Shown here piece by piece: positions 1 through 64,000 of a stretch of DNA of 64,000 nucleotides. The translations under genes were made by a program, and so were the position numbers. Every line of letters begins with the position of its first letter. Within the stretch, counting starts at the first letter, position 1. Where the stretch lies: contig JAJYYK010000004.1 in assembly GCA_021801025.1 (NCBI GenBank), positions 62,001-126,000 on the forward strand, read 5' to 3'. Below the pieces are notes generated by a model. That model had not been told where the DNA came from. It worked only from the letters and a program-made list of their open reading frames with translations, and did not search any database. Source of the stretch: Pseudomonadota bacterium (GTDB lineage: Bacteria > Pseudomonadota > Gammaproteobacteria > Burkholderiales > Sulfuriferulaceae).

Positions 1-277
1 AAATGATACAGGATGTACCTTGCAAACCAGTGATGACCGGCAAGACGCGTGCAATTTCTTCTTCATCACTCACAGGGGCAGCACCAGGACGCGTGGATTC
101 GCCACCCACATCAATGATGTCCGCACCGGCTTCAATTAAACGATACGCATAATCAATGGCCGCTTGTGCGGAAGGGCGTTTGCCTCCATCAGAAAAAGAG
201 TCCGGTGTGACATTCACAATCCCCATAATACGGGGAACGGACAAATCTAAAGATTTATGACGACAAATCAAACGCAT
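1..277 (-). CDS. folP: Dihydropteroate synthase, N-terminal part (cut by window edge)
   Basis: Dihydropteroate synthase joins p-aminobenzoate to the pterin diphosphate in cytosolic folate synthesis. The first 92 codons are present and the rest lies left of the window. Both family signatures are visible: GIVNVTPDSFSDGG near residue 18 and GADIIDVGGESTRPGA near residue 50, which bind the pterin and diphosphate. The ATG at 277-275 gives the usual short N-terminus before the first signature. It follows ftsH on the same strand after an 81-bp gap, a standard proteobacterial ftsH-folP order. Identification is firm; the C-terminus cannot be judged. Confidence 0.95.
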   Translation of the reverse strand, partial: MRLICRHKSLDLSVPRIMGIVNVTPDSFSDGGKRPSAQAAIDYAYRLIEAGADIIDVGGESTRPGAAPVSDEEEIARVLPVITGLQGTSCII

Positions 278-305
278 ATTAAGGAAACTGCCCGGCCAGA
301 AAGCC

Positions 306-329
306 ACAAGCCAGCAACAGCTGGCTTGT
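306..329. other. Perfect 10-bp hairpin between ftsH and folP
   Basis: ACAAGCCAGC pairs perfectly with GCTGGCTTGT around an AACA loop. No T-run follows on either strand, so it is not a convincing intrinsic terminator. It could be an mRNA processing or stabilising stem in the ftsH-folP transcript. Confidence 0.45.
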
Positions 330-358
330 TAAACAGGGAAACGGAGTTACCGTCATAC

Positions 359-2254
359 CTACACACCAGCGGCAGGTGTCGCGGTCGGTGCAGCATTGGG
401 TGGCGTGGTGCCGCTTGATGAAACCGAAGGTGTGCCGAGATTAACGGGTTTGGGAAGACGGGGTGGCAAACCGGACATGATGTCTTTGATTTGATCCGCA
501 TCAATGGTTTCCCATTCCAGCAAAGCATGGGTCATGGCCTCCACTTTGTCGCGATTGTCTTCCAACAATTTACGCGCCAATGCATATTGTTCATCAATAA
601 TGCGACGAATTTCAACATCCACCCTTTGCATGGTGGCTTCGGACACGCTTTTATGGGTGGTCACGCTACGTCCCAAAAATACCTCGCCCTCATTTTCGCC
701 ATAGACCATTGGACCCAAAGCAGGTGACATTCCCCACTGCGTCACCATGCGACGCGCCATCTCGGTGGCACGTTCAAAATCGTTCGATGCCCCAGTCGTC
801 ATGTGGTTCATGAATATTTCTTCAGCAATTCGCCCGCCAAACAACACCGAAATATTTTGCAACAACTGGGCACGATCCATGCTGTAACGGTCTTCTGTAG
901 GCAGTTGCATGGTTAACCCCAGTGCGCGCCCGCGCGGAATAATGGTAACCTTGTGTACCGGATCGGTTTTGTCCAGCAGATAAGCCACCACGGCATGCCC
1001 CGATTCGTGATACGCCGTATTACGACGCTCCTCCTCAGGCATGACCATGCCCTTGCGCTCACTGCCCATCATAATCTTGTCTTTAGCGCGTTCAAAGTCA
1101 TCCATATCGACCAGACGCTTATTACCTCGCGCTGCAAACAGGGCCGCCTCATTCACCAAATTGGCAAGATCCGCACCTGAAAAACCCGGCGTTCCTCTGG
1201 CCAAAATATCCGCACGCACATCCGTTCCCATAGGGATTTTACGCATATGGACCAGCAAAATTTGCTCGCGGCCACGTATATCGGGCAAAGAAACGACCAC
1301 CTGACGATCAAAACGACCAGGGCGCAATAAAGCGGGATCAAGCACATCAGGCCGATTTGTGGCCGCAATCACGATCACGCCGGCAGAGCCTTCAAAACCA
1401 TCCATTTCGACGAGCAATTGATTCAATGTTTGCTCACGCTCATCATTACCACCACCCATACCGGCGCCACGCTGCCGACCCACCGCATCAATTTCGTCAA
1501 TGAAAATAATACAGGGCGCATGCTTTTTAGCCTGCTCAAACATATCGCGCACCCGCGCCGCACCCACACCGACAAACATTTCGACAAAATCAGAACCGGA
1601 AATACTAAAAAAGGGAACTTTTGCTTCGCCGGCAATGGCCTTGGCCAATAAAGTCTTACCGGTTCCAGGACTACCTACCATCAATACACCGCGCGGTACG
1701 CGTCCACCCAGTTTTTGAAATTTTGCTGGTTCACGCAGAAAATCAACCAGTTCAGCCACTTCTTCTTTGGCTTCATCGCAACCCGCCACATCCGCAAAAG
1801 TAATTTGGTTGGTCGATTCATCGAGCATACGCGCTTTACTTTTACCAAACGAAAAAGCACCCCCTTTACCGCCCCCCTGCATCTGGCGCATAAAAAACAC
1901 CCACACGCCGATCAACAACAACATGGGAAACCATGAAATGAAAATATTCATCAGGAAAGAGGGCTCTTCCTCAGGACGTGCCTGAACTGCCACACCACCT
2001 TTGAGTAAATCCGATACCATCCAGGGGTCTGCTGGCGCATAGGTGCTGAAATGGTGTCCGTCGGTTCGCACCCCTTTAATCACATGGTTCTCAATCACCA
2101 CTTTGGCAATTTGACCCTGCTTGACCTGATCGAGGAACTGGGAGTAATCCATTTGCACCTGAGGCGTCTCATGGGTATTAAACTGATTGAATACCGTCAT
2201 CAACACCAACGCGACCACTAACCAAATGGCTATATTTTTAAACATGTTATTCAT
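359..2254 (-). CDS. ftsH: ATP-dependent zinc metalloprotease FtsH
   Basis: FtsH is a membrane-anchored hexameric AAA+ protease that degrades misfolded membrane proteins and short-lived cytosolic regulators such as LpxC. The 631-residue protein has an N-terminal membrane segment (about 5-24), a periplasmic loop and a second segment (about 101-121). The AAA module follows, with Walker A GSPGTGKT (near 193) and Walker B IIFIDEID. The zinc site HESGH lies near residue 417. The tail is low-complexity and Pro/Ala/Thr-rich. The ATG at 2254 has an AGGAG ribosome site about 8 bases upstream. It lies 129 bp downstream of rlmE, as in many proteobacteria. Confidence 0.98.
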
Positions 2255-2383
2255 CTATCCAGCTCCTGATGAGCGTCCACAAAAACAGTGTGGCGTGTCG
2301 TTTATTTTAAACAGAATGCTTCACGAAATCTTTGCAACAGTGACAACACCTATCCATATTCATCTATTCAAACCGGGCCACAC

Positions 2384-3007
2384 TCAATCCTCCACCAAGG
2401 ATTTTAACCCCTTACCCAGCAAATAGACCTCGTTGCTACGGTCGCGCGAGGCTTTCGGCTTGCGGCTCAACACCTGATTGAAACTCAAGCGCATATCGGC
2501 AAGATATTCTGAAAATCCCTCGCCCTGAAACACCTTCACCAAAAAATTTCCCTCTGGCCTCAGCCATACTCGGGCAAATTCCAGCGCCAATTCACACAGG
2601 TACAAGCTACGAGCCTGATCAACACTACTCACACCGCTCATATTGGGCGCCATATCACAGATTACAAGATCAAGACGACGGTTTTTTAAAGCCAACTCCA
2701 TTTCATCCAGGGTGATCTGTTCCGTGAAATCGCCTTGAATAAAATGCACCCCGGGAATCGGATCCATCGGCAACAGATCCAAAGCAATCACTTGCGCACC
2801 TTGACGACTGGCAAATTGAGACCAGCCGCCTGGTGTAGAACCCAAATCGGCGAGCATACAACCATGTCGTATCAAGCCATCCTTTTGACTGATCTCTTCC
2901 AGCTTGAATGCGGCACGTGAGCGATATCCCTGTGCTTTGGCGAGTTTCACATAAGGGTCGTTGAGATGCTCACGCATCCATGCTTTGCTGGTTTTAGCTG
3001 GCTTCAT
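2384..3007 (-). CDS. rlmE: 23S rRNA (uridine-2'-O)-methyltransferase RlmE
   Basis: RlmE (FtsJ/RrmJ) methylates the 2'-O of U2552 in the 23S A-loop late in 50S assembly. The 207-residue length is typical. The K-D-K-E catalytic tetrad is recognisable in FKLEE, ICDMAPNMSG, FLVKVFQGEGF and SNEVYLLGKG. The SAM-binding motif reads DLGSTPGGWSQ where most homologues have DLGAAPGGWSQ, a small substitution unlikely to abolish activity. Its start overlaps the stop of the DUF4149 gene by 4 bp (ATGA), implying translational coupling. The usual neighbour yhbY is absent. Confidence 0.96.
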   Translation of the reverse strand: MKPAKTSKAWMREHLNDPYVKLAKAQGYRSRAAFKLEEISQKDGLIRHGCMLADLGSTPGGWSQFASRQGAQVIALDLLPMDPIPGVHFIQGDFTEQITLDEMELALKNRRLDLVICDMAPNMSGVSSVDQARSLYLCELALEFARVWLRPEGNFLVKVFQGEGFSEYLADMRLSFNQVLSRKPKASRDRSNEVYLLGKGLKSLVED

Positions 3008-3456
3008 TCTTTCGCGAGCAGCACCAGTCCGAGTAAACTTTCAATCAGATAGATAATACTGGCAATACCATGCCAACGTGCAAACCGGTCGCTGAATGCG
3101 CTTTGCATCACCGCCTTGGGCCAGGCTTGCACTTTGAGCGTTTCGATGATCGGTTGAATACCGAAATAACTGGCCAAAGTCATCAGGAGCATGATCAAAG
3201 CCGCCCAAAACCAGGCTTGTTTGAGTGCTCCACCACCAAATCGGGTCAATCGGTGAATCAGTAAATAAAACCCGCAAGCCATCCCCAACAAGGCAATCAC
3301 GGCAAACATTCCGCCCGCCAGATTACCGGCAAGTTGCTTGTCTTTCAGATGCCAAAACAACACGGGTGCGGCAATATAGCCGATCGCCCACAGACCACCC
3401 ACCCAAGCGGTAACAGCTATCCTGGCAAAAAATTCTGCAAAACGGGCTGAACTCAT
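3004..3456 (-). CDS. DUF4149 integral membrane protein
   Basis: This 150-residue, strongly hydrophobic protein has about four predicted membrane segments (roughly 10-32, 46-66, 78-100 and 130-148). It matches the DUF4149 (TMEM205-like) family by its length, the early WVGGLWAIGYIAAPVLF stretch and its place between greA and rlmE. The biochemical role of the family is unknown. The start codon abuts the greA stop and the stop overlaps rlmE, so it is translated as part of the carAB-greA-rlmE operon. Confidence 0.85.
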   Translation of the reverse strand: MSSARFAEFFARIAVTAWVGGLWAIGYIAAPVLFWHLKDKQLAGNLAGGMFAVIALLGMACGFYLLIHRLTRFGGGALKQAWFWAALIMLLMTLASYFGIQPIIETLKVQAWPKAVMQSAFSDRFARWHGIASIIYLIESLLGLVLLAKE

Positions 3457-3942
3457 TTATAAGTAGCGCACATCCAGCACTTCATACTGGCGCACGCCTC
3501 CGGGTGCCATCACATCCGCCGTGTCACCGACATACTTGCCAATCAACGCACGTGCAATGGGCGAACTGATGGAAATCTTGGATTGTTTAATATTTGCTTC
3601 ATCATCGCCCACAATTTGGTACGTGACCGCGTCGCCGCTTTCAGCATCTTCAAGCTCTACCGTCGCACCAAAAACAATCCGCCCTTCCGCATCAATACTT
3701 GCGGGATCAATAATTTGGGCCGTAGACAATTTGGCTTCCAGTTCAGCAATACGACCTTCAATAAAACCCTGCTTCTCTTTCGCTGCATCATACTCGGCAT
3801 TTTCGGATAAATCGCCTTGCGCACGCGCTTCAGCAATCGCAGTGATCACAGATGGACGCTCAACCGTTTTTAAACGGTGTAGCTCTTCTCGCAGCTGTTG
3901 CGCGCCGAAAACAGTTAAGGGTACTTTGGTTATCGCGTTCAT
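3457..3942 (-). CDS. greA: Transcription elongation factor GreA
   Basis: GreA enters the RNA polymerase secondary channel and stimulates cleavage of backtracked transcripts. The 161-residue protein has the N-terminal antiparallel coiled coil (about 1-80) with the acidic tip [15 protein letters not shown], whose Asp and Glu act at the polymerase active site. An FKBP-like C-terminal domain follows ([15 protein letters not shown]). Its ATG overlaps the carB stop by 4 bp. The carB-greA order is common in proteobacteria. Confidence 0.97.
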
Positions 3943-6900
3943 TTCATACTTTCCAGGGCGCGCACACGCCCATGCAATTGCTGTAAATCATACACATTCA
4001 GTTCACTCATCGCTCGCATACCGATGCATGCCGCCCGTGCGCCTTCCAGTGTGGTGTAATATGTCACACGTTGCGCCAGGGCCACACGACGAATTTCTAC
4101 CGAGTCGCGGGCAGCACGTTTGTCATCCACCACATTGACGATGAAGTTAATTTCGTTGTTTTTAATCATATCGACGATATGCGGACGGCCTTCAGCGACT
4201 TTGTTCACCACCCTTACCGCCAAACCTGCTGTTTGCAACGCCACCGCTGTGCCACGAGTTGCCACCAACACAAACCCCAAGGCCAATAATTCCGCACCAA
4301 TCTCGACAATTTTAACCTTGTCGGCATTGCGCACACTCAAAAAGGCCTGCCCACCTTTAGGTAATTTAACACCCGCTGCCAACTGCGATTTGACAAACGC
4401 CTCAGCAAAAGTTTCGCCTATGCCCATTACCTCACCCGTTGATTTCATTTCCGGGCCCAATAAAGTGTCCACGCCCTGAAATTTAGCAAAGGGGAATACG
4501 GCTTCTTTCACTGAATAATAGGGGGGGATAATTTCGTCTACCACCCCCTGTTCCACCAAAGACGTGCCCGCCATACATCGAGCGGCCACTTTCGCCAGCG
4601 GCACGCCCGTGGCTTTGGACACAAAGGGCACGGTACGCGAAGCGCGCGGATTCACCTCTAATACATAGACGGTTTCATTTTGGATCGCAAACTGTACGTT
4701 CATCAAGCCGATCACATTGAGTGCACGAGCCATCGCAATCGTTTGCCGACGAATTTCATCCTGCAATGCGCGGGAGAGGTTATAGGGGGGCAAAGAACAA
4801 GCTGAATCACCCGAATGCACACCAGCCTGCTCAATGTGTTCCATGATACCACCGATGACGACCATTTCGCCATCGGACACGGCATCCACATCGACCTCTA
4901 CTGCATTATTCAAAAAACGATCCAGCAACACAGGCGAATCATTCGATACTTTTACTGCTTCGCGCATATAACGCTGTAAATCTTCCTCGGCACGGACGAT
5001 TTCCATTGCCCTTCCACCCAGCACATAGGATGGTCGCACCACCAGGGGATAACCAATTTCAGATGCCAAAACAATGGCTTGCTCTGCCGAACGCGCGGTA
5101 CGGTTAGGCGGTTGCAACAATCCCAGCGCTTGTAACATTTTTTGAAAACGCTCACGGTCTTCCGCACAATCAATCATATCCGGCGTTGTACCAATAATCG
5201 GCGCGCCGCAAGATTGTAAATCACGTGCCAGTTTTAATGGCGTTTGCCCGCCATACTGGACAATGACCCCTACAGGTTTCTCAATCCGTACGATTTCCAG
5301 CACATCTTCCAAAGTCAGTGGCTCAAAATACAGACGGTCCGAAATGTCGTAATCAGTGGACACTGTTTCAGGATTGCAGTTGACCATAATGGTTTCAAAA
5401 CCATCTTCACGCAGCGCAAGTGCGGCATGGACACAGCAATAGTCAAACTCAATTCCCTGCCCAATGCGATTCGGTCCACCGCCTAGCACCATAATTTTAC
5501 GGCGATTAGTCGGTTGAGCCTCACACTCTTCTTCGTAGGTGGAATACATATACGCTGTGTGCGAAGCAAATTCTGCCGCGCAGGTATCCACGCGCTTATA
5601 CACTGGGTGAATATGCTGCGCCCAACGTCGTTGACGCACCGCATCTTTATCCACACCCAGCAAACTCGCCAAACGCCGGTCAGAAAATCCATCCCGTTTT
5701 AAACTGAGCAATTCCGCGACATCCAGACTATCCAGCTGACGACCAGTCAAATCCGATTCAGTGGCAACCAAAGCGCGAATTTGTGCCAAAAACCATGGAT
5801 CAATGTGCGAAAATGCCTGTACCTCTTCCAGGCTCATCCCTACCCTGAATGCGTCAGCCACATACCAAAGCCGCTCCGGTCCAGGATTACCAATTTCCGC
5901 CTCAATCACGTTACGATCTTGACTCAGCGTATCCAAACCGTATACACCGGTTTCCAGACCTCTTATGGCTTTTTGTAACGATTCGCGGAAAGTGCGGCCT
6001 ATCGCCATCACCTCTCCCACTGATTTCATTTGTGTCGTCAAACGATCATTGGCTTGCGGAAATTTTTCAAAGGCAAAACGGGGTATCTTGGTGACGACAT
6101 AATCAATACTGGGCTCAAACGAAGCGGGCGTCACGCCGCCAGTAATATCATTGGTCAATTCATCCAGCGTATAACCCACCGCCAGTTTGGCGGCAATTTT
6201 AGCAATGGGGAAACCGGTGGCCTTGGATGCCAATGCCGATGAACGCGACACACGCGGATTCATTTCAATCACCACCATACGTCCATCACGCGGGTTGATA
6301 CCAAACTGCACATTAGAACCGCCAGTTTCCACGCCAATCTCTCGCAGCACTGCAATCGAAGCATCACGCATGTGCTGATATTCACGGTCAGTCAACGTCA
6401 ATGCAGGCGCCACCGTAATTGAATCGCCAGTGTGCACGCCCATCGGATCAAAATTTTCAATTGAGCAGACAATAATGCAGTTGTCCTTGCGGTCACGCAC
6501 CACTTCCATCTCAAATTCTTTCCAACCTATGAGCGATTCTTCAATCAGCAACTCATGGGTAGGTGAGGCTTCCAGACCACGCTCACAAATTTCAACGAAT
6601 TCTTCGCGATTGTAAGCAATGCCGCCACCAGTTCCGCCCATGGTAAATGAAGGCCGAATGATGGTTGGAAAGCCCATCACTGCCTGTACCTGCAAGGCCT
6701 CTTCCATGCTGTGCGCAATCAGGGAACGGGGTGAGTGCAAGCCAATGCGTGCCATGGCCTGCTTGAATTTTTCCCGGTCTTCAGCCATATCGATGGCGTC
6801 ACGCGACGCACCAATCATTTCCACGCCATAACGTTCCAAAACACCATGCTTGGCCAAATCCAGCGCGCAATTCAGCGCAGTTTGCCCACCCATAGTCGGC

Positions 6901-7160
6901 AACAATGCATCGGGACGTTCTTTGGCAATAATTTTTTCTACCACTGACCAGGTAATAGGCTCAATGTAAGTCACATCGGCCATGTCAGGGTCGGTCATGA
7001 TTGTCGCCGGATTGGAATTGACCAAAATGACGCGATAACCTTCCTCACGCAGGGCTTTGCATGCCTGCACGCCGGAATAGTCAAATTCGCATGCCTGGCC
7101 GATAACAATCGGTCCCGCACCAATAATCAGGATACTGTGTAAGTCTGTACGCTTGGACAT
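3939..7160 (-). CDS. carB: Carbamoyl-phosphate synthase large subunit
   Basis: The large subunit makes carbamoyl phosphate from bicarbonate, ATP and ammonia passed from CarA, feeding arginine and pyrimidine synthesis. Two homologous ATP-grasp halves are clear. The first begins [21 protein letters not shown]. The second begins [20 protein letters not shown] near residue 555. A C-terminal MGS-like allosteric domain ends the protein. The ATG at 7160 gives 1073 residues, equal to the E. coli protein, and starts MSKRTDLHS as expected. An upstream TTG at 7193 would add 11 unconserved residues and is rejected. Confidence 0.97.
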
Positions 7161-7218
7161 AGGATTGTGTGAATTGCCGCCTTTAATTGACAAATTTTTG
7201 CCTAACGCTCGTTAGGGC

Positions 7219-8361
7219 TTAGGACGCTTTATGACGAAAGGTACGCATCATTTGCACAAAGCGATCAAACAAACCGGCTACATCGTGTGGCCCAGGACTG
7301 GCTTCAGGGTGTCCCTGAAAACCGAATGCGGGCACATCGGTACGCTCAACCCCTTGCAAGGAGCCATCGAACAGCGACACATGCGTTTCGCGCAAGATGT
7401 CGGGAAGTCCATTGGAATCGACAGAAAAACCATGATTCTGACTGGTGATCATCACTCGCCCGCTGTCCAAATCTTTGACCGGATGGTTAGCACCGTGATG
7501 ACCGAATTTCATTTTGACAGTTTTTGCACCGGAAGCCAGTGCCAGTAACTGATGCCCCAAACAAATACCAAAAATCGGAATACCGCTGGTTAATAATTGT
7601 TTAATCGCCGTAATGGCATAATCACAGGCTTCCGGGTCACCGGGGCCATTGGACAAAAAGATGCCATCCGGACACAGTACAAGCACGTCTTCCGCACTGG
7701 CCTGGGCGGGCAAAACCGTCACGCGACAACCGCGCCCCGCCAGCATACGTAAAATATTGCGCTTTACCCCATAGTCAAATGCGACGACATGCCAGGGCTG
7801 ACCGGCAGGCGTTGTAAAACCGCCCTCAAGCTGCCACTCGCCTTCGGTCCATTCATAAGGGGCTGTCACAGAGACCTCTTTGGCCAAATCCATGCCGACC
7901 AAACCAGAAAATGCTTGGGCCTGCCGCAAGGCATCCGCTTCATCTATGTCACCGGCCATGATACAACCAGCTTGCGCACCACGTTCACGCAACAGGCGCG
8001 TCAGGCGCCGTGTATCGATATCCGCAATCGCCACCACATGATGTTGTATTAAATAACTTTCCAAATCGCCAGAAGAACGATAGTTGCTTGACAATAATGG
8101 TAAATCCCGCACCACCAAACCTGCTGCATACAAGGCAGCAGATTCACAATCTTCAGTATTGACGCCAGTATTACCAATGTGCGGACAAGTCAAAGTCACA
8201 ATCTGTCGTGCGTACGAGGGATCAGTCAAAATCTCCTGATAGCCAGTTATGGCGGTATTAAACACCACCTCACCCACTGCAACACCCGATGCACCAATGG
8301 CCGAACCACGGAACACCGAACCATCAGCCAACACAAGAACAGCGGGACATCGTTGCGACAA
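7219..8361 (-). CDS. carA: Carbamoyl-phosphate synthase small (glutaminase) subunit
   Basis: CarA hydrolyses glutamine and channels ammonia to CarB. The 380-residue protein has the CPSase small-chain N-domain followed by a class I glutamine amidotransferase. The nucleophile Cys is in [14 protein letters not shown] and the His/Glu pair in [11 protein letters not shown]. The start is TTG at 8361, supported by TGAGGTAA five bases upstream. The nearby ATG at 8350 is out of frame. A short CCTAAC/GTTAGG dyad lies in the 58-bp carA-carB gap. It is the first gene of a long minus-strand run. Confidence 0.96.
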
Positions 8362-8593
8362 GGATTACCTCAGCCAGGAAATTGAAGACACAAAGAAACG
8401 GGCAAGGTTCACACCACGCCCGCATTCTATAAAATCAGTGGTGCAATTTTAGCCCAAACCGCTTCAATTGTCCATCACCACCTTTGTCCATTCTTTACGA
8501 AACACCGCGTCATGATAAAAAGGCAGCCTTGCCACACGCAGGTGCCAACTAAAAATCGGCCCGCTCGCCGCCGGGCAAAGCTGTGCCACCGAC
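8362..8593. other. carA upstream region
   Basis: No gene is seen. On the minus strand this should hold the carA promoter; an AT-rich TTTTATAGAAT stretch lies about 70 bases before the carA start, but no well-spaced -35 box is convincing. Near 8558-8577 there is a GC-rich dyad (GCCCG/CGGGC). No PyrR-like or ArgR-like site can be assigned. Confidence 0.4.
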
Positions 8594-8704
8594 AGCAATG
8601 AGGTCACCGGCCTTCAGGCCGGTGGATATTTTAGTCAGGGTGGGGTTCGGCACTCCTGCCGGCCTGAAGGCCGGGATTTTAAACCAGCAAGGAAAAAGGA
8701 TAAA
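8594..8704 (+). repeat. Structured dispersed repeat, copy A (HEARO/omega-RNA-like)
   Basis: This 111-bp unit is nearly identical to 27773-27883. It folds into three successive hairpins. The first is CACCGGCC-TTCA-GGCCGGTG (8605-8624). The second pairs GGTGGGG with CTCCTGCC. The third is CCGGCC-TGAA-GGCCGG (8659-8674). A single-stranded tail follows, TTTTAAACCAGC then AAGGAAAAAGGATAAA, which looks like a ribosome site awaiting a start codon. Compared with copy B, stem 1 carries a C-G to T-A compensatory change. By memory of the family, the layout resembles the noncoding RNA upstream of IscB/IsrB genes; that link is an inference, and no such gene follows. Confidence 0.75.
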
Positions 8705-8849
8705 TAAACGCGCCAATCATTTCATCGCATCCCTTTGGAAAAGGGATTGAACAGGCCATAGACAGTTGATGATGCTGTATCAACTCACCTCATTCGGGGT
8801 AAAATAGCCGGAACAAGTTTTTTAGCAAATGATCACGGGGATTTTCATC

Positions 8850-9281
8850 ATGCAAGCACGCGTCAAATGGGTAGAAAACAGGGCATTTTTAGGGCAGACC
8901 GGTAGCGGTCATGCCGTCCTCATGGATGGCGCACCCGAAAGCGGTGGCAATAATCTCGGTCCTCGCCCCATGGAAATGCTGTTATTGGGTGCAGGGGGCT
9001 GCACAGCATTCGATGTGGTGAGCATTCTCCAGAAATCACGCGCCAAAATCACTGACTGTGTGGTAGAAATTAGCGCAGAACGGGCAGAAACCGATCCCAA
9101 AGTATTCACCCACATCCACATGCATTTCATCGTCACCGGCCATACACTTAAACCAGAACTGGTTGAGCGCGCCATTCGTCTTTCCGCGGAAAAATATTGT
9201 TCTGCCACCATTATGCTGGGGCGCACCGCCACAGTGAGCCATGATTTTGTAGTGGTCGAAACGCAGAACGAAACTGCTTAG
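8850..9281 (+). CDS. OsmC/YhfA family peroxide-reductase-like protein
   Basis: This 143-residue protein matches the YhfA branch of the OsmC/Ohr fold. The N-terminus MQARVKWVENRAFLG is family-typical. The two conserved cysteines sit in GAGGCTAFDV (near 50) and SAEKYCSATI (near 118), the positions that form the thiol redox site in OsmC/Ohr proteins. An upstream ATG at 8829 would add seven poorly conserved residues, so 8850 is preferred. It is monocistronic and convergent with queF. The physiological substrate of YhfA-type proteins is not established. Confidence 0.85.
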   Translation: MQARVKWVENRAFLGQTGSGHAVLMDGAPESGGNNLGPRPMEMLLLGAGGCTAFDVVSILQKSRAKITDCVVEISAERAETDPKVFTHIHMHFIVTGHTLKPELVERAIRLSAEKYCSATIMLGRTATVSHDFVVVETQNETA

Positions 9282-9302
9282 CCCGTAAAACCCAAGTTAA
9301 GT

Positions 9303-10139
9303 TTATTGCCGGGGATGTCTCAAATTGGAGGGCAAAGTCGTTGCATTAAAATTGCTGCGCCATGGATTAATGTCCAATCCACCGCGACGGGTATATCGCG
9401 CATACACGGACAACTTCGTCGGTCGGCAAGCGTGTTGAATATCGATAAAAATTTGCTCTACGCATTGCTCATGAAAAGCATTGTGCGTGCGGAAACCCAC
9501 TAAATAACGCAATAAACTGGCTTGATCAATGGGTGCGCCAAGATAATAGATTTGTACGCTCGCCCAATCGGGCTGTCCCGTCACGGGGCAATTTGATTTA
9601 AGCAAACGAGATACCAGCGTTTGCTCGATCTGTGGGGTGCTCGCGTCGACCTGCAATATTTCTTTGCCAACTTGCCCCACTTCAACATCGATGTCCAGGC
9701 GATCCAGCAACAGGCCTGCCATTTCAGTCAAACTTTGGCCAGCCACTTCCTCTGGTGTTTGCAAATGCACATCTACCCTTGCACCTGCCACCCGGGACAA
9801 ATCGGCTGCAATCCGGTTTTTTACAGCATTCATGTCCTGCATCGCTATCTGACTATAACCGTTCAGGTACAATTTCAGGGATTTCGATTCAATCAGTGCA
9901 GGAGAGTCTGCCGGAAAGATGATTTTTGCTAACGCAACCTGGGGTTTGCCGCGCATATTCAACCAGGACAGCTCATAAGCATTCCAAATGTCTGCGCCCA
10001 AAAAGGGCAAAGTCCCCAAGATCCCCAGCTCTGCCCGCATGGGTGCACGGGGTACCGCATACAGCACCCCTGCGTCATATGCACCGTCATATTCTGTCGG
10101 CTTGCCCAACAAACTGGCTTCGACATGGGTATCAGGCAT
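9303..10139 (-). CDS. queF: NADPH-dependent 7-cyano-7-deazaguanine reductase QueF
   Basis: QueF reduces preQ0 to preQ1 in queuosine tRNA-modification synthesis. At 278 residues it is the long (type II, YqcD-like) form with a degenerate N-terminal half and a catalytic C-terminal half. The nucleophilic Cys lies in LLKSNCPVTGQPDWAS, which forms the thioimide with preQ0. The QueF substrate motif appears as ESKSLKLYLNGYSQ, and FHEQC lies further on. The C-terminal RRGGLDINPWRSN is also diagnostic. Its start overlaps the ygfZ tail by 8 bp. Confidence 0.95.
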   Translation of the reverse strand: MPDTHVEASLLGKPTEYDGAYDAGVLYAVPRAPMRAELGILGTLPFLGADIWNAYELSWLNMRGKPQVALAKIIFPADSPALIESKSLKLYLNGYSQIAMQDMNAVKNRIAADLSRVAGARVDVHLQTPEEVAGQSLTEMAGLLLDRLDIDVEVGQVGKEILQVDASTPQIEQTLVSRLLKSNCPVTGQPDWASVQIYYLGAPIDQASLLRYLVGFRTHNAFHEQCVEQIFIDIQHACRPTKLSVYARYTRRGGLDINPWRSNFNATTLPSNLRHPRQ

Positions 10140-11085
10140 TGGGAACAGTCACCGCATAGGGTAAATTCCACAGACTCAGCAACTCTCCGTCAACCGCTTT
10201 AAGACTTAACGGATAGCCAAGGGCGCTACTCACCTGAATCACCGCTAACGCATCCCAACCTCCCGCTGGAGCTGGCTGCGCGTTCACGATCATGCCTGTC
10301 GCCTGACCGGGAACATCAGGACTAAAAATTTCATCGCCGGGGGTCATCGGTATTTGACTATGGACGCCATACATCCGACGTTTCAACTTCCCCAAATAAT
10401 GCATACGGGCAACAATTTCCTGACCGGTATAGCAGCCCTTTTTGAAATCAACCCCTTGTATCAAATCAAAATTGACCATTTGCGGCACAAACTGCTCTTG
10501 TGTAGCCGACACGATTGATGGAATACCGGCCCGGATCTCCAGCCACTGCCATTGCGCGGCATCAATCAAACTAGCCTCTCGCGCTAAAGTAGCCAGCAGA
10601 TTTTCCGCCATGTCCTTACGCACCACCAGCTGAAAGCGTTCCTGATCAAGCCGCAATACGCCAAGAAACTCGTTCTCCGCTGAATGCATCGCTGCAGACG
10701 GCACGGAAACGGATAAACGCGCGATCAAGGCTTCAGCCCCTGAACCCGCCAAACCGATACGCACCCATTGTTCACGCACATCACTCAAGCTGACTTGAGC
10801 TCGCAACACATACATGGTTAGACGTTTCTGTATACTTTCCTGCAAATGGGCTGGCAACTGAATGAACCACTCACCGGCACGCCGCCACATCAGAAAACTG
10901 GCTAACAAACGCCCTTTTGGCGTACACATCCCATTGTACTGTACTTCAGAATTCTCTAATTTTCGTACGTCATTGGTTAATTGACCTTGCAAAAACAATT
11001 CAACATCATTACCCCTGACGCCGATTAAACCAAGATCAGACAAATCAGCATACACCACGCTTTCGTTCAAGCCCTTAGTCCACAT
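10132..11085 (-). CDS. ygfZ: Folate-binding Fe-S cluster repair protein YgfZ
   Basis: YgfZ is a GcvT-like, tetrahydrofolate-binding protein that helps maintain certain Fe-S enzymes. The 317-residue protein carries the invariant signature KGCYTGQE (near residue 220) with its essential Cys. The GcvT-type start ADLSDLGLIGVRGNDVELFLQGQ is also clear. The ATG at 11085 has a GGGATGG ribosome site upstream. Overlap with queF indicates a two-gene transcript. Confidence 0.93.
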   Translation of the reverse strand: MWTKGLNESVVYADLSDLGLIGVRGNDVELFLQGQLTNDVRKLENSEVQYNGMCTPKGRLLASFLMWRRAGEWFIQLPAHLQESIQKRLTMYVLRAQVSLSDVREQWVRIGLAGSGAEALIARLSVSVPSAAMHSAENEFLGVLRLDQERFQLVVRKDMAENLLATLAREASLIDAAQWQWLEIRAGIPSIVSATQEQFVPQMVNFDLIQGVDFKKGCYTGQEIVARMHYLGKLKRRMYGVHSQIPMTPGDEIFSPDVPGQATGMIVNAQPAPAGGWDALAVIQVSSALGYPLSLKAVDGELLSLWNLPYAVTVPNA

Positions 11086-11214
11086 CTATATTCCATCCCT
11101 AATCATATTTCAATCCACAGAGCGTGCTGAGTCGCATACGGAAACAGCAAGAGGAAACATACAAACAGTGTTCACACACAAAACTTGCCTATCTGAATAG
11201 CATTCTACCGTAAA

Positions 11215-11249
11215 ACAAAAAAGCCGACTCAAAGAGTCGGCTTTTTTAA
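11215..11249. terminator. Bidirectional intrinsic terminator
   Basis: An 8-bp stem GCCGACTC/GAGTCGGC with an AAA loop is flanked by A-run and T-run (T6), so it is symmetric. On the minus strand it terminates the lipoprotein gene ending at 11291 and insulates ygfZ from it. Confidence 0.88.
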
Positions 11250-11290
11250 CCGCCACTAAATCGAAGTGGCGATTACAACACGCTAAATGA

Positions 11291-11545
11291 TTACTTAGCG
11301 GCTGGTGCAGCTGGAGCGGAAGCATCAGCAGCAGGTGCAGCAGCTGGTGCAGCTGGAGCGGAAGCATCAGCAGCTGGTGCAGCAGACGCCGCAGCAGGAG
11401 CCTCAGCAGCTGGTGCAGCTGGTGCAGCAGCCGTAGCGTCGGCAGCAGCAGGTGCAGCAGCTTCAGGAGCAGCTGTTTCATCTTTTTTTCCGCAAGCGGT
11501 CAGGGACAGGGCCATCAATGCAGCGAGGAGCAAGGAACGGGTCAT
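11291..11545 (-). CDS. Ala/Pro-rich small lipoprotein
   Basis: This 84-residue protein begins MTRSLLLAALMALSLTACGKK, a short signal peptide with lipobox LTAC, so Cys18 should be lipidated. After a charged KKDE patch the rest is almost entirely Ala/Pro with scattered Ser, Asp and Glu, likely an extended flexible chain in the periplasm. The ATG at 11545 has GGAG eight bases upstream and a TATAAT-like -10 further up; longer in-frame starts lack such support. Two copies of a 42-bp DNA repeat encode its end. It is flanked by its own promoter and terminator. Function is unknown. Confidence 0.85.
   Translation of the reverse strand: MTRSLLLAALMALSLTACGKKDETAAPEAAAPAAADATAAAPAAPAAEAPAAASAAPAADASAPAAPAAAPAADASAPAAPAAK
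11301..11373 (-). repeat. 42-bp tandem repeat inside the lipoprotein gene
   Basis: Two copies of a 31-base identical stretch beginning GCTGGTGCAGCTGGAGCGGA start 42 bp apart (11301 and 11343), encoding two 14-residue Ala/Pro/Ser/Asp units. Such repeats expand or contract by slippage. Confidence 0.8.
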
Positions 11546-11648
11546 TATAAATCTCCAAATAATATTAAATAAAAAAACAAGTAAACTTGCACACGCCAGA
11601 ACAATAGCGCAAGTCTGGACGAAACGAAACTTTTTCGTTCGTTGGGGA

Positions 11649-11654
11649 ATTATA
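11649..11654 (-). promoter_or_regulatory. Candidate -10 box for the lipoprotein gene
   Basis: A perfect TATAAT lies about 100 bases before the lipoprotein start on the minus strand, preceded by a T-rich spacer but no good -35 match. A dyad AACGAAA/TTTCGTT lies in the predicted leader. Confidence 0.4.
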
Positions 11655-12050
11655 CGCAAAAAAAATGTTTTGTGCGCGTCATTTTCATAATTTTTCACAT
11701 AAAACAAGCTCTACGCTACCCCTTTGACTTGCCGGTTAAAACCCCAGCTATTCGGTCAACAAACGCATCAAACCCCGTTTTAAAAGAACGATAATCCGGG
11801 GAATCCGGCATTCATCCCACACCAGTCAACCGTAAAGCTGGCGGCTTTAGTGTTTTTTACATCACAAAAAGCACTAAAATTCGCCAAAAAACAGTCTTGC
11901 GACATGGTAGAATTATCGCTGCGATGCATTTCAATTCGAATACTGTATTGGCTTTCACGTGCCCAACCCGATATGACGCACCGAGGTCAATTCGCAAAAA
12001 ACTTGCATTAAACACCTGTTTTTTATCTATCACACCACTTGGGAAATATT
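11655..12050. other. Region upstream of glyA
   Basis: No gene is seen. Two overlapping dyads share bases: TAAAGC (11833-11838) with GCTTTA (11844-11849), and TTTAGTG (11846-11852) with CACTAAA (11872-11878). Only one can form at a time. A TAGAAT -10-like box at 11908-11913 would give a leader of roughly 130 bases to glyA, in which case the dyads lie upstream of the transcript. No known glycine riboswitch core is recognisable. Confidence 0.4.
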
Positions 12051-13298
12051 ATGTTCAATCATAAAAACACCATCGCAATCACTGATCCTGCCATATGGGA
12101 AGCCATGCAACATGAAAAACAGCGCCAGGAAGATCACATTGAGCTCATCGCGTCAGAAAACTATACCAGCCCGGCTGTCATGGAGGCTCAAGGTTCAGTT
12201 TTGACCAATAAATATGCCGAAGGGTATCCCGGGAAACGCTATTATGGCGGTTGTGAATACGTTGACGTGGTAGAACAAATTGCCATTGACCGTGCCCGAG
12301 CATTGTTTGGTGCTGAATATGTCAATGTACAACCCCACTCCGGTTCGCAAGCCAATGCTGCCGTGTACCTCTCTGTACTCAAACCCGGTGACACCATTCT
12401 GGGGATGTCTCTTGCACATGGCGGTCACTTGACTCACGGCGCGCAGGTCAACTTCTCCGGTAAACTCTTTCATGCCATCGGCTATGGATTGCATCCTGAT
12501 ACGGAAGAAATTGATTATGATGAAGTTGCCAGATTAGCAAAAGAACATCGCCCGAAAATGATTGTAGCAGGCGCATCGGCTTATGCTTTAGTCATCGACT
12601 GGCAAAAATTTCGTGACATTGCCGACAGCGTAGATGCCTATTTGTTTGTTGACATGGCGCACTATGCTGGACTAATTGCTGCGGGTGCCTACCCCAGCCC
12701 GGTCGGAATCGCCGATTTTGTCACCACCACCACACATAAAACCTTGCGGGGACCTCGCGGCGGCTTAATTTTGGCAAAAGCCGAATTTGAAAAACCTCTC
12801 AACTCAACCATTTTTCCCGGCACCCAGGGTGGTCCACTGATGCATGTCATTGCTGCAAAAGCCATTGCACTGGGCGAAGCCATGCATGAGGACTTTAAAA
12901 CCAGTCAGCGACAAGTCATCGCCAATGCGCGCATCATGGCGGATATTTTGCAGCAGCGTGGCTTGCGCATCGTGTCAGGGCGCACAGATTCACACCTGAT
13001 GCTTGTGGATTTACGCTCCAAAAACCTCACAGGTAAAGAAGCGGAAGCCGTACTGGGCCGCGCGCATATGACTGTGAACAAAAATGCCATTCCAAACGAC
13101 CCACAAAAACCTTTTGTCACTTCCGGCATTCGTATCGGCACGCCGGCCATGACGACACGAGGTTTTGGTGCGAACGAAGCGCATCAACTTGCGCATCTGA
13201 TTGCAGATGTGCTTGACGCGCCCACAGATGAAGCGATGATTGTCCGCACCGTCGCTGCGGTGCAGGCACTGTGCGCCAAATTCCCTGTTTACGGCTAA
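12051..13298 (+). CDS. glyA: Serine hydroxymethyltransferase
   Basis: GlyA interconverts serine and glycine with transfer of the one-carbon unit to tetrahydrofolate. The enzyme is PLP-dependent, and the Schiff-base lysine is in [14 protein letters not shown] (near residue 229). The N-terminus contains [21 protein letters not shown] and the conserved [13 protein letters not shown]. Starting at the ATG at 12051, after GGGAAA, gives 415 residues, close to the usual 417; a TTG at 12039 is less likely. It is followed 8 bp later by nrdR, a common order. Confidence 0.97.
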
Positions 13299-13306
13299 AA
13301 ATCAAA

Positions 13307-13756
13307 ATGAAATGCCCTTTCTGCGGCAACACCGATACCCACGTGGTGGATTCACGTGTATCCGAATCCGGCGACTCCATCCGCCGCAGAAGGCGTTGTA
13401 GCGAATGCGACAAACGGTTCACCACCTATGAGACCACCGAATTGCGTTTACCTCAGGTGGTCAAATCCAACGGCAACCGGGAAGAGTTTTCATCTGAAAA
13501 ATTACGGGAAGGTTTTACGCGCGCATTACACAAACGCCCCGTACCGACTGAATATGTCGATCAGGCCATTATGGGGGTAATCAAACACGTACTCTCACTT
13601 GCCGAACGGGAAATACCCTCTCGCCAGGTCGGCGAACTGGTGATGCAAGCACTAAAACCCCTGGACAAAGTCGCTTACATTCGTTTTGCATCGGTCTATA
13701 AAAGTTTTCAGGATGTGGATGATTTTCGGCACGCCATCAAAGACCTGGATTCATGA
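13307..13756 (+). CDS. nrdR: Transcriptional repressor NrdR
   Basis: NrdR represses ribonucleotide reductase operons in response to the ATP/dATP balance. The 149-residue protein has the N-terminal zinc ribbon (MKCPFCG, then [12 protein letters not shown]) and an ATP-cone domain (about 49-139). The ATG at 13307 is chosen because the zinc ribbon begins at residue 1 in the family. No strong ribosome site is visible, so coupling to glyA 8 bp upstream is likely. Its stop overlaps the ribD start. Confidence 0.96.
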
Positions 13757-14868
13757 CTACCCAACCGCCGTCGCATCCTGACTGGACCGCATCTGATTAT
13801 GCGCACATGGCGCACGCCCTGCGTCTTGCAGAATTAGGTCTGTATTCCGCTTCGCCAAATCCTCGCGTGGGTTGTGTACTGGTGCGCGAGGGCATCGTTG
13901 TGGGCACAGGCTGGCATCAAAAAACGGGCGAAGCACATGCTGAAATTCACGCACTCAATGAAGCGGGCGCGCGCGCGCACGGTGCAACAGCTTATGTCAC
14001 ACTAGAACCCTGCAGCCACCATGGGCGCACTCCACCTTGCGCCGACGCACTGATTAAGGCCGGCATTTATCGGGTTATTGTTGCGATGCAAGACCCTAAT
14101 CCACAAGTCGCCGGGCAAGGTTTAGCGCGCTTGAATGCGGCAGGCATTACCACAGAATGCGGCTTGCTCGAAGCACAAGCGCAAGAACTTAATCTTGGTT
14201 TCATCCAGCGCATGAGGCGGCAACGCCCCTGGTTACGCATTAAAACCGCAGCCTCACTGGATGGACGTATCGCACTGGCTAATGGGATAAGCCAATGGAT
14301 TACCTCAGCCGATTCCCGCCATGACGTTCACCGCTGGCGTGCGCGCTCCTGCGCGATATTAACTGGAATCGGCACAGTTTTAGCCGATGATCCCCGTTTA
14401 TCGGTGCGCGATGTGGAGACGCCACGCCAACCAATGCGCATCATCGTGGACAGCCAACTGCGTATGCCCATGCAAGCCGCCATCTTGCAAGAAACCAATG
14501 TGCTCATTGCCTATGCCCACGCACCTGACTCACAACAACGGGCCTTGCGTGCAACAGGCGCAGAGCTCATCGCCCTGCCAAACAGCCAGAGGCAAGTTGA
14601 TTTACGCCAATTGCTGGGCCTGTTAGCGCAACGCGGTATCAATGAAGTACTCACCGAAGCAGGCGCCACACTCAACGGCGCTTTAATACAGGCACAATTG
14701 GCCGATGAATGGATTGCCTACACCGCACCGATCTTGCTGGGGAACAGTGCACGCGGGCTATTCAATCTCCCCTCTTTCACTGACCTGACCTCGCCAATTA
14801 TGCCCGAAATTCGCGATGTGCGTCACATCGGTTCGGATTTACGCCTCATCGCACGATTCAACTGGTAA
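13753..14868 (+). CDS. ribD: Bifunctional riboflavin deaminase/reductase RibD
   Basis: RibD deaminates and then reduces the pyrimidine intermediate of riboflavin synthesis. The 371-residue protein has an N-terminal zinc deaminase (HAEIHAL near 71, then [17 protein letters not shown] near 96-112) and a C-terminal NADPH reductase starting about residue 160 ([17 protein letters not shown]). The start overlaps nrdR by 4 bp (ATGA). The ribE/ribBA/ribH genes that often follow are absent; a cation exchanger gene comes next instead. Confidence 0.96.
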
Positions 14869-14890
14869 AAAACATAGGGGGCTTTCAACC

Positions 14891-15898
14891 ATGCTATGGA
14901 TCAATTTAGTCATCTTTCTGATTCTTATTCTGCTGGCAGCGGAAATTTTCGTCAACGCGCTGGAACACTTGGGTGAAGCGTTGCATATTTCTGAAGGGGT
15001 GACTGGATCCATATTTGCCGCTGTAGGCACCGCTTTACCAGAAACCATTGTCCCTTTGTTGGCCATTGCTGCTGGCGGAGGCAACGCTTCAACCAATCAA
15101 GACATTGGCACAGGTGCCATTTTGGGCGCACCCTTGATGCTGTCCACGCTGTCAGTGTCATTACTGAGCTTCACGGTATGGCGGAAGCGTGGCATCAAGG
15201 GTACTTACACCCCTGAACGCGGAGGAATAACTCGCGACCTCAACACCTTTCTTGCCGCATTCAGCCTTGCTTTGCTCAGCATGTTCGTGCCGCATGATCA
15301 TAGTGCCGCGCGCGTAATGATGGCGTTTATACTGGTCTTCATTTATTTTATTTATGTCCTCGTCACCTTGCACGCTTCCAAAAATCTGGTTGAAGTGGGC
15401 CATGGCACGAAAACGGAATCGACTTTGTTGCTGACACAAACAGGCCTACCCAAACACCTGATCATCATCCTGTTACAGCTGTTAGTCGGCTTGGGGTTGC
15501 TGGTAATGGGTGCCAGAGGGTTTATCACGAGCATTCAACAAGCAGCCCCCTTACTTGGTATTTCCGCCTTGCTACTTTCACTCATGATCGTGCCTATTGC
15601 CACCGAACTGCCGGAAAAAATCAACAGCATCCTTTGGATACGCCGTAGTAAAGACACGCTGGCTTTCGGCAACATCACTGGTGCCATGGTGTTTCAAGGC
15701 ACACTGTTGCCTGCCATGGGAATTGCGTTGACACCATGGACAGCGCAACCTGCCACTTTACTGAGCATGCTCATCACGTTAGCGGCTGCTGTCTGGTTGC
15801 GTCTGTGTCTGGCGCGAGGTCAGCTGCATATCTGGCAACTGTGGGTAAATGGCGCATTGTACGTATTGTACCTGGGTCTGGTTCTACTTCATGCCTAA
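14891..15898 (+). CDS. Sodium/calcium exchanger (CaCA) family membrane protein
   Basis: This 335-residue protein has about ten hydrophobic segments and the two inverted alpha-repeats of the CaCA superfamily: GSIFAAVGTALPETIVPLLAI (about 40-60) and MIVPIATELPEKINSILW (about 233-250). The acidic residue in each (L)PE is the expected ion ligand. The ATG at 14891 has GGGGG about nine bases upstream. Which cation is moved cannot be told from sequence. The stop TAA at 15896-15898 touches the left end of the MITE-like element. Confidence 0.85.
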   Translation: MLWINLVIFLILILLAAEIFVNALEHLGEALHISEGVTGSIFAAVGTALPETIVPLLAIAAGGGNASTNQDIGTGAILGAPLMLSTLSVSLLSFTVWRKRGIKGTYTPERGGITRDLNTFLAAFSLALLSMFVPHDHSAARVMMAFILVFIYFIYVLVTLHASKNLVEVGHGTKTESTLLLTQTGLPKHLIIILLQLLVGLGLLVMGARGFITSIQQAAPLLGISALLLSLMIVPIATELPEKINSILWIRRSKDTLAFGNITGAMVFQGTLLPAMGIALTPWTAQPATLLSMLITLAAAVWLRLCLARGQLHIWQLWVNGALYVLYLGLVLLHA

Positions 15899-16165
15899 GG
15901 GCTCGTGAATGAATAACTGTCACATACGCTGGGACCGCTTTGGGCGCAGGCCAAGGCGCAAGATGCGCGGTTGTGTCATTCACAACAAGCGACTTGCAAC
16001 ACCGGGATGTGCCCAAAGCGGCCCCAGCCCACCGGGTTGCTGCGTATTCGGGTGTCTGCGGCGTTGCGAGGCTTGCAAAGGGAATCACCATTCGCTGCGC
16101 CTCGCGCCTTGCATCCATCCCGAATACACAGCAACGTATGTGACAGTTATTCATTCACGAGCCCT
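15898..16165. mobile_element. MITE-like element with 31-bp perfect terminal inverted repeats
   Basis: A 268-bp element is bounded by perfect 31-bp inverted repeats (15898-15928 and 16135-16165) beginning AGGGCTCGTGAATGAATAAC. Inside are two more long dyads: 15929-15945 with 16011-16027 (CTGGGACCGCTTTGGGC and its near-complement), and 16036-16054 with 16116-16135. Together they would fold as a three-way cruciform. The short open frames inside are by-products of the palindromes. No clear target duplication is visible. It sits between the exchanger gene and pilR, and its right end encodes the pilR C-terminus. Confidence 0.8.
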
Positions 16166-17517
16166 AAACGTTCTAACCTGTAGCGCAACGCCCTAACGCT
16201 CATCCCCAACAATTTTGCTGCCGTAACTTGGTTATCATGAGCAAGCGCCAGCACTTCCGCAATCGCTGCGCGCTCCAATCGATCCAGATAGGTGGACAAC
16301 GACCACTGAGCACGACCATTCGTCGCGTGACACGCGGCCGCCACCTCAGTGACCGGCAGTTGTAATGCGGTTGCATCGATTGGTTTTTCGCCATTTAAGG
16401 CCAGCACCCTCTCCAGAATATTTTCCAGCTCTCGTACATTACCCGGAAAATCATAAGCCTTTAATGCAGACAACGCTGACTCACTCAACACAGGAACAGC
16501 GATCTGCGTCACGTCCGCCAAGCGTTGCAAAATATTCCTGGCGATCTGTGGAATATCCTCCCTTCTGTCACGTAATGGAGGCATGGTCAGCGCAATGACA
16601 TTGAGACGATAAAATAAATCTTGACGAAATACGCCACTTTCAACACATTGCGCCAAATTCTGGTGCGTAGCACTGATGATACGGACATCGATGGAATCTT
16701 CTTGCGTGGCACCCAATCTGCGTACCCGTTTTTCCTGAATGACGCGCAACAACTTCACCTGCATCGTCAATGGCAACTCTGCCACTTCATCCAAAAACAG
16801 GGTCCCTCCCTGGGCGGCCTGAAAAAAACCATCCCTATCGCTGTCTGCACCAGTAAAGGCGCCTTTACGATAGCCAAAAAATTCAGATTCCATCAAGGCT
16901 TCAGGAATCGCACCGCAGTTAACCGCCACAAAGGGCGCTTTGCCTCGCGAACCCTGCGCATGAATCAGGCGAGCGGCCAATTCTTTACCACTTCCTGATT
17001 CTCCAGCAATATATACCGGGGCTTGGGTACGTGCCAGTTTGGCAATCATTTCCCGTGTTTGCCGCATCGGCAACGATTCGCCAATCAAGCCTCCTATACC
17101 TGACACTTTCACATCAAGCACTGGCATTGTATTGAGTTGCAAAGCCGATGCGACCAAAGTGCGTAACTGTTCTAACGTCACAGGTTTATTAAGATAATCA
17201 AACGCACCGGCCTTGAGCGCGCTCACCGCATTATCGGTATTACCATGCGCAGTCATCACGGCCACCGGCACAGTCGGCCGTTCCGTCTGGATATAACGCA
17301 CCACTTCCAAACCTTCACCATCCGGCAAACGCATGTCAGTCAAACACAAATCAAAATGCCGTTGCGCCAATTTCGCCAGGGCCACGCTCACATTACCCGC
17401 TTTCACCACGTCCAGGCCCATACGCAACAGCGTGATTTCAAGCAATTCGAGAATATCCGCCTCATCATCCACCACTAAAACCGTAGGAGAATGAATACTC
17501 ACTGCTGATCTCGACAT
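16147..17517 (-). CDS. pilR: Sigma-54 response regulator PilR
   Basis: PilR is an NtrC-type activator that, with PilS, drives sigma-54 transcription of type IV pilin. The 456-residue protein has a receiver domain with phospho-acceptor Asp in LTDMRLPDG (near 60). The AAA+ domain has Walker A GESGSGKE, the sigma-54 loop GAFTGA and GGTLFLDEVAELP. A Fis-type helix-turn-helix ends it (NQVTAAKLLGMSVRALRYRLERL). The last codons (GLVNE and stop) lie within the inverted repeat of the MITE-like element, so the original C-terminus was probably replaced. It overlaps pilS by 19 bp. Confidence 0.93.
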   Translation of the reverse strand: MSRSAVSIHSPTVLVVDDEADILELLEITLLRMGLDVVKAGNVSVALAKLAQRHFDLCLTDMRLPDGEGLEVVRYIQTERPTVPVAVMTAHGNTDNAVSALKAGAFDYLNKPVTLEQLRTLVASALQLNTMPVLDVKVSGIGGLIGESLPMRQTREMIAKLARTQAPVYIAGESGSGKELAARLIHAQGSRGKAPFVAVNCGAIPEALMESEFFGYRKGAFTGADSDRDGFFQAAQGGTLFLDEVAELPLTMQVKLLRVIQEKRVRRLGATQEDSIDVRIISATHQNLAQCVESGVFRQDLFYRLNVIALTMPPLRDRREDIPQIARNILQRLADVTQIAVPVLSESALSALKAYDFPGNVRELENILERVLALNGEKPIDATALQLPVTEVAAACHATNGRAQWSLSTYLDRLERAAIAEVLALAHDNQVTAAKLLGMSVRALRYRLERLGLVNE

Positions 17518-19121
17518 GCGCCCCCCAGACTCAAAATTCTAAAATTCCCTCCCGCAGATCCGCTCACGTATTCCAAACTTGCACCATTAGCGAGACACAA
17601 TTCACGCGAGATGTACAATCCCAAACCGGTACCCGCAGCGGTATCCGTAGTAAAAAAAGGTTCGAACAAGCGAGGTAGATGTTCTGCTGACACCCCCTTA
17701 CCATCATCTGCGCAATATATCGCAACCCCATCACGCACATCAGTTACCCATATTCGCACGCTACCCGAAATCCCCTGGCCATATTTCACCGCATTGGCAC
17801 ACAAATTGGTCAGCACTTGACGCAAATGTTCAAGGTCAAAACACAACACGGCCTCTGGCGGACACTCCCAAGTAATGCAATGGCTCGGGATTCGGGAAAC
17901 CATGACAAAATCATTCATGAAATCACGCATAAATTCAAACAATTCTATACGCTCAAGTTTTATTCGATCTCGCCGATTGAGCGCCATCACATCTTGAATA
18001 AGGTGATTAATTCGTTGTGAGTTATTCAGTACAATTTGCAACAAGCGCTTTTGTCCCTGAAAAGCATCTTCGGAGAGCAATTCAGCGGCATGACTAATCG
18101 CTGCCAAAGGATTACGTATTTCATGGGCGATATTTGCCGTCAATTGCCCTAATGCGGCCAGTTTTATTTGCCGCGCCTCTTCATAAACACGTGACATATC
18201 CTTTAATAACAGCACCGCCCCAAAAATACGGGCATGGCCCACTGCAATGAATCGCGGCTGGAAGTGTTCATTTCGCTCACCCAAAATAACGGTTGGAAAT
18301 TGAATTTCGCGATTCAATCGCCACTGTTCCAGATATTGCCCCAGTGCAGGGAAATATTGCGCAAGGGTTCTGTCTTCAGTTCTGTCGCAGTCCGCCAGCA
18401 AATTACGGGCATGACGATTACTTTGCCGTATCCGTCCCTCACTGTCCAGCACAATCACCCCATCCTGCATATCATCGATGACCAGCTGATTAATCTGTGC
18501 CAAATTCTGTACATCCACAGACCGCAAAACTGCCAGGGCTTCACTCCGTCGCGCGCGCTCAACCAACACATACGCACCGCCAGAAATCATAAAAAACGCC
18601 ATACCAAACATACCGGCCTGCCCAAAGCTGGACATCGTTTCAGCACCAAACCAGATATCAAATACTTGGGTGATGAGCACGCTGGCTGTCGCAAGTGCCG
18701 CATAAAACATCACCATACGCACGCGCATGACCAGCACATTGAACACCAGGGACACCATCATCAACCAGGCGAGGCCGCTCTGAACGCCTCCACTGGCGGC
18801 AATCATCACAGCAATTAAAACAACCTCAATAACAAGCTGCGAATGAATTTGAATCTTGAATCGGGGCCAGCGCCAGGCAGCAGCAAACACCGCCATGATT
18901 GAAAACCCCACATAAGCAATACTGGAAAATAAAAAATATTGGGGATCAATTTGACCAAATGGACGCAGATGCGCGCCCAGAAAATTAGTCGAATATAAAG
19001 CGACAGAGACAACGCTCCGATACAGATTCAAATAGCGCAATGCGCTCCAGTTACGCCCGGTTCGCTCACCACTGGCATTCAGCCCACTCCGCGCACTCGC
19101 ATCAGAATCATTATCGACCAT
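17499..19121 (-). CDS. pilS: Sensor histidine kinase PilS
   Basis: PilS is the membrane kinase partner of PilR. From the ATG at 19121 it has 540 residues: about six N-terminal membrane segments, a PAS-like region, HisKA with phospho-acceptor His in NIAHEIRNPLAAISHAAELL, and HATPase_c with the N-box LTNLCANAVKYGQG, DDGKGV, FEPFFTT and GTGLGLY motifs. That start has GAGAAG about 8 bases upstream and overlaps the PP0621-type gene by 11 bp. Longer starts up to 19217 would run deep into that gene and lack ribosome sites. Confidence 0.92.
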   Translation of the reverse strand: MVDNDSDASARSGLNASGERTGRNWSALRYLNLYRSVVSVALYSTNFLGAHLRPFGQIDPQYFLFSSIAYVGFSIMAVFAAAWRWPRFKIQIHSQLVIEVVLIAVMIAASGGVQSGLAWLMMVSLVFNVLVMRVRMVMFYAALATASVLITQVFDIWFGAETMSSFGQAGMFGMAFFMISGGAYVLVERARRSEALAVLRSVDVQNLAQINQLVIDDMQDGVIVLDSEGRIRQSNRHARNLLADCDRTEDRTLAQYFPALGQYLEQWRLNREIQFPTVILGERNEHFQPRFIAVGHARIFGAVLLLKDMSRVYEEARQIKLAALGQLTANIAHEIRNPLAAISHAAELLSEDAFQGQKRLLQIVLNNSQRINHLIQDVMALNRRDRIKLERIELFEFMRDFMNDFVMVSRIPSHCITWECPPEAVLCFDLEHLRQVLTNLCANAVKYGQGISGSVRIWVTDVRDGVAIYCADDGKGVSAEHLPRLFEPFFTTDTAAGTGLGLYISRELCLANGASLEYVSGSAGGNFRILSLGGACRDQQ

Positions 19122-19356
19122 CGTGTCGAGCTTCTCGCGCATGTTCAGGACAGCAATACCATGCATCTCCATTGCCTGTCGCCTCATTGCGCGGCACATA
19201 CACGCCGCACTGCGCACATTTCACCGTATCCACGGATTCGATACCCCTGTGCTGTTCGCGCCGCGCGTGACGGCCAACCGATTTTGGTATTGAAGGCGCC
19301 AACCAGCGGCGATAAACGTAAATCAACAGTACGACAAACAGGATGACATCAAGCAC
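19111..19356 (-). CDS. PP0621-type membrane-anchored zinc-ribbon protein
   Basis: This 81-residue protein has one N-terminal membrane segment (LDVILFVVLLIYVYRRWL) and a cytosolic zinc-binding module: KCAQCGVYVPRNEA, then WYCCPEHAREA. This matches the small PP0621 family commonly found just upstream of pilS in betaproteobacteria; its function is not known. The start is GTG at 19356, supported by GGGAG eight bases upstream. Its stop lies inside pilS, indicating translational coupling. Confidence 0.85.
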   Translation of the reverse strand: MLDVILFVVLLIYVYRRWLAPSIPKSVGRHARREQHRGIESVDTVKCAQCGVYVPRNEATGNGDAWYCCPEHAREARHDGR

Positions 19357-19375
19357 AATTTTACTCCCGGCTACA

Positions 19376-19408
19376 AGATCACCGACCTTCCGGTTAGTGG
19401 ATGTTCAG
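19376..19408 (+). repeat. Decayed fragment of the structured repeat (copy D)
   Basis: The 33 bases resemble the first hairpin and linker of copies A and B: GATCACCGACCTTCCGG, then GTGGATGTTCAG. The stem-forming potential of hairpin 1 is largely kept. It fills most of the 58-bp gap between the ispB-type gene and the PP0621-type gene. Confidence 0.45.
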
Positions 19409-19414
19409 TTCTGG

Positions 19415-20377
19415 TTAGAACGTACGATTGACCGCAAAATTCGCCAAATTAACCAGTTGCTGTTTAAATGGCGTATCCGGCAAATTGACCAAAGCCGCTA
19501 GCGCCAGGTCAGCCTCAGTTCGTGCACAAGCCCGGGTGTAATCCAAAGCGCCGCATGAACGGATGACTGCAAGAATCTCGTCAAGCTGTTGCAACCCCCC
19601 CTGTTCAATGACCTCGCGCGCCAATGCGACCTGATGCGCGTCCCCCTGGCTCAACACATACAATAACGGAAGCGTGGGCTTACCTTCTGCCAGATCATCT
19701 CCCACATTCTTGCCAATTTCAGACAAATCACCTGAGTAATCCAGTACATCATCAATCAATTGAAATGCAGTGCCAAGGTGCATGCCATAAGCGGCCAGGG
19801 CGGACTCCATCGTTAAATCAGCCCCGCCTGACAGCGCACCCAAGCGTGCAGCCGCTTCAAATAATTTAGCTGTTTTGTAGCGAATAACATGGAGATAATC
19901 CTGCTCACTAATTTCAGCATTGTTGCAATTCATTAATTGCAGGACCTCACCTTCAGCGATCGTATTGGTCGCATCGGACAACACTTGCATGACACGCATC
20001 TGCCCCACATCCACCATCATCTGAAATGCGCGCGAATATAAAAAATCGCCAACCAGCACACTCGCCGCATTCCCAAATAACGCATTCGCCGTGGCACGAC
20101 CACGCCGTAAAGCAGACTCATCTACCACATCATCATGCAACAAAGTGGCGGTATGAATGAACTCAACCACAGCAGCCAGCACGTACTGTTGTTGACCTGA
20201 ATATCCCATTGCCCCAGCTGTTAACAGCACCAATGCCGGACGTAAACGTTTGCCGCCACTGGCAATGATGTATTCAGCAACCTGATTGACCAGTACCACA
20301 TCCGAATGTAGACTGGCGCGGATGACCTCATCAACACGCAGCATGTCTGCCGCCAAAAACGCCTGTAAGCCTTGCAT
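19415..20377 (-). CDS. ispB: Trans-polyprenyl (octaprenyl-type) diphosphate synthase
   Basis: This enzyme elongates farnesyl diphosphate to the ubiquinone side chain. The 320-residue protein carries both Asp-rich Mg2+ motifs: LLHDDVVDESALRRG (near 84) and LIDDVLDYSGD (near 211). Product length cannot be read from sequence, but a location divergent from rplU is the classic setting of ispB. The ATG at 20377 is used; a second in-frame ATG lies 11 codons on. Confidence 0.92.
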   Translation of the reverse strand: MQGLQAFLAADMLRVDEVIRASLHSDVVLVNQVAEYIIASGGKRLRPALVLLTAGAMGYSGQQQYVLAAVVEFIHTATLLHDDVVDESALRRGRATANALFGNAASVLVGDFLYSRAFQMMVDVGQMRVMQVLSDATNTIAEGEVLQLMNCNNAEISEQDYLHVIRYKTAKLFEAAARLGALSGGADLTMESALAAYGMHLGTAFQLIDDVLDYSGDLSEIGKNVGDDLAEGKPTLPLLYVLSQGDAHQVALAREVIEQGGLQQLDEILAVIRSCGALDYTRACARTEADLALAALVNLPDTPFKQQLVNLANFAVNRTF

Positions 20378-20465
20378 GGATGACTTTCAACCTTAAATTA
20401 ACTGCAGAATAGTAGGAAGCATGGGGCCCTTATGTCAAGCAAAAAGACGCTCCCCCAGCTAAAAC

Positions 20466-20494
20466 TTGAATTTTAATTTCAACCCCTCTATAAT
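20466..20494 (+). promoter_or_regulatory. Sigma-70 promoter of rplU-rpmA
   Basis: TTGAAT (20466-20471) and a perfect TATAAT (20489-20494) are separated by 17 bp, 35 bp before the rplU start. Position and spacing fit a strong ribosomal-protein promoter. Confidence 0.75.
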
Positions 20495-20529
20495 AGCAGG
20501 TTCACTCTCAGTCTTTAATGGAGAATTCC

Positions 20530-20841
20530 ATGTACGCGGTCATAAAAACCGGTGGCAAGCAGTATCGCATTGTTGCCGGCGAAAAACTTAAAATAGAACA
20601 GATTACCGCAGACGTTGGCAGCGAAATCGTATTAGATCAAGTGTTCATGCTGGCAAACGGCGACGACGTGAAAGTCGGAACACCCCTGGTTGACGGTGCA
20701 CGCGTCACAGCGACTGTAATCTCTCACGGCAGACACGACAAAATTCGCATTTTCAAAATGCGGCGTCGTAAACACTACCAAAAGCATCAAGGTCATCGTC
20801 AGAATTACACAGAAATCCGCATTGACGGCATTTCGGCTTAA
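20530..20841 (+). CDS. rplU: 50S ribosomal protein L21
   Basis: L21 binds 23S rRNA in the large subunit. The start [14 protein letters not shown] at the ATG at 20530 gives 103 residues, exactly the usual size, with GGAG just upstream. The upstream ATG at 20518 is part of that ribosome-site region and is rejected. The basic stretch [16 protein letters not shown] is characteristic. It heads the rplU-rpmA-obgE-proB run. Confidence 0.97.
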
Positions 20842-20852
20842 GGAGCGCAAGC

Positions 20853-21113
20853 ATGGCACATAAAAAAGCAGGTGGCAGTTCGCGTAATGGTCGCGACTCA
20901 CATTCAAAACGCTTGGGCGTTAAACGCTTTGGCGGTGAACAAGTCCTGGCGGGCAATATCATTATCCGCCAGCGCGGCACACAATTTCATCCTGGGGTCA
21001 ATGTCGGTATCGGCAAAGACCATACTTTGTTTGCCACGGTGAATGGTGCGGTTCAATTCGTGGTCAAAGGTGCATTGCGTCGCAAGATGGTCAATATCAT
21101 CCCCGCAGCTTAA
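20853..21113 (+). CDS. rpmA: 50S ribosomal protein L27
   Basis: L27 reaches into the peptidyl transferase centre. The 86-residue protein has the typical [19 protein letters not shown] start and [29 protein letters not shown] precedes the ATG. It lies 11 bp after rplU. Confidence 0.98.
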
Positions 21114-21153
21114 ATCCAGGCAGGCCCGCGTGTTTCAAGCACGCGACAGGTAG

Positions 21154-23353
<2,200 letters not shown>

Positions 23354-23666
23354 AAGTTCGTCAGACTTAAAGAATCGGAAGACAGTGCTTCAAGTAAAGC
23401 CAACCGCAAATCGATTACGCGCAAAACTCTTCCATGCAGGAACCAATTTTGCGCGGTTTCGCCTTGAAGTGAAGTGTAGTACGCTTACCTCATTTTGACA
23501 TTTCCAAGCCAATAGTTGCTTTCATGACCTGGAAATAGCAGAATATGGATGCTGAACCGAAAATGGCAAAACAGTCATCGTCAGTTGCCTGTACAAACGC
23601 GCTGAGCCACCTGATGGTTTAGAAGCTATCCATCACATCATTTTCACTGTCCAAGGAGAGAGAACC
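23354..23666. other. proB-DUF4197 gap with a long imperfect inverted repeat
   Basis: No gene is seen. Bases 23388-23469 form a long imperfect dyad: CTTCAAG with CTTGAAG at the outside, AACCGC with GCGGTT within, and GCGCAAAA with TTTTGCGC closing a 20-base loop. The inner stems partly compete. No T-run follows, so it is not a simple terminator. The 3' end carries an AAGGAGAG ribosome site for the DUF4197 gene. Confidence 0.45.
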
Positions 23667-24479
23667 ATGCACCCACACAAAAACAAATGGCTGATCTTAA
23701 GCATTACCACCTTGAGTTTGAGCACAGCCATGCCGGCTTTCGCATTTGATCTGGGCACATTACAGAACCAGCTGAGTGGCGCTTTACAAAACACTCTGCC
23801 CACCGCACCACAAACGACGGCACCAACCCGGAACACACAAAATGTTTCTGGCAACACCCCAGCACTTGCAGCACTCAGCCAGAGCGAAGTGGGAAAAGGA
23901 CTGAAAGCGGCACTATTACAAGGTGTTGATACAGCAGTCAGCACCCTTGGGAGAACCGGTGGTTTCAATGACAGTCCCAAGTGGCATATTCCACTTCCTC
24001 CTGCACTGGATAAAGCCAGCAATCTGATGCAGATGGCCGGCATGGGGTCACAAGCCGATGCGCTGGATGCTTCAATCAACCATGCAGCCGAATTGGCTGT
24101 ACCGGAAGCCAAAACGCAATTGATTAATGCTGTCAAAGGCATGTCTTTGAGCGATGCAAAAGCCATTCTTACCGGCGGGAATCAATCGGCAACCGATTAT
24201 TTTAAACGCAAAACCCAATTACCCCTGACACAAAAATTTCTGCCCATCGTACAGCAGTCCATGGTCAAAGTCGGCGTGGCGAAAACTTATGATCGTTACG
24301 CCCAGGAAGCAGCACAATTCGGATTAATAAAACCCGACCAAAGCAGCATCGAAACCTATGTCACCCAACAAGCACTCAATCGCCTGTATCAGGCGATCGG
24401 GGAAGAAGAACAGGCCATTCGTGCAAATCCGATTGGCACCGGCAGTGCGCTGATTAGTAAGGTATTTGGCGCATTATAA
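23667..24479 (+). CDS. DUF4197 secreted protein
   Basis: This 270-residue protein begins with a Sec signal peptide ending near AMPAFA-FDLG (about residue 27). The mature part matches DUF4197 by its helical layout and motifs such as VGKGLKAALLQGVDTAV, DALDASINHAAELAVPEAK and the KTQLP region. The family is periplasmic and of unknown function. A GGAGAG site lies about 9 bases before the ATG. It is monocistronic and convergent with the transglycosylase gene. Confidence 0.85.
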   Translation: MHPHKNKWLILSITTLSLSTAMPAFAFDLGTLQNQLSGALQNTLPTAPQTTAPTRNTQNVSGNTPALAALSQSEVGKGLKAALLQGVDTAVSTLGRTGGFNDSPKWHIPLPPALDKASNLMQMAGMGSQADALDASINHAAELAVPEAKTQLINAVKGMSLSDAKAILTGGNQSATDYFKRKTQLPLTQKFLPIVQQSMVKVGVAKTYDRYAQEAAQFGLIKPDQSSIETYVTQQALNRLYQAIGEEEQAIRANPIGTGSALISKVFGAL

Positions 24480-24555
24480 ACGTCGTGATGGGCACGCGCT
24501 GACTAATGACTTCGCTACGACCAGGCGTAGCCTGCCGGACTTAAAATTATCCAGC

Positions 24556-25185
24556 TCAATAACTCCAATGCTTCTTCCACGCCTCCACCACCATCATGGG
24601 GTACTGCGGCTGCCCCAGGGAGCCATTGTAACGCCCCAAAGCCCGGTACAAATTGCCATTTTCCATATCAACATACAAACGCAAAATATTGCAACCATAA
24701 CGTAAATTGGTACGCAGATGAAACAAATCCTGTCCCTTCGTGCCCACCAATCCAACCCAGAAGGGCATCACCTGCATATAACCGCGCGCATCGGCTGTAG
24801 AGAGTGCGTACTTGTTAAAACCGGATTCCACCTCAATCAAACCCATCACCATTTCAGGGTCCAAACCTGCACGCACCGATTCGTAATAAACCGTGGACAA
24901 AAATTCCATCCGTTGCTGGCTGTCTGGCATACGGCGCGCCAACCGGCGCGACATTTCTTGCAGCCAAGCTTTCGCGTCAGGCGATTCCAACAGCGCGGCA
25001 TGCGTTACGGGGCTGTCTGACACTGCGGAACTCAAACTCGCGCACACACTGTTACTCAAGGGTTCATACAACTGATGCCCGGCCATTGCGGGCAGACCGT
25101 AGCACATTGCCAGCAGGGTCATCACCAATCGGCCTTTCAATCTGCCGCCAAGGCTGCGCCACAACCCGCCCCGGCGTATATTCAC
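24556..25185 (-). CDS. Periplasmic lytic transglycosylase (SLT domain)
   Basis: This enzyme cleaves peptidoglycan glycan strands with 1,6-anhydro product formation. The SLT fold occupies about residues 95-205: catalytic Glu in GLIEVESGFNKYA, then SARGYMQVMPFW-like STADARGYMQVMPFW and NLRYGCNILRLYVD, then ALGRYNGS. The start is uncertain. GTG at 25185 gives a basic n-region and the hydrophobic signal LVMTLLAMCYGLPAMA, just clear of proS. Starts up to 25239 would overlap proS by up to 40 bp. Confidence 0.82.
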   Translation of the reverse strand: MNIRRGGLWRSLGGRLKGRLVMTLLAMCYGLPAMAGHQLYEPLSNSVCASLSSAVSDSPVTHAALLESPDAKAWLQEMSRRLARRMPDSQQRMEFLSTVYYESVRAGLDPEMVMGLIEVESGFNKYALSTADARGYMQVMPFWVGLVGTKGQDLFHLRTNLRYGCNILRLYVDMENGNLYRALGRYNGSLGQPQYPMMVVEAWKKHWSY

Positions 25186-25199
25186 CGGATTGTTTGGGT

Positions 25200-26903
25200 T
25201 TAACAGGCCTTTAATTTTTCCAATACCCATGCCACACACCCTTCCGTCGACACGCGTTGCGCCTGTGAATCGGTACGCCCCTGATATTCTACCTCACCAG
25301 TGGCCAAAGCACGCTCACCAACCACCAAACGGTGCGGAATACCGATCAGCTCCATCTCCGCAAACATAACGCCTAACCGCTCATCGCGATCATCCAGCAA
25401 AACGTCTATTCCCAGTCTGGAAAACTCAACATACAGACTTTCGGACATTTCACGCACAGCCTCTGACTTACGCAAACCCACCGGCACAATGACCAGAGTG
25501 AACGGGGCAATGGCTGCTGGCAAACACATACCCCGGTCATCAAAATTTTGCTCAATCGCCGCCGCCACAATACGTGATACGCCAATGCCATAGCAACCCA
25601 TTTCCGCAACCTGCGACTGCCCCTGCTCATCGAGAAATTGACAAGACATGGCAGCCGAATAAGTCGTGCGTAATTGAAAAATATGACCTACTTCAATGCC
25701 CCGACACAGCGCCAGCTCACCTTGTCCATCCGGGCTGGGATCACCCGCTACCACATTACGCAGATCAGCCACTTCCGGCTCGGGTAAATCGCGTCCAAAA
25801 TTTACCCCGCGCCAATGATAGCCTTCTTCATTGGCGCCACACACGAAATCGCTCATGGTCACCACACTGCGGTCAGCGATCACGCGGACCGACAATCCCA
25901 CAGGGCCTATTGATCCCGGCGCACAACCAGTCACTGCCCGCAACACTGCCTCATCAGCAAGACGAAATTCCTGGCCCAACACCTTGGCAGCCTTGATTTC
26001 ATTGAGTTGATGATCCCCACGCAATAACAAAGCCACAACGGTCTCCCCCGACTGAACCAGCAAAGTTTTCACCAATTGTGCGGCAGGCAGATTCAACGCC
26101 ACGGAGACCGCTTCAATGCTGCAATGGCCAGGGGTAGGAATTTTGCGCATCACTTCCTGTGCAACCCCACGTGCAGCGATTGGTGCAACCGCTTCAGCCA
26201 ACTCAATATTGGCTGCATAATCCGATTGAGGACACCACGCTATCGCGTCTTCACCTGAATCAGCCAACACATGGAACTCGTGCGACCCTGATCCGCCTAT
26301 GGCCCCAGTGTCAGCCGCCACCGCACGAAATTTAAGCCCCAATCGGGTAAAAATGCGGCTATATGCTGCATACATGGACTGATAAGTGGTTTGTAAACCT
26401 GCAAAATCAGCGTGGAAAGAATAGGCATCTTTCATCACAAATTCCCGTGCACGCATCACACCGAAGCGGGGACGGATTTCATCGCGGAATTTCGTTTGAA
26501 TCTGATACAGGGTCAAGGGTAATTGACGATAACTTTTTATCTCGCGACGCACCACATCCGTGACCACCTCCTCATGGGTAGGACCAAAGCAAAATTCACG
26601 CGCATGGCGATCACGAATTTTAAGCATTTGTGGACCGAACTGATCCCAGCGCCCCGTTTCCTGCCACAACTCTGCCGGTTGCACTGCAGGCATCAACACT
26701 TCAAGCGCGCCGACGGCGTTCATTTCATCTCGCACCACCGCTTCTATCTTGCGCAGTACCCGCAAGCCCAATGGCATCCATGTGTACAAACCAGAACCCA
26801 GTTTTTTAATATACCCAGCACGCAACATCAACCGATGACTGACCAACTCCGCTTCTGCAGGGGCCTCTTTAAGCGTAGAAAGAAAAAAATGTGATGCGCG
26901 CAT
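25200..26903 (-). CDS. proS: Prolyl-tRNA synthetase
   Basis: ProS charges tRNA-Pro. The ATG at 26903 ([19 protein letters not shown]) yields 567 residues, matching the bacterial-type enzyme. Class II motifs are visible ([43 protein letters not shown]), with the INS editing domain in the middle and the anticodon domain at the end ([17 protein letters not shown]). Forty-four extra upstream codons to 27035 are not conserved. It is divergent from the spermidine-synthase-like gene. Confidence 0.96.
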
Positions 26904-26992
26904 GGTATATTCCACAGATAGATAAGCTGCTATTTTAACCGAATTTATACTCGGATTCCGCATACTAAAACAGAGAAAGCCAGGATTTGGAT

Positions 26993-27763
26993 ATGAGATT
27001 TTTTTCTCGCCGCATTCACAAGGTGGTTTCGACACTCGACACCGTACAAATCAGTGAACAAAATGGTGTGCGCTGTCTGCATTTGGGGGATGACGCCGTG
27101 CAATCGGCAATGCGACTGTCTGCACCGAACGATTTGGAACTGAGTTATACCCAGGCCATGATGGGCTTCCTGTTGTTTGAAGACATACCCGACAACGCCT
27201 TGCTGATTGGTTTGGGTGGCGGGTCTGTGGCAAAATTCCTCTACCACCAGTTTCCTCGGATGGAACTGTGCGCAGTAGACAACCATCCGGAAGTCATCAA
27301 GGCCGCTTACCAATATTTCCACCTCCCCCGCGACGAACAGCGTTTAAATATTGTTCAGGCAGATGCGGCAGAAAACATTGTCCATCAACGTAACTGGGAC
27401 AGTATTTTTTTGGATGGCTTTGATGCGCACTGCCAGGTAGACGCGCTGGCCACCGAAATATTTTATCGGCAATGCCGTGATGCCCTGTCACAGCATGGCG
27501 TTTTAAGCATCAATTTGTGGGGCAGTGACAAGTTGTTCGGTCAATATTGCCGACGGATTGAACTGGCATTTGACGGCCGCACCTTAAGATTACCTGCAGA
27601 AAGATATGGCAATGTGATCGTATTTGCCTTCAACATCGCGCCAAAATTTCGAACCCTCAGGCAACTCAAATTTCGCGCAGCGGCACTGGAAGCACAGCTC
27701 AAACTGCCGTTCACCCGTTTCCTGGACAATATTTTACCCAGCGCAGGGTGGTTATTAGCTTAA
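26993..27763 (+). CDS. Spermidine-synthase-like (methyltransferase-fold) protein
   Basis: This 256-residue protein has the Rossmann core of the spermidine synthase family: [19 protein letters not shown] (near 65), the acidic turn VDNHPEV and DSIFLDGFD. True SpeE enzymes carry GGGDG and a catalytic DSTDP; here these read GGGSV and LDGFD. Polyamine synthesis is therefore doubtful, and it is better called a family member of unknown reaction. AGGA precedes the ATG at 26993. It is divergent from proS and followed by structured repeat copy B. Confidence 0.75.
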
Positions 27764-27772
27764 ACCCAAACA

Positions 27773-27883
27773 AGCAATGAGGTCACTGGCCTTCAGGCCA
27801 GTGGATATTTAGTCAGGGCGGGGTTCTGCGCTCCTGCCAGCCTGAAGGCCGGGGTTTTAAACCAGCAAGGAAAAAGGATAAAA
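27773..27883 (+). repeat. Structured dispersed repeat, copy B (HEARO/omega-RNA-like)
   Basis: This matches copy A over 111 bp with about ten differences. Hairpin 1 is CACTGGCC-TTCA-GGCCAGTG (27784-27803), a compensated C-G to T-A change relative to copy A. Hairpin 2 pairs GGCGGGG with CTCCTGCC. Hairpin 3 is CCAGCC-TGAA-GGCCGG with one mismatch. The tail AAACCAGCAAGGAAAAAGGATAAA is identical. It lies between convergent genes, and no ORF of the IscB or TnpB kind follows. Confidence 0.75.
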
Positions 27884-27925
27884 CCAAAAAGCACCCGCTT
27901 TGAATATTTTGATTGTTAACAAACC

Positions 27926-28816
27926 TTACTCTTTCCGTTTTTCTTCGATCATGCGCTCAATCATTGGGCCCAAAATCAATTCCATGGCATAACCCATCTT
28001 GCTGCCTGGCACCACCAACGTGTTGGAGCGAGACATAAATGAGCTCGGTATCATATTAATCAGGAATGGAAAATCGACGCCACGATGTTCACTGAAGCGA
28101 ATAATCACGAAACTTTCATCAGGCGTAGGAATATCACGACTAATAAACGGATTGGAGGTGTCCACCGTGGGCACTCGTTGAAAATTCACGTGAGTGCGCG
28201 AAAACTGTGGCGTAATATAATTCACATAATCAGGCATACGGCGCATGATCGTGTCCACGATCACATCTGCTGAATAACCACGCTCAGCCGCATCACGGTG
28301 AATTTTTTGTATCCATTCCAGATTGACCACGGGTACCACACCCACACCCAGATCAACATGTTTGGCCAAATCCACTTTGCCATCGACAGCCAGACCATGC
28401 AAACCTTCATAAAACAATAAATCCGTACCTGCGGGTACGGCTTCCCACGGCGTAAACTCACCTGCTGCCAGATGCGTATTCAACCGTTTGTTATGAAAAG
28501 CAGCTTCTTCATCACTGTGGATATAAAAACGTTTTTGACCAGTACCTGTTTCACCATAACTTTTAAACAGGGCTTCAATTTTATCAAAATGATTGGCCTT
28601 GGGACCAAAATGACTAAAGTGCTTGTCACCCGCCTCTTCGGCTTTTTTCACTGCCTCACGAAATTGTATCCGTGACAGGCTGTGAAAACTATCACCCTCA
28701 ATAATCGCGGGATGAATGCCTTCGCGATGAAAAATGTGCTCAAAAGCACGCTTGACGGTGGTCGTACCCGCACCAGATGAACCGGTCACAGCAATCACTG
28801 GATGTTTTTTTGACAT
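27926..28816 (-). CDS. prk: Phosphoribulokinase (proteobacterial type)
   Basis: PRK phosphorylates ribulose 5-phosphate to ribulose 1,5-bisphosphate, a step specific to the Calvin-Benson-Bassham cycle. The 296-residue protein is of the short class I type, with P-loop GSSGAGTTTVKRAF (near 12), EGDSFHSLSR, and the FYEGLHGLAVDGKVDLAKHVD region holding catalytic and substrate residues. GGAG lies seven bases before the ATG. No RuBisCO or other cycle gene is nearby. Its presence suggests autotrophic capacity. Confidence 0.96.
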   Translation of the reverse strand: MSKKHPVIAVTGSSGAGTTTVKRAFEHIFHREGIHPAIIEGDSFHSLSRIQFREAVKKAEEAGDKHFSHFGPKANHFDKIEALFKSYGETGTGQKRFYIHSDEEAAFHNKRLNTHLAAGEFTPWEAVPAGTDLLFYEGLHGLAVDGKVDLAKHVDLGVGVVPVVNLEWIQKIHRDAAERGYSADVIVDTIMRRMPDYVNYITPQFSRTHVNFQRVPTVDTSNPFISRDIPTPDESFVIIRFSEHRGVDFPFLINMIPSSFMSRSNTLVVPGSKMGYAMELILGPMIERMIEEKRKE

Positions 28817-28936
28817 AATTACTCCACTCGCAAAATTTAATGTATTGTAACCTGCAAGTATAATGGAGAAATAGACGAGATGTCACGCATCCCACCGTTC
28901 TGCGCTGGCGGAAGAGGGCTTTTTCTACGATAATGA

Positions 28937-31585
<2,649 letters not shown>

Positions 31586-31597
31586 AGGATAATCGCC

Positions 31598-32134
31598 ATG
31601 CCAAAAGCATATTTCAATTTGTTTTTTGCCACTATCAGCGTTCTTTTGGCCAGCATCCTGCTTTCTGGCTGTGGTTTTCATTTAAGTAACCAGACTGATA
31701 TTCCCTTTAGTTCGATTTATATCGAAAGCAGTGGCGGGGCCGTGGCCAACAATTTGCGCCAAATGATTACCCTTGGCGGGCATCCCGAAAAACTCGCCAA
31801 ATCTCCCGCCAAAGCCGAGCGTATTTTGCAAATTTTAAATGAAAGTGGTCAACAGTTAATTCTTGCCATCACGGGAGCCGGCCTGGTGAGCGAATACCAG
31901 TTGCAATATCAGGTTGTATATCAGTTACTCACTTCTGACGGGAAAGTCGTCATCCCTCCCACTAAAATCGTGTTAAACCGTGATATGAGTTTTAACCCCA
32001 ACCAACCTTATGCCTATGGTGGCGAGCAGGATTTTCTCAATCGCGACATGCAAACCGATGCCGCACACCAAATTTTGCGCCGAATTTCCATGCCGCAAAA
32101 GACACCTCCCTCTTCGGCCCCCGCGACGGAATAA
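31598..32134 (+). CDS. lptE: LPS-assembly lipoprotein LptE
   Basis: LptE plugs the LptD outer-membrane translocon and helps insert lipopolysaccharide. The 178-residue protein has a signal peptide with lipobox LLSGC (Cys near 25) followed by GFHLSNQTDIPFSSIYIES, the family start. The length and the place between leuS and holA are diagnostic. AAAGGATAA precedes the ATG, 12 bp after leuS. Confidence 0.92.
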   Translation: MPKAYFNLFFATISVLLASILLSGCGFHLSNQTDIPFSSIYIESSGGAVANNLRQMITLGGHPEKLAKSPAKAERILQILNESGQQLILAITGAGLVSEYQLQYQVVYQLLTSDGKVVIPPTKIVLNRDMSFNPNQPYAYGGEQDFLNRDMQTDAAHQILRRISMPQKTPPSSAPATE

Positions 32135-32180
32135 ACCGATACACGATATCTTCAATTTCTCTGGATTCCATTAAACTGCC

Positions 32181-33176
32181 ATGCGTTTGCGTCCCGAACA
32201 ATTGCCCGCACATTTGAACAAGTCGCTGGCCGCTTTGTACTGTGTACATGGTGACGAAATCTTGCTGGTTCAGGAAGCCTGCGACAGCATACGCCGACAA
32301 GCGCGTATTCAACACTACAGTCAGCGTGAAATCCATCAAATTGAAGGCCGTTTTGACTGGAATGAATTATTGCAAAGCAGTCGCCATTTGTCGCTGTTTG
32401 CGGAACAGCGCCTGATAGAATTACGTATGCCATCAGGAAAGCCGGGCACCGAGGGTGCGCGAGCACTCATCAGCTACTGCGCCAACCTTCCTGCCGACAC
32501 CTTAACCTTAATCACTTTACCCAAACCAGACCGCGCCACATCTGGCTCCAAATGGTTTACTGCGCTGGAGCAAGCCGCAGTCATGGTGGGTGTGATGCCG
32601 GTGACGATTGAACAGTTACCGCGCTGGATTTCCGAACGCCTCGCCCAGCAACACCAACACACCACACCGACCGCATTGCGACTCATCACCGAAAAAGTTG
32701 AAGGTAACTTGCTTGCCGCACAGCAGGAAATTCTCAAACTGGGCATGTTGCACCCCGCCGGATCCCTCAGCTTTGAGCAGGTACGAGATGCCGTGCTGGA
32801 TGTGGCGCGTTATGACGTATTTAAGCTGGCTGATGCGTTGCTGGCTGGCGATCTACCACGCCTGATCCGGATTTTACATGGCTTAAAAGGTGAAGGAGAG
32901 GCCAGTACGTTGGTGTTGTGGGCGCTCACGCGTGAATTACGCCTACTCAGACAATTAGCATGTCTGACCGGAGATGCCTTAAAACAGGCGATGCGCAAGC
33001 TGGGGGTATGGGACAGCCGCCAATCGCTCACCGAACGCGCCGCACGGCGGCTGACACCACTGCAATTGGATACGGCATTGCATCAAGCTGCAACCATAGA
33101 TCGTATGATTAAAGGTCTGGACAAACGCGACCCCTGGTTGGCACTGGAAAAACTGATGATTCAGGTGGCTGTCTAA
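32181..33176 (+). CDS. holA: DNA polymerase III delta subunit
   Basis: HolA is the wrench subunit of the sliding-clamp loader. The 331-residue protein matches by its start MRLRPEQLPAHL, the YCVHGDEILLVQEACDSIR stretch and the central LRLITEKVEGNLLAAQQEILKL motif. It follows lptE by 46 bp, the standard order in beta- and gammaproteobacteria. The predicted ATG lacks a strong ribosome site. Confidence 0.93.
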   Translation: MRLRPEQLPAHLNKSLAALYCVHGDEILLVQEACDSIRRQARIQHYSQREIHQIEGRFDWNELLQSSRHLSLFAEQRLIELRMPSGKPGTEGARALISYCANLPADTLTLITLPKPDRATSGSKWFTALEQAAVMVGVMPVTIEQLPRWISERLAQQHQHTTPTALRLITEKVEGNLLAAQQEILKLGMLHPAGSLSFEQVRDAVLDVARYDVFKLADALLAGDLPRLIRILHGLKGEGEASTLVLWALTRELRLLRQLACLTGDALKQAMRKLGVWDSRQSLTERAARRLTPLQLDTALHQAATIDRMIKGLDKRDPWLALEKLMIQVAV

Positions 33177-33208
33177 CTACTCTGAAGCCACCCGAGGGGA
33201 TAGCGCGT

Positions 33209-33240
33209 CATGTTCGGGTAAACAACCCGAACATGCATTT
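33209..33240 (+). terminator. Hairpin between convergent holA and rplS
   Basis: An 11-bp perfect stem CATGTTCGGGT/ACCCGAACATG with loop AAACA (33209-33235) is followed by CATTTTAC on the plus strand. The short T-run makes it a moderate terminator for holA. Confidence 0.55.
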
Positions 33241-33665
33241 TACGCTTGTGGAACTGGTACAATTTCCGTATCAGCCACGGCAGCGGTCTGATGTGCGACC
33301 TTGACTTTACGTGCTGGCAATTTCTCACGGATCCGTGCAGATTTACCTGAACGTTCACGAAGGTAATACAATTTGGCACGACGTACATCGCCCCGACGTT
33401 TGATTTCAATGCTGTCGAGCAAAGGGGAGTAGGTCTGGAATGTCCGTTCCACACCCTCACCGGCAGATATTTTACGCACGGTAAATGCCGAGTTCAGACC
33501 GCGACGACGTATTGCAATCACCACGCCTTCGTACGCCTGAACACGCTCGCGCGTGCCTTCTTTCACTTTTACATTTACCACCACGGTATCACCGGGGGCA
33601 AAATTAGGGATGGTTTTACCCAAACGGGCAATTTCTTCTTCTTCCAGTTGCTGAATAATATTCAT
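33240..33665 (-). CDS. rplS: 50S ribosomal protein L19
   Basis: L19 lies at the 30S-50S interface. The ATG at 33665 ([17 protein letters not shown]) follows AGGAGTGACG at good spacing and gives 141 residues; longer frames upstream are not conserved. The core [27 protein letters not shown] is typical. The C-terminus is about 25 residues longer than the E. coli protein, ending in an Ala/Val-rich tail, as seen in some betaproteobacteria. It is last of the rpsP-rimM-trmD-rplS run. Confidence 0.96.
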
Positions 33666-33855
33666 TTGCGTCACTCCTAATAGATAAACCATCTGGTCAC
33701 TTGACCTTACCGTGTGGAGCAGGCCGCCGCCTGACACACGAACTTTATGAGAACCCACGATCAACCTGGTGGATTCCTTATCAAGGAATACAAAACCGCC
33801 CTCCCAACCATGCAGCAAACTGCATACAGGGTGAAGTATTCGTACCCTTATCGGA
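33666..33855 (-). other. Long trmD-rplS spacer with hairpins
   Basis: This 190-bp leader, unusually long for this operon, contains two small stems: TTCCTT/AAGGAA (33774-33788) and ATGCAG/CTGCAT (33810-33825). It could carry a separate rplS promoter or an RNA leader. No known L19 leader motif is recognised. Confidence 0.35.
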
Positions 33856-34611
33856 TTATTCCGATTTACCTGCCTGTTGGCCTTCGGCCAACAAAGCGAG
33901 TTCTTCTGCGCTCATTCCACGTTGCGCTAATAAATCAGGGCGCATTCTGGCAGTCAGCAACAGAGATTGCTGCAAACGCCATTGATTAATGCGCGCATGG
34001 TCACCGGACATCAATACCCCCGGCACACTCATGCCGCGATAAATCTCCGGCCGGGTATAATGAGGGTAATCCAGTAAACCATCGACAAAAGAATCTTGTC
34101 CGGCAGACTGCGCATCACCCAATGTGCCCGGCAATTGTCGCAACACAGCGTCCATAAGCACCATGGCAGCCAGTTCCCCGCCCGACAACACATAATCACC
34201 GATAGAGATGCACTCATGCGCCCGTTGATCAAGCAAACGTTGATCGATGCCTTCATATCGACCGGCCAACAAAATCAAACCCGGACGTGCAGCCAACATC
34301 ATGACCATGTCATGATCCAGTCGGCGCCCATGCGGCGCCAAATACAGCACGTGCGGTGTTTCGATGCCTTGTTCACGCTGACATTGGGTCGCCGCATCCA
34401 ATGCACGGTCCAAAGGTTCGGCCAACATCACCATCCCCGGACCGCCACCATAAGGCCGATCATCTACAGTGCGGTGATTGTCGTGTGTATACTCACGCGG
34501 ATTCCATAAACGCACTGCAGCCAACTCGCGGGTAAAGGCGCGCCCTGTCACGCCATAGTGTGTCAAGGCATCAAACATTTCCGGAAATAAGCTGATGACA
34601 TCAAACTGCAT
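33856..34611 (-). CDS. trmD: tRNA (guanine37-N1)-methyltransferase TrmD
   Basis: TrmD places m1G37 next to the anticodon and prevents frameshifting. The SPOUT-fold trefoil knot is seen in [29 protein letters not shown] and [34 protein letters not shown] at the ATG at 34611 is the standard start (251 residues), with GAGAT upstream. An ATG at 34620 and a TTG overlapping the rimM stop are alternatives. Confidence 0.96.
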
Positions 34612-34631
34612 GGCGTTCATCTCAGCCAATA

Positions 34632-35171
34632 TCAATAATCCGCTTGCCAGTCAACCGTCACACGTCGGGCGGACACGTCCACATGACGCACAATTTGTTC
34701 GACAAAAGGGATTAAGCGCTCACGATCACCCTTCACAACCAGGACATCATGGGCACCGGCTTCGAGAATTTCAGCAATCTCACCCAACAGGATATCTTGT
34801 TCATTCAGGACAGTCATACCTATCAGATCTGACCAATAGTACTCATTTTCGGGTGCAACAGGCAGACTGGCGCGCGGAATTGCAATCTCACTGCCTCGTA
34901 AAGCCAGTGCCGCATCCCTGTCACTCACGCCATCAAGCAGGGCAACAAGTCCAGTGCTGTGTAACTTCCAATCCAGGACAGTGTATGCGCGCCACGAACC
35001 TTGAATGGCAATTTTCCATTCGCCATAATCCGCGAGGGTATCTGCCAATTCGGTATACGTGTGAACCTTGAGCCAACCTTGAACACCAAATGGGACGGCC
35101 AGCCGCCCCATCACCACCAGATCAACCGGCGACGCGAGCTGTTTCAATTTTGACCAATTTGGCCACGGCAT
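34632..35171 (-). CDS. rimM: 16S rRNA processing protein RimM
   Basis: RimM assists maturation of the 30S head through S19. The core [21 protein letters not shown] and the PRC-barrel part ([36 protein letters not shown]) are clear. The start is ambiguous. The ATG at 35171 has an AGG upstream but overlaps rpsP by 50 bp. A GTG at 35117 or an ATG at 35111 just after the rpsP stop would give about 160 residues and are equally plausible. Confidence 0.9.
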
Positions 35172-35376
35172 CGCTGACCTGAGCACCTTGGGAAACCCAA
35201 TGACTCACGCGGTCTAAACTCAGACGCAAATTTTCTGTACCGGCCTTGGCAACAGGGTTATAGAAACCCACGCGCTCAATAAAACGACCATCACGACGGC
35301 AACGCGAATCCGCAACCACTACATTAAAAAATGGGCGGTTTTTAGCACCACCCCGGGCGAGACGAACGACAACCAT
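35122..35376 (-). CDS. rpsP: 30S ribosomal protein S16
   Basis: S16 is an early-assembling small-subunit protein. The ATG at 35376 ([25 protein letters not shown]) gives 84 residues, the usual size; 12 upstream codons are rejected. It heads the rpsP-rimM-trmD-rplS operon. Confidence 0.97.
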
Positions 35377-35471
35377 AAAGAAGCCCAAGTTAAAATAAAT
35401 AAAAGAGGGCAATTATAGAAAGAAATTGGATATCTTGCAAGCAATAACGTGAATTGATGCATAATCAGAAT

Positions 35472-35528
35472 TAAAAATAAACGCCTGATTCCAAAGACAA
35501 CCACATTTTCAAATCAGGCGTATTTTTT
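35472..35528. terminator. Terminator downstream of the DsrE-like gene
   Basis: CGCCTGATT (35482-35490) pairs with AATCAGGCG (35512-35520) around a 20-base loop, with T-rich tracts on both sides. On the minus strand TTTATTTTT follows, so it ends the DsrE-like transcript. The large loop lowers certainty. Confidence 0.6.
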
Positions 35529-35549
35529 GCTGGTATTTATCGATACTGT

Positions 35550-36059
35550 TTACATTGCCGGATCCACAACAAAATGTTTGCGTGCCTGCAGGAAAGCCAC
35601 CTCAGCGAAACCAGACGGAACAATGTCTGCATCCTTCACGCCATACAGGGTATGGTAATCAATACCCTGTTCAGAAAGGCTATTATTACACACCACGAAT
35701 TGCACACCGTGCGCGCGCAGCATGTCTACCTGAGTCTTTTGCTCAGTGGTCGGATTTTTTAACCAGGCCAATCCTTTGGCATACATGACCACTTTCACAT
35801 CCAGCTTTCCACCCCAAGCCTCTGTCGCCTTCAGTGCATTAGCAATGTTACGCAGTTTCATCGGTAACATCATGTCATTGGTCAAAGGCACCACCATTTT
35901 CAAAACACCATAGGACTCGTGTTTCATATTGGGTTTCACATAAGCCGAAACCGGCGCTACGGCAGGCGCAGCTGCCGCTGGGGTAAGATCATCAGCGAAT
36001 ACAGGCGCGGTCACACACAAGACAGCAGATAACAACAACACTCTTTGTTTAAATCTCAT
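35550..36059 (-). CDS. Periplasmic DsrE/DsrF-like protein
   Basis: This 169-residue protein starts with a Sec signal peptide (MRFKQRVLLLSAVLCVTAPVFA) and an Ala/Pro linker. A DsrE-like fold follows: VVPLTNDMMLPMKLRNIANAL, DVKVVMYAKGLAWL, and the conserved Cys in VQFVVCNNSLSEQG (near 127). Cytosolic DsrE proteins carry sulfur on that Cys; exported versions are common in sulfur- and iron-oxidising bacteria but their role is unknown. It is monocistronic and divergent from an orphan solute-binding protein gene. Confidence 0.8.
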   Translation of the reverse strand: MRFKQRVLLLSAVLCVTAPVFADDLTPAAAAPAVAPVSAYVKPNMKHESYGVLKMVVPLTNDMMLPMKLRNIANALKATEAWGGKLDVKVVMYAKGLAWLKNPTTEQKTQVDMLRAHGVQFVVCNNSLSEQGIDYHTLYGVKDADIVPSGFAEVAFLQARKHFVVDPAM

Positions 36060-36246
36060 TCATCTCTCCTAATTATCAAATTTTGATTTATACCCAACTC
36101 AAAAATAAACACCCATCTCGACATAAGGCCCTGCGCAGCAAAACAGAACTGCGTGTCCAGTTTACATCGAACCACACAAGCTTTACAATCTATTTGGCGG
36201 TGATTTCCGCACTGCCCCCATAACACTTTTTGGAGAAGTCACCATT

Positions 36247-37233
36247 ATGTCCATTTTTCGCACTAAAATTTCACGCGCAGTCGCCACAACTCTGATCGCA
36301 CCCGCTTTATTTGCTGCTTCACTCGCTCATGCTGCCGTCAGTCAAGAACAATTTTTCCCGCCATGGAGTCATGGTGCAAACAATCCTGTTCAAACACATG
36401 GACTGGAATTCACTGTACCCGAAGTCGACAACCTGCCCGATTTTCACGGTGATCCTTGCACGGCCAAACTGGTGGTCTTTGTTGGCGGCAACTATTTTTT
36501 CGCCATGGCACCACTGGTAACAGAATTCATCAAAGAGCACCCTGAATTTAAAGAAAAAGTTTACTATGAAACCATCCCGCCCGGATTGTTGGTTGATCAA
36601 ATCAAACACAACGGCACGATCACGGTCGGCAATATGACCTGGACAGCGCATGCTGACGTGTATGCAGGGGGCCTCAAGCGCGTCAATGGCGTGATCAGCG
36701 ATGGTTATGCAAAAGGCCCTGCTGTGCCCTATGCCACCAACACCTTGACCATCATGATCCCCAAGGGCAATCCTGCTCACATTACCGGCTTGACCGACCT
36801 GGGTAAACCTGGCGTGCGACTGGTGATGCCTAACCCCGCGTTTGAGGGGATAGGTCGCCAAATTAAGGCCAGTCTGGCTAAAGCAGGAGGCGAAGATTTG
36901 GTGACCAGCGTTTATACTACCAAGGTCAACGATGGTGAAACCATTATGACCCATATCCACCATCGTCAGTCACCATTGTATTTGATGCTTGGACGTGCCG
37001 ATGCCGGTGTGACCTGGCAATCAGAGGCCATCTTCCAGGAAGAAGTTGGCAACCCGATCAGTCATGTTGCCATCCCTGATGACCAGAATGCCACAGCAAT
37101 TTACGCTGCTGTGGCTTTAAAAGCCGCACCCCATCGTAAAGCCGCACAAATGTGGGTGGATTATCTGCGTTCGCCTCAAGCGTTGGCTATTTTTGAACAT
37201 TATGGTTTCAAGCCATACAGCGACAAGAAATAA
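36247..37233 (+). CDS. Orphan periplasmic substrate-binding protein (ModA/SBP_bac_11-like)
   Basis: This 328-residue protein has a signal peptide ending near ASLAHA-AVSQEQ and a type II periplasmic binding fold: LVVFVGGNYFFAMAPLVTEFIKEHP at the start of the mature domain and RADAGVTWQSEAIFQEE in lobe two. The C-terminal part, RKAAQMWVDYLRSPQALAIFEHYGFKPY, resembles ModA-like anion binders. No permease or ATPase gene is adjacent. TTGGAGAAG precedes the ATG, and a strong terminator follows. The ligand is unknown. Confidence 0.75.
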   Translation: MSIFRTKISRAVATTLIAPALFAASLAHAAVSQEQFFPPWSHGANNPVQTHGLEFTVPEVDNLPDFHGDPCTAKLVVFVGGNYFFAMAPLVTEFIKEHPEFKEKVYYETIPPGLLVDQIKHNGTITVGNMTWTAHADVYAGGLKRVNGVISDGYAKGPAVPYATNTLTIMIPKGNPAHITGLTDLGKPGVRLVMPNPAFEGIGRQIKASLAKAGGEDLVTSVYTTKVNDGETIMTHIHHRQSPLYLMLGRADAGVTWQSEAIFQEEVGNPISHVAIPDDQNATAIYAAVALKAAPHRKAAQMWVDYLRSPQALAIFEHYGFKPYSDKK

Positions 37234-37254
37234 TTTATCGGGGTGCCTACCCCT

Positions 37255-37288
37255 GAAAAAAGCCATGCATCACTGCATGGCTTTTTTT
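37255..37288 (+). terminator. Intrinsic terminator of the substrate-binding protein gene
   Basis: GCCATGCA/TGCATGGC with a TCAC loop is followed by T7 and preceded by an A-run, so it can also act for the opposing efflux operon. Confidence 0.9.
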
Positions 37289-37326
37289 GGTACAAAACAT
37301 GTAAAAACGAAAAAATCAGAATTTAA

Positions 37327-38787
37327 CTATGAATGAGAAACCATTGCAGCTTTCCCTGCCTGCGGCGATGTGTATCCACCTCCCAATGCCCGTACCAAGT
37401 CAACATTGGCCTGTAAACGTCGGGTTTCCAGGTCCAAACCCTGTAACGAAACACGCAACGCAGCAGTTTGTGCAGTGACCACTTCCAGATAGTTCACCAT
37501 TCCCTCACGATAACGATTCATTGCGATGGTCAAAGTTAAATTGGTATCAATAATTGCCGCATCAATATGTTTGGATTCCAATGCCAGATTATTCAGCAGT
37601 GAAAGGTTGTCCTCAACTTGCTGGAAACCATTGAGCACAGTGGTGCGATAATTGTCTGTAGCAATATCCAGGGCATCTTTCGCCTGACGGTTGATCGCCT
37701 TGCGATAGCCCCCATCAAACAAAGTCAATAAAGCTGCAGGGCCTATGCTCCAGATTTGCGTGGGCGCCAAAGCATATTGGCTGGAATTAATTGCTTCAAC
37801 CCCAAGCAACCCACCCAAACTGACTGTCGGAAAATAGGCAGCACGTGCCACACCCACTTCGGCGTTTGCAGCAGCCACTTTCCGTTCCGCAGAAGCAATA
37901 TCCGGGCGACGTTGTAACAAATCACTTGGCAGGCCCACTGGCGTGACAGGCAATTTCATCGCCAAACGAGCTGGTGCAATGTTGAATACCGACGCAGGCT
38001 GTCCAACCAGAGACGCTATGGCATGTTCATACAAGGCACGACTGGCCACCACATCCACCAATTCGGCTTTGACAGAATCCAGTTGTGCCTGAGCACGAGA
38101 CACGCTCAATGCAGAGTCAATTCCGCCGTGAAAACGATGTTCAGTGAGTGATAACGCCTTGTCATAAGCCAGTACCACGTCTTTCAGCAAAGCCGCTTTT
38201 TCATCCAGTCCACGCAAAGCAATGTAGTTGTTTGTCAGTTGCGCACGCAAGCTCAGTCGCACCGACTCCAAATCGGCAGCAGAAGCTTCCGCACCAGCCT
38301 TTTCTGCGGCCACTGTGTTGCGCACCTGCCCCCACAAATCGACTTCATAGTTCAAATTCAAACCACCGTATCGTTGCTGGTAAGTCTGTGGGTCGGTTAA
38401 GGTGTTTGAAGGGTTCCAGATTTGCGGTTTGTTATAAAACGCCTTGTTGGCTGTATCGAAGCCTGCTGCATCAATCGTGGGAAACAGGAAGCTGCGCGCC
38501 TGCGCTTCAACGGCTTGCGCCTGATCATAATGCGACAGGGCGGCCGCCAAACTCGGGTTTGCAGAATCCAGTTGGCCAATTAATTGATCGAGCTTGGCAT
38601 CATGATAACTCTTCCACCAGTCTCCCCGCGCCTGAGCATCGGCAGGCACAGCGGGTTGCCATTGCCCAACCTCTTTGTAAGCGACAGGTGCCTTAAATTC
38701 TGGTGGATGATAGGTGGGTGCCAGGGAACACCCTGCCAGCAGCGAAGTCATACTGGCGGCCAACAGTGTCAGGCGCGCACGCATCAT
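37327..38787 (-). CDS. NodT-family outer-membrane efflux lipoprotein
   Basis: This is the outer-membrane channel of a tripartite RND pump. The 486-residue protein has lipobox LLAGCSLAPTYHPPE (Cys near 20) and the two repeated helical OEP halves (QLDSANPSLAAALSHYDQAQA, RRPDIASAERKVAAANAEVGVARAAYFPTVSLGG). The start overlaps the stop of the adaptor gene by 4 bp. It is third in a minus-strand operon, pump-adaptor-channel. Confidence 0.93.
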   Translation of the reverse strand: MMRARLTLLAASMTSLLAGCSLAPTYHPPEFKAPVAYKEVGQWQPAVPADAQARGDWWKSYHDAKLDQLIGQLDSANPSLAAALSHYDQAQAVEAQARSFLFPTIDAAGFDTANKAFYNKPQIWNPSNTLTDPQTYQQRYGGLNLNYEVDLWGQVRNTVAAEKAGAEASAADLESVRLSLRAQLTNNYIALRGLDEKAALLKDVVLAYDKALSLTEHRFHGGIDSALSVSRAQAQLDSVKAELVDVVASRALYEHAIASLVGQPASVFNIAPARLAMKLPVTPVGLPSDLLQRRPDIASAERKVAAANAEVGVARAAYFPTVSLGGLLGVEAINSSQYALAPTQIWSIGPAALLTLFDGGYRKAINRQAKDALDIATDNYRTTVLNGFQQVEDNLSLLNNLALESKHIDAAIIDTNLTLTIAMNRYREGMVNYLEVVTAQTAALRVSLQGLDLETRRLQANVDLVRALGGGYTSPQAGKAAMVSHS

Positions 38788-39944
38788 GGTTGCTTCCTCT
38801 CCACCACATCCACTTTGTCACCGTTAGCAACAGAATCCGATGGTGAATCAATCACTAAATCACTTGCTTGCAATCCAGAGCGGATTTCAACAGATTTACC
38901 CATGTCCTTGCCCATCACCACAGATTTGAGCAATACCCTATGATCTGGACCGACGGTAGCCACTTCCAGACCATTTTTACGGAATAACAAGGTAGTGGAT
39001 GGTACAACCAGCGTATTGACACGCACAGGCAACTCAAAATTCACATCCGTGTAAGCACCCGGTAACAAGTCTTTATTTGGATTATCAACTTCCAGTTCTA
39101 CGGTCAATGTTCTGGACGTAGCATGTATGGCCTCTGAAGTGCTGAGCAGATGTGCCGGAAAATGCTCGTTAGGGCGATCAGGAAAGGTGATTTGCGCGGT
39201 CAAGCCGGGTTGAATGGCACTGGCGAAATTTTGTGGTACATCGACATAAACACGTAATTTACTGACATCGGCGACACGAAACAAGGGAACGGTGTTTGCG
39301 TTGCTGCCTGTTGAAATTAACATGCCAATATCTGTATTCCTGACTGTCACAACGCCATCAAATGGAGCGACCAAATGATTAAATGCCTGCTCAGCCTTTA
39401 ATGACTGGACGTTGGCAGCCGCAGCATCGACCAGTGCCTGTTGCGCTTTGGCGCCCTGCACTTTTTCATCGACTTCTTGTCTTGACACTGAATCCGAACT
39501 CAACAGATTCAACCACCGGGCTGCTGTGATGTTCGCCAACTCCAACCTGGCTTTCGCGGTGACCAAATCAGATTGCGCACGCTGAATTTGTTGATCCAGC
39601 TCGGGCGTATCAATCGTCGCCATTAATTGGCCTTTTTTCACATCGGCACCAATATCGGTGTACCACATCTTTAAATAGCCATTCACTTGCGAATAAATGA
39701 CCGCCTCGATCCAGGGCATCACATTGCCGGGCAATTCAAGCGATTGCGTTGCTGGTGCAGGGGAGGGGTTAATGACTTTGACGCTGACCACATCTCGAGC
39801 ATCAGCAACCTTTTTCAAGGATTTGTCATGGTGCAAACGCCCCATAATCCCCAGCACTGCGACCACCACAGCCGCAGCAATCAGGATCATCAAACCCAAA
39901 CGGGCACGCCCGGAAAACGGAACGTGTGGATATTCATTAGACAT
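38784..39944 (-). CDS. RND efflux periplasmic adaptor subunit
   Basis: This membrane-fusion protein links the RND pump to the outer-membrane channel. The 386-residue protein has an N-terminal membrane anchor (LGLMILIAAAVVVAVLGIM) and lipoyl halves around VNGYLKMWYTDIGADVKKGQ and HLVAPFDGVVTVRNTDIGM. A helical hairpin (about 110-190) and a beta-barrel follow. It lies 2 bp after the pump gene and overlaps the channel gene; GGAG precedes its ATG. Confidence 0.93.
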   Translation of the reverse strand: MSNEYPHVPFSGRARLGLMILIAAAVVVAVLGIMGRLHHDKSLKKVADARDVVSVKVINPSPAPATQSLELPGNVMPWIEAVIYSQVNGYLKMWYTDIGADVKKGQLMATIDTPELDQQIQRAQSDLVTAKARLELANITAARWLNLLSSDSVSRQEVDEKVQGAKAQQALVDAAAANVQSLKAEQAFNHLVAPFDGVVTVRNTDIGMLISTGSNANTVPLFRVADVSKLRVYVDVPQNFASAIQPGLTAQITFPDRPNEHFPAHLLSTSEAIHATSRTLTVELEVDNPNKDLLPGAYTDVNFELPVRVNTLVVPSTTLLFRKNGLEVATVGPDHRVLLKSVVMGKDMGKSVEIRSGLQASDLVIDSPSDSVANGDKVDVVERKQP

Positions 39945-39946
39945 TA

Positions 39947-42900
39947 TTAAGCTCCGGTGTGTACAGATTGAGAAGTAAGTTTGGCCTTGTCATGACGATG
40001 AACCAAACTGAAAATAACAGGCACAAACAATAAGGTAGCAATGGTAGCAAACGATAGGCCGCCAATCACTGCGCGACCCAGTGGGGCATTTTGCTCACCG
40101 CCATCCCCCAAGCCCAGGGCCATTGGTGCCATGCCGATAATCATGGCCAAAGCTGTCATCAGAACAGGACGAAAACGGATGTAACCGGCTTCAACTGCTG
40201 CCGTCATACCACTGTCTCCTTCGCTTAGCCGTTCACGCGCAAAACTCACCACCAGAATACTGTTTGCAGTTGCCACGCCCATACACAAGATGGCACCAAT
40301 CAATGCCGGCACGGACAACGGCGTATGGGTCACAAACAGCATCCATACGATACCAGCCAGGGCAGCGGGTAAGGCAGTAATAATCACGAAGGGATCCATC
40401 CATGACTGAAAATTCACCACAATCAGCAGGTAAATAAACACAATAGCGGCAATCAAACCAAAAATCAAACCTTGATACGATACATTCATGGCCTGCACCT
40501 GGCCTCGCAACACCACCGTAGAACCTTTCGGCACATCCTTTGCTGTGGCATTAAGTACAGCTTGCACATCATGGGCGATGCCCCCCAAATCACGTTCTTC
40601 TGTGGTACCAAACAGATCGTAAACGGGTTGGACATTATAGTGCGAGACCACTGCATCAATCTGGTTACGCTCGATATTGGCAACATTACCCAGGATTTGT
40701 GGTACCGGAGACTTGCCTGACGGCATCGGCACATTCAGCAAATCATTCATGCTGTCAATGCGGTACTGCGGGGTTTGGATCACCAAAGGATAGGTCACGT
40801 GGTTTTTAGGATTTAACCAGAAATTCGGTGCTGTCTGAAAACTCCCTGATGCTGTCACCAACAGACTGGTCGCAATTTGCCGTTGCGTGATGCCCAATTC
40901 CTTGGCACGCACCCTGTCCACCACCACATGTAAATCCGGTTCGTTGGCGGCTTGCTGCATACGCAAATCAGCCAAACCAGGAATATTCCGCATTTTGTTC
41001 ATTAATTCACGCGCATAAACCAAATTGGCTGCACGGTGAAAACCGATCACTTGCACATCCATCGGCGCAGGCATACCAAAGTTAAGAATCTGGCTGACAA
41101 TGTCGGCGGGCAGGAATGAAAAGGTGACACCCGGAAAATCATGATTCAAATCACGCCGCAGCGACTCCACGTAACCGGCTGTGGGATGATGATTTTCATT
41201 CAGGCTGATCAGGATATCCGCATCCTGCGTACCCACCGGCGCCGAATTATTATAAGTCAAGTTAATACCGCTCACTGGCAAACCAATATTGTCCAGTATC
41301 GTCCCAATCTCCGATTTGGGGATTTTCGTACGAATTTCATTGTCGATTTCGTTCACGATGCGCGTCGTTTCCTCAATACGCGTACCGGTTTGAACTCGCA
41401 CATGCAACTTGATTTGCCCCGCATCCACATCAGGAAAAAAGTTACGCCCCAGCCAGGGTACCAGCAAGAACGAAAGCAGCACAAAACCCATAAAACCCAT
41501 AATAAAATTAGGTCGATTGGTCAGTGCCATCAGCAGAATATTTCGGTAGCCCTCACGGAATCCTGAAAATCCCTGTTCAAATTTGCGCTGAAAGATCACG
41601 AGTGGGTTTTTGGTTGGACTTTGCAAGTGAACCGCAGGCGCGCCGTGTTCTTCCTGCGCACTGTCAGCATGCGCATTTTCCCCATCACCCAGATGCACAT
41701 GCGGTTTGAGCAGATAATTCGCCACCGTTGGCACCAGGGTACGCGACAGCAGGAAGGATGAGATCATCGCAAACACCACCGCTTCCGCCATGGGTTTAAA
41801 CAAATACCCCGATACCCCGGGCAGAAAGAACATCGGGACGAACACGATACATATCGACAACAGCGACACAAACGCCGGGATCACAATTTGATTTGCGCCA
41901 TCCATAATGGCGGCTTCTACCTGCTTGCCGTGTTCAAGGTGCCAGTTAATGTTCTCAATCGTCACGGTCGCATCGTCCACCAACATCCCCACCGCCAGCG
42001 CCAACCCACCTAACGTCATGATGTTGATGGTTTGCCCCATGGCAGACAACATCATGATGGCCGATAAAATTGCCAAAGGAATCGACAACATAATGATCAC
42101 AGTAGAACGCCAGCTGCCCAAAAACAGCATGATCATCAATCCGGTGAGCAATGCCGCCGTCACGCCCTCACGAATCACACCATTAATGGAATCCTTCACA
42201 AAGGTTGATTGATCGCCAACCAGACCGATTTGCAACGCCTTGGGCAGGCCGGCCTTGATCAATGGCAGCATGTCTTTGACTTGTTGAATAATCGTCAGCG
42301 TCGAGGCATCACCGTTTTTCTGAATGGTGGTCAGCACCGAGTGACGTCCATCAATCCGCACCACGTTGGTCTGCGGCGCGAAGCTGTCATGCACATAGGC
42401 GACGTCGCGCACATAAATCGTTGTGCCATTAATTTGTTTCACCGGCATGTCATTTAACATGTCCACAGCTTGCGTACTCATGTTAAGCGTGACGTCGTAT
42501 TCGAACGTACCAATTTTTTCTGTGCCTGCAGGCAACATCAAGTTCTGCACTGCCAGCGCCCCACTCACATCTGCCGGCGTCAGTCCTTTTTCACGCAAAC
42601 GGTTGGGGTCCAGATCCACCATGATCTGACGGATTTTACCGCCATAAGGTGAGGTCACCGCAGCGCCTTCCACGTTCGCCAGATCGGGGCGAATAAAGTT
42701 ATTGGACAAATCAAACAATTGATTGTCGAGCAGGGTCTTACTGGTGAGCGCCAGCTCAAGAATCGGCACACTGGAGGCGTTGTACACCAGAATCTGTGGC
42801 GGCGTGATACCGGGTGGCAATTGTTTCAACACGGTTTGTGAAATGGCAGTCACTTGACTCATCGCGCCATTGATATTCACCCCAGTATGAAAATAAATTT

Positions 42901-43180
42901 TCACCACTGCGACGCCGGCCAGCGATTGTGATTCGATGTGGTCAATGTCATTCACCGTACTCGACAGGTTACGCTCGTAGTAGGTGACGATACGATCCGA
43001 CATGTCGTCTGGTGTAAAACCATTGTAGGTCCACACCACGCCAATGACAGGAATATTGATGTCCGGAAAAATATCCGTGCGCATGTTCAAATACGCGATC
43101 GGACCGAGAATAAAAATTAATATGGCCATCACCACAAAGGTGTAAGGCCGACTCAGGGCAACTCGAACTAACCACAACAT
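39947..43180 (-). CDS. RND family efflux pump, HAE-type permease
   Basis: The 1077-residue inner-membrane pump shows the 12-segment RND plan with two large periplasmic loops. It has the proton-relay motif GGLALAVGMLVDDATVTIENIN in segment 4 and the second-half equivalent PALIGAILCMGVATANSILVVSFARERL. The start MLWLVRVALSRPYTF at 43180 is supported by AAGGAAG. It matches the AcrB-like multidrug branch rather than the CzcA heavy-metal branch only loosely; substrates cannot be stated. First gene of the efflux operon; no regulator gene is adjacent. Confidence 0.93.
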   Translation of the reverse strand: MLWLVRVALSRPYTFVVMAILIFILGPIAYLNMRTDIFPDINIPVIGVVWTYNGFTPDDMSDRIVTYYERNLSSTVNDIDHIESQSLAGVAVVKIYFHTGVNINGAMSQVTAISQTVLKQLPPGITPPQILVYNASSVPILELALTSKTLLDNQLFDLSNNFIRPDLANVEGAAVTSPYGGKIRQIMVDLDPNRLREKGLTPADVSGALAVQNLMLPAGTEKIGTFEYDVTLNMSTQAVDMLNDMPVKQINGTTIYVRDVAYVHDSFAPQTNVVRIDGRHSVLTTIQKNGDASTLTIIQQVKDMLPLIKAGLPKALQIGLVGDQSTFVKDSINGVIREGVTAALLTGLMIMLFLGSWRSTVIIMLSIPLAILSAIMMLSAMGQTINIMTLGGLALAVGMLVDDATVTIENINWHLEHGKQVEAAIMDGANQIVIPAFVSLLSICIVFVPMFFLPGVSGYLFKPMAEAVVFAMISSFLLSRTLVPTVANYLLKPHVHLGDGENAHADSAQEEHGAPAVHLQSPTKNPLVIFQRKFEQGFSGFREGYRNILLMALTNRPNFIMGFMGFVLLSFLLVPWLGRNFFPDVDAGQIKLHVRVQTGTRIEETTRIVNEIDNEIRTKIPKSEIGTILDNIGLPVSGINLTYNNSAPVGTQDADILISLNENHHPTAGYVESLRRDLNHDFPGVTFSFLPADIVSQILNFGMPAPMDVQVIGFHRAANLVYARELMNKMRNIPGLADLRMQQAANEPDLHVVVDRVRAKELGITQRQIATSLLVTASGSFQTAPNFWLNPKNHVTYPLVIQTPQYRIDSMNDLLNVPMPSGKSPVPQILGNVANIERNQIDAVVSHYNVQPVYDLFGTTEERDLGGIAHDVQAVLNATAKDVPKGSTVVLRGQVQAMNVSYQGLIFGLIAAIVFIYLLIVVNFQSWMDPFVIITALPAALAGIVWMLFVTHTPLSVPALIGAILCMGVATANSILVVSFARERLSEGDSGMTAAVEAGYIRFRPVLMTALAMIIGMAPMALGLGDGGEQNAPLGRAVIGGLSFATIATLLFVPVIFSLVHRHDKAKLTSQSVHTGA

Positions 43181-43357
43181 AGGCACGACTTCCTTGCACA
43201 GAGATTTAAAGCAAGCGGCGCATAACAACTGCACACACCAAGTTGCCAGTACTTTAGCACATTAAGCCTACAGCACGCTGACAAACACCATTTCATTTTA
43301 TTGCGAAAGCCACACATGATCGTGTTGTGGGGGCGCCCCTACAATGACGGGTGTTTT

Positions 43358-43392
43358 CATAAAAAAACCGCGCCTTGTGAGCGCGGTTTTCC
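43358..43392 (-). terminator. Intrinsic terminator of the porin gene
   Basis: On the minus strand GCGC-rich stem AACCGCGC/GCGCGGTT with a 7-base loop is followed by T7. It ends the porin transcript 30 bp after its stop. A GTGGGGGCGCCCCTAC dyad lies just beyond. Confidence 0.85.
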
Positions 43393-43421
43393 GGTTGCAA
43401 AACCACTTATCCGATACGGGA

Positions 43422-45059
43422 TCAGAATGGGTAGTAACGCAAGCTGGTCATCACCATGTTGTCTGACGTGGAGGGTGTAGGACCGTTACCCGCCAACTGG
43501 AAATCCGTCAAAGTGGTATGGGAATACTGCAAGCCCAATTTGGCTGCGCCGTAACTGCCCTTGTACGCTGACCACCACAAACCGATGGTTTCCTGTACGG
43601 ATGTGTTCAACTGACCACAACCTGCACCAAGCTGCGCACCCGTTGCACAACCATTAAAACTGCTCACGGTTGTGACCCCATTGCCATAGCCCGTAAGACC
43701 GCCGCCTGCTGTCGCATAGGTCGAACCTTCGGCCACGTCTTCACCAATATCCAGATAGATGTCAAGTTTGGGATCAGCATGCCAGATGGCAGCGCCCAAC
43801 ACCGAGTAACCGTTCAGCAATTGCAGGTTGTTGCCGGCATCCACCGTGGCATCAGTCAGGCCGGTGGTGCCATAACGGCCCACGCCCTGACCATACAGAC
43901 CACTCAGGTTAAAGTCCAGCGTCTTGGGTATGACCGGAATGATCATACCTGCGCCCACAGAATTACCCCAGACATTCTCCTGAGAGCCGTTTGCTCCAGT
44001 TGAAGTGCCAGCCTGATACTGAAAATTGCGCATTAAATCATACAATTCAAAATGACCAAAACCGGTTTCTGCCGCCACTTTCGCGATCACATCAGGGTAC
44101 TTGTTGACCGAGTAAGCGGGTGTAAAGCCACCCGTCACATTCAACAAACCACCCGGAATTGCATTAAGTTGTGAGCCAACCCCTGGGGATTGCGCATTTT
44201 CAAGCGAAACCGCTGCCCAGTATTGCTTGTCCCAATCTTTGGTCACACGAATTTGCGCCTGACGTGCCCACACGAAACCGGGAACGTACTGTGCGTCAAT
44301 GGTCAGCGGGGTAACTTCATTGCGTGGCGTGATACCCTGACTGTTCATAGTCGCTAAAGACCAGGTTTGACCGGCCAGCAAATGCCAACCTGTGTTCAAC
44401 CAGTCAATGGTGCTGTACACATGTCGGGTACGCATGTTGAATGAGTTGCTTTCATTCGAGTTAGCCGTTGGTGCCCCACCCAGGAAGTCAGCCTCATAAT
44501 AGGCGGACAACACAGTATTGGGGTCCACATCGCCCTGCGCCAGCAAATCGATGCGCGACTGACGGTCAGTCATGCGGAACTCAGACTGGTTGTAATAACT
44601 GTTGGTTGGCGCTGCACCAGTGGTCGGTGCAAAAGCGATCTTGCTGAACGGCGAATTGATGTCGGACTGCAAGCTGCTGGTGCGGTATGCATTTTCCTCT
44701 GCGGCAAAGCCACCCAAGGTAACATTCACACCACCAAACCTGACCGAATGAACATTGGCCTTGCCATTTTTATCGCCAATAGGCACCAAACCGCTCAACT
44801 GATCCACCTTCACCTGAGTCAGATCTTCTTTGGCCTGGGTTTGATCTACCTTGGCAGTGGTTTGATCCACCTTGGCCTGGGTTTGCTGGGTTTGGGTTTG
44901 CAAAGCTTCCAAACGCTGCTCCAAAGCATGAATCTCTTGTTGCATTTGCTGAACTTGAGCGCTGTTGTCGTCGGCCATCGCGGCAGGCGCCACGCTGGCG
45001 GCAAACACAGCCGCCACGACCAAACTCAATTTGGTACGCATAAATTGATGTTGAGACAC
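43422..45059 (-). CDS. Outer-membrane porin with N-terminal coiled coil
   Basis: This 545-residue protein has a signal peptide ending near VAPAAMA-DDNSA. A predicted coiled coil follows (about 33-88) with four heptads, then a beta-rich barrel that ends in RYYPF, the terminal Phe used by the BAM machinery. The layout fits trimeric porins of iron/sulfur-oxidising and other proteobacteria (DcaP-like). The start is GTG at 45059, with AAGGGGA at good spacing. It has its own terminator. Substrate unknown. Confidence 0.85.
   Translation of the reverse strand: MSQHQFMRTKLSLVVAAVFAASVAPAAMADDNSAQVQQMQQEIHALEQRLEALQTQTQQTQAKVDQTTAKVDQTQAKEDLTQVKVDQLSGLVPIGDKNGKANVHSVRFGGVNVTLGGFAAEENAYRTSSLQSDINSPFSKIAFAPTTGAAPTNSYYNQSEFRMTDRQSRIDLLAQGDVDPNTVLSAYYEADFLGGAPTANSNESNSFNMRTRHVYSTIDWLNTGWHLLAGQTWSLATMNSQGITPRNEVTPLTIDAQYVPGFVWARQAQIRVTKDWDKQYWAAVSLENAQSPGVGSQLNAIPGGLLNVTGGFTPAYSVNKYPDVIAKVAAETGFGHFELYDLMRNFQYQAGTSTGANGSQENVWGNSVGAGMIIPVIPKTLDFNLSGLYGQGVGRYGTTGLTDATVDAGNNLQLLNGYSVLGAAIWHADPKLDIYLDIGEDVAEGSTYATAGGGLTGYGNGVTTVSSFNGCATGAQLGAGCGQLNTSVQETIGLWWSAYKGSYGAAKLGLQYSHTTLTDFQLAGNGPTPSTSDNMVMTSLRYYPF
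44799..44882 (-). repeat. Four 21-bp repeats encoding coiled-coil heptads
   Basis: Residues 60-87 of the porin read TQAKVDQ, TTAKVDQ, TQAKEDL, TQVKVDQ, four tandem heptads from a 21-bp DNA repeat. Length variation of the coiled-coil stalk by slippage is possible. Confidence 0.85.
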
Positions 45060-45344
45060 AAAATTCCCCTTAAAAAATTACTCATAAAATACTCATAACG
45101 TGGGCAGGTGACACTTCCCACAGCTGCCGACGCGAAGTATAGTTTTTTAAGTTCCCAAAAACCCCTTTGTCACAAAAATTTCATAATTCGATTAGAAACA
45201 AACGGCTACTTCTTCACTCGTAAACCGTACTGGCTTGCAAATGAAATGACAGATGCCCGCAACAAAAAGATTTCGGACAAAATAATTCTTTTTCCCTGCG
45301 CTTTCGTGCACAATCCATGCTGTCCAGACCATCCGGGAAACAAG

Positions 45345-46799
45345 ATGAACGCAGAAATTTTAGTCAATGTCACACCGCAAGAAACCCGTGTGGCCGTGAT
45401 GCATCTGGGGGTGGTACAAGAGCTGCATATCGAGCGTAGCAGCCAGCGCGGTCTGGTAGGCAATATTTATTTTGGCAAAGTGTGCCGTGTACTGCCGGGA
45501 TTGCAATCAGCATTTATCGACATTGGTTTAGAGCGTGCGGCATTTCTGCACGTTGCCGAAATCTGGGAAGAGCGGCAAAACAATGCTGAAGCACGGCCCA
45601 TCGAACAAATTTTATTTGAAGGCCAGGGACTTTTGGTACAGGTCATCAAAGACCCCATCGGCAGCAAAGGCGCACGACTTTCGACGCAAATCAGTTTTGC
45701 CGGCCGTTTTTTGGTGTACCTGCCGGGTGACACTCATATCGGCATTTCACAAAAAATCGGCGACGAAGCCGACAGGGAACAGTTACGTCAAAAACTGCAA
45801 TTACTGATCCCCCAGGGTGAGTCAGGCGGGTATATTGTGCGGACTTTAGCCGAAAAGGCTGAGACCGAAGAATTGCAAGCGGATATTGCCTACTTGCGAC
45901 AGTTATGGGGCGACATCCAGCAACGCGCACGTATTGCCCCCCTGAAAACCCTGTTGTATCAGGATTTAAATTTGACTTTACGGGTGTTGCGCGATTTTGC
46001 CAACGGACAAACCAATCGAATTTGGATCGATTCGCGCGAGACTTACCAAAAAATGCTGGATTTTGCCCAGCATTACACACAAAACATAGTCAGCAAATTA
46101 CAACTCTATGCGGCCGAGCGCCCTCTTTTCGACCTCAACGGCGTCGAAACTGAAATAGAACGCGCCTTAGCCCGCCGTGTAGACCTTAAATCAGGCGGTT
46201 ACCTGATCTTTGATCAAACCGAAGCAATGACCACGGTCGATGTCAACACCGGTGGCTTTGTCGGAACACGAAATTTTGACGACACCGTGTTCAAAACCAA
46301 CCTGGAAGCTGCACAGGCCATTGCCCGTCAACTGCGGCTACGTAACCTCGGCGGGATGATTATTGTTGATTTTATCGACATGGACAACCGCGACCACCAA
46401 AATGAAGTGTTACTGGAATTCAAAAAAGCGTTGATGCGCGATCCCACTCGCACTAATGTGCACGATTTTTCCCCTTTGGGCTTAATCGAAATGACGCGCA
46501 AACGCACACGCGAAAGCTTGGCACACGTGTTGTGCGAGCCCTGCCCAACCTGCAAAGGGCGGGGCGAAGTGAAAACTGCACAGACGGTGTGCTATGAGAT
46601 CTTGCGCGAAATTGTACGCGAAGCGCGACAATATAATGCACGAGAATATCGTGTGCTGGCCTCGCAATCGGTCGTTGATTTATTTTTGGATGAAGAATCT
46701 CCGGGTTTGGCGGAACTGAGTGATTTTATTGGCAAATCCGTGTCTTTGCAGGTTGAAAGCCTATACACTCAAGAACAATATGACATTATTCTGCTTTAA
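45345..46799 (+). CDS. rng: Ribonuclease G
   Basis: RNase G is a 5'-sensing endonuclease that matures the 16S rRNA 5' end and degrades some mRNAs. From the ATG at 45345 (MNAEILVNVTPQETRVAV) it has 484 residues. The S1 domain is at about 38-120. DNase-I-like catalytic parts are in TTVDVNTGGFVG and MIIVDFIDMDN, and the zinc link in CEPCPTCKGRGEVK. Without the long RNase E tail it is RNase G. The usual maf neighbour is missing. Its stop overlaps that of proC by 4 bp, tail to tail. Confidence 0.95.
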   Translation: MNAEILVNVTPQETRVAVMHLGVVQELHIERSSQRGLVGNIYFGKVCRVLPGLQSAFIDIGLERAAFLHVAEIWEERQNNAEARPIEQILFEGQGLLVQVIKDPIGSKGARLSTQISFAGRFLVYLPGDTHIGISQKIGDEADREQLRQKLQLLIPQGESGGYIVRTLAEKAETEELQADIAYLRQLWGDIQQRARIAPLKTLLYQDLNLTLRVLRDFANGQTNRIWIDSRETYQKMLDFAQHYTQNIVSKLQLYAAERPLFDLNGVETEIERALARRVDLKSGGYLIFDQTEAMTTVDVNTGGFVGTRNFDDTVFKTNLEAAQAIARQLRLRNLGGMIIVDFIDMDNRDHQNEVLLEFKKALMRDPTRTNVHDFSPLGLIEMTRKRTRESLAHVLCEPCPTCKGRGEVKTAQTVCYEILREIVREARQYNAREYRVLASQSVVDLFLDEESPGLAELSDFIGKSVSLQVESLYTQEQYDIILL

Positions 46800-47614
46800 T
46801 CCCCCATCGCCAGCAGGTCGCCCAACTCTCCAGAACGCGCTGACGCTGCTGAAATCGCCCGTTTGATGGCTTCCGACACACCATCAGTTTGCATACTCAA
46901 TAATGCCCGTTCAGTAGTCCCCCCCGGCGAAGTGACACGTTGACGCAACGTACCCACAGCTTCTGTGCTGCTGGCAGCCAGTTTCGCGGCACCCGCAAAA
47001 GTCTGCAAAGTCAATACCTGCGCTACATGAGTCGGTAACCCCAGTTCTATGGCGGCTTGCTGCATCGCCTCCATGAAATAAAACACATAGGCAGGTCCGC
47101 TGCCAGACACCGCCGTCACTGCATCCATCTGCGCTTCATTCTCTACCCAAAAAACGCTGCCTGTCGCCTGCATAATGCTTTCCGCCTGTTCACGCTGTGC
47201 AGCGGTCACCTGCTCACCTGCAAACATGCCCGTCACCCCAGCTCCCACCATCGCCGGCGTATTAGGCATGGCGCGCACCACAGATGCATAGGCATTTAAC
47301 CACCTGGACAGCACATCCAGACGCACACCCGCAGCAATGGATAACACCAGTTGCCCGCTCAAACTGGGCGCCAGTTGTTGCGCCACCGCCCGGAGTTGTT
47401 GCGGTTTGACCGCCAAAACAATCACCTGCACACTCGCGAGGATTTCATCAGACCATGCAGGCATGACGCGTACTGACCATGTATCCGCCAGTTTGACTGC
47501 AGTGACAGCATTGCGTGCCACAACACTGATTTTTTCGGCCAAAACGCCTTGATTAATCAAGCCGGAAATTAAAGCGGTCGCCATATTACCGCCGCCAACA
47601 AACAAAATCTGCAT
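46796..47614 (-). CDS. proC: Pyrroline-5-carboxylate reductase
   Basis: ProC performs the last step of proline synthesis with NAD(P)H. The 272-residue protein has the Rossmann start MQILFVGGGNMATALISGL and the P5CR signature TSPGGTTERALLSMQTDGV near the C-terminus. AAGGAA lies at good distance before the ATG. It normally follows yggS directly; here a palindromic element lies between them. Confidence 0.96.
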   Translation of the reverse strand: MQILFVGGGNMATALISGLINQGVLAEKISVVARNAVTAVKLADTWSVRVMPAWSDEILASVQVIVLAVKPQQLRAVAQQLAPSLSGQLVLSIAAGVRLDVLSRWLNAYASVVRAMPNTPAMVGAGVTGMFAGEQVTAAQREQAESIMQATGSVFWVENEAQMDAVTAVSGSGPAYVFYFMEAMQQAAIELGLPTHVAQVLTLQTFAGAAKLAASSTEAVGTLRQRVTSPGGTTERALLSMQTDGVSEAIKRAISAASARSGELGDLLAMGD

Positions 47615-47629
47615 CAGTCAGTTCCTTTG

Positions 47630-47762
47630 GGGTTCATTAACGAAGCACTGATTTATTCGTCATCCCCGCGAAGGCGGGGATCCAGTGCCCTGTTTTAGCC
47701 GGGTTCCCGCCTTCGCGGGAACGACGAGTTCGAATAAATCTAGTGTCTCCTTAACGAGCCCT
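47630..47762. mobile_element. MITE/REP-like palindromic element between yggS and proC
   Basis: About 133 bp are bounded by imperfect inverted ends. The left is GGGTTCATTAACGAAG through GATTTATTCG. The right, read on the other strand, is AGGGCTCGTTAAGGAG through GATTTATTCG. Inside are two facing copies of a REP-like hairpin, TCCCCGCGAAGGCGGGGA and TTCCCGCCTTCGCGGGAA, a motif dispersed in many betaproteobacterial genomes. No ORF. It would form a strong hairpin in the yggS-proC mRNA. Confidence 0.75.
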
Positions 47763-47773
47763 AAACATTAAAT

Positions 47774-48499
47774 TTAAATTCTTTTTCCAAACAAAGCACT
47801 ACCTATTCTTACACAGGTCGAACCTTCCATAATTGCCGCTTCCAAATCGGCAGACATACCCATGGATAAGGTGTCCAATTGCACATTGGCATCATGCAAA
47901 TCCGTACGACCTGCTTGCAATATTTCAAATTGCTGACGCAAGGCTTCCAATTGCTTCCGGAGCGCGGCAAACGGCGCCCGTTGCTGTGACCACGCCAAGC
48001 TGGCGCGCGGAATCGTCATCAAACCCCGTAAACGCAGATTCGGCAAGCGTGCAATTTGCTCTGCCAATTCCGGCAAAGCCGCGGGTGACACCCCGCTTTT
48101 ACTCGACTCGGCATCCAGATTGACTTGCACACAAACATTTAAAAGCCCCCTCGCCAAAGGTCGCGCCTCGGATAGACGCTGCGCGACAACGAAGCGATCA
48201 ACACTGTGCACCCAGTCGAATTGCGTTGCGATGGCTGTGGTTTTATTACGTTGTATTGGACCGATAAAGTGCCAAATCAAGGGTAAATCCTGCAAACTGG
48301 CGATTTTATCCAAAGCTTCCTGCACATAGTTTTCGCCAAAATTACGCTGTCCCTGCAAGGCCAGTTCCCTCACTCTTGCAGCAGAAACGGTTTTGCTGAC
48401 CGCCAACAACGTGATCTGACTGGCATCGCGACCTGCCTGCCCGGCTGCCAGCTCAATTCTGTGCTGAACCGCTTGCAATATGCAATTCATTGTGGTCAT
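47774..48499 (-). CDS. yggS: YggS-family pyridoxal phosphate homeostasis protein
   Basis: YggS (PLPBP) binds PLP without known enzymatic activity and balances vitamin B6 and amino-acid pools. The 241-residue TIM-barrel has the PLP lysine in LLAVSKTVSAARV (near 36), FGENYVQEALDKI, and the phosphate-binding end SMGMSADLEAAIMEGSTCVRIGSALFG. It is divergent from pilT and upstream of proC. An ATG three codons in is an alternative start. Confidence 0.94.
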   Translation of the reverse strand: MTTMNCILQAVQHRIELAAGQAGRDASQITLLAVSKTVSAARVRELALQGQRNFGENYVQEALDKIASLQDLPLIWHFIGPIQRNKTTAIATQFDWVHSVDRFVVAQRLSEARPLARGLLNVCVQVNLDAESSKSGVSPAALPELAEQIARLPNLRLRGLMTIPRASLAWSQQRAPFAALRKQLEALRQQFEILQAGRTDLHDANVQLDTLSMGMSADLEAAIMEGSTCVRIGSALFGKRI

Positions 48500-48526
48500 A
48501 ATACAAAAAAATAGAATGGAACTTTT

Positions 48527-49570
48527 ATGGAAATCTCTGACCTGCTTGCATTTTCCGTCAAAAACAAAGCTTCAGACTTGCATTTATCAGCGGGGCTTCC
48601 GCCCATTATTCGTGTCAATGGTGATATTCGTCGCATTAATCTGCCCGAAATGAGCCATAAAGAAGTCCACGACATGATATATGACATCATGAACGAGGGT
48701 CAACGTAAAGTCTTTGAAGAAGCGCTGGAAGTCGATTTTTCATTTGAAATTCCTTCTCTGGCCCGATTTCGTGTCAATGCCTTCAATCAGAATCGCGGTG
48801 CCGGGGCCGTATTCCGTACCATTCCCAGCCAAATATTGTCCCTGGAAGAACTCGGCGCGCCGAAAATTTTCAAAGAGATTGCCAATCAACCTCGCGGCAT
48901 CGTATTGGTCACCGGGCCAACCGGTTCAGGAAAATCAACCACCCTGGCCGCCATGATTGATTACATTAACGATACGGAGTTTGGTCACATTCTGACCGTC
49001 GAAGACCCGATAGAATTTGTGCACCAAAGCAAAAAGTGTCTGATTAACCAACGTGAAGTCGGCACACAAACCCACTCTTTCGCCAACGCATTGCGCTCGG
49101 CATTGCGCGAGGACCCTGATATTATTCTAATTGGTGAGATGCGCGATCTGGAAACGATACGCTTGGCCCTCACTGCCGCTGAAACCGGTCATCTGGTCTT
49201 TGGCACGCTGCATACCAGTTCGGCTGCCAAGACCATAGACCGTATTGTGGATGTGTTCCCGGCAGCCGAAAAAGAAATGGTCCGCTCCATGCTTTCCGAA
49301 TCCATCCGGGCGGTGATTTCGCAAACACTGCTCAAAACGATGGATGGTAAAAGCCGGGTGGCCGCACATGAAATTATGATCGGCACACCAGCGATCCGCA
49401 ACCTGATCCGTGAAAATAAAATTGCCCAAATGTACTCTTCGATCCAAACCGGACAAAACATAGGGATGCAGACGCTGGATCAATGTCTGCAAAATTTGGT
49501 TCAACGCAGGGTAATCAGCCAAAGCGAAGCCCGGTCTCGCGCAACCAACAAAGAAGCTTTCGCAGAATAA
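48527..49570 (+). CDS. pilT: Type IV pilus retraction ATPase PilT
   Basis: PilT is the hexameric cytosolic motor that depolymerises pili for twitching and DNA uptake. The 347-residue protein has Walker A GPTGSGKSTTLA (near 130), the Asp box EDPIEFVH, Walker B DIILIGEMRDLET and the His box GHLVFGTLHTSSA. The length and the start MEISDLLAFSVKNKASDLHLSAGLPP are standard. The stop TAA shares a base with the pilU ATG. Confidence 0.97.
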   Translation: MEISDLLAFSVKNKASDLHLSAGLPPIIRVNGDIRRINLPEMSHKEVHDMIYDIMNEGQRKVFEEALEVDFSFEIPSLARFRVNAFNQNRGAGAVFRTIPSQILSLEELGAPKIFKEIANQPRGIVLVTGPTGSGKSTTLAAMIDYINDTEFGHILTVEDPIEFVHQSKKCLINQREVGTQTHSFANALRSALREDPDIILIGEMRDLETIRLALTAAETGHLVFGTLHTSSAAKTIDRIVDVFPAAEKEMVRSMLSESIRAVISQTLLKTMDGKSRVAAHEIMIGTPAIRNLIRENKIAQMYSSIQTGQNIGMQTLDQCLQNLVQRRVISQSEARSRATNKEAFAE

Positions 49571-50697
49571 TGGACGCACAACAAATTATCCATACACTGT
49601 TACAGTTAATGCGCACTCGTGGTGCATCAGACCTGTTTCTGACTGTCGGTTTTCCACCTGCCATCAAGATAGATGGCGCCATTTCACCGGTGAGCAATCA
49701 AAAGCTTTCCGCTGTTGATCTACGCGAACTCACACGGGTGACCATGAATGAAAAACAATGGCTCGATTTTGAACAGCAAAATGAAAGCAATTTTGCCATT
49801 TCGCTTAGCGGAATCGGGCGCTTTCGCGTAAATGCTTTTGTACAACGGGGAAGTTACGGTTTGGTTATACGCTCAATCACCCAGACTATTCCTAACTTTG
49901 AGCAACTTCAACTGCCGCCCGTTTTGAAAGAAGTGGCGATGGCCAAACGTGGGCTGGTCATTTTTGTCGGTGGCACGGGATCTGGTAAATCCACCTCATT
50001 GGCGGCCATGATTGATTATCGCAATGAGCACGCACAAGACCATATCATTACCGTTGAGGACCCCATTGAATACTTGCATGAGCACAAAAAATCCATCATT
50101 ACCCAACGGGAAATTGGCATTGATACTGCCGACTGGTTCAGTGCGCTCAAAAATACCTTGCGCCAAGCACCGAATGTGATTTTAATTGGCGAAGTGCGTG
50201 ACCGTGAAACCATGGAACATGCCTTAATGTTTGCGGAAACTGGGCACCTGTGCCTCACAACGCTACATGCCAACTCCACTAACCAGGCCATTGAACGTAT
50301 TGTCAATTTCTTTCCCAAGGAAGCGCACCATCACCTGTTGGCGGACCTCTCTACCAATATACGCGCCTTCGTGTCGCAACGCCTAGTCCCTCACATCAGC
50401 GGTAGCGGACGCGTTGCGGCCATTGAGGTTCTGCTCCATTCGCCACTCATCGCCGATCTGATTGGTAAAGGGCAAGTCAGCGAAATCAAGGAATTGATGG
50501 GACGTTCACGTGAACTGGGTATGCAGACTTTTGATCAGTCCCTGTTTGATCTGGCCGAAAAAGGTTTGATTTCACTTGATGAAGCCTTGCTCAATGCTGA
50601 TTCGGTCAACGATTTGCGCTTGCGATTCAAACTTGAAGGAAAAGCTTCACAAAATCGCGATGTATCATCGGGGATTCAACATCTGGATATTATCTGA
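49570..50697 (+). CDS. pilU: PilT-dependent retraction ATPase PilU
   Basis: PilU is a second retraction ATPase that assists PilT. From the ATG at 49570 (MDAQQIIHTLLQLMRTRGASDLFLTVG) it has 375 residues, with Walker A VGGTGSGKSTSLA, EDPIEYLHEHK, NVILIGEVRDRET and GHLCLTTLHANS. The C-terminus after residue 345 is longer than in PilT, as usual for PilU. TAATG overlap with pilT indicates coupling. Confidence 0.96.
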   Translation: MDAQQIIHTLLQLMRTRGASDLFLTVGFPPAIKIDGAISPVSNQKLSAVDLRELTRVTMNEKQWLDFEQQNESNFAISLSGIGRFRVNAFVQRGSYGLVIRSITQTIPNFEQLQLPPVLKEVAMAKRGLVIFVGGTGSGKSTSLAAMIDYRNEHAQDHIITVEDPIEYLHEHKKSIITQREIGIDTADWFSALKNTLRQAPNVILIGEVRDRETMEHALMFAETGHLCLTTLHANSTNQAIERIVNFFPKEAHHHLLADLSTNIRAFVSQRLVPHISGSGRVAAIEVLLHSPLIADLIGKGQVSEIKELMGRSRELGMQTFDQSLFDLAEKGLISLDEALLNADSVNDLRLRFKLEGKASQNRDVSSGIQHLDII

Positions 50698-50740
50698 GGA
50701 CTTGTTACGCGGGTTATAAGGATCGCCCTTATGGTCGATG

Positions 50741-50853
50741 GCTAGTCAGTTGGGAAAGGGTGTGATCCCCTTTCCAGCTATACCATATATCACGCCAGCT
50801 CGCTCGAGCGTGGCGCGCCTGCCGCCCTGAAGGGCGGGGTCTAAACCAGCGAG
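50741..50853 (+). repeat. Diverged relative of the structured repeat (copy C)
   Basis: The 3' part parallels copies A and B: GCGCGCCTGCC, the hairpin CCGCCC-TGAA-GGGCGG (50822-50837), then GGGTCTAAACCAGCGAG. The stem differs from copy A by a full G-C to C-G swap while the TGAA loop is kept. Upstream lie CTAGTCAG, a 10-bp stem TGGGAAAGGG/CCCCTTTCCA and a CGCCA/TGGCG stem in place of the A/B hairpins. It occupies most of the pilU-rlmL gap; no ORF follows. Confidence 0.55.
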
Positions 50854-50885
50854 ATGTCAAGCGACGTACGCCACAAGGCATACAC

Positions 50886-52052
50886 CTAAGACTCTGTTTT
50901 TTCTCGCCTTGCCGATCCGGCCACAATTTTGTATTCAAACAACCGACATTCTAATGCCCCGTTATATAAGGGTGTGCGGCGACTGGCGTTCAGCCGGATA
51001 AGTTTGGGCAAGGCCATGTCTGCAGACAAAATGTAGGCATTCCATCCTGCACACTGTCGTTTGAGCCAATCACCCAATCGCGGATAGAATTCAGCCAATT
51101 CACTTTCTTCACCGATACGCACCCCATAGGGGGGATTCGTTACAATAATACCTGACCTTGCTGGGGCCGGTATTTCCAGCACATTACCCTGTTTAAGCTC
51201 AATGACATTCCCCAAACCGGCCGCCAGCACATTGGCACGTGCATCATCCAGCATACTACCGAACATATCGCGACCATAAATTCCTTGTGGTGTCGGTGGC
51301 AATTGTGCCGCCTGCGCCGCTTGACGCAAATCTTGCCAGATTTTTTCCTGGAAACGGTACAGCCGTTCAAAACCAAAATTCCGTCCACTACCGGGCGCAA
51401 TATGTAACGCCATCAACGCGGCCTCCATCAGGAGGGTGCCACTACCGCACATGGGATCAAAGAATGGGGTGCCAGGTTGCCAACCTGACAACATTACCAT
51501 ACCTGCTGCCAAATTCTCATTCAACGGCGCCAATCCCGCCTGTTTACGCAGACCACGTTTAAATAAGGCTTGCCCGGACGTATCCAGATAAATCGTACAA
51601 GTTTCCGCCGTCAAATAGGCGTGGATACGCACACCTGGATCGCGGGTGTCGATACTGGGCCGTTCACCAACCATTTCACGAAACCGGTCACACACCGCAT
51701 CTTTAATCCGCAGAGTTACAAATTCCAGACTTTTCAAGGGCGCGCGTTGTGCGGTGACCTTGACCATTATCGTGTGATCTACCGAAAAAAAGGCAGGCCA
51801 ATCCAGAGACAATGCGCCCTGATATACATCTTCCTCATCCTGATAATCGCCGCCGCCGATGCGCCACAACACACGACTCGCTAATCTGGCGTGCAAATTT
51901 ACGCGGTAACACAGCTCAAATTCACCCGCAAAGCCGACCCCCCCTTGCGTGACAGCAATCTGTTGCGCGCCTTGTGTACGCAACTCTTCCGCCAGCAAAG
52001 CCTCCAGCCCTCGGGGACAGGTGGCAAAAAATTGTTCGAGCTTCTGATTCAT
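50886..52052 (-). CDS. rlmL: THUMP-domain 23S rRNA guanine-N2 methyltransferase (RlmL-type)
   Basis: This 388-residue protein has an N-terminal THUMP RNA-binding region (about 45-155) and a Rossmann N2-guanine methyltransferase domain with FDPMCGSGTLLMEAALMA (SAM site) and catalytic NPPYGVRIG. It corresponds to the N-terminal half of E. coli RlmL (m2G2445), without the C-terminal m7G half, as is common in betaproteobacteria. Its start overlaps the hemJ stop by 4 bp. Confidence 0.88.
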   Translation of the reverse strand: MNQKLEQFFATCPRGLEALLAEELRTQGAQQIAVTQGGVGFAGEFELCYRVNLHARLASRVLWRIGGGDYQDEEDVYQGALSLDWPAFFSVDHTIMVKVTAQRAPLKSLEFVTLRIKDAVCDRFREMVGERPSIDTRDPGVRIHAYLTAETCTIYLDTSGQALFKRGLRKQAGLAPLNENLAAGMVMLSGWQPGTPFFDPMCGSGTLLMEAALMALHIAPGSGRNFGFERLYRFQEKIWQDLRQAAQAAQLPPTPQGIYGRDMFGSMLDDARANVLAAGLGNVIELKQGNVLEIPAPARSGIIVTNPPYGVRIGEESELAEFYPRLGDWLKRQCAGWNAYILSADMALPKLIRLNASRRTPLYNGALECRLFEYKIVAGSARREKTES

Positions 52053-52465
52053 AAATTCCCCGGCTTAAGCACAACCAACATCACAATGGCAAACAAGATC
52101 AATACTGGTATTTCATTGAACCACCGATAAAAAATATGGCTATGGGTGTTTTTATCTTGCGCAAACACATTCACCAAATGACCGCAATAAGCATGATAAG
52201 CCACCAACACAGCGACCAAAACCATTTTAATGTTGAGCCAGACACCAGAATACCCATACCCTAACCATAACCAACTGCCAAACACCACAGCCAAAATACC
52301 CAATGGGGTCATGAAACGGTATAATTTACGCTCCATCAATTTAAATTGTGCAATCGTAGTCGCATCACTGACCATGGCATGATTGACAAACAATCGGGGC
52401 AAATAAAACAAGCCTGCGAACCAGCTGATGACAAAGCTGATATGTAACGCTTTAATCCACAACAC
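52049..52465 (-). CDS. hemJ: HemJ/CopD-family protoporphyrinogen oxidase
   Basis: HemJ is a membrane protein that oxidises protoporphyrinogen IX in heme synthesis. From the GTG at 52465 (LWIKALHISFVISWFAGLFYLPRLFVNH), with AAGGAA upstream, it has 138 residues. There are four membrane segments, the conserved early His, and the characteristic end YRWFNEIPVLILFAIVMLVVLKP. Longer frames starting upstream would overlap the divergent thioredoxin gene. It is cotranscribed with rlmL. Confidence 0.88.
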   Translation of the reverse strand: MLWIKALHISFVISWFAGLFYLPRLFVNHAMVSDATTIAQFKLMERKLYRFMTPLGILAVVFGSWLWLGYGYSGVWLNIKMVLVAVLVAYHAYCGHLVNVFAQDKNTHSHIFYRWFNEIPVLILFAIVMLVVLKPGNL

Positions 52466-52481
52466 GCTATTTATTCCTTTT

Positions 52482-53036
52482 ATGTTAAAAAACCTTGTAC
52501 GCCACCCATGGCTAAAACGCTGGATGCCGAGCCCTGTCAACCTGTTATTAATGGGTGCGCTGGTCTACATCTGGTTTCATCCGCCTGCTTGGGTCAGTCA
52601 TCCACAAAAACCGGCACCCAATATCCAGATACACATGGCTGATGGCCGCAGTATCCCTCTCGCCAGTTTGCGTGGACAAGTGGTATTGGTCAATTTCTGG
52701 GCAACGTGGTGCCCGTATTGTGTGCACGAATTGCCGCAAATCCAGACATTCTACCGCGATTGGCACACACGTGGCTTTACCGTATTGACGCTTTCTCTGG
52801 ATGACAATCCACAAGTTGCTGCGGCCTACCTCCGCAAAGCGCATGATGATCTGCCTTTGGGTGTAGCAGATGAAGCCACGCAACGCGCATTCGGTGGCAT
52901 CAGCAAGGTACCAAGCAGCTTCATTATCGATAGACAAGGCATCATTCGTGATGCCATCAGCGGCCAAGTGTATTATGGAAGACTGGTGGATCTGGTCAGT
53001 CCATTGCTGGCCGAACCAAATTCAAAAAACCTTTGA
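52482..53036 (+). CDS. TlpA-like membrane-anchored thioredoxin (WCPYC)
   Basis: This 184-residue protein has one N-terminal membrane anchor (about 20-40) and a periplasmic thioredoxin fold: VVLVNFWATWCPYCVHELPQIQ with the CPYC redox pair, and the cis-Pro region KVPSSFIIDRQG. The family reduces disulfides, often for cytochrome c maturation. The ATG at 52482 lies only 16 bp from the divergent hemJ start; an internal ATG at 52524 is possible. Confidence 0.85.
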   Translation: MLKNLVRHPWLKRWMPSPVNLLLMGALVYIWFHPPAWVSHPQKPAPNIQIHMADGRSIPLASLRGQVVLVNFWATWCPYCVHELPQIQTFYRDWHTRGFTVLTLSLDDNPQVAAAYLRKAHDDLPLGVADEATQRAFGGISKVPSSFIIDRQGIIRDAISGQVYYGRLVDLVSPLLAEPNSKNL

Positions 53037-53130
53037 TTCTCCACATTGCTGGGGCATGATACTTGTTGGCAAATCATTCCTGACTGGGCCAAACCAGAAA
53101 ACGCCTTCCACAAATACTCGTCTACCGCAC

Positions 53131-53625
53131 TTAATCGGAGGACTTCACACGCCGGGCCAAATCAGAATAGTCCTTGTCACCAATGATTTGTTGCACAATT
53201 TTTCCCTTCTCATCAATCAGAAAATCCGTGGGCGTCACGGTCACCCCTCCAAATGACTGCGCAATACGTCCATCCGTATCCACAACCACAGTAAAGGGCA
53301 AGTTTTGCTCGGCCACCAAGTGCCTGACCTGACTGACATCATCGTAATTCATTGCCACCGCCAGCAATTCAAATCCGGCGGGATGAAACTGACGATAAAA
53401 CGCGGCTAATTTCGGCATCTCCTGTACGCAACCTGGACAACTGGTGGCCCAAAAATCCACCAACACCGGGTGTCCGTGCCACTGCGCCAGCGACACAGGC
53501 CGTCCTGTGATATCAATGGCCTGCAGAGAAGGTGCATTGGGTTTTTGTGTCAACCCCCAATACACCGCTGCGACAACGCTCACCAGTAGCAGCAACCCAA
53601 CCCACTTCTTCATACCCCATTGCAT
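53131..53625 (-). CDS. TlpA/ResA-like thioredoxin (SCPGC)
   Basis: This 164-residue protein has a membrane anchor (WVGLLLLVSVVAAVYWGL) and a thioredoxin fold with LVDFWATSCPGCVQEMPKLA and VTVTPTDFLIDEKG. CPGC is typical of TlpA/ResA-type periplasmic reductases. It is convergent with the CPYC thioredoxin gene but only distantly similar to it. The ATG at 53625 has AGGGGA eight bases upstream; 53631 and 53613 are alternatives. Confidence 0.85.
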   Translation of the reverse strand: MQWGMKKWVGLLLLVSVVAAVYWGLTQKPNAPSLQAIDITGRPVSLAQWHGHPVLVDFWATSCPGCVQEMPKLAAFYRQFHPAGFELLAVAMNYDDVSQVRHLVAEQNLPFTVVVDTDGRIAQSFGGVTVTPTDFLIDEKGKIVQQIIGDKDYSDLARRVKSSD

Positions 53626-53906
53626 GGTCATATTCCCCTAACTCTCGTCTTTTATCCGTTCCGTATTTTCGACGATTTCCAGCAAATTGTCATGCTAATT
53701 AGGGTTTGCCGGGAAGGTGACCTGTTTTCATGTGCGGAAAGATGCCCAGAAAGCGATCCAGCGCTCCCGTTGTGCTTGTAATTAGAATTTTAAACCTGCA
53801 GAAGAAGTCGATTAAAACAATAATTTGGGTAACCATATTTCTGTAACAGTTATTTATTTGCACACTTGCTGTTAAAATAATGCTTTACTATTGTTTGCGA
53901 CCCTCC

Positions 53907-56900
53907 ATGACCCGCTTGCGCGAAATTCCTTATAACTACACTTCATTTTCCGACCGCGAAATTGTTATTCGCTTATTGGGTGACGATGCGTGGGCAGTAC
54001 TGAACCAGTTGCGTGACGAAAGGCGAACCGGTCGTTCTGCGCGCATGTTGTTTGAAGTGCTGGGCGATATTTGGGTGGTTTCACGCAACCCGTACTTACA
54101 AGATGATCTGCTGGCCAATTCCAAACGCTTGGCGGCATTGGTGCAAGCCTTGCATCACCGTATTGGTGCCATTGAGGAAAGGCGGCAAGACAACCCTTTG
54201 GTTGCTGAGGTACTTGAAGCCGCCCGTCGCGCGGTAAAAAATTTCGAGGCTGAATTTATCCATACCCGGCAGCTTCGGCACGATGTTCTGAAAAAACTGT
54301 CCTCACACACCCGGCGTGACAACATCCAGTTTGATGGTCTGGCCCGCGTTTCTCATGTTACCGATGCGACGGATTGGCGGGTAGAGTACCCCTTTGTCGT
54401 GCTAACACCCGATACAGAAGCTGAAATTGCCTATTTGGTACGGGAATGTATTGCACTGGGTTTAACCATTATTCCACGTGGGGGGGGCACAGGCTATACC
54501 GGCGGCGCGATACCGCTCGACAAGTTTTCCGTGGTCATCAACACTGAAAAATTAGATGCCCTGGATAGGGTGGTGCCATTGCATTTGCCCCAAAGCGAAT
54601 TCACTTATCCCACCATCTTGTGTGGCGCTGGCGTGGTGACACAACGCGTCATGGAAGCAGCAGATGCGGCAGGTTTAGTCTTTGCGGTTGATCCGACCTC
54701 GGCTGACGCATCGTGCATCGGTGGCAATGTATCCATGAATGCAGGCGGTAAAAAAGCAGTATTGTGGGGCACTGCACTGGACAATTTGGTCTCATGGCGG
54801 ATGGTTACCCCCGATGCTCAATGGCTGGAAGTCACCCGTTTGGATCACAACGTCGGCAAAATACACGACGCAGCAGTGGCGAAATTCGAAATTCGCCGTT
54901 ATGCCATTGACGGCATCAGTGCGATAGGTGAACCTGAATTACTCACCATTCCGGGCGGGCATTTCCGTAAATCGGGTTTAGGCAAAGACGTCACCGATAA
55001 ATTCTTGTCTGGCTTACCTGGTATACAAAAAGAAGGTTGTGACGGCATCATCACCTCGGCACGCTTTATTCTTCACCGCATGCCAGCACATATTCGTACC
55101 GTGTGTCTGGAATTTTACGGTCAGGTGCGCGATGCAGTACCTGCGATTGTTGAAATAAAGGATTACCTTGATGCTCACCCACTGGCCTTATTGGCGGGTT
55201 TGGAACACCTGGATTTTCGTTATGTACGCGCGGTAGGTTACGCGCCCAAAGCACAACGCGGGCAATTACCCAAAATGGTACTACTCGCTGATGTGGCTGC
55301 TGACGATGCCGTTGCGTGTGGTGAAGCCGCCTCACAGATTGTCCGTTTAGCCAATGCGCGGGGCGGCGAGGGTTTTATTGCCACCAGCCCTGACATGCGT
55401 AAAAAATTCTGGCTGGATCGCGCTCGAACTGCTGCCATCGCCGCACATACCAATGCTTTTAAAATCAATGAAGATGTGGTCATTCCTCTTAACCGTCTTG
55501 CGGATTATTCAGATGGCATTGAGCGCATTAACATTGAACTTTCTATCCGTAACAAACTGGCGTTGCTCACCGAATTACAAGCCTTTTTTTCGGGTGAACT
55601 GCCTTTGTCTACCCAGGCCGAAACGCTGATCGACCCAAATATGCTGGCTGAACGACGCCAGCTTGCACAGACCCTGCTGGCCCATACTCGTGAGCAATGG
55701 CAATCCCTGTTAGATCAACTGGACAGCGAAACGCCCCATGATCACAACATGGGATTGACCACAGTCTTTCAAGCACTGCAAAGCCACAGCTTACGCGTGT
55801 CCTGGAAACAGGAAGTCCGTGAAGCACTGATTCACATTTTCACCGGCCGCGAATTTCAGCTCATTATCGATCAATGCGATACGCTACACCAATCCGTCCT
55901 GCGCAGCCGGGTATTTGTCGCACTGCACATGCACGCTGGCGACGGCAACATTCACACCAATATCCCGGTTAATTCGGATAACTATGACATGCTGCAAACT
56001 GCCAATGCGGCAGTAGCCCGTATTATGCGCCTGGCGGAAAATTTGGGCGGCGTCATTTCCGGGGAACACGGCATTGGATTAACCAAGCTGGAATATCTGG
56101 ACGATGCCGCAATAGCCAGCTTTGCCGCTTACAAACATCATGTTGATCCTAACGGACACTTTAACCGGGGAAAATTGTTGGCTGGAGCGGATTTACGTAA
56201 CGCTTATACCCCCAGCTTTTCTTTGCTGGAAACCGAATCGCTGATTATGGAAAAATCGGAAATCGGCGAAATTGCCGATTCCATTAAAGACTGTCTGCGC
56301 TGCGGAAAATGCAAACCAGCCTGCAATACCCATGTGCCACGCGCCAATCTGCTGTATTCACCCCGCAACAAGATTTTAGCCACCTCTCTGCTTATTGAGG
56401 CATTTTTATACGAGGAACAGACCCGAAGAGGCGTTTCTTTGCAACATTTTGCCGAATTTAACGATGTAGCCGATCACTGTACGGTGTGTCACAAATGCCT
56501 TGCACCGTGTCCGGTAGATATTGATTTTGGCAATGTATCGATTGCCATGCGTAATTTCCTGCGCAAACAGGGCAAAAAACAATTTAACCCTGGCACTGCT
56601 GCGGGAATGTTTTTTTTAAATGCCACCGATCCGACCACCATTAAACTTGTTCGCACGGTAATGATTAAATGGAGCTATGCCGCACAACGCATCGCTTACC
56701 AATTGGCCAAACGACTCGGCCTGATCCGTCAACAGGTCAGCCACCCCCCCGCTACGCTTGGCCGCGCCCCCATCAAGGCGCAAATTATTCATTTTATTAA
56801 CAAGCCGTTGCCTGCTAATGTGCCCAGCAAAACCAGTCGTGCTTTATTGGGTTTGGAAGACCAGCGCATCGTACCTGTTTTACGCAATCCAAACAAAACC

Positions 56901-57704
56901 ACAGAAGACTCTGATGCCGTATTTTATTTTCCCGGCTGCGGATCTGAACGCCTGTTCTCCCAAATTGGCTTGGCCACCCAGGCCATGTTGTACCACCTGG
57001 GCACGCAAACCGTCTTGCCGCCGGGTTATTTGTGTTGCGGGTACCCGCAGACATCGAGCGGCGATGCAGAAAAAGGTGAGGCCATTATTACGGCCAACCG
57101 GGTATTATTCCACCGAATTGCCAACACACTCAATTATTTGGATATTAAAACGGTCATTGTTTCGTGCGGCACTTGTATGGACCAACTGCTGGATTACCAA
57201 TTTGATAAAATTTTTCCCGGCTGTCGCCTGCTCGACATCCACGAATACTTGATGGAAAAAGGCTTGGCGCTCGATGGGGTCAGTGGCACACGTTACCTTT
57301 ATCATGACCCTTGTCACACACCCATGAAAACACATGCCCCACAAACCGTGGTCAACACGCTAATGGGCACCGAAATCGCTCTCTCTGCACGCTGCTGTGG
57401 CGAATCAGGGACCTTTGCAGTCGCTCGGCCTGATATCGCTACCCAGGTTCGATTCCGAAAAGAAGAAGAAATTCGTGCGGCCACCGACATCATTCGCACA
57501 GGAGCAAGCGACCCTCAACAATCCGTTAAAATACTCACCTCATGCCCGTCTTGCCTGCAAGGCCTGTCTCGCTACGATGATGACAACAACACCCAGGCGG
57601 ATTACATCGTGATAGAAATGGCCAAAAGCCTGTTAGGTGAACGCTGGATGGAGGACTATGTTGCGCAGGTGAATGAAGGTGGGATAGAGCGGGTATTGTT
57701 GTAA
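53907..57704 (+). CDS. Giant FAD-linked / Fe-S oxidoreductase (DUF3683, GlcD-GlpC fusion)
   Basis: The 1265-residue cytosolic enzyme is built in order of DUF3683 (about 1-130), a VAO-type FAD domain ([30 protein letters not shown]), FAD-oxidase C-terminal domain ([29 protein letters not shown]), two 4Fe-4S clusters ([30 protein letters not shown]) and CCG-type motifs ([29 protein letters not shown]). Such fusions oxidise 2-hydroxy acids such as D-lactate or 2-hydroxyglutarate; the substrate here is not known. The ATG at 53907 ([20 protein letters not shown]) fits family starts; 53880 is an alternative. Confidence 0.88.
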
Positions 57705-57807
57705 GACAAGTCAGCGGGATGCAGCACAAACGCGGCACCTATGACATGGACCAGTCGAAGTCGATGTCATTGCTGTGCAACATCCTCTTTATTCTGATGA
57801 ATTGCAA

Positions 57808-58329
57808 TTACCGCATCATGCATTGAAGGTGGTTACCCAATTGTTGAGCCAGCACATGCGCAGGTTGCCTGCCCGTTTCTACCAGCACATCGGCAATTTC
57901 ACGGTACAGGGGATCTCTCTTGGCATGCAATTCGGCCAAACGCGCTTTCGGGTCATCAACTTGCAACAAAGGGCGGTTGACATCATTTCGTGTGCGTTGC
58001 CATAACTCTTCAACGGTACCACGCAAATACACCACGATACCATGCTGCGTCAACTGGGCCCGGTTACTGGGGCTCAACACCACACCCCCACCCGTCGCCA
58101 GTATGATTTTAGAATGCTTCACCAGATCAGCCACCACCTGTTCTTCTCGCAGCCGGAATCCTGACTCGCCTTCCAATTCAAAAATAGTGGGAATACTGAC
58201 CCCGTTTCTGCGCACAAGCTCATGATCGGTGTCATAAAATGGCCATCGAAATTGACGTGACAACAATTTGCCCACAGTCGTCTTTCCCGATCCCATTAAT
58301 CCTACCAGGATGACATTATTGGGTTTCAA
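57808..58329 (-). CDS. aroK: Shikimate kinase
   Basis: AroK phosphorylates shikimate in aromatic amino-acid synthesis. A TTG at 58329, after GAGGCGAG at good spacing, gives 173 residues, equal to E. coli AroK, and starts KPNNVILVGLMGSGKTTVGK with the P-loop. Other motifs: FYDTDHELVRR, SGFRLREEQVV, ILATGGGVVL and RPLL. A GTG at 58389 would add 20 residues. It follows pilQ as usual, but aroB, normally next, is not present. Confidence 0.94.
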   Translation of the reverse strand: MKPNNVILVGLMGSGKTTVGKLLSRQFRWPFYDTDHELVRRNGVSIPTIFELEGESGFRLREEQVVADLVKHSKIILATGGGVVLSPSNRAQLTQHGIVVYLRGTVEELWQRTRNDVNRPLLQVDDPKARLAELHAKRDPLYREIADVLVETGRQPAHVLAQQLGNHLQCMMR

Positions 58330-58406
58330 TTTTCTCGCCTCGTACGCATTGAGCAAGCATTCCTGATACGCATTATTGGGCAGCCCCACACTACCAGGAG
58401 AACAAT

Positions 58407-60644
58407 CTACCTCAAAGTCATGTCGTCTTTCACAATATGTGGCGTAATAAACACCATCAGCTCAGTTTTATTATTGGTTTCCGAATTATCGCGAAACAGC
58501 GCCCCCAGGAAAGGAATATCACCCAGCAAAGGCACCTTGTCCTGTGTAGTTCTCTTGTCCTGGGTAAAAATCCCCCCCAATACGACAGTCTCACCATCCC
58601 TCATCCTTACCCTAGTTTTAACCCGTTTGGTATCTATCGGTGTGGCAATCACACCACCGCTACTGAATTGCGGTCCCTCAGCATCATCCTGCACTTCTAT
58701 CGTTAAAATGACCGAATCATTGTTTAATATCTGGGGATTCACCAATAAACACAAAAATGCATCGCTAAAGGTAATGGTGGGGGGTGAAGTTGCTGTCCCT
58801 GGCGTCACATTCGGAATTTGTGTACCCTGTAATATCACCGCAGGCATCTGATTAGTGGTAATCACACGAGGGCTGGAGATAATTTTACCCACCCCATCTG
58901 TTTCCATCGCCTGCAACTCCAAATTCAGCAACCCACCAGTACCCAGGTTAAACAGGGAGAAACCTAATGCGGCAGCATTTCCTGCCACAGCGGGGGCAGG
59001 CAGATTCACTGCATAATTAGCACCTGTGGTTGCGCCTGCTGCAGTAGAGGCAGCAATGGTGCTGGGCGACTGCATATTCGAAAGATTGGTATTATTGGCA
59101 TTGCCATATACACCCATGGTGTTATTCGCAGCAGCCACGCCGAGTTTCGCGCCCAAAGCCTTGCTAAAAGAATCATTGGCCACAACCACCCGTGCTTCAA
59201 TCATTACCTGGCGCGCAGGAGTATCAATCAGTTTAAGCATCTGCGCCACCTGATCCTGCTTACTCAGAGTATCACTGACGATCAAGGTATTGGTTTGCAT
59301 TTCAGAGGTCGCGGTACCCCGTGCGGACAAGATACGGTTCGGGTTGCTGGCGGTGCCCGCCCCGCTGACCGGTGCGGTCACCGCCGGGGCAGTTAAAGGT
59401 GCCGCGATTCCTTGAGCCTGGGCATCGCACGTAACGCCTTCCCCTGTATCACCCGGAAGTGCTGGCAAACCTAACAGCTCACGTGAAGCAGAATCCGCTT
59501 TTTTGTAATTGAGCTGATACTGGCGTACAACCAAAGGTTCCAGATTCTGGATGCTTTGTTCCGCTTCCAGTTCGGATTTTTCTTTGGCCAACAACTCATC
59601 CTTGGGCGCAACCCAAATCACATCACCAATTTGCCGCTTGTCCAACCCTTTACTTTCCAGAATGATGTCCAATGCTTGATCCCAAGGCACATCTTTCAAC
59701 AGTAGCGTCAAATTTCCGGTGACGGTATCGCTGGTAATAATATTTTTTCCTGTAAAATCAGCAATAACTTGCAACACAGCCCGCACATCGGTATTTTGAA
59801 AATTTAACGACAACTTCTCACCCGTGTAAACACCCTTCGCCGCGGAAGCCAATTGCGCTTCACTCTTCTGGCGAACTTCCACAATGAATTTATTGTCAGT
59901 CTGGTAAGCAGAATAATCATATTCGCCTTTGGGATGAATGTTCATCACAACATTATCGCCCTGCTCCCTGGTATCGATAAACGTCACCGGCGTACCAAAA
60001 TCCGTCACGTCCAGGCGGCGGCGCAAATTCGATGGCAACCCCGTTTTAATAAATTTAACCTGTAAACTGTCGCCCACTTTGTTAATATCAATGCCAGTTG
60101 AGCTGTCAGCGAGTGTGGCAATCACCTTCGCCTCACCTGTTGCGCCACGACGAAAATCCACATTTCGGATGGCGTGGCCACTCACAGTTGGTGCTGAATC
60201 AGCAAAATGCGTATTCATATTACTTACCACGGGGGTGTCATTTTCACGCAATGTAATCAATAAATGGTCACCATCAATTTGACTGTCATACTGGGCTGGG
60301 CGCAACAGATTTAACACAATGCGAGTGCGATCCCCTGCCTGAACCACATTGATGCTACGCAACATGACCTGATTCACCTCCACCAGATTTTTACCTGTTG
60401 CGTTAGTGGTATTCTGCAAATCCAGAGCGATTCGAGGCGGTTGATTTACGGTGAAACTGGCAGGAATAGCGCTCAGTTTATGGTTCAAACCTATCCTTAC
60501 CACAAGATTTCCCTGACCCTGCGTGGAAAACTCAACATTAGACACTGCATTTGTTTCAGCATAAACCGGCTGCACTGCCAGCAAACCCAATGTAAGTAGT
60601 ACCGTCAAAAGACGTAATCTTAATGTATTCATCATGGATACCAT
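58407..60644 (-). CDS. pilQ: Type IV pilus secretin PilQ
   Basis: PilQ forms the outer-membrane pore for the pilus. The 745-residue protein has a signal peptide ending near VQPVYA-ETNAV and two AMIN-type domains (about 35-250) that bind peptidoglycan. A secretin short domain (EKLSLNFQNTDVRAVLQVIADFTGKNIITSD), an N1 domain and the secretin beta-barrel core follow (VVLGGIFTQDKRTTQDKVP, LMVFITPHIV). AGAGGA precedes the ATG at 60644. It is fifth in pilMNOPQ. Confidence 0.97.
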   Translation of the reverse strand: MVSMMNTLRLRLLTVLLTLGLLAVQPVYAETNAVSNVEFSTQGQGNLVVRIGLNHKLSAIPASFTVNQPPRIALDLQNTTNATGKNLVEVNQVMLRSINVVQAGDRTRIVLNLLRPAQYDSQIDGDHLLITLRENDTPVVSNMNTHFADSAPTVSGHAIRNVDFRRGATGEAKVIATLADSSTGIDINKVGDSLQVKFIKTGLPSNLRRRLDVTDFGTPVTFIDTREQGDNVVMNIHPKGEYDYSAYQTDNKFIVEVRQKSEAQLASAAKGVYTGEKLSLNFQNTDVRAVLQVIADFTGKNIITSDTVTGNLTLLLKDVPWDQALDIILESKGLDKRQIGDVIWVAPKDELLAKEKSELEAEQSIQNLEPLVVRQYQLNYKKADSASRELLGLPALPGDTGEGVTCDAQAQGIAAPLTAPAVTAPVSGAGTASNPNRILSARGTATSEMQTNTLIVSDTLSKQDQVAQMLKLIDTPARQVMIEARVVVANDSFSKALGAKLGVAAANNTMGVYGNANNTNLSNMQSPSTIAASTAAGATTGANYAVNLPAPAVAGNAAALGFSLFNLGTGGLLNLELQAMETDGVGKIISSPRVITTNQMPAVILQGTQIPNVTPGTATSPPTITFSDAFLCLLVNPQILNNDSVILTIEVQDDAEGPQFSSGGVIATPIDTKRVKTRVRMRDGETVVLGGIFTQDKRTTQDKVPLLGDIPFLGALFRDNSETNNKTELMVFITPHIVKDDMTLR

Positions 60645-60658
60645 GCTGTATTTTCCTC

Positions 60659-61162
60659 TTATTTATCCTGCAAGGTCAGTGTAGTGTATCGTTCCAACCA
60701 GTTGCCGACGCCATCTTGCACAAACTCTTTTAATTTTACGTCATGGTCGGATATGGCGACTACTTTACCAAAGTCCGTCCCCAAATAATTGCCTACTTTT
60801 ACAATATATACGGTGTTGTCGGGCGTTTTAATAATCGCATCCTGCTGCCCTTTCAAAGCGACCGCACCCACCATTTTCAGTTTATCGAGTGGGTACGATT
60901 CAAGCAACTGCCTGGCCCGATTCAAATCGGGGTGCAAGCCGCCATCGCCCAAACTGTAAGCCAATTTACGCGGCTTAAATGGGTCCTGCATGGCATCATC
61001 GTCATAAATAAAAGCCTGATAGGGTTTCACTTCCGGCAAAGGCGCAATCTTTGCATGAAACCGGCTTCCGGCAGTTTTAATAAACTGTTTCAAGTCATCC
61101 GGATTTTTGTCTGAACAACCGGCAAGCCACAACAAGGGCAAAAGTATCAGAATACGTCTCAT
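60659..61162 (-). CDS. pilP: Type IV pilus lipoprotein PilP
   Basis: PilP connects PilNO with the PilQ secretin. The 167-residue protein has a lipobox LWLAGCSDK (Cys near 16), a disordered linker, and the C-terminal HR beta-domain (LKMVGAVALKGQQDAIIKTPDNTVYIVKVGNYLG). It overlaps pilO by 4 bp. Confidence 0.95.
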   Translation of the reverse strand: MRRILILLPLLWLAGCSDKNPDDLKQFIKTAGSRFHAKIAPLPEVKPYQAFIYDDDAMQDPFKPRKLAYSLGDGGLHPDLNRARQLLESYPLDKLKMVGAVALKGQQDAIIKTPDNTVYIVKVGNYLGTDFGKVVAISDHDVKLKEFVQDGVGNWLERYTTLTLQDK

Positions 61163-61791
61163 CCTCCCCCCTTTTTAACCGATTTCTGGGCATCCAATTC
61201 ATCTGAATTGAGATAGCGGTAAGTATCGATTTCAGCTTGCATACTGAGTTGCCCCCCTTCCTTGCTCCTTGTGATGTGGAGATCTCTCAATGTTGCAATC
61301 CGGGTCATTTGCGCCACATCGCTGGCGAATTTTCCGATATCGTGATAATCACCATTCATCTGAATTTGAATTGGAATTTCAACATAAAATCGCTGAACTC
61401 TTTCACTACCCGGTTTAATAAACTCAAAGTTAAGTCCGCGCTCCAACCCGGCTTGATTAATATCACTCAGGATGGCACCAATACTGGAATTAATCGGTAA
61501 TTGGCTCAACATTGCCTGAAATGACTGTTTAACTTCTCCCAATTGCATTCGATATGCATCCAGATTGGCAGTTTGATTGGCTTTCTCGGTATATTGATTC
61601 TTGAGTGATAACTCGTCTTGCTTGGCCAGATTCAGTCCGGCAACCTCGTCTCGCCAAATAAACCAGTAACCAGCAAACAATGTCATCCCCAACACCACCA
61701 CCAGCGCCGTCATTTTAATTGAATTGGGTGCATTAACTAATGCTTTTAAATCAAGTTCATTGAGTTTTTTGAGATCAACATTTAAATTCAT
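61159..61791 (-). CDS. pilO: Type IV pilus assembly protein PilO
   Basis: PilO is an inner-membrane protein that pairs with PilN. The 210-residue protein has a short cytosolic start, one membrane segment (about 27-47), a periplasmic coiled coil and a ferredoxin-like domain (GLNFEFIKPGSERVQRFYVEIPIQIQMNGDYHDIG). It begins 3 bp after pilN. Confidence 0.95.
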   Translation of the reverse strand: MNLNVDLKKLNELDLKALVNAPNSIKMTALVVVLGMTLFAGYWFIWRDEVAGLNLAKQDELSLKNQYTEKANQTANLDAYRMQLGEVKQSFQAMLSQLPINSSIGAILSDINQAGLERGLNFEFIKPGSERVQRFYVEIPIQIQMNGDYHDIGKFASDVAQMTRIATLRDLHITRSKEGGQLSMQAEIDTYRYLNSDELDAQKSVKKGGG

Positions 61792-61794
61792 GCC

Positions 61795-62379
61795 TCACCC
61801 CGCCTTTTTCGTGTTGATTTTACGTTCCGATTCAATTTTATTACTCGTGGTATTCACACGCAGACTAAATTCGTAAGCCTGCATATTTTGCACCGTAGCC
61901 GCCTTGATTTCTATCAACTCGGCATGCGTCAGCCAGGGCGATCCGTTTAAATTGTTCATCAGAGTAGAGACCCTCGCGCTGGATTGCGCAAACCCTTGCA
62001 AATTCACGGTATCCCCATGCTGATCGACTGATTCAAGATAAACACCATCGGGCATCAGCCGGACCAATTGATCCAGTAAATGCGCCGCATCTGACCGGTC
62101 TGTTTGCAAGGATTCCACCAGCTGTTTGTGAGCCAGCATTTCCTTGGTTTGTTGTTTTAAGTTCTTGATTTCACCAATTTTTTTGTCTAATTTGGCAATT
62201 TCGGCGGTTAAATAATCATTACGTGCATGTTGCGCGGATAAGCGCACTTTAATCCCCATGCTAACCAAAATAACCACCCCGACACCAACAAGCAATACCC
62301 CGCCCACCAGAACGAGGAATTGCCGTAAACGTGCGGCATAGCGAATTTCCCTGTAAGGAAGTAAATTCATGCGTATCAT
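61795..62379 (-). CDS. pilN: Type IV pilus assembly protein PilN
   Basis: PilN carries the conserved cytosolic tail MNLLPYREIR (residues 4-13) that docks into PilM. A membrane segment (about 22-45), a coiled coil (about 50-85) and a periplasmic domain follow. The total of 194 residues is typical. The ATG at 62379 overlaps the pilM stop by 4 bp. Confidence 0.96.
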   Translation of the reverse strand: MIRMNLLPYREIRYAARLRQFLVLVGGVLLVGVGVVILVSMGIKVRLSAQHARNDYLTAEIAKLDKKIGEIKNLKQQTKEMLAHKQLVESLQTDRSDAAHLLDQLVRLMPDGVYLESVDQHGDTVNLQGFAQSSARVSTLMNNLNGSPWLTHAELIEIKAATVQNMQAYEFSLRVNTTSNKIESERKINTKKAG

Positions 62380-63449
62380 GGCGCGTCAAAACTCCTCATT
62401 GCCAAACCACAAGCCACCAATAATGCTGGCGCATCCATCTCCAGTTTTTTTAGCGCAATTTTCCCTGAAATTGCCATGCCGTCAAATGGATTGGCCCGCT
62501 GGGTACTCACCCCGGTTTTGGCTGACACTGCCTCTACCAATCCCGGCAGCACTGATGTTCCGCCAGCCAACAAAATATCATCCACTTTGACATAGGAAGT
62601 GGATGTCAAAAAAGTTTGCAACGCGCGATCGATTTGAATAATCAAGGTTTCCAAAAATGGTTGTAAAACCTCAACCGCATAGTTTTCCGGCAAATCAGCT
62701 TTACGCTTTAACTTTTCTGCCACATCAAAAGTAAGCGCATAGTGGCGCTGTATCTCCTGAGTCAGATTATTTCCGCCAAAAGACAGATCACGCACATAAA
62801 CCTGAACATTGTCGACAAACACGATGACACGCATGGCGGCACCAATCACAATCAGTGCCACAACTTTCCCACGCCCACCATTCGGAACGAGGTGCAACAT
62901 ACCTTCATAAGCAGTTTGACTGGCATTGGCCTCGGTATCGATCACCAACACTTTCAAACCGGCTGCTTCCGCAACAGCAACACGGTCTTCTATTTTTTCT
63001 TTACGGCTTGCCACCAGCAAAACATCCACATGCTCATCCAGCGCCGCTGATGGGCCCAACACCTGGTAATCAAGATTCACTTCGTCCATCGCAAACGGAA
63101 CGACTTCGCTGGCCTCTGCCTGGACCTGAAACTCGATTTCAGTTTCCGGCAAATTGTCCGGTAAAACGATTTTTTTACTGATCACCGATGCTGGGGGCAA
63201 GGCCATTGCCACATGCTGCAATCGCGTACCCAAGCGCGACCATGCCTGCTTGAACACCTCCGAGATTTCATTTATTTTGGTCAGGTTACCCTCAACCACC
63301 GCATCCTTGGGTAAATCCTCAATCACATATCCCTCAAGCCGGTACTTCCCTTCACCGACCCGACCCAATTCCACCAGCTTGACAGCTGTGGAACTGATGT
63401 CCACCCCCACCAAGGACGGCGTCTTAATATCAAATAGGTTGAATTGCAA
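62376..63449 (-). CDS. pilM: Type IV pilus actin-like protein PilM
   Basis: PilM is a cytosolic FtsA/actin-fold ATP-binding protein that organises the inner-membrane platform. A TTG at 63449, with AAGGAAAG just upstream, gives 357 residues and the family start LFDIKTPSLVGVDISSTAVKLVEL. Other marks are EIEFQVQAEASEVVPF and the ILLAGGTSVLPGLVEAV nucleotide motif. Upstream in-frame codons to 63584 are not conserved. First gene of the pilMNOPQ operon. Confidence 0.95.
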   Translation of the reverse strand: MQFNLFDIKTPSLVGVDISSTAVKLVELGRVGEGKYRLEGYVIEDLPKDAVVEGNLTKINEISEVFKQAWSRLGTRLQHVAMALPPASVISKKIVLPDNLPETEIEFQVQAEASEVVPFAMDEVNLDYQVLGPSAALDEHVDVLLVASRKEKIEDRVAVAEAAGLKVLVIDTEANASQTAYEGMLHLVPNGGRGKVVALIVIGAAMRVIVFVDNVQVYVRDLSFGGNNLTQEIQRHYALTFDVAEKLKRKADLPENYAVEVLQPFLETLIIQIDRALQTFLTSTSYVKVDDILLAGGTSVLPGLVEAVSAKTGVSTQRANPFDGMAISGKIALKKLEMDAPALLVACGLAMRSFDAP

Positions 63450-63491
63450 CTGACTTTCCTTTTTAATATATAGAGATAGATAAAAAAACCT

Positions 63492-64000
63492 ATGCATTAC
63501 AAGCAGATTAACAGCAAACTCAATGAAAGACAATACATAAAGACGGTTTTGTTTATTAACCAAAAAACAGGCACACCCGCTCATCCGGCAAAAATATGTA
63601 TCGATATTTCATTGGCAACATCTCAATATATACCCAAGTTGGGGGCTGATTTTCAAACACGAAACGCCACATCTATTATTTCTACCAAAATTCCTTGCCA
63701 GAATAATAAAACCCTTCGCTTCAGGATGGGCTGGTATCGCCTTCTGATGAAAGCCGTCATTTACATGGCGTTCAGCATCATGGAACCTGCAGGGCATAAC
63801 CCGGAAAGTGAACACAAACAAATACCGGAATTCGCACTGGATAACGCCGGGTTAACTGTCAGGCAACACGCAAAAGCGACCGCCCGGAAAGTCACGTCAT
63901 ACCAGGAAGAATACCGCACAGAGCGCAGCCAGAAGTACTATTTTTTTCATTATGTTAAGTCAGGTATCGCTGGCACGGGCACAGTTATATTGTGCAAAGG
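63492..64000 (+). CDS. Unrecognised open frame, running off the window (partial)
   Basis: An ATG at 63492 opens a frame of 169 codons with no stop up to the window edge. The product begins MHYKQINSKLNERQYIKT, is basic and contains no family signature, signal peptide or membrane segment that I recognise. Typical betaproteobacterial order would place mrcA (penicillin-binding protein 1A) divergent from pilM here, and this is not it. The upstream ribosome site is weak, and the start overlaps the candidate pilM promoter. It may be a real orphan gene, one that starts at an internal ATG such as 63726, or a chance frame. Confidence 0.35.
   Translation, partial: MHYKQINSKLNERQYIKTVLFINQKTGTPAHPAKICIDISLATSQYIPKLGADFQTRNATSIISTKIPCQNNKTLRFRMGWYRLLMKAVIYMAFSIMEPAGHNPESEHKQIPEFALDNAGLTVRQHAKATARKVTSYQEEYRTERSQKYYFFHYVKSGIAGTGTVILCK
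63496..63523 (-). promoter_or_regulatory. Candidate promoter of pilMNOPQ
   Basis: On the minus strand TTGAGT and TGTAAT are 16 bp apart, about 47 bases before the pilM start. An overlapping TTGTCT/TAATCT pair with 17-bp spacing lies slightly upstream. Both are moderate matches. Confidence 0.35.

Follow-up and report, generated by a model that had tools for sequence, protein, structure and literature searches.

In the transposons IS608 and ISDra2, the targets TTAC and TTGAT, respectively, lie 5' of the element's left end, and the IS608 guide AAAG reads TTAC through interactions of A+16 with T-3 and of A+17 with T-4 (PMC5934647). In Haloquadratum walsbyi, core deletions of the so-called PATEs (palindrome-associated transposable elements) leave a form of about 52 bp that consists of the termini only, and strain-specific insertions are found although nearly all the tnpA genes are broken (PMC3119063). 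In parallel, ATAAA is known as an IscB TAM (PMC13180657). Here, we describe a repeat with two copies, A and B, in a window of 64,000 nucleotides (positions 62,001 to 126,000 of contig JAJYYK010000004.1), which is probably a PATE, that is, a non-autonomous IS200/IS605-type element moved by TnpA in trans. It is directly seen that the dispersed copies have common ends and a one-sided five-base target without target duplication, and that they carry conserved hairpins and occur in internally shortened forms keeping both ends. The PATE reading is of the ordinary kind, and the anatomy is well resolved.

Counted together with ATAAA, the unit noted in the preliminary description spans 111 nt in copy A (8594-8704) and 110 nt in copy B (27773-27882); both copies are indeed present, with the second ending at 27882 and not at 27883, and their features are collected in Table 1. 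The compensated change reported for the first stem, from CACCGGCC/GGCCGGTG to CACTGGCC/GGCCAGTG, was confirmed, while the TTCA and TGAA loops, described as constant, are the same in copies A and B but vary in relatives (TTTA, TAAA, CATA). As single-stranded DNA, both strands out-fold dinucleotide shuffles, with z values from -3.2 to -5.3. The three consecutive hairpins proposed earlier are real, but the best fold pairs the first with the last, instead of leaving three separate hairpins; these two hairpins are mutual inverted repeats, and the element termini are not inverted repeats. Copy A lies between the gene for the carbamoyl-phosphate synthase small chain and an OsmC gene, and copy B has a methyltransferase-like gene on one side and a gene of the phosphoribulokinase/uridine kinase family on the other. 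In G009, a sister genome about 91% identical to G000 (the 2.38-Mb own genome of the window), the orthologous site of copy A is also occupied, and therefore this is an old copy; copy B is absent from its syntenic place there, where the empty site has diverged (ACAAG).

Table 1. Positions, in the window, of the two copies, their hairpins and their target sites.
Feature	Position	Strand	Basis or remark
Empty target, ATAAA on minus	7228..7232	-	G009 has a 157-bp copy exactly 5' of ATAAA
Copy A of the element	8594..8699	+	106 bp; 110/162-bp family; written AGCAATG...AAAAAGG
First hairpin of copy A, CACCGGCC-TTCA-GGCCGGTG, the transposon right-end hairpin	8605..8624		sequence; covariation
Last hairpin of copy A, CCGGCC-TGAA-GGCCGG, the transposon left-end hairpin	8659..8674		sequence; covariation
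Proposed left guide AAAA of copy A, 5' of the left-end hairpin	8677..8680	-	sequence; IS608 pairing rule (PMC5934647); inference
Transposon left end of copy A	8699	-	
Target TTTAT (ATAAA on plus) flanking the left end of copy A	8700..8704	-	insertion-site comparisons
Copy B of the element	27773..27877	+	105 bp
First hairpin of copy B, CACTGGCC-TTCA-GGCCAGTG	27784..27803		C-G to T-A relative to copy A, compensated
Last hairpin of copy B, CCAGCC-TGAA-GGCCGG	27837..27852		sequence; one A.C mismatch
Target TTTAT (ATAAA on plus) flanking the left end of copy B	27878..27882	-	

A similarity search of G000 with the repeat gave 49 matches, the best non-self one at an E value of 5.5e-45, far beyond chance. 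There are about 45 copies in this genome, mostly intergenic, and for 37 of them both ends could be resolved, AGCAATGAGGTCACC...GGTTTTAAACCAGCAAGGAAAAAGG, with ATAAA or a variant next to the latter, besides truncated copies. The complete copies share these ends and have nested lengths of 59, 79, 90, 110, and 162 bp, the differences being due to internal hairpins, with the length classes found in G000 being 59 bp (8 copies), 79, 89-90 (5 copies), 107, 110-111 (13 copies), 119, and 154-164 bp (8 copies). Judging from their sequences, the short forms resemble a 162-bp form that has lost internal blocks, and inspection shows TTCAGG, GGGGTT, and similar short direct repeats at the putative deletion junctions. 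A second subfamily, of four copies, has other stem sequences and keeps the hairpin order and the ATAAA end. Intergenic placement holds for 39 of 41 copies; by the same ORF rule, 84% of the surrounding sequence is coding. The repeat is carried by five of the 18 genomes of the genus (G000 and four of the 17 other species), with the family-level sample consisting of this genus alone. When 84,980 genomes were scanned with the 30-base 3' end, a scan from which the window's own record was maybe excluded, only two MAGs matched, DBS2-4.bin140 and DBS1-3.bin12. Plasmid 2 of Polaromonas sp. JS666 carries a 74% relative (L308:220-375), the sole match among plasmids; it lies immediately upstream of an IclR-family gene, and its hairpins follow the order of the repeat but have other stem sequences. 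Phage records searched with the repeat gave no match.

The insertion site was defined by comparing the two sister genomes, given that several sites filled in G000 are empty in G009. At the clean junctions, the element lies immediately 5' of a pre-existing ATAAA or a close variant, without target duplication, and some empty sites (L010, L021, L124, and L142) have diverged beyond reading. Two copies interrupt a second dispersed repeat, CCGGATTTTGCATAAATT, exactly between GGATTTTGC and ATAAATT (the right half of one of these two loci being taken from the copy listing), and three uninterrupted copies of this target of the element were found in the own genome (L286:17043, L289:9713, and L295:9418). 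Across 79 copies, five bases of the right flank are conserved, with ATAAA exact in 58 of them and the sequence nearly random from base six onward, and the left flank is random save for an excess of C at position -1. From these junctions and the flanks of the 79 copies, it follows that the last five bases of the tail once likened to a ribosome site are target DNA. That tail is, therefore, the element end plus its ATAAA target, and the earlier likeness survives only in an RBS-like position at a few loci: AAGGAAAAAGG could act as a ribosome-binding site at L067, L065, and L071 of the own genome, because an ORF begins there 0-3 bp after the 3' end. This is the case in just 3 of 41 copies, and a mobile ribosome site was rejected for that reason. 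Elsewhere in the window, at 15898-15931 and 16132-16165, there is a 34-bp inverted repeat, 97% complementary and 200 nt apart, and this stretch (15898-16165) probably forms a short element of its own, with terminal inverted repeats; a similar inverted repeat adjoins the empty site of L065 in G009, and a further G009 copy has a flank that matches the same stretch.

The helices were assessed by aligning 37 distinct long forms; the rows of this alignment are related, and the counts are not independent. In the five helices, 91% of the pairs are Watson-Crick, compared with 27-42% when the partners are slid by one to three columns, and 13 pairs changed on both sides, compared with 4-8 in the slid controls. 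The constraint on structure suggested earlier is upheld by these figures. The last stem of copy B has an uncompensated A.C pair. The mismatches include 53 G.T and 40 A.C, and since these numbers are similar, there is no clear sign of selection on one RNA strand. Compensated changes may also have arisen by intrastrand template correction of palindromes.

On the minus strand, the proposed layout would read TTTAT^CCTTTTTCCTTGCTGGTTTAAAACC-[hairpin]-...-[hairpin]-ACCTCATTGCT^, and we infer movement as a single strand: a Y1 (HUH) transposase TnpA, provided in trans, would recognise the single-stranded top strand by binding its subterminal hairpins, base interactions with the AAAA guide, located 5' of the left hairpin, would lead it to the cleavage site, and the excised strand would then be joined 3' of another TTTAT. 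In IS608, the last base of the guide pairs with the last base of the target. From the IS608 rule, the pairings AAAG/TTAC and AAAA/TTAT both fit, and the repeat has AAAA; by inspection rather than biochemistry, its left cleavage site obeys the rule, with TTAT facing AAAA. The putative guide of subfamily B is AAGA, in which the third guide base alone is changed, and at the right end, TTGCT, no guide obeying the rule was recognised by inspection.

As for a mobiliser, 12 of the 18 genus genomes have Y1 transposase genes, among them the carriers G000 (one TnpA and four RAYT-like genes) and G010, and none was found in G005, G009, and G011, which are draft MAGs and three of the five carriers. The Haloquadratum PATEs, with their broken tnpA genes, present a comparable puzzle (PMC3119063). 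No autonomous element with the ends of the repeat was found among the Y1/TnpB loci, nor in about 0.8 Mb of G009, where an end pair 2.5 kb apart was considered as such an element and rejected, as it consists of a degenerate end beside an ordinary copy of the 59-bp type. By a noisy GC-skew proxy, a lagging-strand bias is absent, with 26 of 45 copies in G000 and 11 of 26 in G009. Post hoc, 17 of the 20 copies in the 90- and 110-bp classes of G000 lie in the direction expected for a lagging-strand template, but we set this result aside because the whole set and G009 disagree with it. A lagging-strand preference is dispensable for membership among the PATEs. The main points that speak against the PATE reading are, then, the carriers that yielded no Y1 gene, the lack of a transposase locus with matching ends, the missing strand bias, the right end without a recognised guide, and the empty sites that have diverged too far.

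The preliminary description had likened the repeat to a HEARO or omega RNA, its solo copies perhaps acting in trans or being left-end relics. On this view, it would be a remnant of an IscB/IsrB (ISC) transposon, with a plus-strand omega RNA from AGCAATGAGG, a guide from the left flank, and ATAAA as the 3' TAM. A random left flank with ATAAA on the right is the layout of IscB elements too, ATAAA is recorded as an IscB TAM (PMC13180657), and the long form has several covarying hairpins, as omega RNAs do. Given that ATAAA is shared in this way, the insertion geometry alone cannot split the IscB and PATE readings, but the remaining evidence does separate them. The covariance-model scan of the repeat against Rfam gave no match at gathering scores, with HEARO (RF02033) missing even from the permissive lists; no RRXRR (IscB) gene was found in the 18 genus genomes (control genomes silent); and the repeat has no adjoining nuclease gene. 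The same RRXRR query over the class matched in 11 of 369 genomes, and the IscB loci fetched from these have only short hairpin pieces in common with the repeat, mostly of 16-26 nt, the DNA upstream of IscB being otherwise dissimilar. Against an IscB/IsrB remnant also stand the one-hairpin 59-bp forms, which are dispersed just as widely, and the G.T mismatches, which are not clearly above the A.C ones. The HEARO/omega-RNA identity was thus rejected on the Rfam scan, the gene search, and the comparison with IscB upstream DNA, and an ISC remnant is, in our judgement, quite improbable; from the idea of relics, the mobile-element origin is retained, but the repeat is a mobile unit with defined ends and not a left-end stub.

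Many intergenic copies of a hairpin repeat, with first and last hairpins mutually inverted as in REPINs, and four RAYT-like genes in G000 could also point to a REP/REPIN-like repeat moved by RAYT (TnpA_REP), a domesticated Y1 transposase. However, the flanks of the RAYT genes in G000 carry other sequences and lack the repeat, and RAYT was ruled out as the mobiliser on this ground; the carrier G009 yielded no Y1 gene, the hairpin foot has no GTAG/GGAG, and the unit exceeds the REP length and has a strict five-base target, all of which leaves this origin very unlikely. The RAYT-like genes L034 and L035 of the own genome are bounded by their own inverted sequences, of the GGGGTCAG type, and form a separate system. 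Some other duplication-free enzyme, such as an IS91-type Y2, IS110, an IS607-type serine recombinase, or an undescribed one, might be the mover, in keeping with the missing matching Y1 gene in three of the five carriers, the existence of copies that retain only the 3' end, and the Polaromonas plasmid relative with its same hairpin order and other stems. Nevertheless, the one-sided target is the pentanucleotide of the IS605-type element in the sister genome, which also shares the guide motif, and Y2_Tnp was not matched in the carriers (control silent), the result on which the IS91-type Y2 was rejected; we give such a mover only a slim chance. The hairpin order is kept across the two subfamilies and the Polaromonas relative despite their differing stem sequences, and that the multi-hairpin unit is moved by an undescribed enzyme in Y1-free lineages, or itself acts as a structured nucleic acid, seems to us rather unlikely.

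If the repeat is a PATE, as we prefer, dozens of structured intergenic repeats that resemble small RNAs or ribosome sites would be transposon ends plus their target, and this Pseudomonadota genus would provide a new PATE family in which internally shortened forms make up a clear series. The 59-bp copies with one strong hairpin would also be a case of how little DNA a single-strand transposon needs, and a single genus would offer a natural case in which target and guide change in concert, TTTAC going with AAAG and TTTAT with AAAA. The TTTAC side is that of the IS605 element of G000 (TnpA L060:3217-3633, TnpB L060:2014-3195), in which TTTAC and AAAAG precede the hairpin. A TnpB-bearing IS605-type element of G009 (L254:992-2378) sits 3' of TTTAT without duplication and has an exact empty site in G000, GACCAGTTTAT directly followed by TTTGAG (L302 region, G000 C5 near 13494); its left end is CAGTGGCGCGTAAAACC plus a hairpin, with AAAA before the left hairpin. 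This element shares with the repeat the TTTAT target and the AAAA before a GC-rich left hairpin, and its left end matches an internal hairpin of the 162-bp form with 92% identity over 25 bp, whereas it differs in its terminal sequences, its right end AGGATGTCAA, and its own tnpB.

Compared with IS608 and ISDra2, the repeat likewise inserts 3' of a short target that stays at the left flank (TTTAT in the repeat), with subterminal hairpins, no duplication, and a putative guide tetranucleotide before the left hairpin, but it has neither tnpA nor tnpB, and its movement is a prediction. REP/REPIN repeats resemble it as many-copy intergenic hairpin repeats, and differ in the hairpin foot, the neighbouring RAYT genes, and the target, as described above. 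As expected of a PATE, it is short, non-coding, and dispersed, with common ends, near-terminal palindromes, no terminal inverted repeats, and a one-sided short fixed target without duplication; the palindromes and the target are common to IS605-type elements of the host lineage, and the terminal sequences differ. The PATEs of Haloquadratum walsbyi are alike in being too short to code, in lacking terminal inverted repeats and target duplication, in their near-terminal palindromes related to IS605-type elements, and in their core deletions (PMC3119063). They differ in their sequences and in their archaeal host, and, unlike them, the repeat of this bacterium has several hairpins and a graded length series.
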